From a virus: 40,350 nt of DNA. The notes below the pieces were generated by a model, which saw nothing but the letters and a program-made list of their open reading frames with translations, was not told the origin of the DNA and made no database searches. The position numbers and the translations under genes were made by a program. The stretch is taken from the IMG/VR virus record IMGVR_UViG_3300036829_000176, positions 1 to 40,350 of that record; one strand, written 5' to 3'. Below, piece after piece: positions 1-40,350 of this stretch. Position 1 is the stretch's first letter; the number at the start of each line of letters is the position of its first letter.

Positions 1-1278
1 CCATCTCGGCCCGCTCTTCGCAATAATCCGTAGCGCATCGGCCAAGATCATGATTGATCCGTAGGTGGTATCGAGGCCGAGGGAGACTCGCACCGCTCCC
101 AGGATGATGCCGCCGTGTCGACGGTTGCTGCCCATCGCGCGGGCCTGCTCTGGGGTAAGGCCGAGTAGATGGGCCATCAGCGGGTGTGCGCAGAAGCAGC
201 CATCTCTGGTGCTGATACCGAACTCACAAGACAGCACAGCGCCCAGCAAAGCGTAGGGCATGCCAGAGAGATTAAACGTGATCGCACCAACTCTGGGGCC
301 GGTCGGCCACATGCGGTACATCTGCAACCCAGGCACGCTAGCCAGTGCTTCGATAGCGAATTCTAGAAGGGTTTGATCTGAGGCCTCTACCTCGGACATC
401 CCCACAGACATCAGCGTATCCATCGCTGTCGCTATACCGATCACACCTGCGATATTGGGGCTGCCCGGCTCATGCCGCGCCTGCGGGTCATCCAGCCAGC
501 GCACGGATCCGTCAGTGTGTACGAAATCAACGATAGCGCCTCCCTTAATAAGCGGAGGTCGCTGTGTCAGTATATGCTCTGCGGAAGGTGCAACTGCCAA
601 GACGCCTACATCCGAGGGTGCCCCCAATTTATGACCAGACAAGGCCAGCAGGTCTATACCCCAGGCGTGCATGTCTATCTTGCAGTGCGGCGCGAGTTGT
701 GCCGCGTCCACCAAGACCAACGCTCCGTGCGCGTGAGCCAGCTCAGCAATCGCAGCAATATCGGGACGCTCACCCGTGACATTAGATGCGCCGGTTACCG
801 CGACTAGAGCGCCAGGCTGCCGGGCAAGCTCCGTATCTAAAACCCCCAGCAATTCAGCTGGGCTTGACGGCACAGGTAGAAGAGTTAGGTTCCTCCAGGG
901 GAGGATATTGGCGTGATGCTCGAAGGCGAAAGCAATCACCGGACCTTCAAAAGCATGCGCCACGATATTGATAGCGCCCGTGGTGTTTTGGGTCCACACT
1001 ATTTTGGTGCCGCGCGATGCTCCAAGAAACCAGCGAGCAATTCTCCGGGCGTTCTCGTACACACGAGTGCTCCACTCGGAAGCCCAACCCTTGCCGCGGT
1101 GGATAGCCGAGTAGTGGCCTCCGTGCAAGTAGGCGGCAACCGCTTCGACAGCTGACACAAGAGGGATCGCCGACGCCGCGTTATCAAAGCGGATGGTTGT
1201 AGTTGTGCCGCCGGTAACTAGCGGAACCTGGGGGCTGGGAACCACCAAGGAAGGCAGGCCCACGGTTTGAAGGCCCAT
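1..1278 (-). CDS. Cysteine desulfurase-like class V aminotransferase (3' end cut by window edge)
   Basis: The frame is open from the ATG at 1278 to the window edge (426 residues, no stop), so the C-terminus is missing. It is a PLP enzyme of the SufS/NifS class. Visible landmarks are an N-terminal RFDNAASAIPL, EHHANILPW near residue 120, VDAAQ with the PLP-contacting Asp at 191, SGHKLGAP with the Schiff-base Lys at 217, and DGCFCAHP with the presumed catalytic Cys at 363. The family removes sulfur from cysteine for Fe-S clusters, tRNA thiolation or DNA phosphorothioation. No SufU, IscU, Dnd or tRNA-thiolation partner lies in the window, so the acceptor is unknown. It starts 7 nt after the HTH gene upstream, suggesting one transcript. 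The family call is firm; the substrate is not. Confidence 0.9.
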   Translation of the reverse strand, partial: MGLQTVGLPSLVVPSPQVPLVTGGTTTTIRFDNAASAIPLVSAVEAVAAYLHGGHYSAIHRGKGWASEWSTRVYENARRIARWFLGASRGTKIVWTQNTTGAINIVAHAFEGPVIAFAFEHHANILPWRNLTLLPVPSSPAELLGVLDTELARQPGALVAVTGASNVTGERPDIAAIAELAHAHGALVLVDAAQLAPHCKIDMHAWGIDLLALSGHKLGAPSDVGVLAVAPSAEHILTQRPPLIKGGAIVDFVHTDGSVRWLDDPQARHEPGSPNIAGVIGIATAMDTLMSVGMSEVEASDQTLLEFAIEALASVPGLQMYRMWPTGPRVGAITFNLSGMPYALLGAVLSCEFGISTRDGCFCAHPLMAHLLGLTPEQARAMGSNRRHGGIILGAVRVSLGLDTTYGSIMILADALRIIAKSGPRW

Positions 1279-1285
1279 GGGCCAG

Positions 1286-1486
1286 CTAGCAAGCTTCGCT
1301 GATAGGTACGAAATGATCGCGACGCCGTTTGAGGGCCTCAACTTGGCGCTCGCTGTATCGGACGCGATTAGACCCGTTGCTGTACTTGGTTAATAGGCCT
1401 TCGTCGCCATATCGGTCTAGTTGGCGAAGACTAATGCCAAGCATGCGCGATGCCGCATCCCTGGTTATGTATGTCTCAGTCGCCAT
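1286..1486 (-). CDS. Excisionase/MerR-type helix-turn-helix protein
   Basis: A 66-residue protein made almost entirely of a winged-helix DNA-binding domain of the AlpA/Xis/MerR type. It has the order ITRDAASRMLGISLRQLDRY, then DEGLL, then a wing ending RVRYSERQVEALKRRR. Such small proteins act as recombination directionality factors or as transcriptional regulators. No integrase is seen nearby, so either role is possible. It heads a leftward unit with the desulfurase gene. A perfect 18-bp palindrome (1547-1564) lies in the divergent region upstream and could be its own target or that of the second HTH regulator near 24.3-24.9 kb. Confidence 0.8.
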   Translation of the reverse strand: MATETYITRDAASRMLGISLRQLDRYGDEGLLTKYSNGSNRVRYSERQVEALKRRRDHFVPISEAC

Positions 1487-1508
1487 GGCCCCAGATGCTA
1501 CCAGCCGA

Positions 1509-1524
1509 TGTCTACTTCTGACGA
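1509..1524. promoter_or_regulatory. 16-bp motif shared with the DNA polymerase promoter region
   Basis: TGTCTACTTCTGACGA lies just upstream of the HTH gene. It matches TGTCTACTTGTGACGA at 14007-14022, upstream of the polymerase gene, in 15 of 16 positions and in the same orientation. Both copies lie in divergent intergenic regions, 10-23 nt from a leftward start codon, which suggests a common promoter or operator element. Which protein reads it is unknown. Confidence 0.4.
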
Positions 1525-1546
1525 GTGATACCCAAAATTCATGATC

Positions 1547-1564
1547 AGTTGCAGATTTGCAACT
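1547..1564. promoter_or_regulatory. Palindromic operator AGTTGCA-N4-TGCAACT (copy 1)
   Basis: A perfect 7+4+7 inverted repeat in the 127-bp divergent region between the HTH gene (leftward) and the gene at 1614 (rightward). An identical palindrome with a different spacer is at 24951-24968, in another divergent region headed by an HTH gene. No other full copy was found by eye. The symmetry and placement fit the binding site of a dimeric repressor. Confidence 0.6.
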
Positions 1565-1613
1565 ACTGGTTGGCCAACTTGGGCGCCGACCGTGATCAGA
1601 CTACGGTTGCCGG

Positions 1614-1937
1614 ATGCGCGGACCCACAGCACCAGGAGGGTGCCATCCGGCCTACCAGGACTACCCCTGGCTGCGCGACTGGCTCAACGGAGCACCTGGC
1701 TACAACGACAGCTACCGCATGAAGATAGCCAGGATGCCTCGCTTGAGCCTAGATCTGGCAGGCGGCTCTGCCAGTGAACCTGATTTACCTATGCACACCC
1801 TCACCAAGGAGAAAGCCGCCGGGCTGGCCCCATACGTAGGTGACCCATTTATGTACGTGTGGTATGTGGCTACCGACGAGTTGGGCAGGTCCGTCGCAGG
1901 CGACGCGCACATTCGTCACTGCACGCCTGGTTTTTAG
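1614..1937 (+). CDS. Hypothetical protein, 107 aa
   Basis: Not recognised. The ATG at 1614 opens a frame that stops at 1935-1937. The protein is rich in aromatic residues near the N-terminus (HPAYQDYPWLRDWLNG) and has a second plausible block, HTLTKEKAAGLAPYVGDP, near residue 60. No membrane helix or metal motif is evident. It is the only rightward gene before 14 kb and would be read from the divergent promoter holding the palindrome at 1547-1564. It overlaps the stop of the convergent gene at 1934 by 4 nt. An internal start at 1719 is possible; no strong ribosome-binding site precedes either start. Confidence 0.5.
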   Translation: MRGPTAPGGCHPAYQDYPWLRDWLNGAPGYNDSYRMKIARMPRLSLDLAGGSASEPDLPMHTLTKEKAAGLAPYVGDPFMYVWYVATDELGRSVAGDAHIRHCTPGF

Positions 1938-2161
1938 CCCCCATCGTGGTCTCTGGTTATGTCCGCGGTTGTTATGATTTCCGCACCTCGGAGCAAACCA
2001 AGTTGAGTCACCCAATCGGTATCATCGGTGGCTGATATAGATATACCGACGTGCCCGGATTCCATATCCTTAACTCGGACCACGAGCACAGCCTCGATAA
2101 TAACATCATGCCGATTGAGCTTGAGTGCCCGCACAAGCTCTTGCACTTCTTCTGTTGTCAT
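1934..2161 (-). CDS. Hypothetical protein, 75 aa
   Basis: Not recognised. A small acidic soluble protein beginning MTTEEVQELVRALKLNRHDV and containing a likely beta-rich centre (EAVLVVRVKDMESGHVGISI). It follows the gene at 2168 with only 6 nt between and is the last gene of the leftward operon that begins at 5241. It converges with the gene at 1614-1937. Confidence 0.6.
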   Translation of the reverse strand: MTTEEVQELVRALKLNRHDVIIEAVLVVRVKDMESGHVGISISATDDTDWVTQLGLLRGAEIITTADITRDHDGG

Positions 2162-2167
2162 CTGGGG

Positions 2168-2686
2168 TCACCCATAGGAGCAGTTTAGATGCCAGCCGGG
2201 CTCTTCACCCTCAGGCACAGGTAACTCAAGCAACTTCATGAATTGTAGTAATTTCTCTCGCCAATCCGGACCAACCTCAAGCGGTTGTACTCTGATTGAG
2301 CCCCAACTGTCTACTTCCTGTACTGAAGATGACACTCGAACACAATACCGCGGCACGTCCTCAGAGCCATAGCTGTCCAGCTCAACAAGGTACTCATCGG
2401 CTAACCTATGCATCTCGCTACGATTGGCCGACCAAGCTAGGTATGCTGGAGACTGCCGGAAAGCCTCCTTCTCTTCAATCGAAGCAGTGTAGGGCGGCCA
2501 TTCTCCTACCCCTGGCATCTCTTTCCAACCCAGCCGGGTAGCCAGCTCTTCTTTCCAGTCCCGCTCAGTATCACCCTCCTCTTCGTCATACATCCACGCG
2601 GGTTTCAACGAATCCCAAGTGTTTTGGTCTGTCATATCACCGAGGTCAAAACCCCAATACAAACTAGCTGACGGCGATAATCCCAT
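2168..2686 (-). CDS. Hypothetical acidic protein, 172 aa
   Basis: A Trp- and Glu-rich soluble protein. It starts MGLSPSASLYWGFDLGD, a start pattern I associate with an unnamed family in actinobacterial phages (recalled resemblance, not a search). The middle has helical acidic segments (DEEEGDTERDWKEELATRLG); the second half looks beta-rich (PRYCVRVSSSVQEVDSWGSI). Its start lies 10 nt after the stop of the gene upstream. Role unknown. Confidence 0.75.
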   Translation of the reverse strand: MGLSPSASLYWGFDLGDMTDQNTWDSLKPAWMYDEEEGDTERDWKEELATRLGWKEMPGVGEWPPYTASIEEKEAFRQSPAYLAWSANRSEMHRLADEYLVELDSYGSEDVPRYCVRVSSSVQEVDSWGSIRVQPLEVGPDWREKLLQFMKLLELPVPEGEEPGWHLNCSYG

Positions 2687-2696
2687 TATCTCACCC

Positions 2697-2963
2697 CTAT
2701 CTCATCTCCAACACCGCGACAGCTAGCGCCATCGTTGATTGATCCGCGCCGAGAGAGCCACTAACCTCGGACAGCCGTCGCTGCTCGGCAGCGGTAGCCA
2801 ACACAGCGGCGACGGCAATCCCAAGCAATCCCGGCAACCGACGTTCGGCAACGGCACTGGCGTCGCGGTAGAGCTGCAATGCACTGGTGCGGTGGGAGAC
2901 GTGCCTAGTCGCGGCATGAGTTAGGCCGACCAGCCGGACCAGCTCATGATTCTCAATGCTCAC
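2697..2963 (-). CDS. Hypothetical helical protein, 88 aa
   Basis: Not recognised. An Ala/Leu-rich, mainly helical protein; the segment LLGIAVAAVLATAAE near residue 46 is hydrophobic enough to be a weak membrane or packing helix. The GTG start overlaps the upstream stop as GTGA, typical of translational coupling in this operon. Confidence 0.65.
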   Translation of the reverse strand: MSIENHELVRLVGLTHAATRHVSHRTSALQLYRDASAVAERRLPGLLGIAVAAVLATAAEQRRLSEVSGSLGADQSTMALAVAVLEMR

Positions 2964-3223
2964 GATAACTTAACACCTAGTTCAGTCTCCCGCATGGTTT
3001 TCTCACGCTCCATAGCATCAGCCAGTGCCTTAAAGTACTCCGCTTCGGTGAAAACCCTTTTCTCTATCAACAGTGTGGCCAACGCGCCTTGATCACTCTT
3101 TGTGAGGTCAATACCGACGCGCAAATGTTTGGGCTCCGTTTCAGGCCCCATAGTGAAAGCTACGGCCGACTGCACCGCATGCGCCGCAGCCATATATCGT
3201 TTCCGGTCTTCTTCTAGTGACAT
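2960..3223 (-). CDS. Hypothetical protein, 87 aa
   Basis: Not recognised. Charged, helical and soluble, beginning MSLEEDRKRYMAAAHAVQSA. The second half (KSDQGALATLLIEKRVFTEA) resembles a short winged or helical packing domain seen in small phage proteins, but no family is claimed. The ATG at 3223 is preferred because AAGGATTGAGG precedes it; a TTG at 3229 overlapping the upstream stop is the alternative. Confidence 0.65.
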   Translation of the reverse strand: MSLEEDRKRYMAAAHAVQSAVAFTMGPETEPKHLRVGIDLTKSDQGALATLLIEKRVFTEAEYFKALADAMEREKTMRETELGVKLS

Positions 3224-3225
3224 CC

Positions 3226-3471
3226 TCAATCCTTAATCCCATATTTGCCGTCACCGAGGTTCTCCCACACCCCAATTTGGATATACAGCGGTGAATAGCC
3301 ACCCGGCTCACGAGCATCTCGTGGTGAGTCATCCAGCGCATAGACGTAGCCCGATTGCCCGATCCAACCAACTTGAGCCATCACAGCGCCCGAATCCCTC
3401 GGCAACCGTTGGCCCTGCTTGCTCATGCGAAGCACCGGCATAGCATCGCGCAATACCTGACCCTGCTTCAT
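3226..3471 (-). CDS. Hypothetical protein, 81 aa
   Basis: Not recognised. The start at 3471 is chosen over the longer open frame (to 3696) because ATGA overlaps the stop of the 55-aa gene upstream and GGAAGGAAA sits just before it. The protein looks like a compact beta domain (SGAVMAQVGWIGQSGYVYAL) followed by a Gly/Tyr-rich tail. Confidence 0.65.
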   Translation of the reverse strand: MKQGQVLRDAMPVLRMSKQGQRLPRDSGAVMAQVGWIGQSGYVYALDDSPRDAREPGGYSPLYIQIGVWENLGDGKYGIKD

Positions 3472-3635
3472 TCGGTTTCCTTCCACCCTCCACCATCGTT
3501 GATCATGAGTTGGCCGTCCGGCAGCTCGCTCTCCGAGATCTGCCGGTTGCTGGCATAACCAGCCACGATGAGGACGAGCCCCATCGGTGAAAGCCTGCCC
3601 CACCAAGGCACCTGCGGTGAGGGCGGTGCGGACAC
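3468..3635 (-). CDS. Small protein with one membrane-like segment, 55 aa
   Basis: Recovered by following the coupled start of the next gene. It has a GTG start at 3635 preceded at close spacing by AGGAGGA, a Pro/Trp-rich N-terminus, a hydrophobic stretch MGLVLIVAGYA, and an acidic tail ending GGWKETE. Its stop overlaps the following start as ATGA. Function unknown; a small membrane-associated protein is plausible. Confidence 0.55.
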   Translation of the reverse strand: MSAPPSPQVPWWGRLSPMGLVLIVAGYASNRQISESELPDGQLMINDGGGWKETE

Positions 3636-3729
3636 GGATCCTCCTGTCGATCATGAAAACGAGCCTCTGAGCGCCTCTGAGAGCCTCGCTGGCCACCGGG
3701 GGCTAGGCAACCACCCTCGCGAAGGGCTC

Positions 3730-4023
3730 CTAGCGCCTCCTGGCGGGCTGTGGGGGCTCAGGCGGCCGTGGCCGCCGCGGTGGGGCCAGCAGCGGAATGC
3801 GGGTACTGGCCTTGGCGACCTCGACCCGCAGCAGGGCCAGCTCCTTGCGGATGCCCTCCAGCGCGGTAACCACCCGGCTCAGCGGGTCCGGGGCGCCCGG
3901 ATCGAAGACCTGGGGGTTATCCGGAGGTGGCCCGATGTTCTGCACCGAGGTTGCCCCTTTCTCGTCAATGAGCGAATACGGCACGCCGTCTATCCACGTA
4001 GGCACCCTATCCCAGCGAGTCAT
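3730..4023 (-). CDS. Hypothetical protein with coiled coil and Pro/Arg tail, 97 aa
   Basis: Not recognised. The N-terminus (MTRWDRVPTWIDGVPYSLID) is followed by a Pro-rich linker, a heptad-like helix (VTALEGIRKELALLRVEVAK, about residues 52-71) and a strongly basic Pro/Arg tail. This suggests an oligomeric protein with a disordered nucleic-acid-binding or assembly tail. It overlaps the 58-aa gene upstream by 17 nt. About 95 nt without a clear gene separate it from the next start at 3635; that gap has only a short CTCAGAGG direct repeat. Confidence 0.6.
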   Translation of the reverse strand: MTRWDRVPTWIDGVPYSLIDEKGATSVQNIGPPPDNPQVFDPGAPDPLSRVVTALEGIRKELALLRVEVAKASTRIPLLAPPRRPRPPEPPQPARRR

Positions 4024-4183
4024 ATCCCTCTACATCTCGTACTTTCACTACGATAACTCCTGTAGGCCACGCCTTGCACCAAGCGTCATACTCCGCAGGT
4101 GTCCAAAAAGCCGCGATTTCCCGCGGAACGTGCCCACCCTGCCGACAGGCCCATGCCTCAAGCGCCGGACCCGGCTCGTTCAT
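4007..4183 (-). CDS. Hypothetical protein, 58 aa
   Basis: The ATG at 4183 overlaps the upstream stop as ATGA. The product begins MNEPGPALEAWACRQGGHVP and ends VKVRDVEGYDSLG, with a Trp-rich helical centre (EIAAFWTPAEYDAW). Composition looks like a real small soluble domain; no family recognised. Confidence 0.6.
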   Translation of the reverse strand: MNEPGPALEAWACRQGGHVPREIAAFWTPAEYDAWCKAWPTGVIVVKVRDVEGYDSLG

Positions 4184-4422
4184 AGCGTGATTTCCCTTCG
4201 TCCAACACAGATATCCAATATCGCGTGCCCATCTCGCCGAACCACCACACCTAGCCCATCGGCACGAACCTCAAGCAACATCCAGCCCGGATCTTTGAGC
4301 AAACAAGGGGTTTTACCCCGGTACTTATCGCGCGTCTCGTCATCAGGGAATGCGGTCACCTCATGGAAGCGACCGGAAAAACCAAGGGCGGCGAATGCGG
4401 CTGGCACAGCTATGGATGTCAT
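4180..4422 (-). CDS. Hypothetical protein, 80 aa
   Basis: Not recognised. A small soluble beta-rich protein (GWMLLEVRADGLGVVVRRDG, about residues 46-65). Start and stop both overlap the neighbouring genes as ATGA, so it is translationally coupled in the 5241-to-1934 operon. Confidence 0.65.
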   Translation of the reverse strand: MTSIAVPAAFAALGFSGRFHEVTAFPDDETRDKYRGKTPCLLKDPGWMLLEVRADGLGVVVRRDGHAILDICVGRREITL

Positions 4423-4763
4423 AACCTCCCCTCCAAAACCTCAGCCGCCAACTCTTCCAGCTGAATCCCGCATTGCTCGAACCATCGGGCTATGGCTGGC
4501 CGACTCGTCCAGACCTTTGCCCCGGTATGCATGATGTCTGCATACCGCCGAAGCTGGGCTGCGTCGATCTGCTGAGCTTGCTTGATCTGTACCGCGCTGA
4601 ACTCGTTGACCGCATCGCTAGCGCACTCACGGCACATATCGTGGATACGATCACCGAGGGAGACTTTCTCCGTGGCTTCGTTGGGGCATGTGTAGGGCAC
4701 TTCTTGCATCCCTGCCGCGATGCTCTCCATCTCGCGTACGCGTTGCTGCCCGCAGATAGGCAT
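4419..4763 (-). CDS. Hypothetical Cys-containing protein, 114 aa
   Basis: The start at 4763 is chosen because it overlaps the upstream stop (TGATG) and AAAGGAG lies just before it; the frame is open further upstream. Cysteines occur as MPIC, YTCPNE and MCRECA within about 50 residues, which could bind one zinc ion. The second half is helical (VQIKQAQQIDAAQLRRYADI) with a conserved-looking WFEQCGIQLEELA. Function unknown. Confidence 0.65.
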   Translation of the reverse strand: MPICGQQRVREMESIAAGMQEVPYTCPNEATEKVSLGDRIHDMCRECASDAVNEFSAVQIKQAQQIDAAQLRRYADIMHTGAKVWTSRPAIARWFEQCGIQLEELAAEVLEGRL

Positions 4764-5056
4764 CAGATCAAATCTCCTTTCTTGTTGATAGCCCATACCC
4801 GTGGCAGGGGCTCTAGGCCGTCGTAGACCGTGCACGGGCACGGCACCCAAACATAATCACAGCCGTATTCCGTGTCTGCTTTGATTTGCCGGATCTGGCC
4901 GTGACAAACCTTCCCGTCTTCGTGGATGCCGAATCCGTGGGAGCACGAGCACACGGCCGCCACGCTGCCGGGCTTCTTGGGTCTGCGCACCAGGCTGCCG
5001 ATGGTGGATCCGATCGCGCTGCCGATCGCAGCTCCGAGGATGGTTTCAAGGATCAT
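4763..5056 (-). CDS. Glycine-zipper membrane protein with Cys-rich domain, 97 aa
   Basis: The start at 5056 overlaps the upstream stop as ATGA. Residues 1-24 form a small-residue helix with repeated GxxxG spacing (ILGAAIGSAIGSTIGSLV), then a basic stretch RRPKKPG. After that comes a soluble domain with five or more cysteines (CSCSHGFGIHEDGKVCHG, VPCPC), probably metal-binding. It is probably anchored in the membrane with the Cys domain on one side. Role unknown. Confidence 0.65.
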   Translation of the reverse strand: MILETILGAAIGSAIGSTIGSLVRRPKKPGSVAAVCSCSHGFGIHEDGKVCHGQIRQIKADTEYGCDYVWVPCPCTVYDGLEPLPRVWAINKKGDLI

Positions 5057-5241
5057 GACTCGGCCTGCCGGGATCCGGCCGCGGGCTCGTTGGCGTCGAG
5101 CCATTCCATCGTGATGATTCGCAGAAGCGTGGCTGGCTTGATGTACCGGCGCTGGGCGGCCGAGAGCAGACGGGCCTTGTCCGAAGGCCTCAGGAGCGTC
5201 TGAGTGAGCGAGGTGAGAGCCTCTGGTATTCGATCATCCAT
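5053..5241 (-). CDS. Small helical protein, 62 aa; first gene of leftward operon
   Basis: Not recognised. Helical, with SLTQTLLRPSDKARLLSAAQ followed by RRYIKPATLLRIITMEWLDA. The latter looks like a helix-turn-helix or ribbon-helix-helix-sized DNA-binding segment, but this is only a guess. It lies beside the candidate origin, and its ATG (5241-5239) comes 6 nt after a TATGAT box, predicting a leaderless mRNA. Its position next to the origin would suit a copy-control or partition regulator. Confidence 0.65.
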   Translation of the reverse strand: MDDRIPEALTSLTQTLLRPSDKARLLSAAQRRYIKPATLLRIITMEWLDANEPAAGSRQAES

Positions 5242-5257
5242 GTGGTGATCATATCAC
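5241..5257 (-). promoter_or_regulatory. Leaderless promoter with palindrome before gene 5053-5241
   Basis: On the minus strand TATGAT (5253-5248) is followed by six bases and then the ATG at 5241, placing transcription start at about the first coding base. No Shine-Dalgarno is present, which fits leaderless translation common in actinobacteria. The -10 lies in a palindrome GTGAT-CAT-ATCAC (5245-5257). The -35 is weak (TTGCGG, 19-bp spacer). This would drive the operon down to 1934. Confidence 0.45.
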
Positions 5258-5312
5258 ACAATCCCCTAGTTTCCGCAAGGCCCAATGCTCTGACCTGGGC
5301 TAATGCCGCAGC

Positions 5313-5389
5313 GTTCCAACACGGTGGAACGATGTTGGAACACATAACCGCAGGTCAAGGCACGTTGGAACGATTCCAACGATTCCAAC
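5313..5389. repeat. Left iteron cluster
   Basis: Units: GTTCCAAC at 5313-5320, the complement GTTGGAAC at 5334-5341 and 5364-5371, and ATTCCAAC at 5373-5380 and 5382-5389, plus a degenerate GGTGGAAC near 5324. The last two full units are 9 bp apart in direct orientation. It is too short and irregular to be a CRISPR array. Confidence 0.75.
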
Positions 5390-5400
5390 ACCCTCCCCGT

Positions 5401-5530
5401 TCGGGGGAGAAATATTGTAAATATTGTAGTATATTCTCGCGCTAATAAAAATACATAGTACAACGAAGTTAAATTATAAAGAGACTATTTTATTATTACC
5501 CTCGGTAATCTATAATATTATAAATATTGG
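5401..5530. other. AT-rich core between iteron clusters
   Basis: A sharply AT-rich block with repeated AATATT/TAAATATT words near both ends (5411-5426 and 5513-5529) and a small inverted repeat ATTACC-CTC-GGTAAT at 5495-5509. This is the expected DNA-unwinding element of the candidate origin. No gene is seen. Confidence 0.6.
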
Positions 5531-5550
5531 GCTCTGGCCGCGGGTGGACG

Positions 5551-5625
5551 GTGGAACGGTTCCAACGGTTCCAACGCGCTCTGACCTGCGGAAACACGTT
5601 CCACCACCCGTTCCAACGTTGGAAC
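5551..5625. repeat. Right iteron cluster
   Basis: Units: GTGGAAC at 5551, GTTCCAAC at 5559-5566 and 5568-5575 (direct, 9-bp period), a degenerate GTTCCACC at 5598-5605, GTTCCAAC at 5610-5617 immediately followed by GTTGGAAC at 5618-5625. It mirrors the left cluster across the AT-rich core. Confidence 0.75.
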
Positions 5626-5688
5626 ACAACTTGCCCAAAACGGACACGGAATTTACTTAAATCGGACACTCGACTTCCACCAAAAATA

Positions 5689-5729
5689 AAAAATTGGTCA
5701 CACCCTATTACAGAGCGTGACCAATTTTT
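5689..5729 (-). terminator. Rho-independent terminator after the PrimPol operon
   Basis: A perfect 13-bp stem (AAAAATTGGTCAC at 5689-5701 and GTGACCAATTTTT at 5717-5729) with a 15-nt loop lies 11 bp past the PrimPol stop. The minus-strand transcript ends in a T-rich run, so it should stop the leftward replication operon before the origin. It could also act on rightward transcripts. Confidence 0.8.
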
Positions 5730-5739
5730 ACACCTCAAA

Positions 5740-8034
5740 TTACTCAAACGGGACATCTCCAATCATAAATTTTCCCTCCACCTCAACAATCCAGCTGCGC
5801 TCAACCGCTAATTCTATGGATTTGCGCAAGTAAACGCGATGTTTTGAGGCAACTGCATGCACCAAATCACGATGCGGCACCGATCGACCAAGTTTTTGCA
5901 GCCGTCGCACGATCGTGCCAGCGACGTTAACCACCTCAACCCCGTAGGTCTTCCGGATCTGGTCGGCCTCGCCCATCTGAGCCGCCTGCGTCCGGCGCTC
6001 CACCGCGGTCCGCTCTTCGTCCAGCTCGATCAGTTCATCCCGGACCGCGCAGCTAGCCGCGTACAGCTCGCAGCCCAGCTGCCAATCATCCATGGTGATC
6101 ACCGACCGGCCTTCGATCAGGCAGGCCAGCCCCGCCAGCTTGGCCACCACAACGGGCTTCTGAGAGTCGTAATCGTCTTCCGCGTCGTCTTCGTCCGCAG
6201 CGTCGCGCTCGTCGCTCTCGCGCTGAATCAGAGCCGCTACTGCGGGCTCTACATGCACGAGATGCTGTGTCTTCCCGCCGGGCAGAGTCGCCGTAGGCAG
6301 AGTTGTGACGCGGGGCAGCACAAAGCTCGGCACTTCAGGTACGCCGGGCTCTGTCGTCGGCTGCCGCCGGGCGGAGAACCACAAGAACCGCTGAGCCATG
6401 CCCGTTGAAGTATCCCGCACGATCCGCATAGCCGTGCTGGGCTGGTAGCCCACGATCAGCGAGATGGTGTACTGCCCACGGGGAATGTTACGTTCCCGGT
6501 CGCTGTCCGCATTAGCATTGCCGAGTTGCTGGTCTGAGAACATAGCCCGCATAACTGCACCAACCGAAGCCCCGTCTCGGAGCATCCCGGCATTGAGTGC
6601 CGCGCCTTCATCGATATGAAATATAGCGTTGTGCCGAACTTGCTTCTTGACTTTCACATCATTACCGGTCATCGGATCTGTAGTGATCTCCCAACCCATC
6701 AGCTTCTCGGTAATTCCCTCACCCGTGGGTACTGGGTAGATAGGCGCCGCATCAACCGGCGCAAACTCGTCACAAGCCATACCCCAGGCGCTTGATTTCC
6801 CTCGGCCTGACTTGCTCACAAGCCCAACAAGCAACGAGAAACCGATTGGCCGCCGGATGCCCGTTGCGATCTTGACGTTATGCGGCACACTAGCGGCGTA
6901 AATGCCCAGCGCCGCACCAAGCACGCCGTCAGGGCTGTCCGAGGTGCCCCGCGATCGGTCTCTGACAGCTTTCAACCAGCCCCGCCGCTCCCAAACCTCA
7001 TCCGGAATGAGCGGCAGTTTCCTGCCATTGTTACTGCTTTTTTTATCATCTTCATTGCCCGTGCCCCCAGGCCTATCTTTTGGGCGGTTCACCGGCCGTG
7101 GTTTCTCAACCTTAATCGGCTGGGCCGATCCGTCGTCTAAGCCTTGTTGAATCCACAGCAAGTCATCCTGGTTTGGCCAAGTCGGACGAGCGGGAATACT
7201 CGCATTGACGATGGCTTGTGTGAGGGCAAGCTGCGCTTCGTCATAGGTGAGGTGACCTCCCCCGACGTACCCACCTATCTCATAGGATGCATCGCGTAGC
7301 GTGTCCCGGAATCCTGCCCAGCCCCGGCGCGCGTGGTCGGTGACCGAGTCGAGACGCATCCGGATACGACCGTTGACCAGCTCGATACCGAGGCCTGGTA
7401 CGAAGAAATCATCGGACTTGAAAGGGTCCGCGGTCGGCTTCTTCTTAGCCTCAGGCTTCTCCGTGAGGAACTGCACCCAGGGAAACGGCAGCGTCGCTAG
7501 GTCGGTCTCGCTGGGTGGTGTGACCGCGGGAATCCAGCCCGGCGCGTACCAACGGTAGGTAGCGTGGGTTTTGGGGTGTGTACTCGGCCAGACAACGGCG
7601 TAGCGCCAGGAGCGCCGGATCACATCAATATCGGCCCCGATGTCGTTACGCCACGTCAGGCCGCCGGGCACTCGGAAGACTCGGATACCGCTGCCGCTGC
7701 CGTCCTCGCGCGACGTGCTCACCCAGGTAGGCGGTAGCTGCCCCAGCTGAGCTTCTAGGCCCGCCAGCGTCTGCCCGCCGCGCTTTCCCTCATAGGCGTC
7801 AACGTCGAGCCCCAGCGTGGTGTCAGAGAGCCGGAGAGCGATGTTCCCGCCGGGGTGTGTGGACACCCACCGCTGCACATCCGCTTGGGTCGGATAACGG
7901 CCGGTCTCCCCCGTGAATCCTGAGGGCGGTTCGGTCTTCGCGCCGGGCGGCAGGGGCAAGACCCCCAACCAGCCACGTTGCACGTACGTCCACGCTGCGG
8001 CCCCGTAGACCTGGGGCAGCTGTTGCGGCTGCAT
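5740..8034 (-). CDS. PrimPol (bifunctional primase-polymerase) fused to a helicase-type ATPase
   Basis: A 764-residue replication protein. Residues about 10-170 form an archaeo-eukaryotic-type PrimPol domain: GNIALRLSDTTLGLDVDAYE supplies the metal-binding Asp pair, followed by STSREDGSGSGIRVFRV and a third acidic strand GADIDVIRRSWRYAVVWPST. Residues about 228-305 are a helical domain, followed by a Lys/Pro linker. The C-terminal part is a P-loop ATPase with Walker A GLVSKSGRGKSSA near residue 410 and a likely Walker B IFHIDEGA. Such fusions initiate replication of actinobacterial plasmids and integrative elements and occur in phages. The ATG at 8034 is preferred (AGGAGG 11 nt upstream); a GTG at 8046 is possible. 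It lies next to the candidate origin and is closed by a strong terminator. Confidence 0.9.
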   Translation of the reverse strand: MQPQQLPQVYGAAAWTYVQRGWLGVLPLPPGAKTEPPSGFTGETGRYPTQADVQRWVSTHPGGNIALRLSDTTLGLDVDAYEGKRGGQTLAGLEAQLGQLPPTWVSTSREDGSGSGIRVFRVPGGLTWRNDIGADIDVIRRSWRYAVVWPSTHPKTHATYRWYAPGWIPAVTPPSETDLATLPFPWVQFLTEKPEAKKKPTADPFKSDDFFVPGLGIELVNGRIRMRLDSVTDHARRGWAGFRDTLRDASYEIGGYVGGGHLTYDEAQLALTQAIVNASIPARPTWPNQDDLLWIQQGLDDGSAQPIKVEKPRPVNRPKDRPGGTGNEDDKKSSNNGRKLPLIPDEVWERRGWLKAVRDRSRGTSDSPDGVLGAALGIYAASVPHNVKIATGIRRPIGFSLLVGLVSKSGRGKSSAWGMACDEFAPVDAAPIYPVPTGEGITEKLMGWEITTDPMTGNDVKVKKQVRHNAIFHIDEGAALNAGMLRDGASVGAVMRAMFSDQQLGNANADSDRERNIPRGQYTISLIVGYQPSTAMRIVRDTSTGMAQRFLWFSARRQPTTEPGVPEVPSFVLPRVTTLPTATLPGGKTQHLVHVEPAVAALIQRESDERDAADEDDAEDDYDSQKPVVVAKLAGLACLIEGRSVITMDDWQLGCELYAASCAVRDELIELDEERTAVERRTQAAQMGEADQIRKTYGVEVVNVAGTIVRRLQKLGRSVPHRDLVHAVASKHRVYLRKSIELAVERSWIVEVEGKFMIGDVPFE

Positions 8035-8076
8035 GGCGCTACTCACCTCCTACCCTTTCTGAAACCCTATTTGCGT

Positions 8077-8322
8077 TCACAGCAATGGCCCCGCAGCCCG
8101 GCGCTCAGCCATCTTGGCTTCACCGGAAGCCATCTCCTGTGCTATCGAAATCACTAAGAGCTGAAAATCTGGGTCTTCAGCAACTCGGCCTGCCACCTTC
8201 GTATAGATAGCTAGGACTTCGAGCCCATCCATTGCGCCTGGTATGCGGGCAAGACCCGCGGCATGCAACTCCGCCCACAGTTTCTGAGCGGCCCGCTGCC
8301 GAATCTCCTCAATCTTCACCAC
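8077..8322 (-). CDS. Hypothetical helical protein, 81 aa
   Basis: Not recognised. Mostly alpha-helical and soluble: IEEIRQRAAQKLWAELHAAG at the N-terminus and ISIAQEMASGEAKMAERRAA at the C-terminus. It lies between a 63-aa gene and PrimPol in the leftward replication operon. Confidence 0.6.
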   Translation of the reverse strand: MVKIEEIRQRAAQKLWAELHAAGLARIPGAMDGLEVLAIYTKVAGRVAEDPDFQLLVISIAQEMASGEAKMAERRAAGPLL

Positions 8323-8325
8323 TAC

Positions 8326-8517
8326 CTACTTCCTGCTCAGCAGTTTGACCCTCGGCCTCATCCAGACTCCATACGTGACCCTCTGGCATTTCACCTCGAC
8401 TGGAATACCAAAGCTTAAAAGCCGTTCCACTATCCGGTTAGCCTCGTCCTCGCTGGCCGTGGGGCTGATGATGCCGCTCGCCAGGTAACAAACCCCGTAC
8501 CGAATCTCAGTCTTCAC
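8326..8517 (-). CDS. Hypothetical protein, 63 aa
   Basis: Not recognised. An alternating strand-helix-strand protein (IRYGVCYLASGIIS, ASEDEANRIVERLLSFGIPV, EVKCQRVTYGVW) reminiscent of small ferredoxin-like folds. It starts inside the end of the upstream gene (11-nt overlap). Confidence 0.6.
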   Translation of the reverse strand: MKTEIRYGVCYLASGIISPTASEDEANRIVERLLSFGIPVEVKCQRVTYGVWMRPRVKLLSRK

Positions 8518-8923
8518 AGTGCACCCGATTAGGATCTAGCCTCTCCATTTCGATAGCGAAGGTGATAACCGCGTAGACAGCCGCGTCTAGGTAGGTGTCG
8601 GCAACCGACTCGTTGGCGGTGTCGTGAATCCGGCCATTCTTGCGCAGCGAATGCAACCTAATGAGCTTCTGAATAACGTTGAATAGTGCCGCCTCGGTAG
8701 CTCCGAAGCCGGGAATACCGAGTAGCTCCGAGGTCATCCGGAAGTTAGAGAACGGGTCGCCGTCGAGCGCGTAATCCTTGCGCTTACGTCGGTTCGTCTC
8801 AACGATGGAGATAAGCTGCTTCTCGAATGGGTCGTTAGGATTGAGGGTGACCGCGGGCTTAGAGGCTTGAGGAACAATTGAACCGGCTCCTGTGATGAAT
8901 GGAGGTGCTGAATTATGCGTCAT
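8507..8923 (-). CDS. Nucleotide modification-associated domain protein (DUF1599-like), 138 aa
   Basis: The ATG at 8923 follows AAGGAGA at good spacing; the longer frame to 8980 lacks this. The pattern is NRRKRKDYALDGDPFSNFRM, then a helical core (TEAALFNVIQKLIRLHSL) and ESVADTYLDAAVYAVITF near the C-terminus. This matches the all-alpha Nmad1/DUF1599 family, which occurs in phages and is linked by context to modified nucleotides. The family is related in layout to all-alpha NTP pyrophosphatases, but activity is not established. No nucleotide hypermodification genes are visible here. Confidence 0.7.
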   Translation of the reverse strand: MTHNSAPPFITGAGSIVPQASKPAVTLNPNDPFEKQLISIVETNRRKRKDYALDGDPFSNFRMTSELLGIPGFGATEAALFNVIQKLIRLHSLRKNGRIHDTANESVADTYLDAAVYAVITFAIEMERLDPNRVHCED

Positions 8924-8973
8924 TAGTAATCTCCTTATGCTGTAAGCGTCTGAGATTGCAACTGTTAGGTAAT

Positions 8974-9330
8974 TCACCATGCCCTGCTATCCGCGGAGAT
9001 AGCAACGGCCACTCGGCCGTCAGGCAGTGAAATATGGGTAACCCACCGCCCGTACTTGTCTGATTCTTTGTTAGCTTGTGTCTCGATGTACGCTAAGTCG
9101 GTAATCACTGTGTAAGTACCGGGGGCTCCTTCTTGGCAGCCGCACGAGCAGAGTTGCACTCCGCTGTATCCCGTGTAATGCGGCCCGATGCTCTTATGCC
9201 AACCAACAATGGTGATACCCCGGTCATGCTGTACTGCCAATTCCGCCACCATGGTAAACAGTGCTTGTTTATACACCGGAGGTAGCTGAGTTGCCGGGAT
9301 GAAGTCGGGCACCTCTTGGCCAGGAAACAT
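8974..9330 (-). CDS. Hypothetical protein, 118 aa
   Basis: Not recognised. It has a helical N-terminal half (PPVYKQALFTMVAELAVQHD), a short cluster of three cysteines (QLCSCGCQEG, about residue 82), and a beta-rich end. The Cys cluster could bind metal with a nearby His. It overlaps the upstream stop by one base. Confidence 0.65.
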   Translation of the reverse strand: MFPGQEVPDFIPATQLPPVYKQALFTMVAELAVQHDRGITIVGWHKSIGPHYTGYSGVQLCSCGCQEGAPGTYTVITDLAYIETQANKESDKYGRWVTHISLPDGRVAVAISADSRAW

Positions 9331-9755
9331 CAGGGCTTCACCTCCACCGAATCAGCACCCGCTTGGAATCCCGCATCATAGACAGCTTTGCCTATTTGCA
9401 TGAATCGTTCTTTGACATCGCGGCCGAGGTCTTCCCACATAGCGAAAGCCCAGCCCTCAGCCCACAGATCGCGGGCCAACCGGCCGAGGTCTTCCCGCGG
9501 GTCAGGTGGCGGCCGTGTGCCGTCACAGAGCCCCTGGGTGATCCAATTTCTGTCGTCGGCGTTGGGGATGTGCCCGGCATCCCAGATGGCCTTGGTCAGG
9601 GCCTGCTTGGCTTCGTAGTAGGCCAGCCGGTTAGCAGCGACCTCGGCACCCAGAGCGTGCGCAGCGGCCAGCAGCGTGGACCTGAAGCCCTCCCAGCCGG
9701 TCTTGGCATGCCGGGTCACCGCTTTGAGTTGCAGGAGCGACGCATCAGTCCACAT
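9330..9755 (-). CDS. Stand-alone homologue of the PrimPol helical domain, 141 aa
   Basis: Residues about 10-85 match residues about 230-308 of the PrimPol-helicase in the same operon. The shared frame is VTxHAxxGWxGFRxTL, then YxEAxxALTxAI, then W(I)xQGLxDG. The C-terminal half is a different helical segment (EDLGRLARDLWAEGWAFAMW). This looks like a duplicated copy of the domain joining polymerase and ATPase parts, and it may compete with or bridge the same partner. No catalytic motif is present. Confidence 0.7.
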   Translation of the reverse strand: MWTDASLLQLKAVTRHAKTGWEGFRSTLLAAAHALGAEVAANRLAYYEAKQALTKAIWDAGHIPNADDRNWITQGLCDGTRPPPDPREDLGRLARDLWAEGWAFAMWEDLGRDVKERFMQIGKAVYDAGFQAGADSVEVKP

Positions 9756-10224
9756 CGTTTACCTCACTAGGCTTCATTTTGTCCCAAGGGATCTTGCCTT
9801 CTGGTGTCCAGAAACGAAACCGACGCTGGCGCTTGCCGGTCAATACCACAGTCATCAGGCCGTCAGTCGCTAGCACGATTTTGTGTGCCGACTCAACACC
9901 CATCCGGTGAATAGACCAGCGATGATGCGCGAATTGAAGAGGAGGAATGCCGAGGTCAAAATGTCGTTCAGTCGGCCACACTTCTTCCCAGTACCCGCCA
10001 CGCACCACCCAAGACCAGAAGCCCCAAGGGTGATCGTGAGGGTGTCGGCCGGTGTCCGCTTCATTGATCCAGTGCACAAACACACTGAACCAAGGAGTAT
10101 TGACGACACGCAGCCGCCGGAGATAGACCTGCCCCTCATTCACCTGAGAGGGGATGTCGGCCCATTTCCAGAAAGCCCACAGATTCCCGGTAGGGTGCCC
10201 GTACTTAACCGGCATGTCAGCCAT
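9745..10224 (-). CDS. Cupin-like protein, 159 aa
   Basis: A small beta-barrel protein. The central motif TGRHPHDHPWGFWSWVVRGG followed by YWEEVW is the His-rich first cupin motif. A second part is PPLQFAHHRWSIHRM with further histidines and VLTGKRQRRFRFWTP at the end. The histidines suggest a bound metal. Related small cupins occur in phage genomes; substrate unknown. An alternative start is the Met at residue 4. Confidence 0.65.
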   Translation of the reverse strand: MADMPVKYGHPTGNLWAFWKWADIPSQVNEGQVYLRRLRVVNTPWFSVFVHWINEADTGRHPHDHPWGFWSWVVRGGYWEEVWPTERHFDLGIPPLQFAHHRWSIHRMGVESAHKIVLATDGLMTVVLTGKRQRRFRFWTPEGKIPWDKMKPSEVNDVD

Positions 10225-10411
10225 TGGTTTTCACCCGCGCATCAAACAACCGGCGGCAAGCTGCACAATCGTCAGGCCCCTTGACCTCAGGATTGCTGCC
10301 ATCTAGCGAGCCGGTGTATGCCCACTTTCCGCAGAGAGCTTTGTCTTCTACGAAGTAGTGCGCTTTGCGGGCAAGGCCAGGAAAACCCCAGCCCTCTTTC
10401 AGATTACTCAC
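10217..10411 (-). CDS. Small Cys-motif phage protein, 64 aa
   Basis: GTG start overlapping the upstream stop. The pattern ARKAHYF, ALCGKW and PDDCAACRRLF is one I associate with short actinophage proteins, where the three cysteines probably hold a zinc ion. Role unknown. Confidence 0.6.
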   Translation of the reverse strand: MSNLKEGWGFPGLARKAHYFVEDKALCGKWAYTGSLDGSNPEVKGPDDCAACRRLFDARVKTNG

Positions 10412-10685
10412 TGCTTATCCCCTCCTCTTCGTCATCATCATCTACTCCATCGTATTGGAGTGTGCAGTTGTTACAGAGGTAGCCGTCGATACCTTCAGGA
10501 GCGGCATACAGGTGCGCGTCACAGAACCAGTGCCCGCAGCCGTGCTCGTCGGCCCTTCCCGGTGCCATGCCGCACAGATAGCTGAGCCCGCGGTCAATCT
10601 TGGTCGTGCACCCGTCCTCAAAGCAGGCATCTTCGACGGCATAGCCGCCTGGCCCCATAGGAGTCTCATACCATGCATATCCCAT
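10404..10685 (-). CDS. Cys-rich zinc-binding protein, 93 aa
   Basis: The start at 10685 overlaps the upstream stop (TGATG). Paired cysteine/histidine motifs run the length of the protein: CFEDGC, SYLCGM, HGCGHWFCDAHL and YLCNNC. The arrangement resembles a cross-brace zinc domain with two sites, ending in an acidic tail (DDDDEEEG). A role in protein or nucleic-acid binding is plausible; no enzyme motif is seen. Confidence 0.65.
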   Translation of the reverse strand: MGYAWYETPMGPGGYAVEDACFEDGCTTKIDRGLSYLCGMAPGRADEHGCGHWFCDAHLYAAPEGIDGYLCNNCTLQYDGVDDDDEEEGISSE

Positions 10686-11104
10686 CAGGCCACCTCCGCA
10701 GGAACTGAACACCGCGGATACAGGCAGCCCTCAAAATGAGTGTCTCCGCACTCGTCAGAGAGCGTGCACAGCAACAGTGGCATACCATCCGGAGACGGCA
10801 ACTCGATATGTTCGCTAGTCGGGTGCCCGCAAGCGCAGAGGCGAAGCAGCCTGGCCCGCTCCTTCTCGATCCGAGCCATATAGATCTCAAACTCGGCAGC
10901 ACTCTGCTCCTGCAATCCCACAAACTCCTCGCCATAGAGCATGCAGAGCACCTCGCGAGCTACCGCAATCATCAAATTCTTATTTTGCTCAGGTACCTCA
11001 GCCCAAGGCTTCGTCAATTCCTTACGAGTCTCGTATCCGTGACTTGGGGCAAGGCGCTCGTAGGTGTTATGAAAGAACTGGGCCAGTCCTTCAGCTGTCA
11101 TCAT
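10685..11104 (-). CDS. Hypothetical protein, 139 aa, with C-terminal Cys/His motif
   Basis: The N-terminal half is helical (AEGLAQFFHNTYERLAPSHG, then WAEVPEQNKNLMIAVAREVL), a layout reminiscent of short RyR-like domains of phage proteins, though this is only a resemblance. The C-terminal half has LCACGHPTSEHIEL and further cysteines (LLCTLSDECGD), a probable zinc site. The stop overlaps the next start. Function unknown. Confidence 0.65.
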   Translation of the reverse strand: MMTAEGLAQFFHNTYERLAPSHGYETRKELTKPWAEVPEQNKNLMIAVAREVLCMLYGEEFVGLQEQSAAEFEIYMARIEKERARLLRLCACGHPTSEHIELPSPDGMPLLLCTLSDECGDTHFEGCLYPRCSVPAEVA

Positions 11105-11645
11105 CGGAGCCCCCGAACCGAGCTTCGACCTCGGCCAGCGCGGTGCTGGGCATGAGAGCTTCTACGGTAGGGATATCCTCAGCGAAGGCCTGGGCCGCCT
11201 CGGTGTGCAGCGCACCTACCGCAAGCTTCGTCAGAAGCTCTACCTCAAGCTTGGTGGCCCGAAGCCTGGCAGCTTGGGTCTGAGCGTTCACAGCGGCAAC
11301 GAGAGCCCGGCGCAACCGTGTCTTGTTGTCCTCTGGCCGGTGAACCCACGGGCGGCTGTAGGGGTTTTGCCGGGCCTCCGCCACGTCGGGATACTTAGCG
11401 ATGATCTTGTTAAATCGGCGGTTGGCGCTGGCCGTGAGCCGGTCAAGCTCCTTGCGTAGTTCCTCGGTCCGGGTGTTGTCCTCATGGAACTTTCGAGCTA
11501 CGCGGCCGTCAATCTCGGCCAGCTGGGCTGCCTCACGTTCGGTGATCTCCGTGCGCAGCAGCTTGACTTTCATCTTAACGAGCGCACGCAAATGCTGTAG
11601 CTCACGGTTCGTGATGGTGTCTTTTGTTTTCTCCAGTGTCGTCAT
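11091..11645 (-). CDS. Coiled-coil protein, 184 aa
   Basis: The ATG at 11645 overlaps the upstream stop as ATGA and has GGGAGA before it. Residues about 8-85 are a long charged helix (ALVKMKVKLLRTEITEREAA and following), then a basic linker (PYSRPWVHRPEDNKTRLRRA) and a second helical region. The tail is acidic (GGSDDDS). It is probably a dimeric coiled coil; its place in the replication operon suggests a DNA-associated role, but no motif proves it. Confidence 0.65.
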   Translation of the reverse strand: MTTLEKTKDTITNRELQHLRALVKMKVKLLRTEITEREAAQLAEIDGRVARKFHEDNTRTEELRKELDRLTASANRRFNKIIAKYPDVAEARQNPYSRPWVHRPEDNKTRLRRALVAAVNAQTQAARLRATKLEVELLTKLAVGALHTEAAQAFAEDIPTVEALMPSTALAEVEARFGGSDDDS

Positions 11646-11824
11646 TTCGCAGTCTCCCAAAGCGAGAAAGGCACTTTATATGGTTGGCCAGCATCGAATT
11701 GCTCATTCGCATTTATCACCGCGGCTGAGATTTCAAAGTACCCGTCATGATCCATACGGACCCCAGGATATGCAATATGAAACGCAGCTAAGACATCGGC
11801 AAGATAGCTTAGTTTTGTGTTCAT
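11642..11824 (-). CDS. Hypothetical protein, 60 aa
   Basis: Not recognised. Small soluble alpha/beta protein (LADVLAAFHIAYPGVRMDHD, then FEISAAVINANEQFD). Both ends overlap neighbours as ATGA, so it is part of the coupled polymerase operon. Confidence 0.6.
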   Translation of the reverse strand: MNTKLSYLADVLAAFHIAYPGVRMDHDGYFEISAAVINANEQFDAGQPYKVPFSLWETAK

Positions 11825-11952
11825 TCCTGCTCACCCCCAGATATATCGATAGAGGTGTAGCACCGACCACACTCGATAGCACTATCATCTATCTCGTTGT
11901 GTGGTCCGTCGAACCCACATTCGGGACATGGGTACTCCTGCAACTCATCCAT
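11821..11952 (-). CDS. Zinc-ribbon mini-protein, 43 aa
   Basis: ATG at 11952 overlaps the polymerase stop (TAATG) and its own stop overlaps the next start (ATGA). It has CPECG near residue 9 and CGRC near residue 28, a four-cysteine zinc ribbon, between acidic segments. Its position directly after the polymerase suggests a replisome accessory, but this is inference. Confidence 0.65.
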   Translation of the reverse strand: MDELQEYPCPECGFDGPHNEIDDSAIECGRCYTSIDISGGEQE

Positions 11953-13997
11953 TAGACTCCTAACAATTCTGTGAGGTCTTCGTCAATTTCCTTTACGATG
12001 TCTCTACCGCTGAGTAGGTAGTCATCCGGGTACTCGGCCCACCGTGTGCTATACGGGGGCTTGTCTACATCACACTCAATCGGAATGCCGTTGTACTCCA
12101 TCGTCATAGCCCATTTCAGCAAGCGCGCTGCTTCATCAGCCATGTGCTCAGGCACGCACAGCAGAATCTCATCATGCATCACCCAGTAGAGAGCCCAGGA
12201 CCAACCGGCATCAATGATGCGGTGAATCGCAGTAGCGAAGAGATGTCGCTGCGTTCCCTGAGTGTAATAATTGAGCCCAAGTCGGCTGGGCTTAGTGGAG
12301 AGATGAATGCCCTTGTCATCAACGAAATAGCGATCCCACAACGGTGCGATCCAGCCGGACTCAAGGAAGGCCGCGGGCTGTTGGTTTACTCGGTCCCTGA
12401 ACCGAATGAGATCAGGGTACCGGGCTTCCCAGCGCCGGATGGCTGCTTGGGCTTGGGCAACAGAGATGCCCAGCAGGCCCGCCAGCTTCGCAGCACCGCA
12501 GGCGTAGCCCCAGGCAAGGAAGGCGAACTTCGCGGCCTGACGCAGGATGTAGGACTCGGTACCGGCCTTCTTGCCCTCGGCCTCCCGGTACATGTCGCCA
12601 TAGCTCATGGTGGCAATCGAGCTGTACAGGTCACCTTCGAGGAGATCTCGCCGCAAATTCATATCACCGGACAATCCCGCCATGACGCGGGGCTCACCCT
12701 GCTGAAGATCCGCGGTAACCAGCACCCAGCCGAGGCGAGAACAGAGAGCGGTGCGGATCTTGAGACGCTTCTCGCGCTTGGGTGGCTGCTGCATCGGAGG
12801 GCGCGCGGCCGAGTTGCGGCTAGAGATCGTGCCGATGGCTCGGAGGTCCGGGTGTACGCAGCCGTCGCGGCCTAGCCCTTCGAGCATCGGCTTGACATAG
12901 GAGCTGCGGAATTTGGCGGCCTTGCGGACCGCTAGAAGAGCCGTGGCCAGCAGACCGGCGTAGCTATCAGGCTCCGCCTCAACGATTTTCTCTAAGACGC
13001 TCTTATCCCAGCAGACCCCGCCGCCTTTCGTCCGCTTGGTGTTCTCGGTCTGCAAGAATCCCTGCTGGGACAGCCAGTCAAACGCACCGCTGATCGAGGC
13101 ACCCTGGGCTGATGGCGGGATGTGATACCAGCCTAAGAGCTTGCGGTTCTCTTCGATGATCTCGGCTAGCCGGGCATCAAGCCATTGGACGTACGGGCCA
13201 TCTAGCGGCATGCCACGCATGCACATCAAATCGTAATGCCATTGCAGGCGTAGATCTTTCTGGAACGGCTCCCATTGCCCCTGCTGCCAGATGCGGCCGA
13301 GGTACTGGTTAAATGATCGGCAGGCGACGATGGAGTCAAGGCCAGCATAGGTCAGGTAATCGATATCGGTGTCTTCGATGTGCTCGAAACCGTAGGGCTT
13401 CCAGACCTTCTCGGCAGGTGTGCATTTATTGTCCCGCTTGTAAAGCGCTTTGAACTTCTCATTCATGGTTTGCTCAGCCCGACTGAGATAGTCGAAGCCG
13501 AGGTTCAGAGCAGCCGAAAGCTTGAGGCCTTTAGGCCGAGAAATCCGAGGGTCGATATTATCTTTCTTACTCGCTGTAGTGACGGTGCGAGGATCAGCGT
13601 AAGCCAGCGCGACTTGGCCATCTGCTACGTGCGGGTGGTATTGGCCTGTCCGGATGGAGCCTGGTACGCCACGCTCCGTAAACATGATGTCGTTGCGGCT
13701 GAACCACGCCACCCAGGCATCGTGCGCGCTCACAACCGACTGGATCACCCGCGGCATGTCCGGCCGCTGGGCCTGAATCACCCATCCGGACGACTCATCG
13801 GCCACCTGCACCGTACGCAGCAGGTATGAGGACGAGAAAGGATCATGAGCGTTGGTTTCCGCGTCTAGACCGAGCCAACTTCCTTGCCGCTCGCGCGTCC
13901 AATCCCAGAGGGCCGAAGCATCCTCCAGGGTGTTGACTACTCTCAGTAGTCCTAGCTCTGTCTCGATCACCTGCACCGGGGCGACTGTACAGGCCAT
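11952..13997 (-). CDS. Family A DNA polymerase with 3'-5' exonuclease domain
   Basis: 681 residues, the size of phage Pol I-type enzymes lacking the 5' nuclease. The exonuclease site is visible as GLDAETN (Asp45, Glu47) and YAGLD (Tyr217, Asp221). Polymerase motif A is VTADLQQGEPR (Asp430). Motif B is RQAAKFAFLAWGY (Arg486, Lys490, Tyr498). Motif C is MHDE (608-610). Motif A departs from the usual DYSQIELR but keeps Asp, Gln, Glu and Arg. It should be the replicative polymerase of the element, with proofreading. It is the first gene of the leftward operon ending in PrimPol and is divergent from the helicase/nuclease operon. Confidence 0.95.
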   Translation of the reverse strand: MACTVAPVQVIETELGLLRVVNTLEDASALWDWTRERQGSWLGLDAETNAHDPFSSSYLLRTVQVADESSGWVIQAQRPDMPRVIQSVVSAHDAWVAWFSRNDIMFTERGVPGSIRTGQYHPHVADGQVALAYADPRTVTTASKKDNIDPRISRPKGLKLSAALNLGFDYLSRAEQTMNEKFKALYKRDNKCTPAEKVWKPYGFEHIEDTDIDYLTYAGLDSIVACRSFNQYLGRIWQQGQWEPFQKDLRLQWHYDLMCMRGMPLDGPYVQWLDARLAEIIEENRKLLGWYHIPPSAQGASISGAFDWLSQQGFLQTENTKRTKGGGVCWDKSVLEKIVEAEPDSYAGLLATALLAVRKAAKFRSSYVKPMLEGLGRDGCVHPDLRAIGTISSRNSAARPPMQQPPKREKRLKIRTALCSRLGWVLVTADLQQGEPRVMAGLSGDMNLRRDLLEGDLYSSIATMSYGDMYREAEGKKAGTESYILRQAAKFAFLAWGYACGAAKLAGLLGISVAQAQAAIRRWEARYPDLIRFRDRVNQQPAAFLESGWIAPLWDRYFVDDKGIHLSTKPSRLGLNYYTQGTQRHLFATAIHRIIDAGWSWALYWVMHDEILLCVPEHMADEAARLLKWAMTMEYNGIPIECDVDKPPYSTRWAEYPDDYLLSGRDIVKEIDEDLTELLGV

Positions 13998-14006
13998 GTC
14001 GCTCCG

Positions 14007-14022
14007 TGTCTACTTGTGACGA
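14007..14022. promoter_or_regulatory. 16-bp motif shared with the 1.5-kb divergent region
   Basis: TGTCTACTTGTGACGA, one mismatch from the copy at 1509-1524. A shorter repeat of its first half (GTCTACT) follows at 14028-14034, about two helical turns away. It sits 10 nt upstream of the polymerase start codon and could be a promoter part or operator. Confidence 0.4.
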
Positions 14023-14023
14023 C

Positions 14024-14052
14024 TTGCGTCTACTCCTCGCAGGGTGTAGCGT
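14024..14052 (+). promoter_or_regulatory. Candidate promoter of the rightward replication operon
   Basis: TTGCGT (14024-14029), a 17-bp spacer and TAGCGT (14047-14052) give a sigma-A-like promoter with the actinobacterial TANNNT -10. AAGGAGG follows at about 14069 and the ATG at 14083. It overlaps the repeated GTCTACT element, so both divergent operons could be controlled together. Confidence 0.4.
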
Positions 14053-14082
14053 CGGCCGCCTTGACATCAAGGAGGTGCGGAG

Positions 14083-14247
14083 ATGGATAAGTTAAAGAAC
14101 ATCAAAGAAGAGTGGACAGCCGCGGGTGATATCTCAGGCGGAGACGTAAACTGGCTGATTGCTGAGGTTGAGCGACTGCGCGAAACGGTGGCGATTATGT
14201 CGGATCCTGAGACAATGAACGCGATTGTCGAGGGCCAAAATGGCTGA
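14083..14247 (+). CDS. Coiled-coil mini-protein of the DVxWLIxEVERLR family, 54 aa
   Basis: ATG at 14083 with AAGGAGG upstream. It starts MDKLKNIKEEWTAAG and carries GGDVNWLIAEVERLRET, the short amphipathic helix repeated in the next two genes. It overlaps the next gene by 8 nt. Function unknown; the helix is probably a homo- or hetero-oligomerisation unit. Confidence 0.65.
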   Translation: MDKLKNIKEEWTAAGDISGGDVNWLIAEVERLRETVAIMSDPETMNAIVEGQNG

Positions 14248-14767
14248 TCGACTGGGTGATATCAAAGAAGCCTGCCATGCTCGTGTGTATGGACCGGCAG
14301 TGAGCGATGTGTCTTGGTTAATCCAAGAGGTGGAGCGGCTGCGTAGTAACTTACCAACTGTGGCCGGTGATCTCGAAGAAATCTTCGAGCGCAGCACTGA
14401 TCGAGACGCCTCAACGCAACGAGACATAGATTGGCTCATTGCTCAGGTGGCTATGCTGCGTAAGCAGCTCACATACCATGAAGATCTCAAACGCGCGGCT
14501 GATGGAGCAGCCAGCAAAATCGCTGAGATCAAAGCTGCCAGAATTGCCGACCTCGAAATACTACTAGGCCATGCTCAGCGCAGCATGCAAGCTCTTGGTG
14601 GTTTTGACCCCAGCAGCCCAGCTCACGGCGCACTGCGGTTAATCACCCAGAATATCAAATACAAGCTGACTGCCGCATGCTACGGGGCCGAGGGGGTTGT
14701 CGAAGACCGATGCGACCCGACGCGCGGATACCACAGCACCCCACACAAAGGATGTATTCTCCGATGA
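14240..14767 (+). CDS. Coiled-coil protein with two DVxWLIxEVERLR-type helices, 175 aa
   Basis: The ATG at 14240 gives MADRLGDIKEACHAR, matching the start of its two neighbours. One copy of the helix is SDVSWLIQEVERLRS near residue 27 and a second, RDIDWLIAQVAMLRK, near residue 66. More helix follows (SKIAEIKAARIADLEILLGH), then a basic C-terminal tail. The protein looks like an internally duplicated paralogue of the 54-aa gene before it. Confidence 0.7.
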   Translation: MADRLGDIKEACHARVYGPAVSDVSWLIQEVERLRSNLPTVAGDLEEIFERSTDRDASTQRDIDWLIAQVAMLRKQLTYHEDLKRAADGAASKIAEIKAARIADLEILLGHAQRSMQALGGFDPSSPAHGALRLITQNIKYKLTAACYGAEGVVEDRCDPTRGYHSTPHKGCILR

Positions 14768-15558
14768 ACGACCGACTCACAAACATTAAAGACGGAAGCT
14801 TCACCGCAGGTGATGTGTTTTGGTTAGTTTCTGAGGTTGAGCGGCTGCACACTCAGACCTCGGCCATTCGCTCTCGCTTGGCTAAGGCGATGCCTGGCCA
14901 GACGTTCGATGCCGACAGTCTCTTCGTTTTGTTGGATGCCGTGCTCTACCAGCGTCGCGGAGCGATGATCGAGCTAGGCGAGATTCACGACGTCTTGGCC
15001 GAAGCCCTCGGATACACCCAGGATGCTCCAGACGACGATGCCAGCCCGTGTCCCGGCGCCTGGGTGACTGGTGACCACACAGCTGCGTCGCTGGCGCTGG
15101 AAGCAGCTAGGAAGCTCAAGGGCCAGGAAGCCACCATTCATGCCCTCGGTCGGTCAGTAGATCGGGCGCGCGATTCTAACAACACACTAGAGCTGCGGCT
15201 GAGAAGGACACAAGAAAATTATCACCAAACCCATACCGCTCTCCGCACAGCAGCTGACCAGATAATTGATTTGCAACGCAAAGTATCCATTGCTGAGAAA
15301 ACTAATACTAAAAAATATGTCCGAAAGCTGGAGAGGACAGTTGCTGCAATGCAGCGTGAGCTGGCCGCTCGCAAGCTTCGATGCGGTTGTGTGTTCAGAG
15401 AGGATGGGGAAGAAGGAGACCGGCTTATGCCTCACCCAGAGTGTAGCGAGCATGGAGTTGAGGCAAACGATCGCAGACTTGCTGGCGAGAAAGCCCTCAA
15501 TACCCTGATGTACGTCCGCAAGTATTTCATGGGGAGCGAGCATGGTCACGAAGTGTGA
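14764..15558 (+). CDS. Coiled-coil protein with DVFWLVSEVERLH motif and Cys tail, 264 aa
   Basis: ATG at 14764 overlaps the previous stop as ATGA. It opens MNDRLTNIKDGSFTAG and has GDVFWLVSEVERLHT near residue 19. A globular helical section follows (LFVLLDAVLYQRRGAMIELG), then a long coiled coil from about residue 125 to 215. The C-terminus has a CGCVFREDGEEGDRLMPHPE segment and CSEHG, possibly a zinc site. It is the third member of the tandem family; role unknown. Confidence 0.7.
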   Translation: MNDRLTNIKDGSFTAGDVFWLVSEVERLHTQTSAIRSRLAKAMPGQTFDADSLFVLLDAVLYQRRGAMIELGEIHDVLAEALGYTQDAPDDDASPCPGAWVTGDHTAASLALEAARKLKGQEATIHALGRSVDRARDSNNTLELRLRRTQENYHQTHTALRTAADQIIDLQRKVSIAEKTNTKKYVRKLERTVAAMQRELAARKLRCGCVFREDGEEGDRLMPHPECSEHGVEANDRRLAGEKALNTLMYVRKYFMGSEHGHEV

Positions 15559-15793
15559 GTGCTGTGATTTGCCCGAGTACTCGTGCGGGAAAGCAGCAGC
15601 CAAGAGGCAGGAAATAGAGGCTAAGAAGCGGGCAGCCGAGCTGGTTAGCCACGGATGGTTTCCGGCCAAGTGGCCAGGCGCCTGCCGCGAATGTGGCTCT
15701 GAGTTTGACGCGGGCACTCTCATCAAAGGAGGGCCTTACGGTTACCGCGGATACCTCGCCGAGTGCTGTAGCAGAGAGGGTGTGTTGTCTTGA
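15542..15793 (+). CDS. Zinc-finger-like protein, 83 aa
   Basis: Overlaps the preceding gene by 17 nt. Cysteine pairs CECCDLPEYSC near the N-terminus and CRECGSEFDAGT, then CC near the end, separated by a basic helix (KAAAKRQEIEAKKRAAELVS). The middle segment GSEFDAGTLIKGGPYGYRGY resembles the zinc domain seen in short phage recombination or repair proteins. No firm family. Confidence 0.65.
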   Translation: MVTKCECCDLPEYSCGKAAAKRQEIEAKKRAAELVSHGWFPAKWPGACRECGSEFDAGTLIKGGPYGYRGYLAECCSREGVLS

Positions 15794-16566
15794 TAAAGGA
15801 GGTTTCATTAACTAAAGGGTTAGTCGCCACAGTAGACGAAGAGGACTGGGACCTAGTAAGTAGTTATTTATGGCGGGCTCACGATGCCCGAACGACCTAC
15901 TACGCTGTTACATCTGGGGACAGTAGCGATTTAGTAAGTATGCATAATATGTTGCTAGGTAACTCTTCTGTCAGTGTAGTAGACCATAAAGATGGAAATG
16001 GTTTGAATAACCGTCGAGGTAATTTACGTTCGTGTACTCGCAAACAGAATGCAGCTAATCGAAGATTAGCTACCAATAATAAATCGGGCTACAAAGGTGT
16101 GCATTGGAGCAAAACTAGGCATAAATGGGTGGCACAAATAGGTGTCGATAAAAAATGTATTAATCTAGGGGCATTTATTGATCCATGGGAGGCTGCACAA
16201 GCATATAACACTGCCGCGTTAATAGAATGGGGCGAATTTGCGCTGCTTAACACACCATCTGGCTTGTCTGCACCAACACCAAAAAGTCACACAATTCAAC
16301 GACCTTCAACACCAACTATTCTTGTTGTTGGGTCTGAAGTCACTACAACAGAAATTGCAGCGTATATTGGGGCAAACGGATCTCGCTCAGCCAATGCATG
16401 GCTGCGACGACATGGTCTTATATCTGTGGGCAGACAGCCAGGACATAAAGGTGAGAATTTGTATGCCGCAGACGACGTGATTACGGCTAAATCACATATG
16501 CCTGGGCAAGGGGTGGGCGGTGGGTGGGCTAAGCATGCCCGCCGCGATGGAGTAATTAAAAACTAA
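15790..16566 (+). CDS. HNH homing endonuclease with AP2 DNA-binding domain
   Basis: 258 residues from a TTG that overlaps the previous stop (TTGA). The HNH core is VDHKDGNGLNNRRGNLRSCT near residue 65, the HNH_3 type. The AP2 domain is SGYKGVHWSKTRHKWVAQIG through GAFIDPWEAAQAYNTAA. The C-terminus (TTTEIAAYIGANGSRSANAW) looks like a helix-turn-helix. Free-standing HNH-AP2 genes are selfish mobile genes common in phages. The gene is visibly richer in A and T, with more AAT, TTA and ATA codons, than the genes on both sides, supporting recent arrival. Confidence 0.85.
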   Translation: MIKEVSLTKGLVATVDEEDWDLVSSYLWRAHDARTTYYAVTSGDSSDLVSMHNMLLGNSSVSVVDHKDGNGLNNRRGNLRSCTRKQNAANRRLATNNKSGYKGVHWSKTRHKWVAQIGVDKKCINLGAFIDPWEAAQAYNTAALIEWGEFALLNTPSGLSAPTPKSHTIQRPSTPTILVVGSEVTTTEIAAYIGANGSRSANAWLRRHGLISVGRQPGHKGENLYAADDVITAKSHMPGQGVGGGWAKHARRDGVIKN

Positions 16567-18323
16567 TGATTACTGAACTTCGCGACTACCAAGTCCAAGC
16601 TGCGACGGCCTTGCATAATGGGTACGCCAAGCGGCTGCACCGCCTTGGTATTCAGCTGCCGACCGGATGCGGAAAGACAGTTGTTATGGCCGACATTTCC
16701 AGTAAGGTGCTGAGCAGCGCGCGAACTAGTAGTGTGAACATCTACCTACACCGGGACACCCTGGTTGGTCAGACAATCAAGAAGCTGCTTGAGGCGGGCA
16801 TTGATCCCGACGATATCGGGGTAGTCAAAGCTAACCGGAATGAAGTACATAAAAGATGCCGAGTGATCTCAGTTCACTCGCTGCGCAACGTCGAACGGAT
16901 GAAGCAGCTACCCAAGCCGCAGCTCAACATCGTGGATGAGGCGCATGTGTCGGTGTCCCCTACCTACCGGCGGCTCTACGAGTACCTCGGAGACTCGGCC
17001 TATCTCGCGGGCTTCACAGCTACGTGGATGCGCTCAGACCGGCTGGGCCTAGGAGATGTCTGGGAAGAGGTGGTGTTTCGCCGCTCGATCAGCTGGGCCG
17101 TAGAGCGGGGCTATCTCGTACGGCCCTACCCGCTGCAACTGGGTGGCGACCTCGACATGTCGAAGGTGCGCACCTCGGCCGATGGCGACTACAACGACAA
17201 CGATCTTGGAGAGGTGGTGATGGTCGAGGATCTACTAGAAACTGTGGTACGGGCTTACCATCAGATCACGCCTGGGCTTTCCATGGCGCTATTTGCTCCT
17301 ACCCAAGCTAGTGCTCGATTCTTCGCTAATGGTCTTATGAACCCGCCTCCGCACCTTGGCGTGCCTTCGGTGCCCGTTGCCGAGATTTTCGCCAACACCA
17401 AGGACCGAGACCGTAAATGGGCCTTCCATGGTTTCGAGACCGGCGCGATTAAAGTTCTAGTATCCTGCTCGGCGCTGGCTGAAGGCTGGGATTCGCCGAG
17501 GTGTGACGGAGTTTTCTCACTTCGGCGCACGAAATTTGCTGGTCGATTTATCCAAGAAATGGGGCGCGCATTGCGCCCGTGGATTAACGAGAAGACCGGC
17601 ATTAAAAAAGATCGCGCTTGGATTATGGATTTTGTCGGTACGCTGGACGAAAAAGACATGGCGGCCGCGGTTGATCTATCAAAGACACCTGAGAGAGATG
17701 ATGAAGATATCCCGCTGGATTTGTTGGAGTGTGACGAGTGCGGAGAATTCCGGGTGCTCCGCTACGTCAAGCGGGTAGACCAGAGTCTGTGCACCGACTG
17801 CTTCAACAAGCTGGATCTCGATCCGGAAGGCCGAGAGTATACAGGTAAGCGGATTGACGGCATTATTCAGGTCGATTTATTCGAGCGCACCTCGGCACGC
17901 TGGCTGAAAACCGATTTCGGTATGCCTTTCATCGCCACCAGCGATAAAAGCAAAAGTGGCAAAGCACGCGTCTATTTTATTGCTCTTATCAATGGCCGGT
18001 ACAACGTAGGGGTTACTGGATCAGTAAAAAATTTTACAGGAGGTTATTGGATTTCCGAAGGTATCTCTTTGGCAGAGGCCCTGACAGTAGGCAGTGATGC
18101 AGCTCTAGAGGATGACCCCACAATTACTCACAAGAAAGCAGCATGGCGTCAAAATAACCGATTCGCAACAGCTACCCAAGAACGGTTTGCACAAAATCTA
18201 GGGCTGGATGTAACGGGTATGACCATGGCCGATGCCTCGGATGCCATCACAATCAAACTTGCCAGCCGAACCCTCGGCACGGTGTATCGAGGTCTCTACC
18301 AGAGTGTAGAGGTATCAGTATGA
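16566..18323 (+). CDS. SF2 DEAH-type helicase
   Basis: 585 residues with the full order of superfamily 2 motifs: Q-like LRDYQVQAATAL, Walker A LPTGCGKT (residues 31-38), Ia-like YLHRDTLVGQT, DEAH in NIVDEAHVS (124-127), GFTATWMRSD (motif III), SALAEGWDSP (V) and QEMGRALRPW (VI). A zinc ribbon follows (CDECGEFRV and SLCTDC, near residues 390-415), then a C-terminal domain unique to the family. It probably unwinds forks or branched DNA during replication and recombination. It directly follows the HNH gene and is coupled (ATGA) to the next gene. Confidence 0.9.
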   Translation: MITELRDYQVQAATALHNGYAKRLHRLGIQLPTGCGKTVVMADISSKVLSSARTSSVNIYLHRDTLVGQTIKKLLEAGIDPDDIGVVKANRNEVHKRCRVISVHSLRNVERMKQLPKPQLNIVDEAHVSVSPTYRRLYEYLGDSAYLAGFTATWMRSDRLGLGDVWEEVVFRRSISWAVERGYLVRPYPLQLGGDLDMSKVRTSADGDYNDNDLGEVVMVEDLLETVVRAYHQITPGLSMALFAPTQASARFFANGLMNPPPHLGVPSVPVAEIFANTKDRDRKWAFHGFETGAIKVLVSCSALAEGWDSPRCDGVFSLRRTKFAGRFIQEMGRALRPWINEKTGIKKDRAWIMDFVGTLDEKDMAAAVDLSKTPERDDEDIPLDLLECDECGEFRVLRYVKRVDQSLCTDCFNKLDLDPEGREYTGKRIDGIIQVDLFERTSARWLKTDFGMPFIATSDKSKSGKARVYFIALINGRYNVGVTGSVKNFTGGYWISEGISLAEALTVGSDAALEDDPTITHKKAAWRQNNRFATATQERFAQNLGLDVTGMTMADASDAITIKLASRTLGTVYRGLYQSVEVSV

Positions 18324-18604
18324 AAACCGAAGAGGAGAAAGAAATGCCTGACGAGATTGTAGCCGACGAAATCGACAAGGCTGAGGCTTTGCTTGCCGAG
18401 GCCGACAGCCCGACGCACGATGATGCAGGGAGTCTTAGTCTCTCTGCTCAGGCCATCGGTCTGCTACTGCTGTACTTCGCGAAAGATCACCGCGACGCCG
18501 CTAAGAAAATCGAGGAGATGATTGTTCAGAAGACTGAAAGGCGACTAGCTGAATTGGACGAATGGCTCAGAGTGGTTATGAACGCAATGCCGGGAGGCAA
18601 GTGA
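18320..18604 (+). CDS. Hypothetical acidic helical protein, 94 aa
   Basis: Not recognised. Start overlaps the helicase stop as ATGA; stop overlaps the nuclease start (TGATG). Acidic N-terminus (MPDEIVADEIDKAEALLAEA) and two helices with SAQAIGLLLLYFAKDHRDAA in the middle. Its place between helicase and nuclease suggests an accessory to one of them. Confidence 0.65.
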   Translation: MKTEEEKEMPDEIVADEIDKAEALLAEADSPTHDDAGSLSLSAQAIGLLLLYFAKDHRDAAKKIEEMIVQKTERRLAELDEWLRVVMNAMPGGK

Positions 18605-20721
18605 TGGATGACGAATTTTTTGCAGGAGTAGCGCCGGGCACTGTTGTTGAAGACGACGTACCGCGCGATGGATTGCGCCGGTACCTGCTGCCGGACATCG
18701 GAGGCGATCCGAATATCACCAAGGGCCGGACGCGGGTTACCACCGTGGCGGGCACCATGGAGAACGGCTTTGGGCTCACCATCTGGCGACGCCGGACCGT
18801 GATCCGAGGCATGGGCCTACGGCCGGACCTCATGGCACGCGCCGGGGCTGCCGACCCGTTGGATCCCGGTTATGACAAGCTGCTTGACTCGATCGAAGCA
18901 GCTGCGTTCGAGGCTGGCGGAGGTAGCACCGGATCTAATCTAGGGTCTGCACAACACCATGTGTTCGATCGGTACTTCGGTAAAGGTGAGAAGCTGGACA
19001 CCATCGCTGAGTACTTCCACGCGGATATCCTGGCTGTCGAGCGTGAGCTAGCCGTAAAGGGAATCAAGCTGCTGCCTGGCTATAACGAGCGGGTGGTGTA
19101 CTGCCGGATCTATGACCGCGGCGGCAAGATCGACGCTATCGCCGAACTGGATGACGGTACCTACGCCATCTTGGATTGGAAGACTGAGAAAGACCCGGTT
19201 GAATACCCGGACGGCAAGACAATTCAGCTAGCTTACTACGGCAACGCTGATGGTGTCATGAATTACGAAACCCACCAGTATGAGGCGATGCCCCCGGTAC
19301 GCCGGGATATTGCTCTCGTTGTGTGGTGCCGTCCGGGTTCTGGCGAGGCCAAGGTATTGCGTGTGCCGATCGACCTCGGTTGGGTCGGTGCGCGGGTGGC
19401 CGAGGACAACCGGGCGTGGCGTCGGCAGAAAATCGTCATCAGTGAGTATTTCCCAGGTACAGGCATGGCTCCGGCGGTCGTGCCAGGGGCACAGACTCAG
19501 ATCATCGCTAATGCGATCACCCCGGAAGGCCGCGCGGCTCCGAATGCAGGTGTCGCTGATGTCCGGGCACTAGCCCAGCCAGGATACGTTGAGCCCGCAG
19601 CCGCGATTGCAAATGACCAAAGTAACGGGCAGGTACTGATGTGCTCAGGGTGTGGCCAGCCAGCGCCGACACACCCGGCAACTCCATGCGCGCATTGTGG
19701 GATGTTCAGCGGGCCGCTAGAGCAGGCTGCCCAACAAATCCAAGTGTCTGGGATTGCAGCGCAGGTCGGCCAGATCGTTGATCAGGCTCTCGCGTCTGGC
19801 CAGCAGCTCGGCCCTGAGCAGATGCAGCAGCTCAACACCCAGGCCGCTGCGGTCGTGTCCGGCAAGTGCGGCACATGCGGCTACGTGCACACCCCAGAGC
19901 AGGGCTGCCCGCCTCCCGAGTGGATCCAAGCTCAGAGCGTTCAGCAGGGGATGCAGACTCAGCAGCCTCAGAACGGCCAGTTGCCGCCGGGCGTTCCTCC
20001 TGGCACGGTCGGCCATGGCCCCGCCGGGCAGCCAGCACGCTACCCCGGATACGAGAACGCCGGTCAGCAATCAGCTGAGGCAGCCACGGCAGGGGCACCG
20101 CCCGGTGCGCAGCCGCCAGCACCTAAGGGAGCGGGCAAGAACACCTCACCGGCCGAGTACATCAAGGAGCTGATTGATCGGCCTAGTGACGGCATCGATC
20201 CTGAGGCCTTCTATATGGAGATGAAGGCGGAGCTAGAAATTCTCTCCAAGAAAGACCAGTTGCAGCCGATGCTGCGTCTCATCAAGCCGGGCATTGATGA
20301 GAACCTGCTGAAGAAGCACCGCGGTCCGCTAGCTGAGTTGCTCGTCGGCTTCGTCAAAGAGCAGCGAGATATGCGTACGGCGCACCCCGGCCCCTCAGCA
20401 CTTCTAGCTCAGCCAGAAGTGCAAAATATGATGGCTGCCCAGCAACAATATGCTCAGAATGTGACGACGATTGTTGAGCAAGCACAGGCTGCGCCCGTGC
20501 AGCCGACTGCCCCATGGGGCCAGCAGCCTCCACAGAATGATTTCGTTGACATGACGTACGAAGGCGTCATGCGCGCTATCAGCGAGGCTCCTAGCCCGGA
20601 TCGACTCGGAACTATCTACCAGCAGTGGATTACTACTTACGGTCCGGCTCAGTGGACCGGAGCAATCCTCGATGCGGCCAACCAGAAGCTCGCATCATTC
20701 CAGATGTCACCAACGCACTAA
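18604..20721 (+). CDS. RecB/Cas4-like PD-(D/E)XK nuclease with long Gln/Pro-rich zinc-ribbon tail
   Basis: Start at 18604 (TGATG overlap), 705 residues. The nuclease domain is residues about 40-290: GSAQHHVFDRYF holds the His of motif I (118-119), KIDAIAELDDGTYAILDWKT gives Asp177, Asp191 and Lys193, and IQLAYYGNAD is the QxxxY motif. From residue 350 the protein changes to a low-complexity Gln/Pro/Ala region with two zinc ribbons (CSGCGQ with CAHCG; CGTCGY with GCP). A helical domain follows (SPAEYIKELIDRPSDGIDPE). The nuclease probably processes DNA ends for recombination; the tail probably binds partners. Confidence 0.85.
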   Translation: MDDEFFAGVAPGTVVEDDVPRDGLRRYLLPDIGGDPNITKGRTRVTTVAGTMENGFGLTIWRRRTVIRGMGLRPDLMARAGAADPLDPGYDKLLDSIEAAAFEAGGGSTGSNLGSAQHHVFDRYFGKGEKLDTIAEYFHADILAVERELAVKGIKLLPGYNERVVYCRIYDRGGKIDAIAELDDGTYAILDWKTEKDPVEYPDGKTIQLAYYGNADGVMNYETHQYEAMPPVRRDIALVVWCRPGSGEAKVLRVPIDLGWVGARVAEDNRAWRRQKIVISEYFPGTGMAPAVVPGAQTQIIANAITPEGRAAPNAGVADVRALAQPGYVEPAAAIANDQSNGQVLMCSGCGQPAPTHPATPCAHCGMFSGPLEQAAQQIQVSGIAAQVGQIVDQALASGQQLGPEQMQQLNTQAAAVVSGKCGTCGYVHTPEQGCPPPEWIQAQSVQQGMQTQQPQNGQLPPGVPPGTVGHGPAGQPARYPGYENAGQQSAEAATAGAPPGAQPPAPKGAGKNTSPAEYIKELIDRPSDGIDPEAFYMEMKAELEILSKKDQLQPMLRLIKPGIDENLLKKHRGPLAELLVGFVKEQRDMRTAHPGPSALLAQPEVQNMMAAQQQYAQNVTTIVEQAQAAPVQPTAPWGQQPPQNDFVDMTYEGVMRAISEAPSPDRLGTIYQQWITTYGPAQWTGAILDAANQKLASFQMSPTH

Positions 20722-20743
20722 ATAGTGAAAGGAATACAATAAA

Positions 20744-21895
20744 ATGACTCAGGCACCGTGGCAGCAGGCCCCGCAGCAGGGGACACCACCTCAGGGTTAC
20801 GCCGGTCCGCAAGGCCCGCCTCAGAACTACGCTGGCCCGCCAGCACCCCAGGGCTATGCCGGTCCACAAGGCCCGCCAGCACCACAGCAGGGACCGCCTC
20901 AGGGTTGGCAGCAGGCTCCGCAAGGGCCACCTCCTCAGGCAGGCCCGCCTGCTAGCCAGCAGCCGTGGCAGCAGGCTCCCCAGGCGCCTCCGCCTCAGGC
21001 TGCCCCACAGGATGAGACCGGTGATGATGAATTCTTCACGGGCGGTACCGGGGGCTCGTATATGTCTTTCGCCGATGACACCTGTGTTGGTCATCCGCGG
21101 GGAGGAACTATCGTAGGCATCAACGAGCGCCAGCAGACGCACAAGAAGACCAAAGAGCCGATGTTTTGGCCGAATAGTGACCGACCCATCATGATCAAGG
21201 TTGTCACTATGCAGACCAATGAGCGCAAGCCGGGTGACCAAGAAGATCAGGGTTTGCGTTCGGTGTGGCTGCCACAGTCCAAGGATGTCACTAAGGCTGT
21301 TATCGAGGCGATGAAACAATCGACGCCAAACGAGATGCGGCTCAAACTGGGCGGCCAATTGTGGATTACTCGTACGGGCTCTCGGCAGACGAAGCAGCAG
21401 GATGGTAGCGCGGGATTCCCGGCGTTCACTTACACAGCCCAGTACATCCCTCCGCAGGAGAATCCTAACGATGGGTTCTTTGTGGCTGGCCAGCCGAGTA
21501 ACGGTCAAGCCTCAGCTCAGGCCGCGCCGCAGCAGCAAGGACCGCCAGCTCAGGCAGCGCAGACACCTTGGCAGCAGGGTCCGGCCCCGCAGCAGGGCAA
21601 CGCCTACGCGACGGCCAACGGCCAGCAGGGTTGGCAGCAGCCAGCTCCGCAGCAGGCGCCTCCCCAGGGTGGCTGGCAGCAGCCTGCACCGCAGCAGGGA
21701 CCGCCCGCAGTTAACGGGCAGGCTCCATGGGCTCAGCAGGCGCCTCCGCAGCAGCCCGCCAACGGGCAGGCTCCATGGGCTCAGCAACCCCCAGCAGGCC
21801 CGCCTGCGGGCACCTGGCAGCCCGCGGCGCCGGATCCGGCCAACCCCTGGGGTAACCAGCCCCAGCAACAGCAGTACCCGCCTCAGGGCCAGTAA
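20744..21895 (+). CDS. Pro/Gln-rich protein with central folded domain, 383 aa (possible ssDNA-binding protein)
   Basis: Residues 1-90 and about 245-383 are low-complexity Pro, Gln, Gly, Ala. The folded part (residues about 93-230) begins DDEFFTGGTGGSYMSFADDT and contains TIVGINERQQTHKKTKEPMF, then PIMIKVVTMQTNERK, then GGQLWITRTGSR. That is a beta-rich layout that could be an OB-like fold. It lies just after the nuclease, whose tail has similar composition, so a single-strand-binding partner is a reasonable guess only. In frame after the TAA there are four more codons and another TAA, so the stop may be a recent change of a Gln codon. Confidence 0.6.
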   Translation: MTQAPWQQAPQQGTPPQGYAGPQGPPQNYAGPPAPQGYAGPQGPPAPQQGPPQGWQQAPQGPPPQAGPPASQQPWQQAPQAPPPQAAPQDETGDDEFFTGGTGGSYMSFADDTCVGHPRGGTIVGINERQQTHKKTKEPMFWPNSDRPIMIKVVTMQTNERKPGDQEDQGLRSVWLPQSKDVTKAVIEAMKQSTPNEMRLKLGGQLWITRTGSRQTKQQDGSAGFPAFTYTAQYIPPQENPNDGFFVAGQPSNGQASAQAAPQQQGPPAQAAQTPWQQGPAPQQGNAYATANGQQGWQQPAPQQAPPQGGWQQPAPQQGPPAVNGQAPWAQQAPPQQPANGQAPWAQQPPAGPPAGTWQPAAPDPANPWGNQPQQQQYPPQGQ

Positions 21896-21926
21896 TACCC
21901 GCAGCAGTAATTAGCCGAGAGCGCAG

Positions 21927-21950
21927 CGCCGGGGCTTTCGGGCCTCGGCG
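21927..21950 (+). terminator. Probable terminator hairpin
   Basis: A 9-bp GC-rich stem (CGCCGGGGC paired with GGGCCTCGGCG across one G-T wobble) with a 6-nt loop, followed by TTGTT, lies 32 bp after the Pro/Gln-rich gene. It may partly separate the replication genes from DUF3850 and the genes after it. The U-run is short. Confidence 0.45.
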
Positions 21951-21976
21951 TTGTTCGGATAGAAAGGATAAAATCC

Positions 21977-22240
21977 GTGACAACACATAAACTTAAAATT
22001 TGGTCAGAGTATTTCGATGCCGTAAACGATAACAAATTACGTGGATGTGCTCGACGAAATGACCGTGATTATAAAGTAGGAGATAGAGCGCAACTAAAAG
22101 AGTGGGATACGAGAACAGGTAGTTACACCGGACGGGAATGCAAAAGAAGGATTACTTATGTTCTCGTTGGGGGTAAGTGGGGTATTGACAGCGCTTACGT
22201 GATTTTGAGTTTGGCACTAATCGATGACAATCAAACCTAA
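21977..22240 (+). CDS. DUF3850 (ASCH/PUA-like) protein, 87 aa
   Basis: GTG start with GAAAGGA upstream. Matches the family pattern: HKLKIWSEYFDAVNDNKL, RRNDRDYKVGDRAQLKEWD, GSYTGRECKRRITYVL and AYVILSL. DUF3850 proteins are small RNA- or nucleotide-binding-like domains common in phages; precise function unknown. This gene and the start of the next are AT-richer than most neighbours. Confidence 0.85.
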   Translation: MTTHKLKIWSEYFDAVNDNKLRGCARRNDRDYKVGDRAQLKEWDTRTGSYTGRECKRRITYVLVGGKWGIDSAYVILSLALIDDNQT

Positions 22241-22697
22241 GATCTGCAAAGAGGCTGGCGAGGATGTCAGGCACCAAAAACGCCCGGCTCCGCATCCTGG
22301 GCCACGGTGCGCAACATGCTGGCGAATCGAGAAGAAACGACGTAGCGAAGCGAACCACCGAACTTACGTAGCGAAAACTTATGGAGTGCCCATAGATTTT
22401 TATGATCTATTGTACAACTATCAAGAAGGAAAATGCGCTCTATGTAAATGGGCTACCGGCGCTCGCAAACGACTAGCCAACGACCATGATCACAAATGCT
22501 GTCCCGGCCCGGTGATTTGCGGGGAATGCCTGCGAGGTCTTCTTTGTGGGTTCTGTAATGAAGTGATGGGCAGGTGGGGTGACAACCCTGATACGTTCTT
22601 GCGAGGCTTCCGATATCTAATCGATCCACCAGCGAAGCAGCTAAGGAGGTTACTAAATGAACAAACAGAGCGAGAAACAATTGCTGTTGAAGTTTAG
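22224..22697 (+). CDS. Recombination endonuclease VII (Holliday junction resolvase)
   Basis: 157 residues. It has a zinc-binding HNH core of the T4 gp49 type: KCALCKWATG, NDHDHKCCPG (catalytic His/Asp pair) and GECLRGLLCGFCNEVMGRWG. The N-terminal segment has CATCWRIEKKRRSE. The family cuts branched DNA before or during packaging and resolves recombination intermediates, a strongly phage-associated function. It overlaps DUF3850 by 17 nt and the sigma factor gene by 41 nt. Confidence 0.9.
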   Translation: MTIKPKICKEAGEDVRHQKRPAPHPGPRCATCWRIEKKRRSEANHRTYVAKTYGVPIDFYDLLYNYQEGKCALCKWATGARKRLANDHDHKCCPGPVICGECLRGLLCGFCNEVMGRWGDNPDTFLRGFRYLIDPPAKQLRRLLNEQTERETIAVEV

Positions 22698-23193
22698 GCC
22701 ATGGCTGCGTACGGTGGCGAACGGCATGTGTCGGAAATTCCCAGAACGGGCTGAAGACTTGGCACAAGAAGGCTGGGTAGCCATGTGGCGCTCAATCGGG
22801 AATTTCCCAGGGGACACACCAGATGATGCTTGGCTCAAAGCTTGTGCCGTCAAGCGAATGTACAGCCAGATACGGGATTGGACGGCGCAGTGTCGCGATG
22901 TCCGGATCACCGACCTAGCCGGGGCGCCGGGCATGCGCGCGGTAGGCGATAAAGTAGACATCTGGGACGCGCTGCGAGTTGACCTCGGAGAGGTAGAGAT
23001 GGCCTACCATCAAGGCGAGATCTCGGCAGCCCTCGCAGCTTTGCCACCTAAACAACGGCTGTATGTGTGGCTCAAGTACTGGAAGGGGTACACAGATACC
23101 GAGATGGTAGCCGTATTCGGTTACCGCCCCAGGAACCTCGGAGACTCGGCAAACAAGAAACTAGCTAAACAACTCGCCCACCTAGGAGCTTAG
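22657..23193 (+). CDS. Sigma-70-family sigma factor-like protein, 178 aa
   Basis: Region 2 is visible at the N-terminus (FRPWLRTVANGMCRKFPERA, then DLAQEGWVAMWRSIGNFPGD). Region 4 is ISAALAALPPKQRLYVWLKY with WKGYTDTEMVAVFG and a recognition helix ending RNLGDSANKKLAK. No regions 1.1 or 3, as in ECF-type or phage sigma factors. It could redirect host RNA polymerase to element promoters, including late ones outside the window. SD-like AAGGAGG precedes the ATG at 22657. Confidence 0.85.
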   Translation: MNKQSEKQLLLKFRPWLRTVANGMCRKFPERAEDLAQEGWVAMWRSIGNFPGDTPDDAWLKACAVKRMYSQIRDWTAQCRDVRITDLAGAPGMRAVGDKVDIWDALRVDLGEVEMAYHQGEISAALAALPPKQRLYVWLKYWKGYTDTEMVAVFGYRPRNLGDSANKKLAKQLAHLGA

Positions 23194-23195
23194 AA

Positions 23196-23414
23196 ATGAT
23201 TGAAGAAGCGACACCCGATAGCCCTCCCGCAGTACCTGAGAAGCACTATTGCTTTAACTGTCGCGGTGAGCGCACCGTGCGAACTAGGCCGGTCGGCCCT
23301 TTCGACTTCCACCAGTGCACGAGCTGTGGCCTCTGGATTCGGTGCCCAAAATGCATGCACATCCGAGCAGTTGTAGATCACCAGTGCCCCAAGAAGAAAG
23401 AAAACAAGGCATGA
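23196..23414 (+). CDS. Zinc-ribbon protein, 72 aa
   Basis: Cysteine pairs HYCFNCRG, QCTSCGLW and RCPKCMH, then HQCPKKKENK, indicating one or two zinc sites. It starts 2 nt after the sigma factor stop and overlaps MazG by 4 nt (ATGA). It might assist the sigma factor, but this is inferred only from position. Confidence 0.7.
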   Translation: MIEEATPDSPPAVPEKHYCFNCRGERTVRTRPVGPFDFHQCTSCGLWIRCPKCMHIRAVVDHQCPKKKENKA

Positions 23415-23944
23415 AGACCAGAGCAGAGATGCTCCAAGAATGGAGCGATGCGTCCGGCGGAGATAACCTGTCGTTGGAAGCTTGGGCTGATCTCCGTAAG
23501 AGCCTGCTCAATGAGGAGTGCAGAGAGCTGTGCGACGCTATCGATCATTTCGTAGCCACAGGCGACCCAAAACCAATGGCGAAAGAGTCGGCCGATGTAG
23601 AATATGTGGTCATCGGTGCGGCGCAGCGGCCTGGGATTGATCTGGAGGTTGCTTTTAAGGAGGTGCACAGCTCGAATATGAGTAAGTTCGGACCAAACGG
23701 AGAAGTGTATGAGCGTGCGGACGGCAAGATACTCAAAGGGCCGAACTACCGAGAGGCCGACATGACCGCGGCTGTATCTGGCAGCGAAGATCTCCTAGGG
23801 AAGACAGAGACGGTGCTCGATTGGATAGAAGGTGCACTGCGCTCGATACCGCCGGTCACCAGGGCAGTTCTTATTGTCTTCCTCGCTTGTGCTCTTAGTG
23901 CGCTGGCCATAAATTCAGGCTATCTACTTGCAGGTGGGCGGTAG
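23411..23944 (+). CDS. MazG-like NTP pyrophosphatase with C-terminal membrane anchor, 177 aa
   Basis: ATG at 23411 overlaps the previous stop. Residues 1-120 form the all-alpha pyrophosphohydrolase core: LLNEECRELCDAI supplies the ExxE metal ligands, MAKESADVEYVVIGAA the ExxD ligands, and NMSKFGPNGEVYERADGKIL the conserved C-terminal loop. Unusually, residues about 148-172 are a strong membrane helix (AVLIVFLACALSALAINSGY) after a helical linker. Phage MazG proteins are normally soluble and hydrolyse dNTPs or (p)ppGpp-like nucleotides. The membrane anchor would restrict activity to the inner face of the membrane. It is the last gene of the rightward operon. Confidence 0.85.
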   Translation: MKTRAEMLQEWSDASGGDNLSLEAWADLRKSLLNEECRELCDAIDHFVATGDPKPMAKESADVEYVVIGAAQRPGIDLEVAFKEVHSSNMSKFGPNGEVYERADGKILKGPNYREADMTAAVSGSEDLLGKTETVLDWIEGALRSIPPVTRAVLIVFLACALSALAINSGYLLAGGR

Positions 23945-24250
23945 TCACGGCAAGGCCTCCTCGGTCTCAGCTAGGCGATCGAGCACGCGCAACGCTTCCC
24001 CGATATGGTCGCCGTTCTTGCCACAGGCCTGGGCCAGCCTGGCAGCATCCTTCTCAGAGCCACAGACCAGCACGACGAACGGCCGTGCTGCTAGGTCGGT
24101 AATGGCCGCTACCACCTCGGCCGCGCGCTTGAGCATCTCGTCTGTGGGAGGTATCCCGTTCAGCGGATCCAGCCGCCAAGCCATCGCCTCGGCCAGCGCC
24201 TGTGTTGCAATGTCAGCAATCTCAACATGATACTTGGGTTCATCCATCAT
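23945..24250 (-). CDS. Hypothetical helical protein, 101 aa
   Basis: Not recognised. Predominantly alpha-helical (EIADIATQALAEAMAWRLDP, then ALRVLDRLAETEEALP) with one hydrophobic strand ARPFVVLVCGSE near residue 57. The ATG at 24250 overlaps the stop of the 30-aa membrane gene as ATGA. It converges with MazG, touching its stop; no terminator is seen between them. Confidence 0.65.
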   Translation of the reverse strand: MMDEPKYHVEIADIATQALAEAMAWRLDPLNGIPPTDEMLKRAAEVVAAITDLAARPFVVLVCGSEKDAARLAQACGKNGDHIGEALRVLDRLAETEEALP

Positions 24251-24339
24251 ATTCCAATCGCGAGAGTGGTAAAGGTCAGAATCAAGATAGCTACGATGAA
24301 CACACCTACACCGATTTTGAATAGCTTATAAACTGTCAC
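24247..24339 (-). CDS. Single-helix membrane mini-protein, 30 aa
   Basis: GTG at 24339 overlaps the regulator stop (GTGA) and its stop overlaps the next start (ATGA); GGAGGGG lies just before it. The product is MTVYKLFKIGVGVF followed by a hydrophobic run to the end, one transmembrane helix. Double coupling makes a real gene likely. Confidence 0.6.
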   Translation of the reverse strand: MTVYKLFKIGVGVFIVAILILTFTTLAIGI

Positions 24340-24929
24340 ATCCCCTCCGGTATTAGTAGCGCATCGGCGTGCAGCACCCTCGCGATAGCGATAGTGAGTC
24401 TTTCTAACGTGCTATGAGAAACCACCCAAAAAACGGGCAGATTGCGTAAAGTGTCTCTGGTTGACCAGCGGGTTTTAGTCTCTCGTTCGAGCCGAGTCAC
24501 TACCCGTTCACCTCTGGGCACCACAACAAATGAAGTTCTGTGAAAATGGCGCCTCCCTTCGTTTTCTTCACGCCACCGAATGACAACGGCCGTGTCGCTG
24601 TTTGTCGGACCTTTGAACGATTGTTTATCCCAGCTGTCCAGCAGTGCCCCCTGCACACCCCAGAGGCCTTCGTAATCTTCCCAGCGAACGTGCATCACTG
24701 GCGCATGGTGTGTAGACGAATGCTTAGAGCGCGGGTGTGCGCCTTCGCAGATCATTCCATCAGATAGGGTGCCTTGATTTCGTATTATACCTGCCTGAAC
24801 GAGTTTATCCAGTTGGGCATAATAAGATGATCGAGCTATCTCTAGCTTTTTTGCCCGCTCGGTCTCGGTCATATCCATGCACAGCAGATCGATCAGTACC
24901 TGCTGGTCAACCAACGATTGCCGTGCCAC
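24336..24929 (-). CDS. Helix-turn-helix regulator, 197 aa
   Basis: GTG start with GGGAGG upstream. The N-terminal 60 residues look like a winged helix: VDQQVLIDLLCMDMTETERA, KKLEIARSSYYAQLDKLVQA and GIIRN. The C-terminal 130 residues are an unrecognised alpha/beta domain (TAVVIRWREENEGRRHFHRT; TLERLTIAIARVLHADALLI) that may be a ligand or dimerisation domain. The palindrome at 24951-24968 lies 22 bp upstream, in the divergent promoter, so autoregulation is likely. It is the best candidate in the window for a repressor. Confidence 0.75.
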   Translation of the reverse strand: MARQSLVDQQVLIDLLCMDMTETERAKKLEIARSSYYAQLDKLVQAGIIRNQGTLSDGMICEGAHPRSKHSSTHHAPVMHVRWEDYEGLWGVQGALLDSWDKQSFKGPTNSDTAVVIRWREENEGRRHFHRTSFVVVPRGERVVTRLERETKTRWSTRDTLRNLPVFWVVSHSTLERLTIAIARVLHADALLIPEGM

Positions 24930-24950
24930 GATCCTCCCTAGCTCCGTTGG

Positions 24951-24968
24951 AGTTGCATAGTTGCAACT
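24951..24968. promoter_or_regulatory. Palindromic operator AGTTGCA-N4-TGCAACT (copy 2)
   Basis: Perfect 7+4+7 inverted repeat in the 85-bp region between the HTH regulator (leftward) and the gene at 25015 (rightward). Both arms equal those at 1547-1564. A TTGCAA in the right arm could serve as a rightward -35, so a bound dimer would block transcription in at least one direction. Confidence 0.6.
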
Positions 24969-25014
24969 GGTACCCTGACAGCTTACTCAGTGTCCGAGTG
25001 CGAGGGAGGCTAGC

Positions 25015-25197
25015 ATGCCACAGTTTGACCCCCAGACCGCCAGCATCGTTGCAGGCCTTTGCGCAGCTCAGAGATGCCGTCAACGTCCAGATGACCCATA
25101 CCCCAGCGATGTGGACGATGACACCGAGTGTCTCGAATGGCCTGGGCACGAACTATGCGAGATCGATCACCGATCAGCGAACGGGACAACTTGGTAA
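25015..25197 (+). CDS. Hypothetical protein, 60 aa
   Basis: Not recognised. ATG at 25015 with GGGAGG at good spacing. Asp- and Pro-rich in the middle (RPDDPYPSDVDDDTECLEWP) and ends with CEIDHRSANGTTW; three cysteines and a His are present. Its stop overlaps the next start (TAATG). Confidence 0.6.
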   Translation: MPQFDPQTASIVAGLCAAQRCRQRPDDPYPSDVDDDTECLEWPGHELCEIDHRSANGTTW

Positions 25198-25898
25198 TGG
25201 CGAAAACCGCAAAACAGGCCGCACCGCCTCCTCCTACGGGATTCACAGGTGAGGTGCCACGAACCCCGGTAGGCCAACGGGTTAGCGACCACATCCGGAA
25301 GCGTCGGGCTGAACGTCGGGCTAGGCCGAGGGTTCCGCTGGTCGTTGTGCACAACACCCCAGCTGCGCCGAAGCGACGCCGGTCTACCCGCATCAGCCGC
25401 GGATCCGGGCTCTTGGGTTCGGGCTCCCGGCCGACCGCGCGCCGGGCTCGGCGCAGGCCACCGCGCCGGGGCGCGCTGTTTGCCGTTTTCTCAGTTGTCG
25501 TGGCCAGCGTCGTACTCACCGCGGCCGTGGTGGAATTCGCCAGCTGGACTACCGCCACGGTGGTCTTCGGAGCAGCCGAGGGGGTTTCTGCCGGTACCGC
25601 GTGGTTCTTTGGTGACCCCAACCCACCGGCTAAACCGCCTCCTACGCCACGCAAGCCGCGGGCTGCTGGTAATCCCCCACCCAAGAGCGGAGGGAACCGC
25701 TGTGGGGCTCCTACAGAGGACGGCAGTGCCTGCAACAACCCCGTAGCTACCGCCGGAGAGAAGTGCTGGCGCCACCCTGGGGGAGCCCCGGCTAGCGGCA
25801 CCGCCGGTCCTAAGCCCAAGGCTGGCCCGAAGCCCAAGCCCACGGGGCCGAAGAAAACCCGCAAAGCCGCTCCGCCACCTGTAACGCCTACGCCGTGA
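25197..25898 (+). CDS. Basic membrane protein with Cys motif and Pro/Lys tail, 233 aa
   Basis: The start at 25197 overlaps the previous stop (TAATG). Residues 1-95 are strongly basic (RKRRAERRARPRVPLVVVHN and several RR runs). Residues about 93-130 contain one or two membrane helices (GALFAVFSVVVASVVLTAAV). A Pro-rich linker leads to NRCGAPTEDGSACNNPVAT with EKCWRH near residue 192, a short Cys/His motif found in phage proteins (DUF5763-like). The tail is Pro/Lys. A basic cytoplasmic DNA-binding half plus an outer tail is one model; function unknown. Confidence 0.65.
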   Translation: MAKTAKQAAPPPPTGFTGEVPRTPVGQRVSDHIRKRRAERRARPRVPLVVVHNTPAAPKRRRSTRISRGSGLLGSGSRPTARRARRRPPRRGALFAVFSVVVASVVLTAAVVEFASWTTATVVFGAAEGVSAGTAWFFGDPNPPAKPPPTPRKPRAAGNPPPKSGGNRCGAPTEDGSACNNPVATAGEKCWRHPGGAPASGTAGPKPKAGPKPKPTGPKKTRKAAPPPVTPTP

Positions 25899-26101
25899 CG
25901 CGCGATACTAGGGGCATGACCACTCTACTAAAAACCCTCGCCACCTCGGCCGCTGCGGTTGCCGTGCTCGTACTCAGCCCCGCGGTTGCCCCTGCCCTAG
26001 CTTGCGGAGATACCCCCGGCTTCTGTCCGAATCCACCCGACCACACGTCTCAGCCCGCAGCACCCCTCACCTGCCCGGAATGCAATAAGTTTGGTATCTA
26101 A
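25895..26101 (+). CDS. Secreted Cys-containing peptide, 68 aa
   Basis: The GTG at 25895 overlaps the previous stop (GTGA); an ATG at 25916 is an alternative. A Sec signal peptide is clear: TTLLKTLATSAAAVAVLVLS, with a likely ALA|C cleavage site. The mature part is about 31 residues with four cysteines (CGDTPGFCPNPPD; LTCPECNKFGI), enough for two disulfides. It is not a standard lipobox, because the residues before the Cys are ALA. It is the last gene of the rightward unit controlled by the palindrome at 24951 and would act outside the cell. Confidence 0.65.
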   Translation: MTRDTRGMTTLLKTLATSAAAVAVLVLSPAVAPALACGDTPGFCPNPPDHTSQPAAPLTCPECNKFGI

Positions 26102-26103
26102 GT

Positions 26104-26355
26104 TTAACGGTTCGGCGCGGTGCCGAGGTACTTAAACCGAGGCACCTTGCCTCCGGCAGGATGCTCGACGTCTTCCCGAAACTCGGTCAAGCTTCTCACA
26201 TTCACTTGACCAATCTTCGGCTCACTGAGCGACATATAAACCACCATGTCACCCCGGTTATCGTGGTTCTCTGAATCATGTGCCGCGTACAGAACGATGT
26301 AGAGATTTCCTGTGTAGTGTTGGTAAACCGCACCCTGGGTTACTGGCTGTCTCAT
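26104..26355 (-). CDS. DUF1653 protein, 83 aa
   Basis: The start at 26355 overlaps the previous stop as ATGA. The family pattern is present: GAVYQHYTGNLYIVLYAAHD, DMVVYMSLSE, NVRSLTEFREDVE and the closing RFKYLG. DUF1653 proteins are small beta-barrel domains found in bacteria and phages with no established function. Confidence 0.85.
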   Translation of the reverse strand: MRQPVTQGAVYQHYTGNLYIVLYAAHDSENHDNRGDMVVYMSLSEPKIGQVNVRSLTEFREDVEHPAGGKVPRFKYLGTAPNR

Positions 26356-26648
26356 CGCCATGACTCCCGCACAAATACCGCGCCTACCATCGGCAAGGGT
26401 TGTCTTTTACGCCATGATTTACCTGACCTCGGAAATGCAATGATATCTGCCCAGCTCTTATCCTTGGCTACACGTCTTACATACACGATGCAATCCATCC
26501 AGCGCCACACTTGATCAACTTTGACCTCAATTGGTTTCTCCGATTCTTCCGACCAGCCGCAAGCATCGCAGTTCCATGGTTTCGGCCATTTCCACATGTT
26601 CAACTCTAAGTGCCCGTCCGTACACGGGTCTGGGTGTCGCTCGATCAT
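26352..26648 (-). CDS. Hypothetical protein, 98 aa, with Cys pair
   Basis: The start at 26648 overlaps the DUF4031 stop as ATGA. The N-terminal part has PCTDGHLELNMWKWP and WNCDACGW, probably one zinc site. The rest is a beta-rich domain (VDQVWRWMDCIVYVRRVAKD; ADIIAFPRSG). Role unknown. Confidence 0.65.
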   Translation of the reverse strand: MIERHPDPCTDGHLELNMWKWPKPWNCDACGWSEESEKPIEVKVDQVWRWMDCIVYVRRVAKDKSWADIIAFPRSGKSWRKRQPLPMVGAVFVRESWR

Positions 26649-27115
26649 CTCTCCATCTCGCAATCACAAGTAGGATGCTGGCACGTCCAGATCTCGCAGC
26701 TTGGCTGCGGGCCGTACTCTAGGTGATGCTCGTGCTCAGTGATGGGGTGCACGCACGCCGGGCATAGCCGGGCGCTCAGATCGACGGAGCGCGCTTCTCG
26801 GTAGACCTGGGTCTTGGCCATCGTGATTTCAACCAGCTGCCGCCAGGAGATGCCCTGAGCGCCTAGACCAAGGGCCTGCTTGCGCTTGCCTACCGTCACA
26901 TCGTAGTGATCGTGGCCAGGATCCGGCCCGCGGCCGAGGATGTCTTTGCCCTCTTGGAAGTAGGAGCGGTGCAGACCGAGGCGCGCGGCGAACGCGTGCA
27001 GCTCAGCTGTATCGAGCTGGTCTGAGATCAGGTGATACCAACGAGACTCGACATATCTACCTGTGCGTTTATTCCACACGGTTGCTGGAATGCCGACATC
27101 GTCAACGTAAATCAT
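26645..27115 (-). CDS. DUF4031 protein with C-terminal zinc motif, 156 aa
   Basis: The start at 27115 overlaps the previous stop as ATGA. It shows the DUF4031 signature: MIYVDDVGIPATVW, RWYHLISD, TAELHAFAARLGLHRSYFQE, and HYDVTVGKRKQALGLGAQGI. DUF4031 occurs in actinobacteria and their phages; function unknown. The C-terminus adds cysteines and histidines (LCPACVHPITEHEHH; CQHPTCDCEMER), a second, probably zinc-binding, module. Confidence 0.85.
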   Translation of the reverse strand: MIYVDDVGIPATVWNKRTGRYVESRWYHLISDQLDTAELHAFAARLGLHRSYFQEGKDILGRGPDPGHDHYDVTVGKRKQALGLGAQGISWRQLVEITMAKTQVYREARSVDLSARLCPACVHPITEHEHHLEYGPQPSCEIWTCQHPTCDCEMER

Positions 27116-27285
27116 GGCGTTCTCACCCCATAGGGAGCAACCGAGTAATTCCACAGATCAGGATCCGGGTGCATGCCGTGCTGTGGGCAATAAGTAACCC
27201 ACATACCTAAAGTGATAGCTACATCTGGACACCAACAGGGCTGCTCTTCTCGCACCTCGATTGCACCGTCTTGCAACAAATTCAT
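27112..27285 (-). CDS. Hypothetical protein, 57 aa
   Basis: Not recognised. The start at 27285 overlaps the stop of the mini-gene upstream as ATGA, which argues against the longer frame to 27312. Cysteine pair PCWCPD and a later TYCPQHG suggest a zinc site. Coupled to DUF4031. Confidence 0.6.
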   Translation of the reverse strand: MNLLQDGAIEVREEQPCWCPDVAITLGMWVTYCPQHGMHPDPDLWNYSVAPYGVRTP

Positions 27286-27401
27286 GGCTTCTTCTTTCTG
27301 CGATCCATCCATTGAGCTATCTGGAACGCAAGCTCACCGAGGGCAGATACACTAACTACGAGAATGAAGAGCCGGAGCAGGTCTAAGATGATCTCAGTCA
27401 T
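27282..27401 (-). CDS. Single-helix membrane mini-protein, 39 aa
   Basis: ATG at 27401 overlaps the previous stop and its own stop overlaps the next start, both as ATGA. The product MTEIILDLLRLFILVVSVSA continues to a basic end DRRKKKP: one membrane helix with a positively charged inner tail. Confidence 0.6.
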   Translation of the reverse strand: MTEIILDLLRLFILVVSVSALGELAFQIAQWMDRRKKKP

Positions 27402-27625
27402 TTCTGTCCTCGCTCACGCCACAGAATTATGAGAGTAATAGGCCACAACACAGAGGCCCACCACAGCATGGCTATTTCCATAACACCAGTCAGCTTCGGT
27501 AGGCCGTTGCGTTCGAGACTATCTGCGGTGAGCTGCAGTATTTCTTTGGTGGCAGTCTTGGCCATAAGGCGTTCGGCTAAGATGATGCCAATCACCGACC
27601 AGATTATAATACCCCAAAACACCAT
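27398..27625 (-). CDS. Two-helix membrane protein, 75 aa
   Basis: One hydrophobic helix lies at residues 3-17 (FWGIIIWSVIGIILA) and another at about 50-68 (MLWWASVLWPITLIILW), with a charged loop between (KTATKEILQLTADSLERNGL) and a basic end. It resembles a holin in size and layout, but no lysis gene is nearby, so no function is assigned. Confidence 0.65.
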   Translation of the reverse strand: MVFWGIIIWSVIGIILAERLMAKTATKEILQLTADSLERNGLPKLTGVMEIAMLWWASVLWPITLIILWRERGQK

Positions 27626-27627
27626 AG

Positions 27628-27828
27628 CTATCTCTCTTCGTAGGAACGGTGGCGTTCCCGCCAGTGAAGGGCTATGGCGCGGAAGCCCGCAGTCCGGTCA
27701 ATGCGGAAGCCATGGCCTTTGCAGTCTTGGAAGTTGCAATTCCATTCCCAGCCGGTACCTGGCCGAGGATGCACCGACCCAAGAACATGCACAGGCACAC
27801 ACATGAATTGAGCGTCTGGTTTGTTCAT
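27628..27828 (-). CDS. Zinc-finger-like protein, 66 aa
   Basis: The start at 27828 overlaps the previous stop as ATGA. Contains WEWNCNFQDCKGHGFRIDRT and a downstream ALHWRERHRS, a C2H2-like finger layout. It may bind DNA or RNA; no family recognised. Confidence 0.6.
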   Translation of the reverse strand: MNKPDAQFMCVPVHVLGSVHPRPGTGWEWNCNFQDCKGHGFRIDRTAGFRAIALHWRERHRSYEER

Positions 27829-27941
27829 AGCCCTAACCCCAGCATCCACATAGCGACGCAGATAAACATCAACGATCGCACAGGCGTGAGCCACGCCGGT
27901 AACCCTGCTTCGATGCGATAACCGACCTCGGCTAGCGTCAT
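27825..27941 (-). CDS. Single-helix membrane mini-protein, 38 aa
   Basis: ATG at 27941 and the stop both overlap neighbours as ATGA. The N-terminus is MTLAEVGYRIEAGLP and the C-terminal half is a membrane helix (LMFICVAMWMLGLGL). Confidence 0.6.
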   Translation of the reverse strand: MTLAEVGYRIEAGLPAWLTPVRSLMFICVAMWMLGLGL

Positions 27942-28330
27942 GCCCCAACTCCTAACTTAAATGGTGACACAGGAATTTTACGTTTCTGGGCTTCCTCCAT
28001 GCAGTTGCGTGTGCCACCCGAGTTGTTGAGGTTGAAAGCCAGGCACTTGTACACGTCGGGCAGGGCGGCCATCTCGGCATTGCGCCGAAAGCCCGCAGGC
28101 TTGCCGTAGAGGTCCCAGCGCGCCGGGTGTCGCTCTACAGCGCCTCCCCAACTCTCCCAGAGCCACTCACAGATGTAGTCGGCCCCCGGCGTGCCGTCCG
28201 GCCTCGGAGGGCAGTTGCCGGACACCAGCACGGCCGTGCCGTTCGTGACCAGCCACTCGGCCGACAGAGCGAATTGGGGAATAGCCCAGTTGTTCCACCA
28301 CCGTGAGCCGGTAATCAGGAGGCGCCGCAT
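27938..28330 (-). CDS. SLOG-family nucleotide-binding protein (DUF2493/YspA-like), 130 aa
   Basis: The start at 28330 overlaps the previous stop (TGATG). Rossmann-like: LLITGSRWWNN at the N-terminus, AVLVSGNCPP, then GADYICEWLWESWG, ERHPARWDLYGKPAGFRRNA, CLAFNLNNSGGTRNC and KIPVSPF. SLOG proteins bind nucleotides or nucleotide-derived signals and occur in phages and defence systems. Here it stands alone among small unknown genes, so its ligand and role are open. Confidence 0.8.
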   Translation of the reverse strand: MRRLLITGSRWWNNWAIPQFALSAEWLVTNGTAVLVSGNCPPRPDGTPGADYICEWLWESWGGAVERHPARWDLYGKPAGFRRNAEMAALPDVYKCLAFNLNNSGGTRNCMEEAQKRKIPVSPFKLGVGA

Positions 28331-28842
28331 CAAGACCTCAGCGCGGCGAACACCTCGGCATGCTCGCCTTTCCATTGCTGCCACCGCGACGCGGGCTTAA
28401 GACCCGTGGTTTGCTCACGATCGAGCACAGCCAGCAAACTAAGCGGTTCGGCGTCCCATTGCGGCACGAAATCACAGCCGCTTCGCCAGGAAGCTTTCCG
28501 GTAGCCCCAGCCGCCATGAGGGTATTTGATAAGGATCCGGCCGTTGGCGGCTCCGTCAACATCAAACGGCCGGTCAGCCATTTGCTTTATCCAGCCTGGG
28601 TTGTACCAGTAATCTAGATAGGCTTGGTGATAAGAAGCCACAGCACGCAATTCGTCATCAGTCGGCAGTAGGCCGTGCCATAGGTGCGGTTCTCGGCTCA
28701 CGACTACTGCCGTTATGTAGCACCAGCTTGGGTACGGGCAGCCAATCAAGGGGATGCGCAACTCGATAGCCAACTCAGTGCACATAAGGCCGCCAAGCTC
28801 TCGCCTCTTGAATTCGTCCATACTCATCGGCTCGATTCGCAT
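28330..28842 (-). CDS. Hypothetical protein, 170 aa
   Basis: Not recognised. Trp/Tyr-rich, soluble. Segments include SMDEFKRRELGGLMCTELAI at the N-terminus, TDDELRAVASYHQAYLDYWY in the middle and SRWQQWKGEHAEVFAALRS at the end. The single start at 28842 lies 8 nt past the upstream gene. Confidence 0.65.
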   Translation of the reverse strand: MRIEPMSMDEFKRRELGGLMCTELAIELRIPLIGCPYPSWCYITAVVVSREPHLWHGLLPTDDELRAVASYHQAYLDYWYNPGWIKQMADRPFDVDGAANGRILIKYPHGGWGYRKASWRSGCDFVPQWDAEPLSLLAVLDREQTTGLKPASRWQQWKGEHAEVFAALRS

Positions 28843-28850
28843 CTCAACCT

Positions 28851-29210
28851 CTACAGATCGTGGGTTGCGTCGAGAGCTTCGGCGATGTTCAGGAACGTGG
28901 CGCCGGAGTCGTTCATTGTTCCTATGCGCTGCTGCACACTTTCCTCAACAGAATTTACCGGAGTGATTCCTGCCCACTCAGCTACCTCATCAGGCAAGTA
29001 ATGCTTGCTGCCGAGGTAGGTGGAGAAACGATGCCCATCTCGCTCTTCATCTTTCCACTCACCAAGCCCGGACATCTCACACAGGATACCTAGGCAACAA
29101 TACATCCATACTTTTTTGGTACTATCCCATGAACGGAGCTGGCCGCTGCCTTGTGCGAATTCACCAGATCTGAGATTAACTTGCCAAGCTGCTTTGATGT
29201 CTTGCTTCAT
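28851..29210 (-). CDS. Hypothetical phage-type protein, 119 aa
   Basis: Contains LRSWDSTKKVWMYCCLGILC, a pattern I associate with small phage proteins of no known function. Helical segments follow (PDEVAEWAGITPVNSVEESV; TFLNIAEALDATHDL). ATG at 29210 overlaps the previous stop as ATGA. Confidence 0.65.
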   Translation of the reverse strand: MKQDIKAAWQVNLRSGEFAQGSGQLRSWDSTKKVWMYCCLGILCEMSGLGEWKDEERDGHRFSTYLGSKHYLPDEVAEWAGITPVNSVEESVQQRIGTMNDSGATFLNIAEALDATHDL

Positions 29211-29458
29211 GCTCCTGCTCCTTGCTCATTGAGGGGTTTCAGCTGTAGGTGTATCTCTCCACCATGCTGAGCGGTCTTGCAGCGCCAGCGAGCGCCACTT
29301 TCGGACGTGTTGAGAGCTTGGGCCAGCTGAGGCCAGGTGGCTCCTGCCTGCCGGGCTGCCAGCAACGCGCGTTGGTACTCCGTGACAGCCCTAGCCAGCT
29401 CACGCGCCCGTGCGGTCACGGTCGTAAGGTACTGGTCTGAGGTTTGCTTCTCAGCCAT
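29207..29458 (-). CDS. Helix-turn-helix protein, 83 aa
   Basis: A helical N-terminus (TARARELARAVTEYQRALLA) is followed by a clear HTH core, AGATWPQLAQALNTSESGAR, then a basic end of the recognition helix. Probably a small DNA-binding regulator or architectural protein. Confidence 0.65.
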   Translation of the reverse strand: MAEKQTSDQYLTTVTARARELARAVTEYQRALLAARQAGATWPQLAQALNTSESGARWRCKTAQHGGEIHLQLKPLNEQGAGA

Positions 29459-29656
29459 TTAGATCTCGTCATCCTTAGCCAACTTAAGGAAGCCTTCGAT
29501 GGCATCAGCGATTCGAGCAAATTGGGTTTCGAGGGCCAGCAACGCTGCCGCGGTAGCAGCCGAGGGGTTCTCAGCCACAAGATTGAGGTTTGCTATTTCG
29601 ACATGATGGGCGCGCTCAGCTGCGTAATCAGGCCGTCCACGTTTGATAGTTCTCAC
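29459..29656 (-). CDS. Hypothetical helical protein, 65 aa
   Basis: Not recognised. GTG start overlaps the previous stop (GTGA). Basic N-terminus (MRTIKRGRPDYAAERAHHVE) and an Ala/Leu-rich helix (AATAAALLALETQFARIADA). Lies directly before the HTH gene. Confidence 0.6.
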   Translation of the reverse strand: MRTIKRGRPDYAAERAHHVEIANLNLVAENPSAATAAALLALETQFARIADAIEGFLKLAKDDEI

Positions 29657-29886
29657 TCGTCGTCTCCTTCGTCGTCCAGATCAACACCAGCCTCTTTGGC
29701 AATCTTGGCAAATTCCTCTTGCGCTGTGTGGTAAGTCGCGGCCACGGCCCGCAGTTGCCGCCATGCATCCTTGACACTGCCCGGCAGTTCGTACTCCGTG
29801 GCATCAAGACCATAGTCGATAGCTCCGGATATGCCGCCTTCCCATTGAATTTTGCTAATGAAATCCGAAGATGGTTTAAGGGTCAC
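29653..29886 (-). CDS. Hypothetical acidic protein, 77 aa
   Basis: Not recognised. GTG start overlaps the previous stop (GTGA). Helical C-terminal half (AWRQLRAVAATYHTAQEEFA) with an acidic end (DLDDEGDDE). Confidence 0.6.
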   Translation of the reverse strand: MTLKPSSDFISKIQWEGGISGAIDYGLDATEYELPGSVKDAWRQLRAVAATYHTAQEEFAKIAKEAGVDLDDEGDDE

Positions 29887-30053
29887 GGATTTGCTTCTTT
29901 CTGATCTAAGTCTCTCTGGGTGGTCTCACAAGCAGCGATGAACGCCGGTAGATTCGGCAAAATGGATGTCTCGCAAATGTCGATAGGGTACTCATTCCTG
30001 CTGAGCAGGTCGGAGATGTCGTAGGCCAGTATCTCCCAATCAGCTTTATTCAT
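29883..30053 (-). CDS. Hypothetical protein, 56 aa
   Basis: ATG at 30053 follows GGAAGGAAGGG; its stop overlaps the next start as GTGA. Product MNKADWEILAYDISDLLSRN and on, acidic and helical. A real coupled small gene; no family recognised. Confidence 0.6.
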   Translation of the reverse strand: MNKADWEILAYDISDLLSRNEYPIDICETSILPNLPAFIAACETTQRDLDQKEANP

Positions 30054-30065
30054 TGCCCTTCCTTC

Positions 30066-30208
30066 CTCTACCTAGATTGAACGGCATCAACAAGGGCCAA
30101 TATCGCATGAATCTGCGCCATAGCAGCTATCACATGCGGGTCTGTGGTCGTATCTTCATTAATCTCGATTAGACTGAGTAAACCTTCAGCTTCGTCTCTG
30201 TGACTCAT
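30066..30208 (-). pseudogene. Small ORF with apparent frameshift
   Basis: An ATG at 30208 with GGAAGGAAAGG upstream opens MSHRDEAEGLLSLIEINEDT, then TTDPHVIAA. In that frame the continuation (IWRRFMRYWPL...) looks unnatural and runs into the next gene. In another frame MAQIHAILALVDAVQSR then a stop (TAG at 30066-30068) continues the helix naturally. A one- or two-base slip near 30119-30122 (TATATGG) would join them. It could be a sequencing error, a decayed gene, or recoding. Confidence 0.4.
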
Positions 30209-30301
30209 TGCCTTTCCTTCCTTTCAGGAGAGCTGCCCGCCAGAGTCGAACATGGCGTTCCTGCTACGTGATTCAGGCTATCTACCCGCGGCAGCGTGGG
30301 T

Positions 30302-30339
30302 GCCCCGCTGAGCGGGGCTGTTGGGGGTCTTTAGCCCCC
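30302..30339. terminator. Tandem GC-rich hairpins in a 208-bp gap
   Basis: GCCCCGC-TGA-GCGGGGC (30302-30318) and GGGGG-N7-CCCCC (30323-30339) lie side by side in the gene-free stretch 30209-30416. Neither has a clear U-run, so they may be weak terminators, RNA-protecting structures or protein sites. Nothing else was recognised in this gap; a GTTCGAC-containing stretch at about 30230-30290 is tRNA-like only superficially. Confidence 0.4.
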
Positions 30340-30416
30340 GGTCGCATCGGTCTCACCTTGCCTTTCGTCTTCGCCCTCAGCAGCAAGCCAGTCGGCCCTG
30401 TCCGGGCGCCTGCTGC

Positions 30417-30593
30417 TTAAACCGAAGCACTCTCCTGGGCCAGAGCCTCGGCTATCTCACTCGGCCGATAGAAGCTGATTTCTCGCTCTAGCAATTTGAC
30501 TCTGCTGATCAGCCAGCCCGCATCAAAGCTCTGCACACAATGGTCTGTGCGAAAATGCTGCTCGATGACGGCAAACCGTTGTGCGTCCGTCAC
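30417..30593 (-). CDS. Hypothetical coiled-coil mini-protein, 58 aa
   Basis: GTG at 30593 overlaps the previous stop (GTGA). Contains DAGWLISRVKLLEREISFYR, which resembles the DVxWLIxEVERLR helix of the genes at 14.1-15.5 kb. The end is acidic (EIAEALAQESASV). Confidence 0.6.
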   Translation of the reverse strand: MTDAQRFAVIEQHFRTDHCVQSFDAGWLISRVKLLEREISFYRPSEIAEALAQESASV

Positions 30594-30772
30594 AGCTCTA
30601 CCGCCTTATACTCGACGCTATCGCCGGTCTTGATCTCTCGGCCGTTAAAAAGATCCATGAGATCACAACCATCCGACCAGATGCCACACACTTTGATAAA
30701 ACCTATGTGCTGGCCATTATGGAAAACCCGGTAATGGCCAGGCTCTAGGTTGTGAGGGAGTTTACTCTCCAT
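30590..30772 (-). CDS. Hypothetical protein, 60 aa
   Basis: Not recognised. The start at 30772 is chosen because the residues before it look non-coding and it overlaps the previous gene by 11 nt. Compact beta-rich protein (PGHYRVFHNGQHIGFIKVCG; GREIKTGDSVEYKAVEL). Confidence 0.6.
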   Translation of the reverse strand: MESKLPHNLEPGHYRVFHNGQHIGFIKVCGIWSDGCDLMDLFNGREIKTGDSVEYKAVEL

Positions 30773-31046
30773 GGTAAACCGCGACGATAACTGTGGGCTT
30801 GTCATAGGCACCAAGCTCGGTCTTGCCCAGCAACTGCACATGCGAGATGCGCGGGTCCAACCAAACGTGCCGATCCGATTTACCGGCGGCATCACTGGCC
30901 GTGAAACGCGCGGCCTGCTCAGTTTCAGCAACAATCACAAACTCGCCCGTTGTGCCGTGACCGTAGTCATCCTTGCGGGTCAGGTGCCAAATCTTGTATG
31001 AACGTCGGCGCGAGGGGGCTTCTGTAGCTGTGGTCTCTTCGGACAT
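30762..31046 (-). CDS. Hypothetical protein, 94 aa
   Basis: Not recognised. N-terminal 15 residues are disordered (EETTATEAPSRRRS); the rest is alpha/beta (EFVIVAETEQAARFTASDAA; HVQLLGKTELGAYDKPTVIV). It is the first gene after the operator-controlled promoter at 31091-31120. Confidence 0.65.
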   Translation of the reverse strand: MSEETTATEAPSRRRSYKIWHLTRKDDYGHGTTGEFVIVAETEQAARFTASDAAGKSDRHVWLDPRISHVQLLGKTELGAYDKPTVIVAVYHGE

Positions 31047-31078
31047 TTCCCTGACTCCCTGATTTCGTTTCCTTCAAC

Positions 31079-31116
31079 CTGTCTAGCTCGACAGTACGGC
31101 CTGTCTAGCTCGACAG
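31079..31116. promoter_or_regulatory. Two operator palindromes CTGTCTAGCTCGACAG, 22 bp apart
   Basis: Identical 16-bp imperfect palindromes at 31079-31094 and 31101-31116, centred two helical turns apart, in the 92-bp gap before gene 30762-31046. One lies in the -35/-10 spacer and the other over the -10 and start point. A third near-identical copy is at 36777-36792. The arrangement fits cooperative binding of a dimeric repressor. Confidence 0.65.
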
Positions 31117-31120
31117 GCAA
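31091..31120 (-). promoter_or_regulatory. Sigma-A-like promoter for the leftward 31046 operon
   Basis: On the minus strand TTGCCT (31120-31115), an 18-bp spacer and TACTGT (31096-31091) form a plausible promoter. The predicted start near 31084 leaves a leader of about 38 nt. Both palindromes overlap it, so it should be repressible. Confidence 0.5.
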
Positions 31121-31138
31121 TACCCCAAACGGGTGACA

Positions 31139-31342
31139 CTAGATATGCAGCTGGCCACCTTGCTCTAGCTCTTCGATACGATCTTCGGCCCGTGCCGCGC
31201 ACCACCCAAGCGAGGTAGACATAACTAGAGATGTGCTCTCGACCTGCTTGCCGCGAAATATGGAGGCCAAAGCCCGCAGCTCAGCAATAGCTGCCCGGCG
31301 GCCGAGGTTGTCAGGAGGCGGAGGAGTGAAGAGATCAGGCAT
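31139..31342 (-). CDS. Hypothetical helical protein, 67 aa
   Basis: Not recognised. The start at 31342 follows the previous stop directly. MPDLFTPPPPDNLGRRAAIA leads to helices (AELRALASIFRGKQVESTSL; ARAEDRIEELEQGG). It is the last gene before the operator region. Confidence 0.6.
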   Translation of the reverse strand: MPDLFTPPPPDNLGRRAAIAELRALASIFRGKQVESTSLVMSTSLGWCAARAEDRIEELEQGGQLHI

Positions 31343-31343
31343 C

Positions 31344-31541
31344 TCAGATACCCCTTCCGCAGTGATAGCATTTATCTCCCCAGAATCCCGACTCTGCCCA
31401 AGCACCTGTGCACGCGGGATAATCCCGATAGTGCCGTGCCATATTCGCAGCAGCTTGGTGGTCTACCTCACCAGTTGGCGGCCCGTAACTGCCGGGAGGT
31501 GGCTGCTTTGCACTATGGCCTCCGAGTAAAAACCCAAACAT
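31344..31541 (-). CDS. Hypothetical protein, 65 aa, with Cys motif
   Basis: The start at 31541 overlaps the previous stop (TGATG). Pro/Gly-rich N-terminus (SAKQPPPGSYGPPTGEVDHQ), then HYRDYPACTGAW and KCYHCGRG, which may hold zinc with the histidines. Role unknown. Confidence 0.55.
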   Translation of the reverse strand: MFGFLLGGHSAKQPPPGSYGPPTGEVDHQAAANMARHYRDYPACTGAWAESGFWGDKCYHCGRGI

Positions 31542-31618
31542 CACGAAGCCAGGTTGAGTGCCATGCAGCCAAGCCACAACACGATCAGTAGCCCGATTAC
31601 CTTTCCTATCTTCTCCAT
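31541..31618 (-). CDS. Single-helix membrane mini-protein, 25 aa
   Basis: MEKIGKVIGLLIVLWLGCMA and five more residues: a charged N-terminus and one membrane helix. Stop overlaps the next start; the ATG lies 4 nt after the preceding stop. Very short, so confidence is moderate. Confidence 0.5.
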   Translation of the reverse strand: MEKIGKVIGLLIVLWLGCMALNLAS

Positions 31619-31621
31619 CAG

Positions 31622-32674
31622 CTATTCTCCTGTCTTGCGTTCGACGTAATCGGCGATTTTATTTAGGCGCACCCCTCTATCATTCATATCAATGACATCC
31701 TTGATAAGTCGTTTTCCGTACTTGTCATTGACGGTGTACCAAGACCCGTGCCTGTCACCTCGGTTATCTTTAGGCTTCCAGCCCTTCGGATCTACCTCTT
31801 GCAGCAACCAGCTCACAGCGCACTTAGCTTCGCTATGGATGTCCTGCTCGAAGGTGGCAAGACTTGGATCGGTGTGCACACCCTGCCATCTGCCAATAGA
31901 TTGCTCAGAATTAGGATCCCGCATCCTGGCCAGCCAACGGCTAGTCAAATCATCAGTCTGCCGGTGCTCAGGCTTAAGCCCTCCCCACCAGTAATAACGC
32001 TCAGCCCGGACGTCGGCAGCCTCAGCTTGGACCTCGGCCCTATCTTCTGGATCTTCGATCGGATCCGTCTGAGGTACTGGCTGCTTCAGTTCTTTGCCGG
32101 TGAGCCAGTGATGGCGCCTTAGCTCTGTAGCAGGCGTGGGCGGCTTGGCAGCCCGGACCGTAGGCGCCACGAAGCCCGGCGGGTGAACGTCCGGCTCAAC
32201 GTGCTGAGGGGCTGTCTGGTAGCCCTTCCCCAGAGCTATCCCGATGCCGCTCACCAAGACCAAGAGCACGAGTGCGGGCAAGGCCCACATAGCCACGAGC
32301 GCAGCTACCGCCTCAACGAGCGCGATGGCGCCCAGCACCACACCTACAGCCGCCCCGGTACCTACAGCGGCAACCAAAGCCCAGCGGATCCGCACCCAAG
32401 CTATTGGAGACAGCCTAGGCAGCTTTCGAGTCTTCCGCGGTGTCTTCGTAGCCGCGGGAACACTAAACTCCGCTGGTCTGAGAAACACCTCGACACGTAC
32501 TCGGCCGTCTGCGATATCTACCGGCGCCTGTGCGTAAGGCACCAACCGACCATCATTCTTGATGTTGATCAGCGTGACATAGATATCATCCCAACGACCT
32601 TCGAGCGTCGCGCTCGTCCGACCGCGGGGAGTGATAGTGACCTCGGTTAAGCCGCCTGGCTGAAGAGAAGTCAT
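31622..32674 (-). CDS. Membrane protein with long cytoplasmic domain, 350 aa
   Basis: ATG at 32674 preceded by AAGGAGG. Residues 1-70 are a beta-rich soluble domain (TEVTITPRGRTSATLEGRWD; GRVRVEVFLRPAE), then a basic linker and two membrane helices at about 96-150 (LVAAVGTGAAVGVVLGAIAL; ALVLLVLVSGIGIAL). The C-terminal 190 residues are soluble, with an acidic helix (EDRAEVQAEAADVRAERYYW) and KYGKRLIKDVIDMNDRGVRL. Not recognised. Its layout fits a component of a transfer or cell-surface apparatus, but this is inference from proximity to other membrane genes. Confidence 0.7.
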   Translation of the reverse strand: MTSLQPGGLTEVTITPRGRTSATLEGRWDDIYVTLINIKNDGRLVPYAQAPVDIADGRVRVEVFLRPAEFSVPAATKTPRKTRKLPRLSPIAWVRIRWALVAAVGTGAAVGVVLGAIALVEAVAALVAMWALPALVLLVLVSGIGIALGKGYQTAPQHVEPDVHPPGFVAPTVRAAKPPTPATELRRHHWLTGKELKQPVPQTDPIEDPEDRAEVQAEAADVRAERYYWWGGLKPEHRQTDDLTSRWLARMRDPNSEQSIGRWQGVHTDPSLATFEQDIHSEAKCAVSWLLQEVDPKGWKPKDNRGDRHGSWYTVNDKYGKRLIKDVIDMNDRGVRLNKIADYVERKTGE

Positions 32675-32681
32675 CGATTCT

Positions 32682-33167
32682 TTACCTCCTTCTCGGATCG
32701 TAACCGTGCCTAGATTTAGTCAAAGCGCCGAGGAATACGAAACCCCCGACTACTATGGCTACCAGCGTCATACCGATAGCAAACGCATTCGCGATAACCG
32801 CGGTAACTACGGCATACAGTGCGATACCCAGGCAAATGAAAATAACCCCTACGATTGCGGCAGCCCCGAATAGCCCAAGACCCCGCGTGTAGGCGCTTCG
32901 CATCCACAATGGGTAGATGGTTGAGGATTGGGTCGGCGCACTGTAGGGCATTACACCTGTGGGTGTTAGAACATGTGGCTCACCGTTGTAATTGAAAGCA
33001 CCTTGCGGCAAACGGTGCTGCAAGCTGTTGTCTTGGACGGCCAGCTCTCCACTTCGTTGCTGACCAGCCGAGGCAAGTACGTACTGCTCACCATTGACAA
33101 TCATAGTGAGCGGCACCGCGGATACCGGATCCTGAGGCGGCCGGTACCGGTCTAGTGGATTGATCAA
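32682..33167 (-). CDS. Membrane protein, 161 aa
   Basis: TTG start overlaps the previous stop (TTGA). Residues 1-85 are hydrophilic and Pro/Gln-rich with short beta strands (LTMIVNGEQYVLAS; FNYNGEPHVLTPTGV). Two membrane helices follow (FGAAAIVGVIFICLGIALYA; FAIGMTLVAIVVGGFVFLGA), then a basic end. Coupled to the 350-aa membrane protein, with which it may form a complex. Confidence 0.65.
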   Translation of the reverse strand: MINPLDRYRPPQDPVSAVPLTMIVNGEQYVLASAGQQRSGELAVQDNSLQHRLPQGAFNYNGEPHVLTPTGVMPYSAPTQSSTIYPLWMRSAYTRGLGLFGAAAIVGVIFICLGIALYAVVTAVIANAFAIGMTLVAIVVGGFVFLGALTKSRHGYDPRRR

Positions 33168-33349
33168 CGGTGATGCCTCCCTCCATGCGTCGGTTCAAAT
33201 GTGTAGTAGATAATCATGCACACCAGCATCCAAGGAATAGCTACAGCCGGTAGTGCGTACTGAGTAGGGTCGTACTCGTTTTTGGCCACACATCCGATCA
33301 ATAGCAATATCCCGATAGAGATGCCCCAAAGCAGGGTAGTTCGTATCAA
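33164..33349 (-). CDS. Two-helix membrane protein, 61 aa
   Basis: TTG at 33349 overlaps the previous stop (TTGA) with AGGAGAAAGGA upstream; a GTG at 33382 is the alternative. Helices are TLLWGISIGILLLIGCV and AVAIPWMLVCMIIYY; the tail is His/Arg-rich (HGGRHHR). Confidence 0.6.
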   Translation of the reverse strand: MIRTTLLWGISIGILLLIGCVAKNEYDPTQYALPAVAIPWMLVCMIIYYTFEPTHGGRHHR

Positions 33350-33513
33350 GTCCTTTCTCCTTCCATTTTTTGAAAATACCACGATGTTCCATCGCCACGA
33401 ACGCAGTACCCATCCACCTGAGCAGTAGGAGTTGGCCGGTATATTTCTAGGCGTTTGTATCCCGTTTGGTTTAGCAGCTCGATCAAAGCTTCGGCGACCT
33501 TACTGTCTGTCAA
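33346..33513 (-). CDS. Hypothetical protein, 55 aa
   Basis: The TTG at 33513 overlaps the previous stop (TTGA) after GGAGAAAG; starts at 33540 or 33549 are alternatives. A small alpha/beta domain (SKVAEALIELLNQTGYKRLE; VDGYCVRGDGTSWYF). Not recognised. Confidence 0.55.
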   Translation of the reverse strand: MTDSKVAEALIELLNQTGYKRLEIYRPTPTAQVDGYCVRGDGTSWYFQKMEGERT

Positions 33514-33683
33514 TTTCTTTCTCCGTTCTTGCGTCGGCATTCCCGACAAGTAGCGTGATTACCTCCAGAAGGAGAGCCCTGATCCTCGGCTTCATCAAGA
33601 ATAAGACCACATAGTGTGGTTACCGAACGTTTGACTCCCAACCCTACGAAGAAAGCTTGTGTGTTGCTTGTGTAATGGGACAT
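33510..33683 (-). CDS. Hypothetical protein with Cys motif, 57 aa
   Basis: ATG at 33683 after GAAAGGTAAAA. Product MSHYTSNTQAFFVGLGVKRS continues to LCGLILDEAED and ends GNHATCRECRRKNGERN, a His-Cys-Cys motif typical of small phage proteins that bind zinc. Recovered by hand because of its size. Confidence 0.55.
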   Translation of the reverse strand: MSHYTSNTQAFFVGLGVKRSVTTLCGLILDEAEDQGSPSGGNHATCRECRRKNGERN

Positions 33684-33698
33684 TTTTACCTTTCTCTT

Positions 33699-34673
33699 TT
33701 AATTTGCGTATCTTTTACGTTTGGTTGCCTCGACCACAACCGCGATAGCGGTTAGGAATCCGAGTACCAGACTCACCCAAAACAACACCGTCATCTCGTG
33801 CTGGTGGCTGAGCAGTCCCGGAATGAGAGCGATGTTGAGCCAGCCGAGGGAGAACCAAATAGCCATGATCTCGAACGGCCCGCCAGCGTAGAACGAAGCC
33901 CAGAAAGGCAGCTTCCAGATATGGTGAAGCTTAGCGCCGGGCACTCCCATGTGAGTCGGGCAGTCTCCGACGTAATGTAGAAGCATTCCAACACCGACGA
34001 TAAGGCCCATCCACGGAGCGAGGACAGTCACAGCGCCAGCCACAGTAAGCCCATAAGCTAAAGCCGCTGCCGCTATCGCAGTGAGCAATTTCCCGGTGCT
34101 GAACCGGAATCCCAGCCAGCCCCAGCCGTATCGGCGTGACTTGGCTACGTGCTTGCGACCGCGCCGCATCAAGAGCGTGAAGGGGTTGAGGTTGAGCAGG
34201 CCATAGGCGAGCTTCATCATCAGGTGGTGGCGCGGCGAGTCATCAAATCGTCCTTGCGTCTCGGCTGGCAGATCGGGGATGGTCAAGCCCCGCGCTGCGA
34301 GTGCGAACAGCAAGGCCAGCACGCCGGTCACAACCCAGGGGCTCAAGGTGCTGGCCGCCCACACAGCTGCCCCGCAGGCCACCCAGAACGGCCACCAGTG
34401 CGTGAGGCCCCGGTGCGCGCCGTGCTCGTGCTGGTCTGTCGAGATCGCGGCCGAGACGACGTTGTGCAGCTCGATCGCGCCGTAGTGAGCCATCTTCGAG
34501 AACGGGCCGAAGGCCGTAGCCGCGGTGCTGCCCGCGCAATCAATATCCGGCAGAAGACCGGCCCCGGCGCTGGCGAGGCCAAGGGCAATCGTGGCAGCTG
34601 GCGGTAGAGACAGAGCATCACCGACGCTGAGCCCTACCGCCAGGTTGAAACTGCCGTGCCCGTGGCCCATCAT
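33699..34673 (-). CDS. YdjM/DUF457-like membrane-bound metal-dependent hydrolase family protein, 324 aa
   Basis: Matches the LexA-regulated YdjM family: an N-terminal MGHGHGSFNLAVGLSVGDAL, GAGLLPDIDCAGSTAA with the conserved Asp residues, and HEHGAHRGLTHWWPFW with the His-rich metal site. Several membrane helices follow, then LLHYVGDCPTHMGVPGAKLH with another His/Asp group. About seven hydrophobic segments in total. The family occurs in bacteria, plasmids and phages. Predicted to be a metal-dependent hydrolase in the membrane; substrate unknown. Confidence 0.85.
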   Translation of the reverse strand: MMGHGHGSFNLAVGLSVGDALSLPPAATIALGLASAGAGLLPDIDCAGSTAATAFGPFSKMAHYGAIELHNVVSAAISTDQHEHGAHRGLTHWWPFWVACGAAVWAASTLSPWVVTGVLALLFALAARGLTIPDLPAETQGRFDDSPRHHLMMKLAYGLLNLNPFTLLMRRGRKHVAKSRRYGWGWLGFRFSTGKLLTAIAAAALAYGLTVAGAVTVLAPWMGLIVGVGMLLHYVGDCPTHMGVPGAKLHHIWKLPFWASFYAGGPFEIMAIWFSLGWLNIALIPGLLSHQHEMTVLFWVSLVLGFLTAIAVVVEATKRKRYAN

Positions 34674-34801
34674 TTGGTAAACCTCCTAGCCGCTTGACAA
34701 CCTGCCATGACAATTAACACAACTAGCGTGGTGTAAATGAAACCTACCCACCAGACAAAGTGCCAACAATGATGGGTAGATACTAGACACCACTCGGTCA
34801 C
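34670..34801 (-). CDS. Single-helix membrane mini-protein, 43 aa
   Basis: GTG at 34801 overlaps the previous stop (GTGA) and the stop overlaps the YdjM-like start (ATGA). MTEWCLVSTHHCWHFVWWVG leads into a membrane helix, then a basic tail QAARRFTK. Coupling suggests it could be a partner of the membrane hydrolase. Confidence 0.6.
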   Translation of the reverse strand: MTEWCLVSTHHCWHFVWWVGFIYTTLVVLIVMAGCQAARRFTK

Positions 34802-34977
34802 GGCCGCCCCAATTTCTGATAGAAAACTTCAAGCCACCGAAGTTCTTTATCAGTTAGGTAACCGTCGAGGGATATATACGTCTCATAAGCATGGATACCC
34901 GCATCACAAAAATACTGTTTGCGAACAACCATTTTGCTCAAAATTGATTCTGCACCTAACGGAGGTACCACACTCAT
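34798..34977 (-). CDS. Hypothetical protein, 59 aa
   Basis: Not recognised. The start at 34977 overlaps the previous stop as ATGA. Ends with a helix DKELRWLEVFYQKLG after ETYISLDGYLT, a compact alpha/beta layout. Confidence 0.6.
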   Translation of the reverse strand: MSVVPPLGAESILSKMVVRKQYFCDAGIHAYETYISLDGYLTDKELRWLEVFYQKLGRP

Positions 34978-35255
34978 TCCTCCGCCTCCCATGGTCCGGT
35001 AGACCGCCAACGGATCTGGCGCACCACAGTGCTGCCTGTCTTTGCCGCAGCCATACGCACCACTCCTTCATCACCTGGCCAGTAGTCGCCGTTAGAATCT
35101 CGCGTCGCCCACTCTTCTAAGATGATGACCGGCCCCGGCGGTAGTGATTTGTCGGTATCCCAAGGGAACGGCCGGTCTAGCTGACGCACGCGCTCCCAAT
35201 ATTCGGCGCCGGACTCCTCTTCTCCGGGAGTCGGAAAACTAGCAACACTAGACAT
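34974..35255 (-). CDS. Hypothetical protein, 93 aa
   Basis: Not recognised. The start at 35255 overlaps the previous gene by 8 nt. An acidic helical N-terminus (GEEESGAEYWERVRQLDRPF) and a beta-rich end (GPVIILEEWATRDSNGDYWP; VVRQIRWRSTGPW). Confidence 0.6.
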   Translation of the reverse strand: MSSVASFPTPGEEESGAEYWERVRQLDRPFPWDTDKSLPPGPVIILEEWATRDSNGDYWPGDEGVVRMAAAKTGSTVVRQIRWRSTGPWEAEE

Positions 35256-35487
35256 TGCTGGGAGCCTCCGCTGTATTGAAATCCCAGACGGATGGATGCT
35301 TACGCGTCTCGATGTCGCACACATCCTGTACAGTGCCCTTCTCAACATCAACGGTGCTGTTGTCGGGATCTACCGAGGTGATAGTTACAGAAAGCACATT
35401 GCTGCTTCTATCGCGCTCGACAACGATAACCCCGTACATCCCCTGGGGATTAACCACTTGCAGGATGTTACGAATCTTGTCTGCCAT
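35248..35487 (-). CDS. Hypothetical protein, 79 aa
   Basis: Not recognised. The start at 35487 follows AGAGGA; the longer frame to 35526 is less likely. Beta-rich (GMYGVIVVERDRSSNVLSVT) with an acidic C-terminal half. It lies after a 65-bp gap with no visible gene. Confidence 0.6.
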   Translation of the reverse strand: MADKIRNILQVVNPQGMYGVIVVERDRSSNVLSVTITSVDPDNSTVDVEKGTVQDVCDIETRKHPSVWDFNTAEAPSNV

Positions 35488-35552
35488 GTGAATCAGTCCT
35501 CTTTCTTGGATGTCCCACACTTGCACGACTTAGATTAAAGCCGCGCGGTATT

Positions 35553-35813
35553 TCACCATTTACCGCCACAGATACAGCCCGCGCCACTATCGATATCGTC
35601 CGCAATCTTGATTTCGCCACTAACGACGCGCACAGCATCACGAGCCCAGCGGGGCAAGAAGTCTTCAGCATTGCAGTACTCAGTTGCCCGTATGGCAATA
35701 GTCTCGTGATCAGCAAGGTCAATCTCATCATCATAGATTTCACGCTCATTTGCGGCGGCAGCAACCCATTTACTCGGATCAATATCCCATTCGATGACAG
35801 CGCGTACTTTCAT
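35553..35813 (-). CDS. Hypothetical protein, 86 aa
   Basis: Not recognised. Starts MKVRAVIEWDIDPSKWVAAA, contains an acidic middle (YDDEIDLADHETIAIRATEY) and ends with SGAGCICGGKW. It overlaps the previous stop (TAATG). Confidence 0.6.
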   Translation of the reverse strand: MKVRAVIEWDIDPSKWVAAAANEREIYDDEIDLADHETIAIRATEYCNAEDFLPRWARDAVRVVSGEIKIADDIDSGAGCICGGKW

Positions 35814-36034
35814 TAGTCTTCCTCCATTCGCTCCGCTGTGGCCAAGAGGCCAGCAGCCAACTCGCGCAATTTAGCCGGGCTCGTGAATCGAGCTTCACAC
35901 AATCCGATTGTCACTACCGCAAGCCCCCCATCGGTATATGCAGCTACCGACACGCCTTGAATGCAGTTGGGGGCCGGATCTGCCCAATCCCTGAACACCC
36001 GATTATCTTCACTGAGAGCTAGCGCTTTAATCAT
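35813..36034 (-). CDS. Hypothetical protein, 73 aa
   Basis: Not recognised. Beta strands (GVSVAAYTDGGLAVVTIGLC) followed by a C-terminal helix (PAKLRELAAGLLATAERMEE), the sort of small alpha/beta domain frequent in actinophage genomes. Confidence 0.6.
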   Translation of the reverse strand: MIKALALSEDNRVFRDWADPAPNCIQGVSVAAYTDGGLAVVTIGLCEARFTSPAKLRELAAGLLATAERMEED

Positions 36035-36037
36035 GGC

Positions 36038-36190
36038 TCAGTCTCCTATGATAACTATCATAACGGCCCCACAAGTAATAGATATCAGACCAATTACAGT
36101 ACTGCTCGAACCCAGCGTATGAAGTTCAATTGAAACTGAGCCGAAGAGGAGAATAAGTATGGCCAGGGTTTTTATGCCAAGGTTGTTCAC
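36038..36190 (-). CDS. Two-helix membrane mini-protein, 50 aa
   Basis: GTG at 36190 overlaps the previous stop (GTGA). Hydrophobic segments LGIKTLAILILLFGSVSI and STVIGLISITCGAVMIVIIG form two membrane helices with a short loop (ELHTLGSS). Confidence 0.6.
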   Translation of the reverse strand: MNNLGIKTLAILILLFGSVSIELHTLGSSSTVIGLISITCGAVMIVIIGD

Positions 36191-36399
36191 GGCTCGATCC
36201 TCTTCCGATCGGTGTGCATTAGGTAGCCGAGGTAGGCAGCAAAGCCGCCCAGAATGAGGAGGGCTCCGATAGCACACAGCACGGTCGGCATATCCCAGGG
36301 AAGGCCGTTGCCGGGCACGTCTGGCGAGCAGACCGGCCAGCGCGCGGCGCGGTAAGTGAAGTCAACCGGGTGGTTGCCAGGAGGGCAAAGCGTGGTCAC
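36187..36399 (-). CDS. Single-helix membrane protein with Cys-containing N-terminus, 70 aa
   Basis: GTG at 36399 overlaps the previous stop (GTGA). The N-terminal part has two cysteines (TTLCPPGNHPVDF; WPVCSPDVPG), possibly disulfide-linked outside the cell. The helix is TVLCAIGALLILGGFAAYLG and the end is basic (HTDRKRIEP). Confidence 0.6.
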   Translation of the reverse strand: MTTLCPPGNHPVDFTYRAARWPVCSPDVPGNGLPWDMPTVLCAIGALLILGGFAAYLGYLMHTDRKRIEP

Positions 36400-36737
36400 T
36401 TGGACCGCCGGGGGCTGGTGCTGTGTAGGTAGTTGGTGGCCGACCAGACTCCGAAGACTGCGACAAACGCAATGAGGTTGCCTTGGCTGGCGAGCGCAAA
36501 AGCGAGGGTCAGGTTGAGGACGAGACAAACCCAGGTGACCCCACGCTTCCAGGGCTGGACGTTGAGGCCGAAGTAGAGGAAAGAGAAGCGCAGTACGTCC
36601 AGCGCGTTGACCGCGTGATGCCGGACGTTGAGACCGAATGCACTAATTGCGGTGATCATCCGGCGTTCAGCTTTACGAGCTACCGCATGGGCGGTAACCG
36701 GCGTTTTGAGCTTCATGACCTCTCCCGTCTTCAACAT
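36396..36737 (-). CDS. Membrane protein, 113 aa; first gene after an operator-controlled promoter
   Basis: Hydrophobic helices at about 68-87 (VTWVCLVLNLTLAFALA) and 88-105 (NLIAFVAVFGVWSATNYL) follow a basic helical N-terminal half (TAHAVARKAERRMITAISAF). Two starts are possible: 36737 (AGGAAG upstream) or 36716 (GGGAGAGG upstream). The promoter at 36755-36783 lies directly upstream, making it the head of the leftward unit. Role unknown. Confidence 0.65.
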   Translation of the reverse strand: MLKTGEVMKLKTPVTAHAVARKAERRMITAISAFGLNVRHHAVNALDVLRFSFLYFGLNVQPWKRGVTWVCLVLNLTLAFALASQGNLIAFVAVFGVWSATNYLHSTSPRRSK

Positions 36738-36754
36738 GTTAACTTCCTACCATG

Positions 36755-36783
36755 ACCCTAGCCGGACACTTGGTGCCTGTCAA
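36755..36783 (-). promoter_or_regulatory. Consensus-like promoter for the 36737 operon
   Basis: On the minus strand TTGACA (36783-36778), a 17-bp spacer and TAGGGT (36760-36755) form the best promoter seen in the window. The -35 lies inside the palindrome at 36777-36792, so a bound repressor would mask it. Confidence 0.65.
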
Positions 36784-36792
36784 GCTCGACAG
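36777..36792. promoter_or_regulatory. Operator palindrome CTGTCAAGCTCGACAG
   Basis: One base different from the two palindromes at 31079 and 31101, and likewise set on a promoter. It suggests one repressor controls at least two leftward units. Confidence 0.65.
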
Positions 36793-36812
36793 GGGGTCAT
36801 GTTGTGGGGTCA

Positions 36813-37019
36813 TCAGAAGAGGGTCAGCCACCTCAACTCCCATCGGTAGCGGTAGCCGTTCTGGTAGCACCAGAAGCACTCCTTCTCGCTGAAGTGGACC
36901 CCGTCCGAGGCGTAGTCTCGCTTGACCCCTTCGCAGTGCTTGCAGGTCACAAAGGGTTTCCACCAGAGATGAAGACCCCATGCCACCAAGAGCACCAAGA
37001 CCCCTACCCACAGATGCAT
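36813..37019 (-). CDS. Membrane-anchored Cys protein, 68 aa
   Basis: The start at 37019 follows GGGGTCATGGGGTC. N-terminal membrane helix (HLWVGVLVLLVAWGLHLWW), then VTCKHCEGVKRDYASDG and KECFWCYQNG, a four-cysteine zinc site or disulfide pair, and a Trp-rich end. It sits inside the ATGACCCC cluster and follows the FtsK gene. Possibly part of the transfer module. Confidence 0.6.
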   Translation of the reverse strand: MHLWVGVLVLLVAWGLHLWWKPFVTCKHCEGVKRDYASDGVHFSEKECFWCYQNGYRYRWELRWLTLF

Positions 37020-37044
37020 GACCCCATGACCCCTTCTGTTGATG

Positions 37045-37104
37045 ACCCCTCGGCAGGGGTTTTGGAGCCCCGCATCGGGGCGCGACGAACCCGGACACAC
37101 CGGG
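37045..37104. other. Three successive hairpins after the translocase gene
   Basis: ACCCCT-CGGC-AGGGGT (37045-37060, followed by TTT), GCCCCG-CAT-CGGGGC (37067-37081) and CCCGG-ACACA-CCGGG (37090-37104) lie in the 181-bp gap after the FtsK-like gene (37020-37200). The first is terminator-like on the plus strand only. Structured DNA like this is also common at transfer origins. Confidence 0.4.
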
Positions 37105-37123
37105 GGTTGTCGGTGCCCGCGGT

Positions 37124-37140
37124 GGGGTCAACATGACCCC
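37124..37140. repeat. Palindrome GGGGTCA-ACA-TGACCCC
   Basis: A perfect 7+3+7 inverted repeat formed by two opposed copies of the octamer core, 61 bp after the translocase stop. A dodecamer GGGGTCATGTTG from its minus strand recurs on the plus strand at 36793-36804. Confidence 0.6.
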
Positions 37141-37200
37141 TCAACAGACCCCTCAGAGCCCTCAACATGACCTCAACCGTTGAGCCGGACGTTGAACCCC

Positions 37201-39321
37201 TCACAACGCCTCCAAGGCAACGTTGATGTCTGAGGCGGTGTAGCAGCTGCAATTGCCTCGAAGCTTGTTGCGCATGCTCTTGGCCTTGGGTGCTTTGTCG
37301 CCCAGCTCGGCCCGCAGGCGCTTGGCCAGCTCCGTAGCGTCGATCTCCTCATTGCAGTTCTCAGTGATCCACTCAGCGGCCATCGCGCTGGGCAGCTTGC
37401 CGTCCACCGGATCTATGTCGTCCAGTGCGGCGGCCAAGGCCGAGAGGGTGTTAGGCACTACCTGAGCGTCTACAGTGCCGCCGGAGTTGCCGCTGCCGTC
37501 GCCGATGCGGGGCAGTCCATCTGCCAGCCGACGAGCCCGGCGCCGTTTGATTTCGTCTTCTGGCATAGGCGTCCAGCTGCAATAAACAACCGGGTCGAAT
37601 CCCGCGGCATTGACATAGCAACGACCGGCATCATTCTTGGCCTGTCCTCGAACTGCCGACTTGAGCAGGTTCGGTGCCCAGCCAGCCCGACGCAGATCAG
37701 GAGAGAAGATCTCGTTAGCGTCGTCCTGGGTGCAAGGCCCGACGAGCCAAGCCATCATCTGTGAGGAGATGCCTGTGGTTCCCGAGTCGGACTTGCCGGT
37801 TTTCTGTGCTGCGGTCACCAAGGTAACCCAGTGCTTGCTGCCGGTCCGGGCGATAATCTCGATCCTGCTCGCCAAATCAATAGTACCCTTCGGCTGTCCA
37901 TTGAATTTCGTAGCCTGAGGCATCTCATCAATGATGAGGTGAATGCTGGGCTCGTTATAAAACTCGGCCAGGTGAGCATTCCACTCACGGCCCTTAGAAT
38001 TGGGGTCATCGCTTCGCGCAATATCACCCAAGATCTTGGCCCGACGCTTAATGATTCCGAGTAGCCAATCAAGCAAAGCTTCGGCATCCTCCGGGGTGTA
38101 GGCCACCCGCTGAATGCAGTCACCGTAGATCGGGAACAGCGGCCCCTCGGTAAGGTCGATACCGACAGCTACGGCATTGTAGCAAGCAAGGATAGCTTCG
38201 ATTACCGCACTGACGAGACCCTCGCTTTTACCGCCACCCGATTTGGCGACAATGCCAACATGCACCCCAGCGAAGTGCACCCGGAATGGCATCTTGGTCT
38301 GAGACTTGCCGAGGAGGAACCCTTCGATCACCGACTTGGATTTCGTCGGCACCCAAGGTGCGATAGGAACGTCCGTGAACGGATCGCCATGCTTGATGGT
38401 CAGGATTCGGCGAGTCGCTACCGCGGGCACGTCAAGTACCCGGATTGAGCGCAGCGCCGCACCGATAGACCGCTCAAGCGAGCGAACATGTGCCTCCGTG
38501 ATGTCCTGGTAGGTGGAGAGGTTTTGTATCCACTCCTCACGATCAAAATCATAGGTACAAATACCATCCACCCGTACCAGCGGGTGACTGCCACCGTCGA
38601 TACCCACAATCTCGTTAAAAGCTGACTGGATCGAATCCGTCAGTTGCTTATAAGGCATGCCCTCCCGTAGCGGCTCTCGGTACACTGGGGTGAATTCTGT
38701 TTTCTTCTCGACCCCAGCACGGCCGATCAGATCGAGGATAACCACTAGACTAATAAGGACAGCCCAGAAATAAGTAAGGTTGGCAATGTACAAATAAGCC
38801 ATGCTGCCCGCGGCCACGAGAACAGCGATAATCGAAGCCCAGATGCGATAACCGTGGCTCTTGTGCCGACTAGCCAGTGTGCGAGCCTTAAGAGGTCCCT
38901 CAGCTACTTGCTGCGCAGCATCGAGGTGCACCGCGGTAACCCACTTGGTGTAGGCCACGACGCACTTGCCACAGCCGCACCACACTGGCCGGACAACTTC
39001 TGTCCAAACGCCTTTGGGCGCCTTGATAAAAGCCCAGTTAATGAGGATGCCGGGCACCTTAGGTGCAGCATGCTGAAGGCGGGCCTTGACGTATCGCCGA
39101 TCTGGCAGTGTCAAAGCGTGCTTGTCTACCCAGGCCCAACCCTTCGGCTCTTCGTCGGACGAGGCTTCCCATTTGACTACCTCGGAATTTACGACATCCG
39201 GGTATTCAGGATCGGGCTGTGCGCGCTCGAATCGCCGAAGCCACGCGCGCCAGCGCGTAGGAGGCTTGTCATCGTCCGGCGGTGGCGCCGGGCTGGGCTG
39301 GTTGAGGTCGGTAATAGTCAT
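37201..39321 (-). CDS. FtsK/SpoIIIE (TraB-like) DNA translocase, 706 aa
   Basis: The start at 39321 overlaps the DUF2637-like gene as ATGA. A soluble N-terminal part contains PVWCGCGKCVVAY. Two membrane helices lie at about 160-200 (ASIIAVLVAAGSMAYLYIAN; YFWAVLISLVVILDLIG). The motor has Walker A HVGIVAKSGGGKSEGL near residue 360 and Walker B IHLIIDEMPQ near 465. The C-terminus (AAEWITENCNEEIDATELAK onward) looks like a winged helix, the place where TraB proteins read their 8-bp target. Such proteins move double-stranded DNA between cells in actinobacterial plasmids and integrative elements. The octamer cluster right after the gene fits this role. Confidence 0.9.
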   Translation of the reverse strand: MTITDLNQPSPAPPPDDDKPPTRWRAWLRRFERAQPDPEYPDVVNSEVVKWEASSDEEPKGWAWVDKHALTLPDRRYVKARLQHAAPKVPGILINWAFIKAPKGVWTEVVRPVWCGCGKCVVAYTKWVTAVHLDAAQQVAEGPLKARTLASRHKSHGYRIWASIIAVLVAAGSMAYLYIANLTYFWAVLISLVVILDLIGRAGVEKKTEFTPVYREPLREGMPYKQLTDSIQSAFNEIVGIDGGSHPLVRVDGICTYDFDREEWIQNLSTYQDITEAHVRSLERSIGAALRSIRVLDVPAVATRRILTIKHGDPFTDVPIAPWVPTKSKSVIEGFLLGKSQTKMPFRVHFAGVHVGIVAKSGGGKSEGLVSAVIEAILACYNAVAVGIDLTEGPLFPIYGDCIQRVAYTPEDAEALLDWLLGIIKRRAKILGDIARSDDPNSKGREWNAHLAEFYNEPSIHLIIDEMPQATKFNGQPKGTIDLASRIEIIARTGSKHWVTLVTAAQKTGKSDSGTTGISSQMMAWLVGPCTQDDANEIFSPDLRRAGWAPNLLKSAVRGQAKNDAGRCYVNAAGFDPVVYCSWTPMPEDEIKRRRARRLADGLPRIGDGSGNSGGTVDAQVVPNTLSALAAALDDIDPVDGKLPSAMAAEWITENCNEEIDATELAKRLRAELGDKAPKAKSMRNKLRGNCSCYTASDINVALEAL

Positions 39322-40205
39322 GACGCCACCTCTTGACGATTCTTGCGCCACTCACCCAGCAGTTTCTTGCAGGTATGCGGGCTGCCGTTGATGCCCTCGG
39401 CCAGCTTGGCGGCCGTGGTCTGTGCGTTGTGGTGTCGATCCAGCCAGGCAAATGCGGTGTCGCGTACGTCCGAGCGGCGGGCAGGTGCTGAGGTGGTCGG
39501 CGTGGGAACTGGCTGGTCAGAGCGTTGCCCGCGATCGGGGAAACTAAGTTTCCGCTGGTCAGAGCGTGGGCGAGCAGGAAACGGCGTTACCGTTGTAGGT
39601 GGGGGGCTAGCCCCCAACGAGCGTTGTAGCTCAGGAGCAAGCAGCGCCTGCTGCTCTTCTAGGTCGCCGCGTGCAGTCGGCCCCCGGCGCTCTTCCGAGA
39701 TCCGCTCAGATGGAGCAATGATCGGGGTATTTTTTGCCAGCGTGCGGGCCTCTTCTTCAGCAAGAGCCGCAACCTCGACAGGCGTGATCACCCGCGCACA
39801 CTCGCCGCGGTACTCGGCCAATCCGACCATGATCAAGGGCACGAACGCGTGCACCAAGATCAGCGGAATTTTCAGCACCACCCGGATGGGCAGCACGATG
39901 GCCGCAAGGCAGTTGAGGACAACAGACATCGCTGCGGTGCCCCAGCGCAGTGCTCGGCCCCACGGTCCCGACGTCAGGCCGATGCGCTCTAGCAGGTGAT
40001 CTCCCGTGAGCACCACCCACAGCGCGACGTCTACGGCCAGAGCTGTCATAGCGCCTGAGGCGATGCCCCACCCATCATTTTGCAGGGTGTAGAAAGACGT
40101 AACGCCGGAGATGGCCGATGCCGACATCGTGATACCTGCACAGGCCCAAATCCCGGCATTCATCTTCTGTCGGGTGAGACGCACCGTAGCAATGTCGAGC
40201 GTCAT
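39318..40205 (-). CDS. DUF2637-like membrane protein with C-terminal HTH, 295 aa
   Basis: The start at 40205 overlaps the previous stop as ATGA. Four membrane segments in the first 150 residues (AGIWACAGITMSASAISGVT; IASGAMTALAVDVALWVVLT; TAAMSVVLNCLAAIVLPIRV; LILVHAFVPLIMVGLAEYRG). A disordered Pro/Arg/Ser region follows, then a C-terminal HTH-like domain (NAQTTAAKLAEGINGSPHTC; KKLLGEWRKNRQ). DUF2637/SpdB-type proteins sit beside FtsK/TraB genes in actinobacterial elements and help spread the element between cells. Coupled to the translocase. Confidence 0.8.
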   Translation of the reverse strand: MTLDIATVRLTRQKMNAGIWACAGITMSASAISGVTSFYTLQNDGWGIASGAMTALAVDVALWVVLTGDHLLERIGLTSGPWGRALRWGTAAMSVVLNCLAAIVLPIRVVLKIPLILVHAFVPLIMVGLAEYRGECARVITPVEVAALAEEEARTLAKNTPIIAPSERISEERRGPTARGDLEEQQALLAPELQRSLGASPPPTTVTPFPARPRSDQRKLSFPDRGQRSDQPVPTPTTSAPARRSDVRDTAFAWLDRHHNAQTTAAKLAEGINGSPHTCKKLLGEWRKNRQEVAS

Positions 40206-40350
40206 TCGTTGTCGCCACCTCGCGCAGCGCGTAGCACGCGTGCTAGTACGTTGGCCTGGGCAAAGCTGAGCGGCATCGGCCCACATCCGGGGTAGCAAAT
40301 GTGGATTTCCCAGCCGCCAGGAGCTTTTAAGAAAATGAGTTGACGGCGTT
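40202..40350 (-). CDS. Hypothetical protein (5' end cut by window edge)
   Basis: Only the last 48 residues are present, ending at a TGA that overlaps the DUF2637-like start. Visible sequence includes LIFLKAPGGWEIHICYPGCG and MPLSFAQANVLARVLRAARG. The frame is open to the edge. Probably the upstream member of the transfer operon; family unknown. Confidence 0.6.
   Translation of the reverse strand, partial: RRQLIFLKAPGGWEIHICYPGCGPMPLSFAQANVLARVLRAARGGDNE

Follow-up and report, generated by a model that had tools for sequence, protein, structure and literature searches.

The iteron site and its neighbourhood

The window, i.e. the whole stretch of DNA that was analysed (a viral record of 40,350 bp), carries a PrimPol gene whose 3' end faces two iteron arms around an AT-rich core. 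Two related viral contigs (L002 and L003) encode PrimPols that are 79-90% identical. The features are as follows, by position in the window:

5053 to 5241, minus strand: 62-aa ORF, ribbon-helix-helix-like by inspection, with no match in Pfam or PHROGs
5291 to 5298, plus strand: outer copy of the second conserved element, TGACCTGG, without a mirror partner (L002 and L003 likewise carry extra outer copies)
5313 to 5389, no strand: distal iteron arm, six GTTCCAAC-type sites (5313+, 5323-, 5334-, 5364-, 5373+, 5382+); arm also present in L002 and L003
5348 to 5357, minus strand: second conserved element, CCGCAGGTCA (TGACCTGCGG on the minus strand), in the 30-bp gap of the distal arm; enriched in the origin regions of relatives
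about 5398 to 5541, no strand: AT-rich core, presumed melting region (~144 bp, ~70% AT against 43% AT in the window)
5495 to 5509, no strand: perfect palindrome ATTACCCTCGGTAAT within the AT-rich core, identical in L002 and L003
5550 to 5625, no strand: PrimPol-proximal iteron arm, six sites (5550-, 5559+, 5568+, 5598+, 5610+, 5618-), mirroring the distal arm
5582 to 5591, plus strand: second conserved element, TGACCTGCGG, in the 30-bp gap of the proximal arm; likewise enriched in the origin regions of relatives
5689 to 5729, minus strand: intrinsic terminator of the PrimPol gene (19 pairs, T tail), kept in L002 and L003
5740 to 8046, minus strand: PrimPol, the presumed initiator, with an AEP primase-polymerase domain (about residues 10-195), a helical domain, an MCM-like AAA+ ATPase (about 349-650) and a C-terminal winged helix (703-762)

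The iteron GTTCCAAC occurred seven times in the window, where 0.73 copies were expected and where none of 100 shuffles reached seven, and a whole-window search confined all seven exact copies to positions 5313-5625. Together with five copies carrying one mismatch, 12 sites fell within 313 bp, where the density in the rest of the window would predict 0.15. They were divided six per arm, with plus-strand signs of + - - - + + on the left and - + + + + - on the right (mirrored between the arms at five of the six positions). From the core outwards, start-to-start spacings were 9-9-30-11-10 on the left and 9-9-30-12-8 on the right; thus the arms are near mirror images of each other, and a repeat search returned one 65-nt inverted repeat (71%) that pairs 5333-5397 with 5542-5606. 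An earlier reading of this DNA (the first-pass annotation) had described two inverted arms with five units on the left and five or more on the right; the inverted arms stood, while the units had been slightly undercounted. It had also placed AT-rich DNA between the arms, a shared element in opposite orientation in each arm and, beside the site, a PrimPol gene with its own terminator. Each of these was recovered, the shared element as CCGCAGGTCA and TGACCTGCGG in the two 30-bp gaps and the terminator between the 3' end of the gene and the arms.

Rfam and tRNA scans gave no match in the window. GC skew, whose computation the first-pass annotation had suggested as a check, followed gene orientation in the window and in a complete relative (below), and third-position skew was flat; the check gave no independent sign of an origin and was uninformative on direction, including the bidirectional initiation that the first-pass annotation had put forward as a possibility.

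Conservation in the phage lineage

Both related contigs keep the arms, core, palindrome, second elements and terminator 3' of the gene, at PrimPol identities down to 79%. The lineage counts three known members (the window, L002 and L003), two of them metagenomic fragments. One of the two related contigs, 95,770 bp long (G001), has a 127-bp terminal repeat and is hence complete; it encodes terminase, portal, protease, capsid, tail and endolysin genes. The window is almost entirely syntenic with this relative and is therefore a fragment of a siphophage of similar size. No second iteron cluster was found in the complete relative. Among 57 pattern matches in viral contigs most were isolated chance occurrences, and clusters were confined to the window lineage and one other contig, L029, in which nine head-to-tail copies of the 9-mer GTTCCAACG, all in a single orientation (L029:9149-9230), could encode a VPT repeat rather than form an origin. 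A DNA-level search for the site in phage and plasmid records gave nothing convincing, suggesting that the iteron word is specific to the window lineage.

Elsewhere in the window, a PolA-type polymerase is encoded at 11952-13997. A minus-strand gene in the replication region (9745-10224) matched a phage 'cysteine dioxygenase' family of PHROGs (8.6e-27), and another (37201-39351, minus strand) encodes an FtsK/SpoIIIE-like protein (PHROGs, 4.8e-17), with no conjugation genes evident among the proteins scanned.

Repeats of this kind might also form a partition site (a parS-like centromere), at which a ParB or ribbon-helix-helix protein would bind for segregation of a plasmid-like prophage. parS repeats do lie directly downstream of repA in mycobacteriophages Miko and Rachaly (PMC7157519), and a ribbon-helix-helix-like ORF adjoins the site. 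However, a ParABS centromere requires ParA and ParB on the element, and neither ParB_N nor a ParA-type ATPase (nor a tyrosine integrase) was matched in the window or the complete relative, although the positive controls for the ParA/ParB search were detected. Moreover, a centromere needs no AT-rich core with mirrored arms, the iterons track the winged helix of the replicase (below), and L002 keeps its iterons unchanged despite an unrelated small ribbon-helix-helix-like ORF (L002:2578-2745) in place of the 62-aa ORF. Partition thus appears quite improbable. The same replacement, together with a GTGAT..ATCAC palindrome of its own that precedes the 62-aa ORF (window 5053-5290), makes the 62-aa protein, which had earlier been put forward for footprinting at the site, an unlikely iteron binder.

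Predicted fold of the PrimPol

In Pfam the protein matched PF09250 (Prim-Pol; 1.2e-21) and, weakly, DUF3987; a phmmer search against the PDB gave no match. Its AlphaFold2 model (mean pLDDT 86) comprised the AEP domain, the helical domain, a P-loop ATPase, a long helix and the C-terminal winged helix, and the C-terminal module modelled alone reached a pLDDT of 88 and a pTM of 0.81. When the full and C-terminal models were submitted to Foldseek, all 50 PDB matches listed were either MCM chains or complexes that contain MCM (best E 2e-6), at modest TM-scores (only 0.3-0.45 of the query). The models place the helicase module near the MCM ATPase plus C-terminal winged helix, which would be its closest solved fold at these TM-scores.

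Recurrence of the layout in distant relatives

A profile search of viral contigs yielded 80 divergent PrimPol loci, and near-identical loci were removed before counting. The threshold for a positive array was fixed on this viral set and carried unchanged to a set of named actinobacterial genomes; a first genome scan with a single-protein query had found no relative, and a profile query found them. The 3' flanks of many divergent loci carried an octamer in 5 to 14 copies, in both orientations, around a GC dip, and the octamers differed between relatives (TGTTGGAC, CGGGGACA, CGTCCGAC, AGGTGGAC, CCGTGGAC and others). In the viral set, a 3' array was present at 37 of 48 helicase/winged-helix loci but at only 4 of 16 loci sharing only the AEP domain (Fisher p=5e-4). 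Several array-positive loci had no AEP homology to the window protein, and arrays also lay 3' of ~500-aa helicase/winged-helix proteins without a matched AEP domain.

In the named actinobacterial genomes, the array followed the stop codon at 27/57 loci, against 1/56 upstream (p=5e-9) and 3/57 within the gene (p=3e-7). One locus was common to the viral and genome sets, and its removal left the genome-set result essentially unchanged. Two arms were seen in 58 of the 64 positives, with arm senses opposite in 39, the same in 6 and tied in 19 (p=5e-7). The first iteron of the positives lay at a median of 6 bp past the stop codon, and the inter-arm region (median 122 bp) had a GC content below that of its own locus in 53 of 54 cases; further motifs in relatives' cores included TATATAT and CGCGCGA. 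The array was likewise seen in cultured phages (the Gordonia phages Jojo24 and TinyDot as well as Reyja, Ayotoya and phiGD17-1) and in a Nonomuraea plasmid. As a positive control, the same procedure was applied to P4, where it recovered the known type I iterons of crr downstream of alpha.

This placement bears on a regulatory reading, in which the repeats would be operators of a transcriptional repressor or activator for the operon downstream of the site (from the 62-aa ORF onwards). The half-sites make palindromes, as is typical of dimeric regulators, and a promoter region is expected near 5242-5290. On the other hand, the arrays adjoin the 3' end of the replicase gene, just after its stop codon and almost never upstream, they enclose an AT-rich core in nearly every case, and the putative regulator has the GTGAT..ATCAC palindrome for itself, so that we regard operators as very improbable.

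No 3' array was detectable at 11 of the 48 viral and 30 of the 57 genomic helicase-module loci; their origins may have been relocated, have degenerated or be absent, and the genomic loci may include inactive prophage remnants. In Cluster O phages the array lay ~3 kb upstream of the PrimPol gene. The first-pass annotation had reasoned that relatives lacking the repeats while keeping the PrimPol would speak against an origin, and here the outcome was mixed: close relatives always retain the repeats, whereas some distant ones show no detectable 3' array and the Cluster O array is displaced.

Individual loci showed further arrangements: i) in Gordonia phage TinyDot (PP978851.1), gp58, annotated as 'hypothetical protein', overlies a 14-copy two-armed array of CCGTGGAC located 3' of the PrimPol gene (L069:6289-6639), and gp58 is probably an origin rather than a gene; ii) at L080:6290-6560, the three proximal iterons (TGTTGGAC) sit in the loop of the intrinsic terminator hairpin of the initiator gene and recur in the distal arm at mirrored spacing; iii) five relatives sharing only the AEP domain, with frames of 1,550-1,820 aa (L140:7473-7766, L144:7524-7825, L132, L138 and L148), contain an in-frame cluster of ACCCGTCA/CCCGTCAC in both orientations, possibly an origin inside the gene by analogy with lambda O; iv) a cluster of GGAGGAAC repeats lies ~1.2 kb downstream of other AEP-only PrimPol genes (L097-L100, L106 and L111, near 8290-8450).

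Covariation of the iteron word with the winged helix

Across 64 loci, iteron similarity was associated with winged-helix similarity when the helicase was controlled for (partial Mantel 0.294, p=0.001), whereas its association with the helicase given the winged helix was 0.031 (p=0.30). In 72 pairs with a helicase identity of at least 0.6, iteron and winged-helix similarity correlated at rho = 0.77. Single pairs illustrate both directions: L074 and L075 are 80% identical in the helicase and 35% in the winged helix, and their iterons differ (CGGGGACA and ATGAGTAC), while L073 and L143 have an RKR motif in common in the recognition region and both use AGGTGGAC. Of all the evidence, this covariation, a correlation between sequences, argues most strongly that the iterons are read by the PrimPol itself, and the neighbouring primase-helicase probably binds the iteron arms. 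The C-terminal domain is the candidate binder on two computational grounds, the predicted winged helix and the iteron covariation.

Alternatively, the site could be an origin at which a protein other than the PrimPol (host DnaA or a small phage protein) binds the iterons, with the PrimPol merely recruited. The actinobacterial DnaA box is TTGTCCACA, and the iterons of some relatives (TGTCCACA, TGTCCACG) resemble it. By inspection, however, the window iterons agree with this box at only 4/9 positions; moreover, iterons covary with the PrimPol winged helix once helicase relatedness is removed, and arrays also follow the ~500-aa helicase/winged-helix proteins that have no matched AEP domain. A different binder is therefore unlikely. 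TGTCCAC-type iterons at L096, L123, L125, L158 and other loci resemble the same box, whether through ancestry, host capture or chance.

An origin with two inverted iteron arms, the core of what the first-pass annotation proposed, is supported by i) conservation in two contigs, ii) recurrence of the layout with different iterons and iii) the covariation of iteron and winged helix.

A second element shared between origins

Apart from the iterons, the density of TCTGACCTG was 0.32 per kb within origin regions and 0.008 per kb elsewhere, and that of CTGACCTGC was 0.35 and 0.028 per kb, respectively. A match to CAGGTCAGAG at 9 or 10 of 10 positions was found in 15 of 68 origin regions, compared with 9 of 388 control windows. 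Since this second element is common to origins with different iterons, its reader would probably be less variable than the winged helix: the primase domain, the helicase core or a host protein. The PrimPols NrS-1 and ORF904 use specific priming sites (PMC8718748), which makes a role of the second element as a candidate priming site plausible by analogy.

Proposed mechanism and implications

The site is very probably the start of DNA copying for an uncultured actinobacterial phage. A model of binding, double-ring assembly, melting, priming and direction was built on the computed site anatomy, conservation, helicase/winged-helix link, iteron covariation and predicted folds. The C-terminal winged helix of the PrimPol would bind GTTGGAAC/GTTCCAAC half-sites in each arm. 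The mirror symmetry of the arms would then bring two initiator assemblies, probably rings of helicase, face to face across the AT-rich core, as the first-pass annotation had suggested; such a pair is consistent with the mirrored arms, the MCM-like ring-helicase fold and, by analogy, the two hexamers described for SaPI Rep (PMC7581432). The core would then melt and the MCM-like helicase domains would be loaded onto the exposed strands, after which the fused AEP domain would synthesise the initial primers, perhaps with guidance from the TGACCTGCGG elements, for extension by the PolA-type polymerase of the phage. We hold with good confidence that an uncultured actinobacterial siphophage starts its replication at this site along these lines.

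More tentatively, and with somewhat less than even confidence, we propose a widespread, undescribed class of replicons in actinobacterial phages, prophages and plasmids: a single protein would unite a primase-polymerase, an MCM-like helicase and an origin-reading winged helix, rings would assemble head-to-head on mirror-image arms, the iteron 'word' would change with the winged helix, and a shared GCAGGTCAGAG would serve as loading or priming site. No paper describing such an origin class was found in the open-access literature searched. The site offers a concrete, transplantable origin for many actinobacterial phages and mobile elements for which no described replication start was found, among them a plasmid and cultured phages of Gordonia and Mycobacterium, and a one-polypeptide, possibly MCM-like model for origin opening by two facing helicases. 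Origin reading by the winged helices of AEP fusions was only speculated upon by Kazlauskas et al., whose text does not contain the word 'iteron' (PMC5862659); that speculation becomes testable, with L074 and L075 as natural swaps.

Comparison with known systems

A classical iteron plasmid origin combines a Rep protein and DnaA boxes with a single direct array by an AT-rich region; here, two arms of mixed and mirrored orientation were found instead. The first-pass annotation assigned this repeat to no named origin: the repeat is indeed new, whereas the layout is already known from PICIs and resembles P4 alpha-crr. As described for PICI/SaPI origins, two iteron sets surround an AT-rich region in the window and its relatives, directly 3' of the initiator gene. 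The differences lie in the initiator, which is a DUF927 or D5/Primase_Cterm helicase in the PICI Reps described but an AEP plus MCM-like, DUF3987-type protein in the window, and in the element, since PICIs and SaPIs are described as phage satellites without full virion genes, whereas the host element here is a self-sufficient siphophage, judged by the virion and endolysin genes of the complete relative. The window site also adds the TGACCTGCGG elements, and its hosts are Actinobacteria. Because initiator family and element type differ, the site is not a PICI origin by membership, and it extends to other replicons a layout that has been called unique to PICIs (PMC6092414).

P4 alpha/crr shares the order of primase-helicase gene, terminator and octamer iterons in both orientations (NC_001609). 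P4 crr, however, is built from two 120-bp direct repeats and acts together with an ori1 that lies several kb away and carries the same iterons, whereas the window has one mirror-image site and its complete relative a single cluster. Cluster O mycobacteriophages (Corndog, Firecracker) carry TGTTGTAC iterons in opposite arms, an AT-rich core and CAGGTCAGAG/CTGACCTGCGG elements within an AT-rich intergenic element, which its authors named as one of two candidate origins (PMC4351075); that element lies upstream of the PrimPol gene and not 3' of it. In the Sulfolobus plasmid pRN1, an essential region is likewise located directly 3' of the gene for the PrimPol-helicase ORF904, but it is described as a 100-bp stem-loop, thought to act in rolling-circle replication, and two-armed iterons do not figure in that description (PMC3869888). 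RepPP/Prim-Pol modules of actinomycete ICEs (SLP1, SCO4617-4618) link Prim-Pols to replication in the same hosts; no origin with the layout of the window figures in their description (PMC3218068). The best reading is that the site would work in the manner of the bipartite PICI/SaPI origins and of P4 alpha/crr, served by a different, MCM-like and DUF3987-type, primase-helicase.
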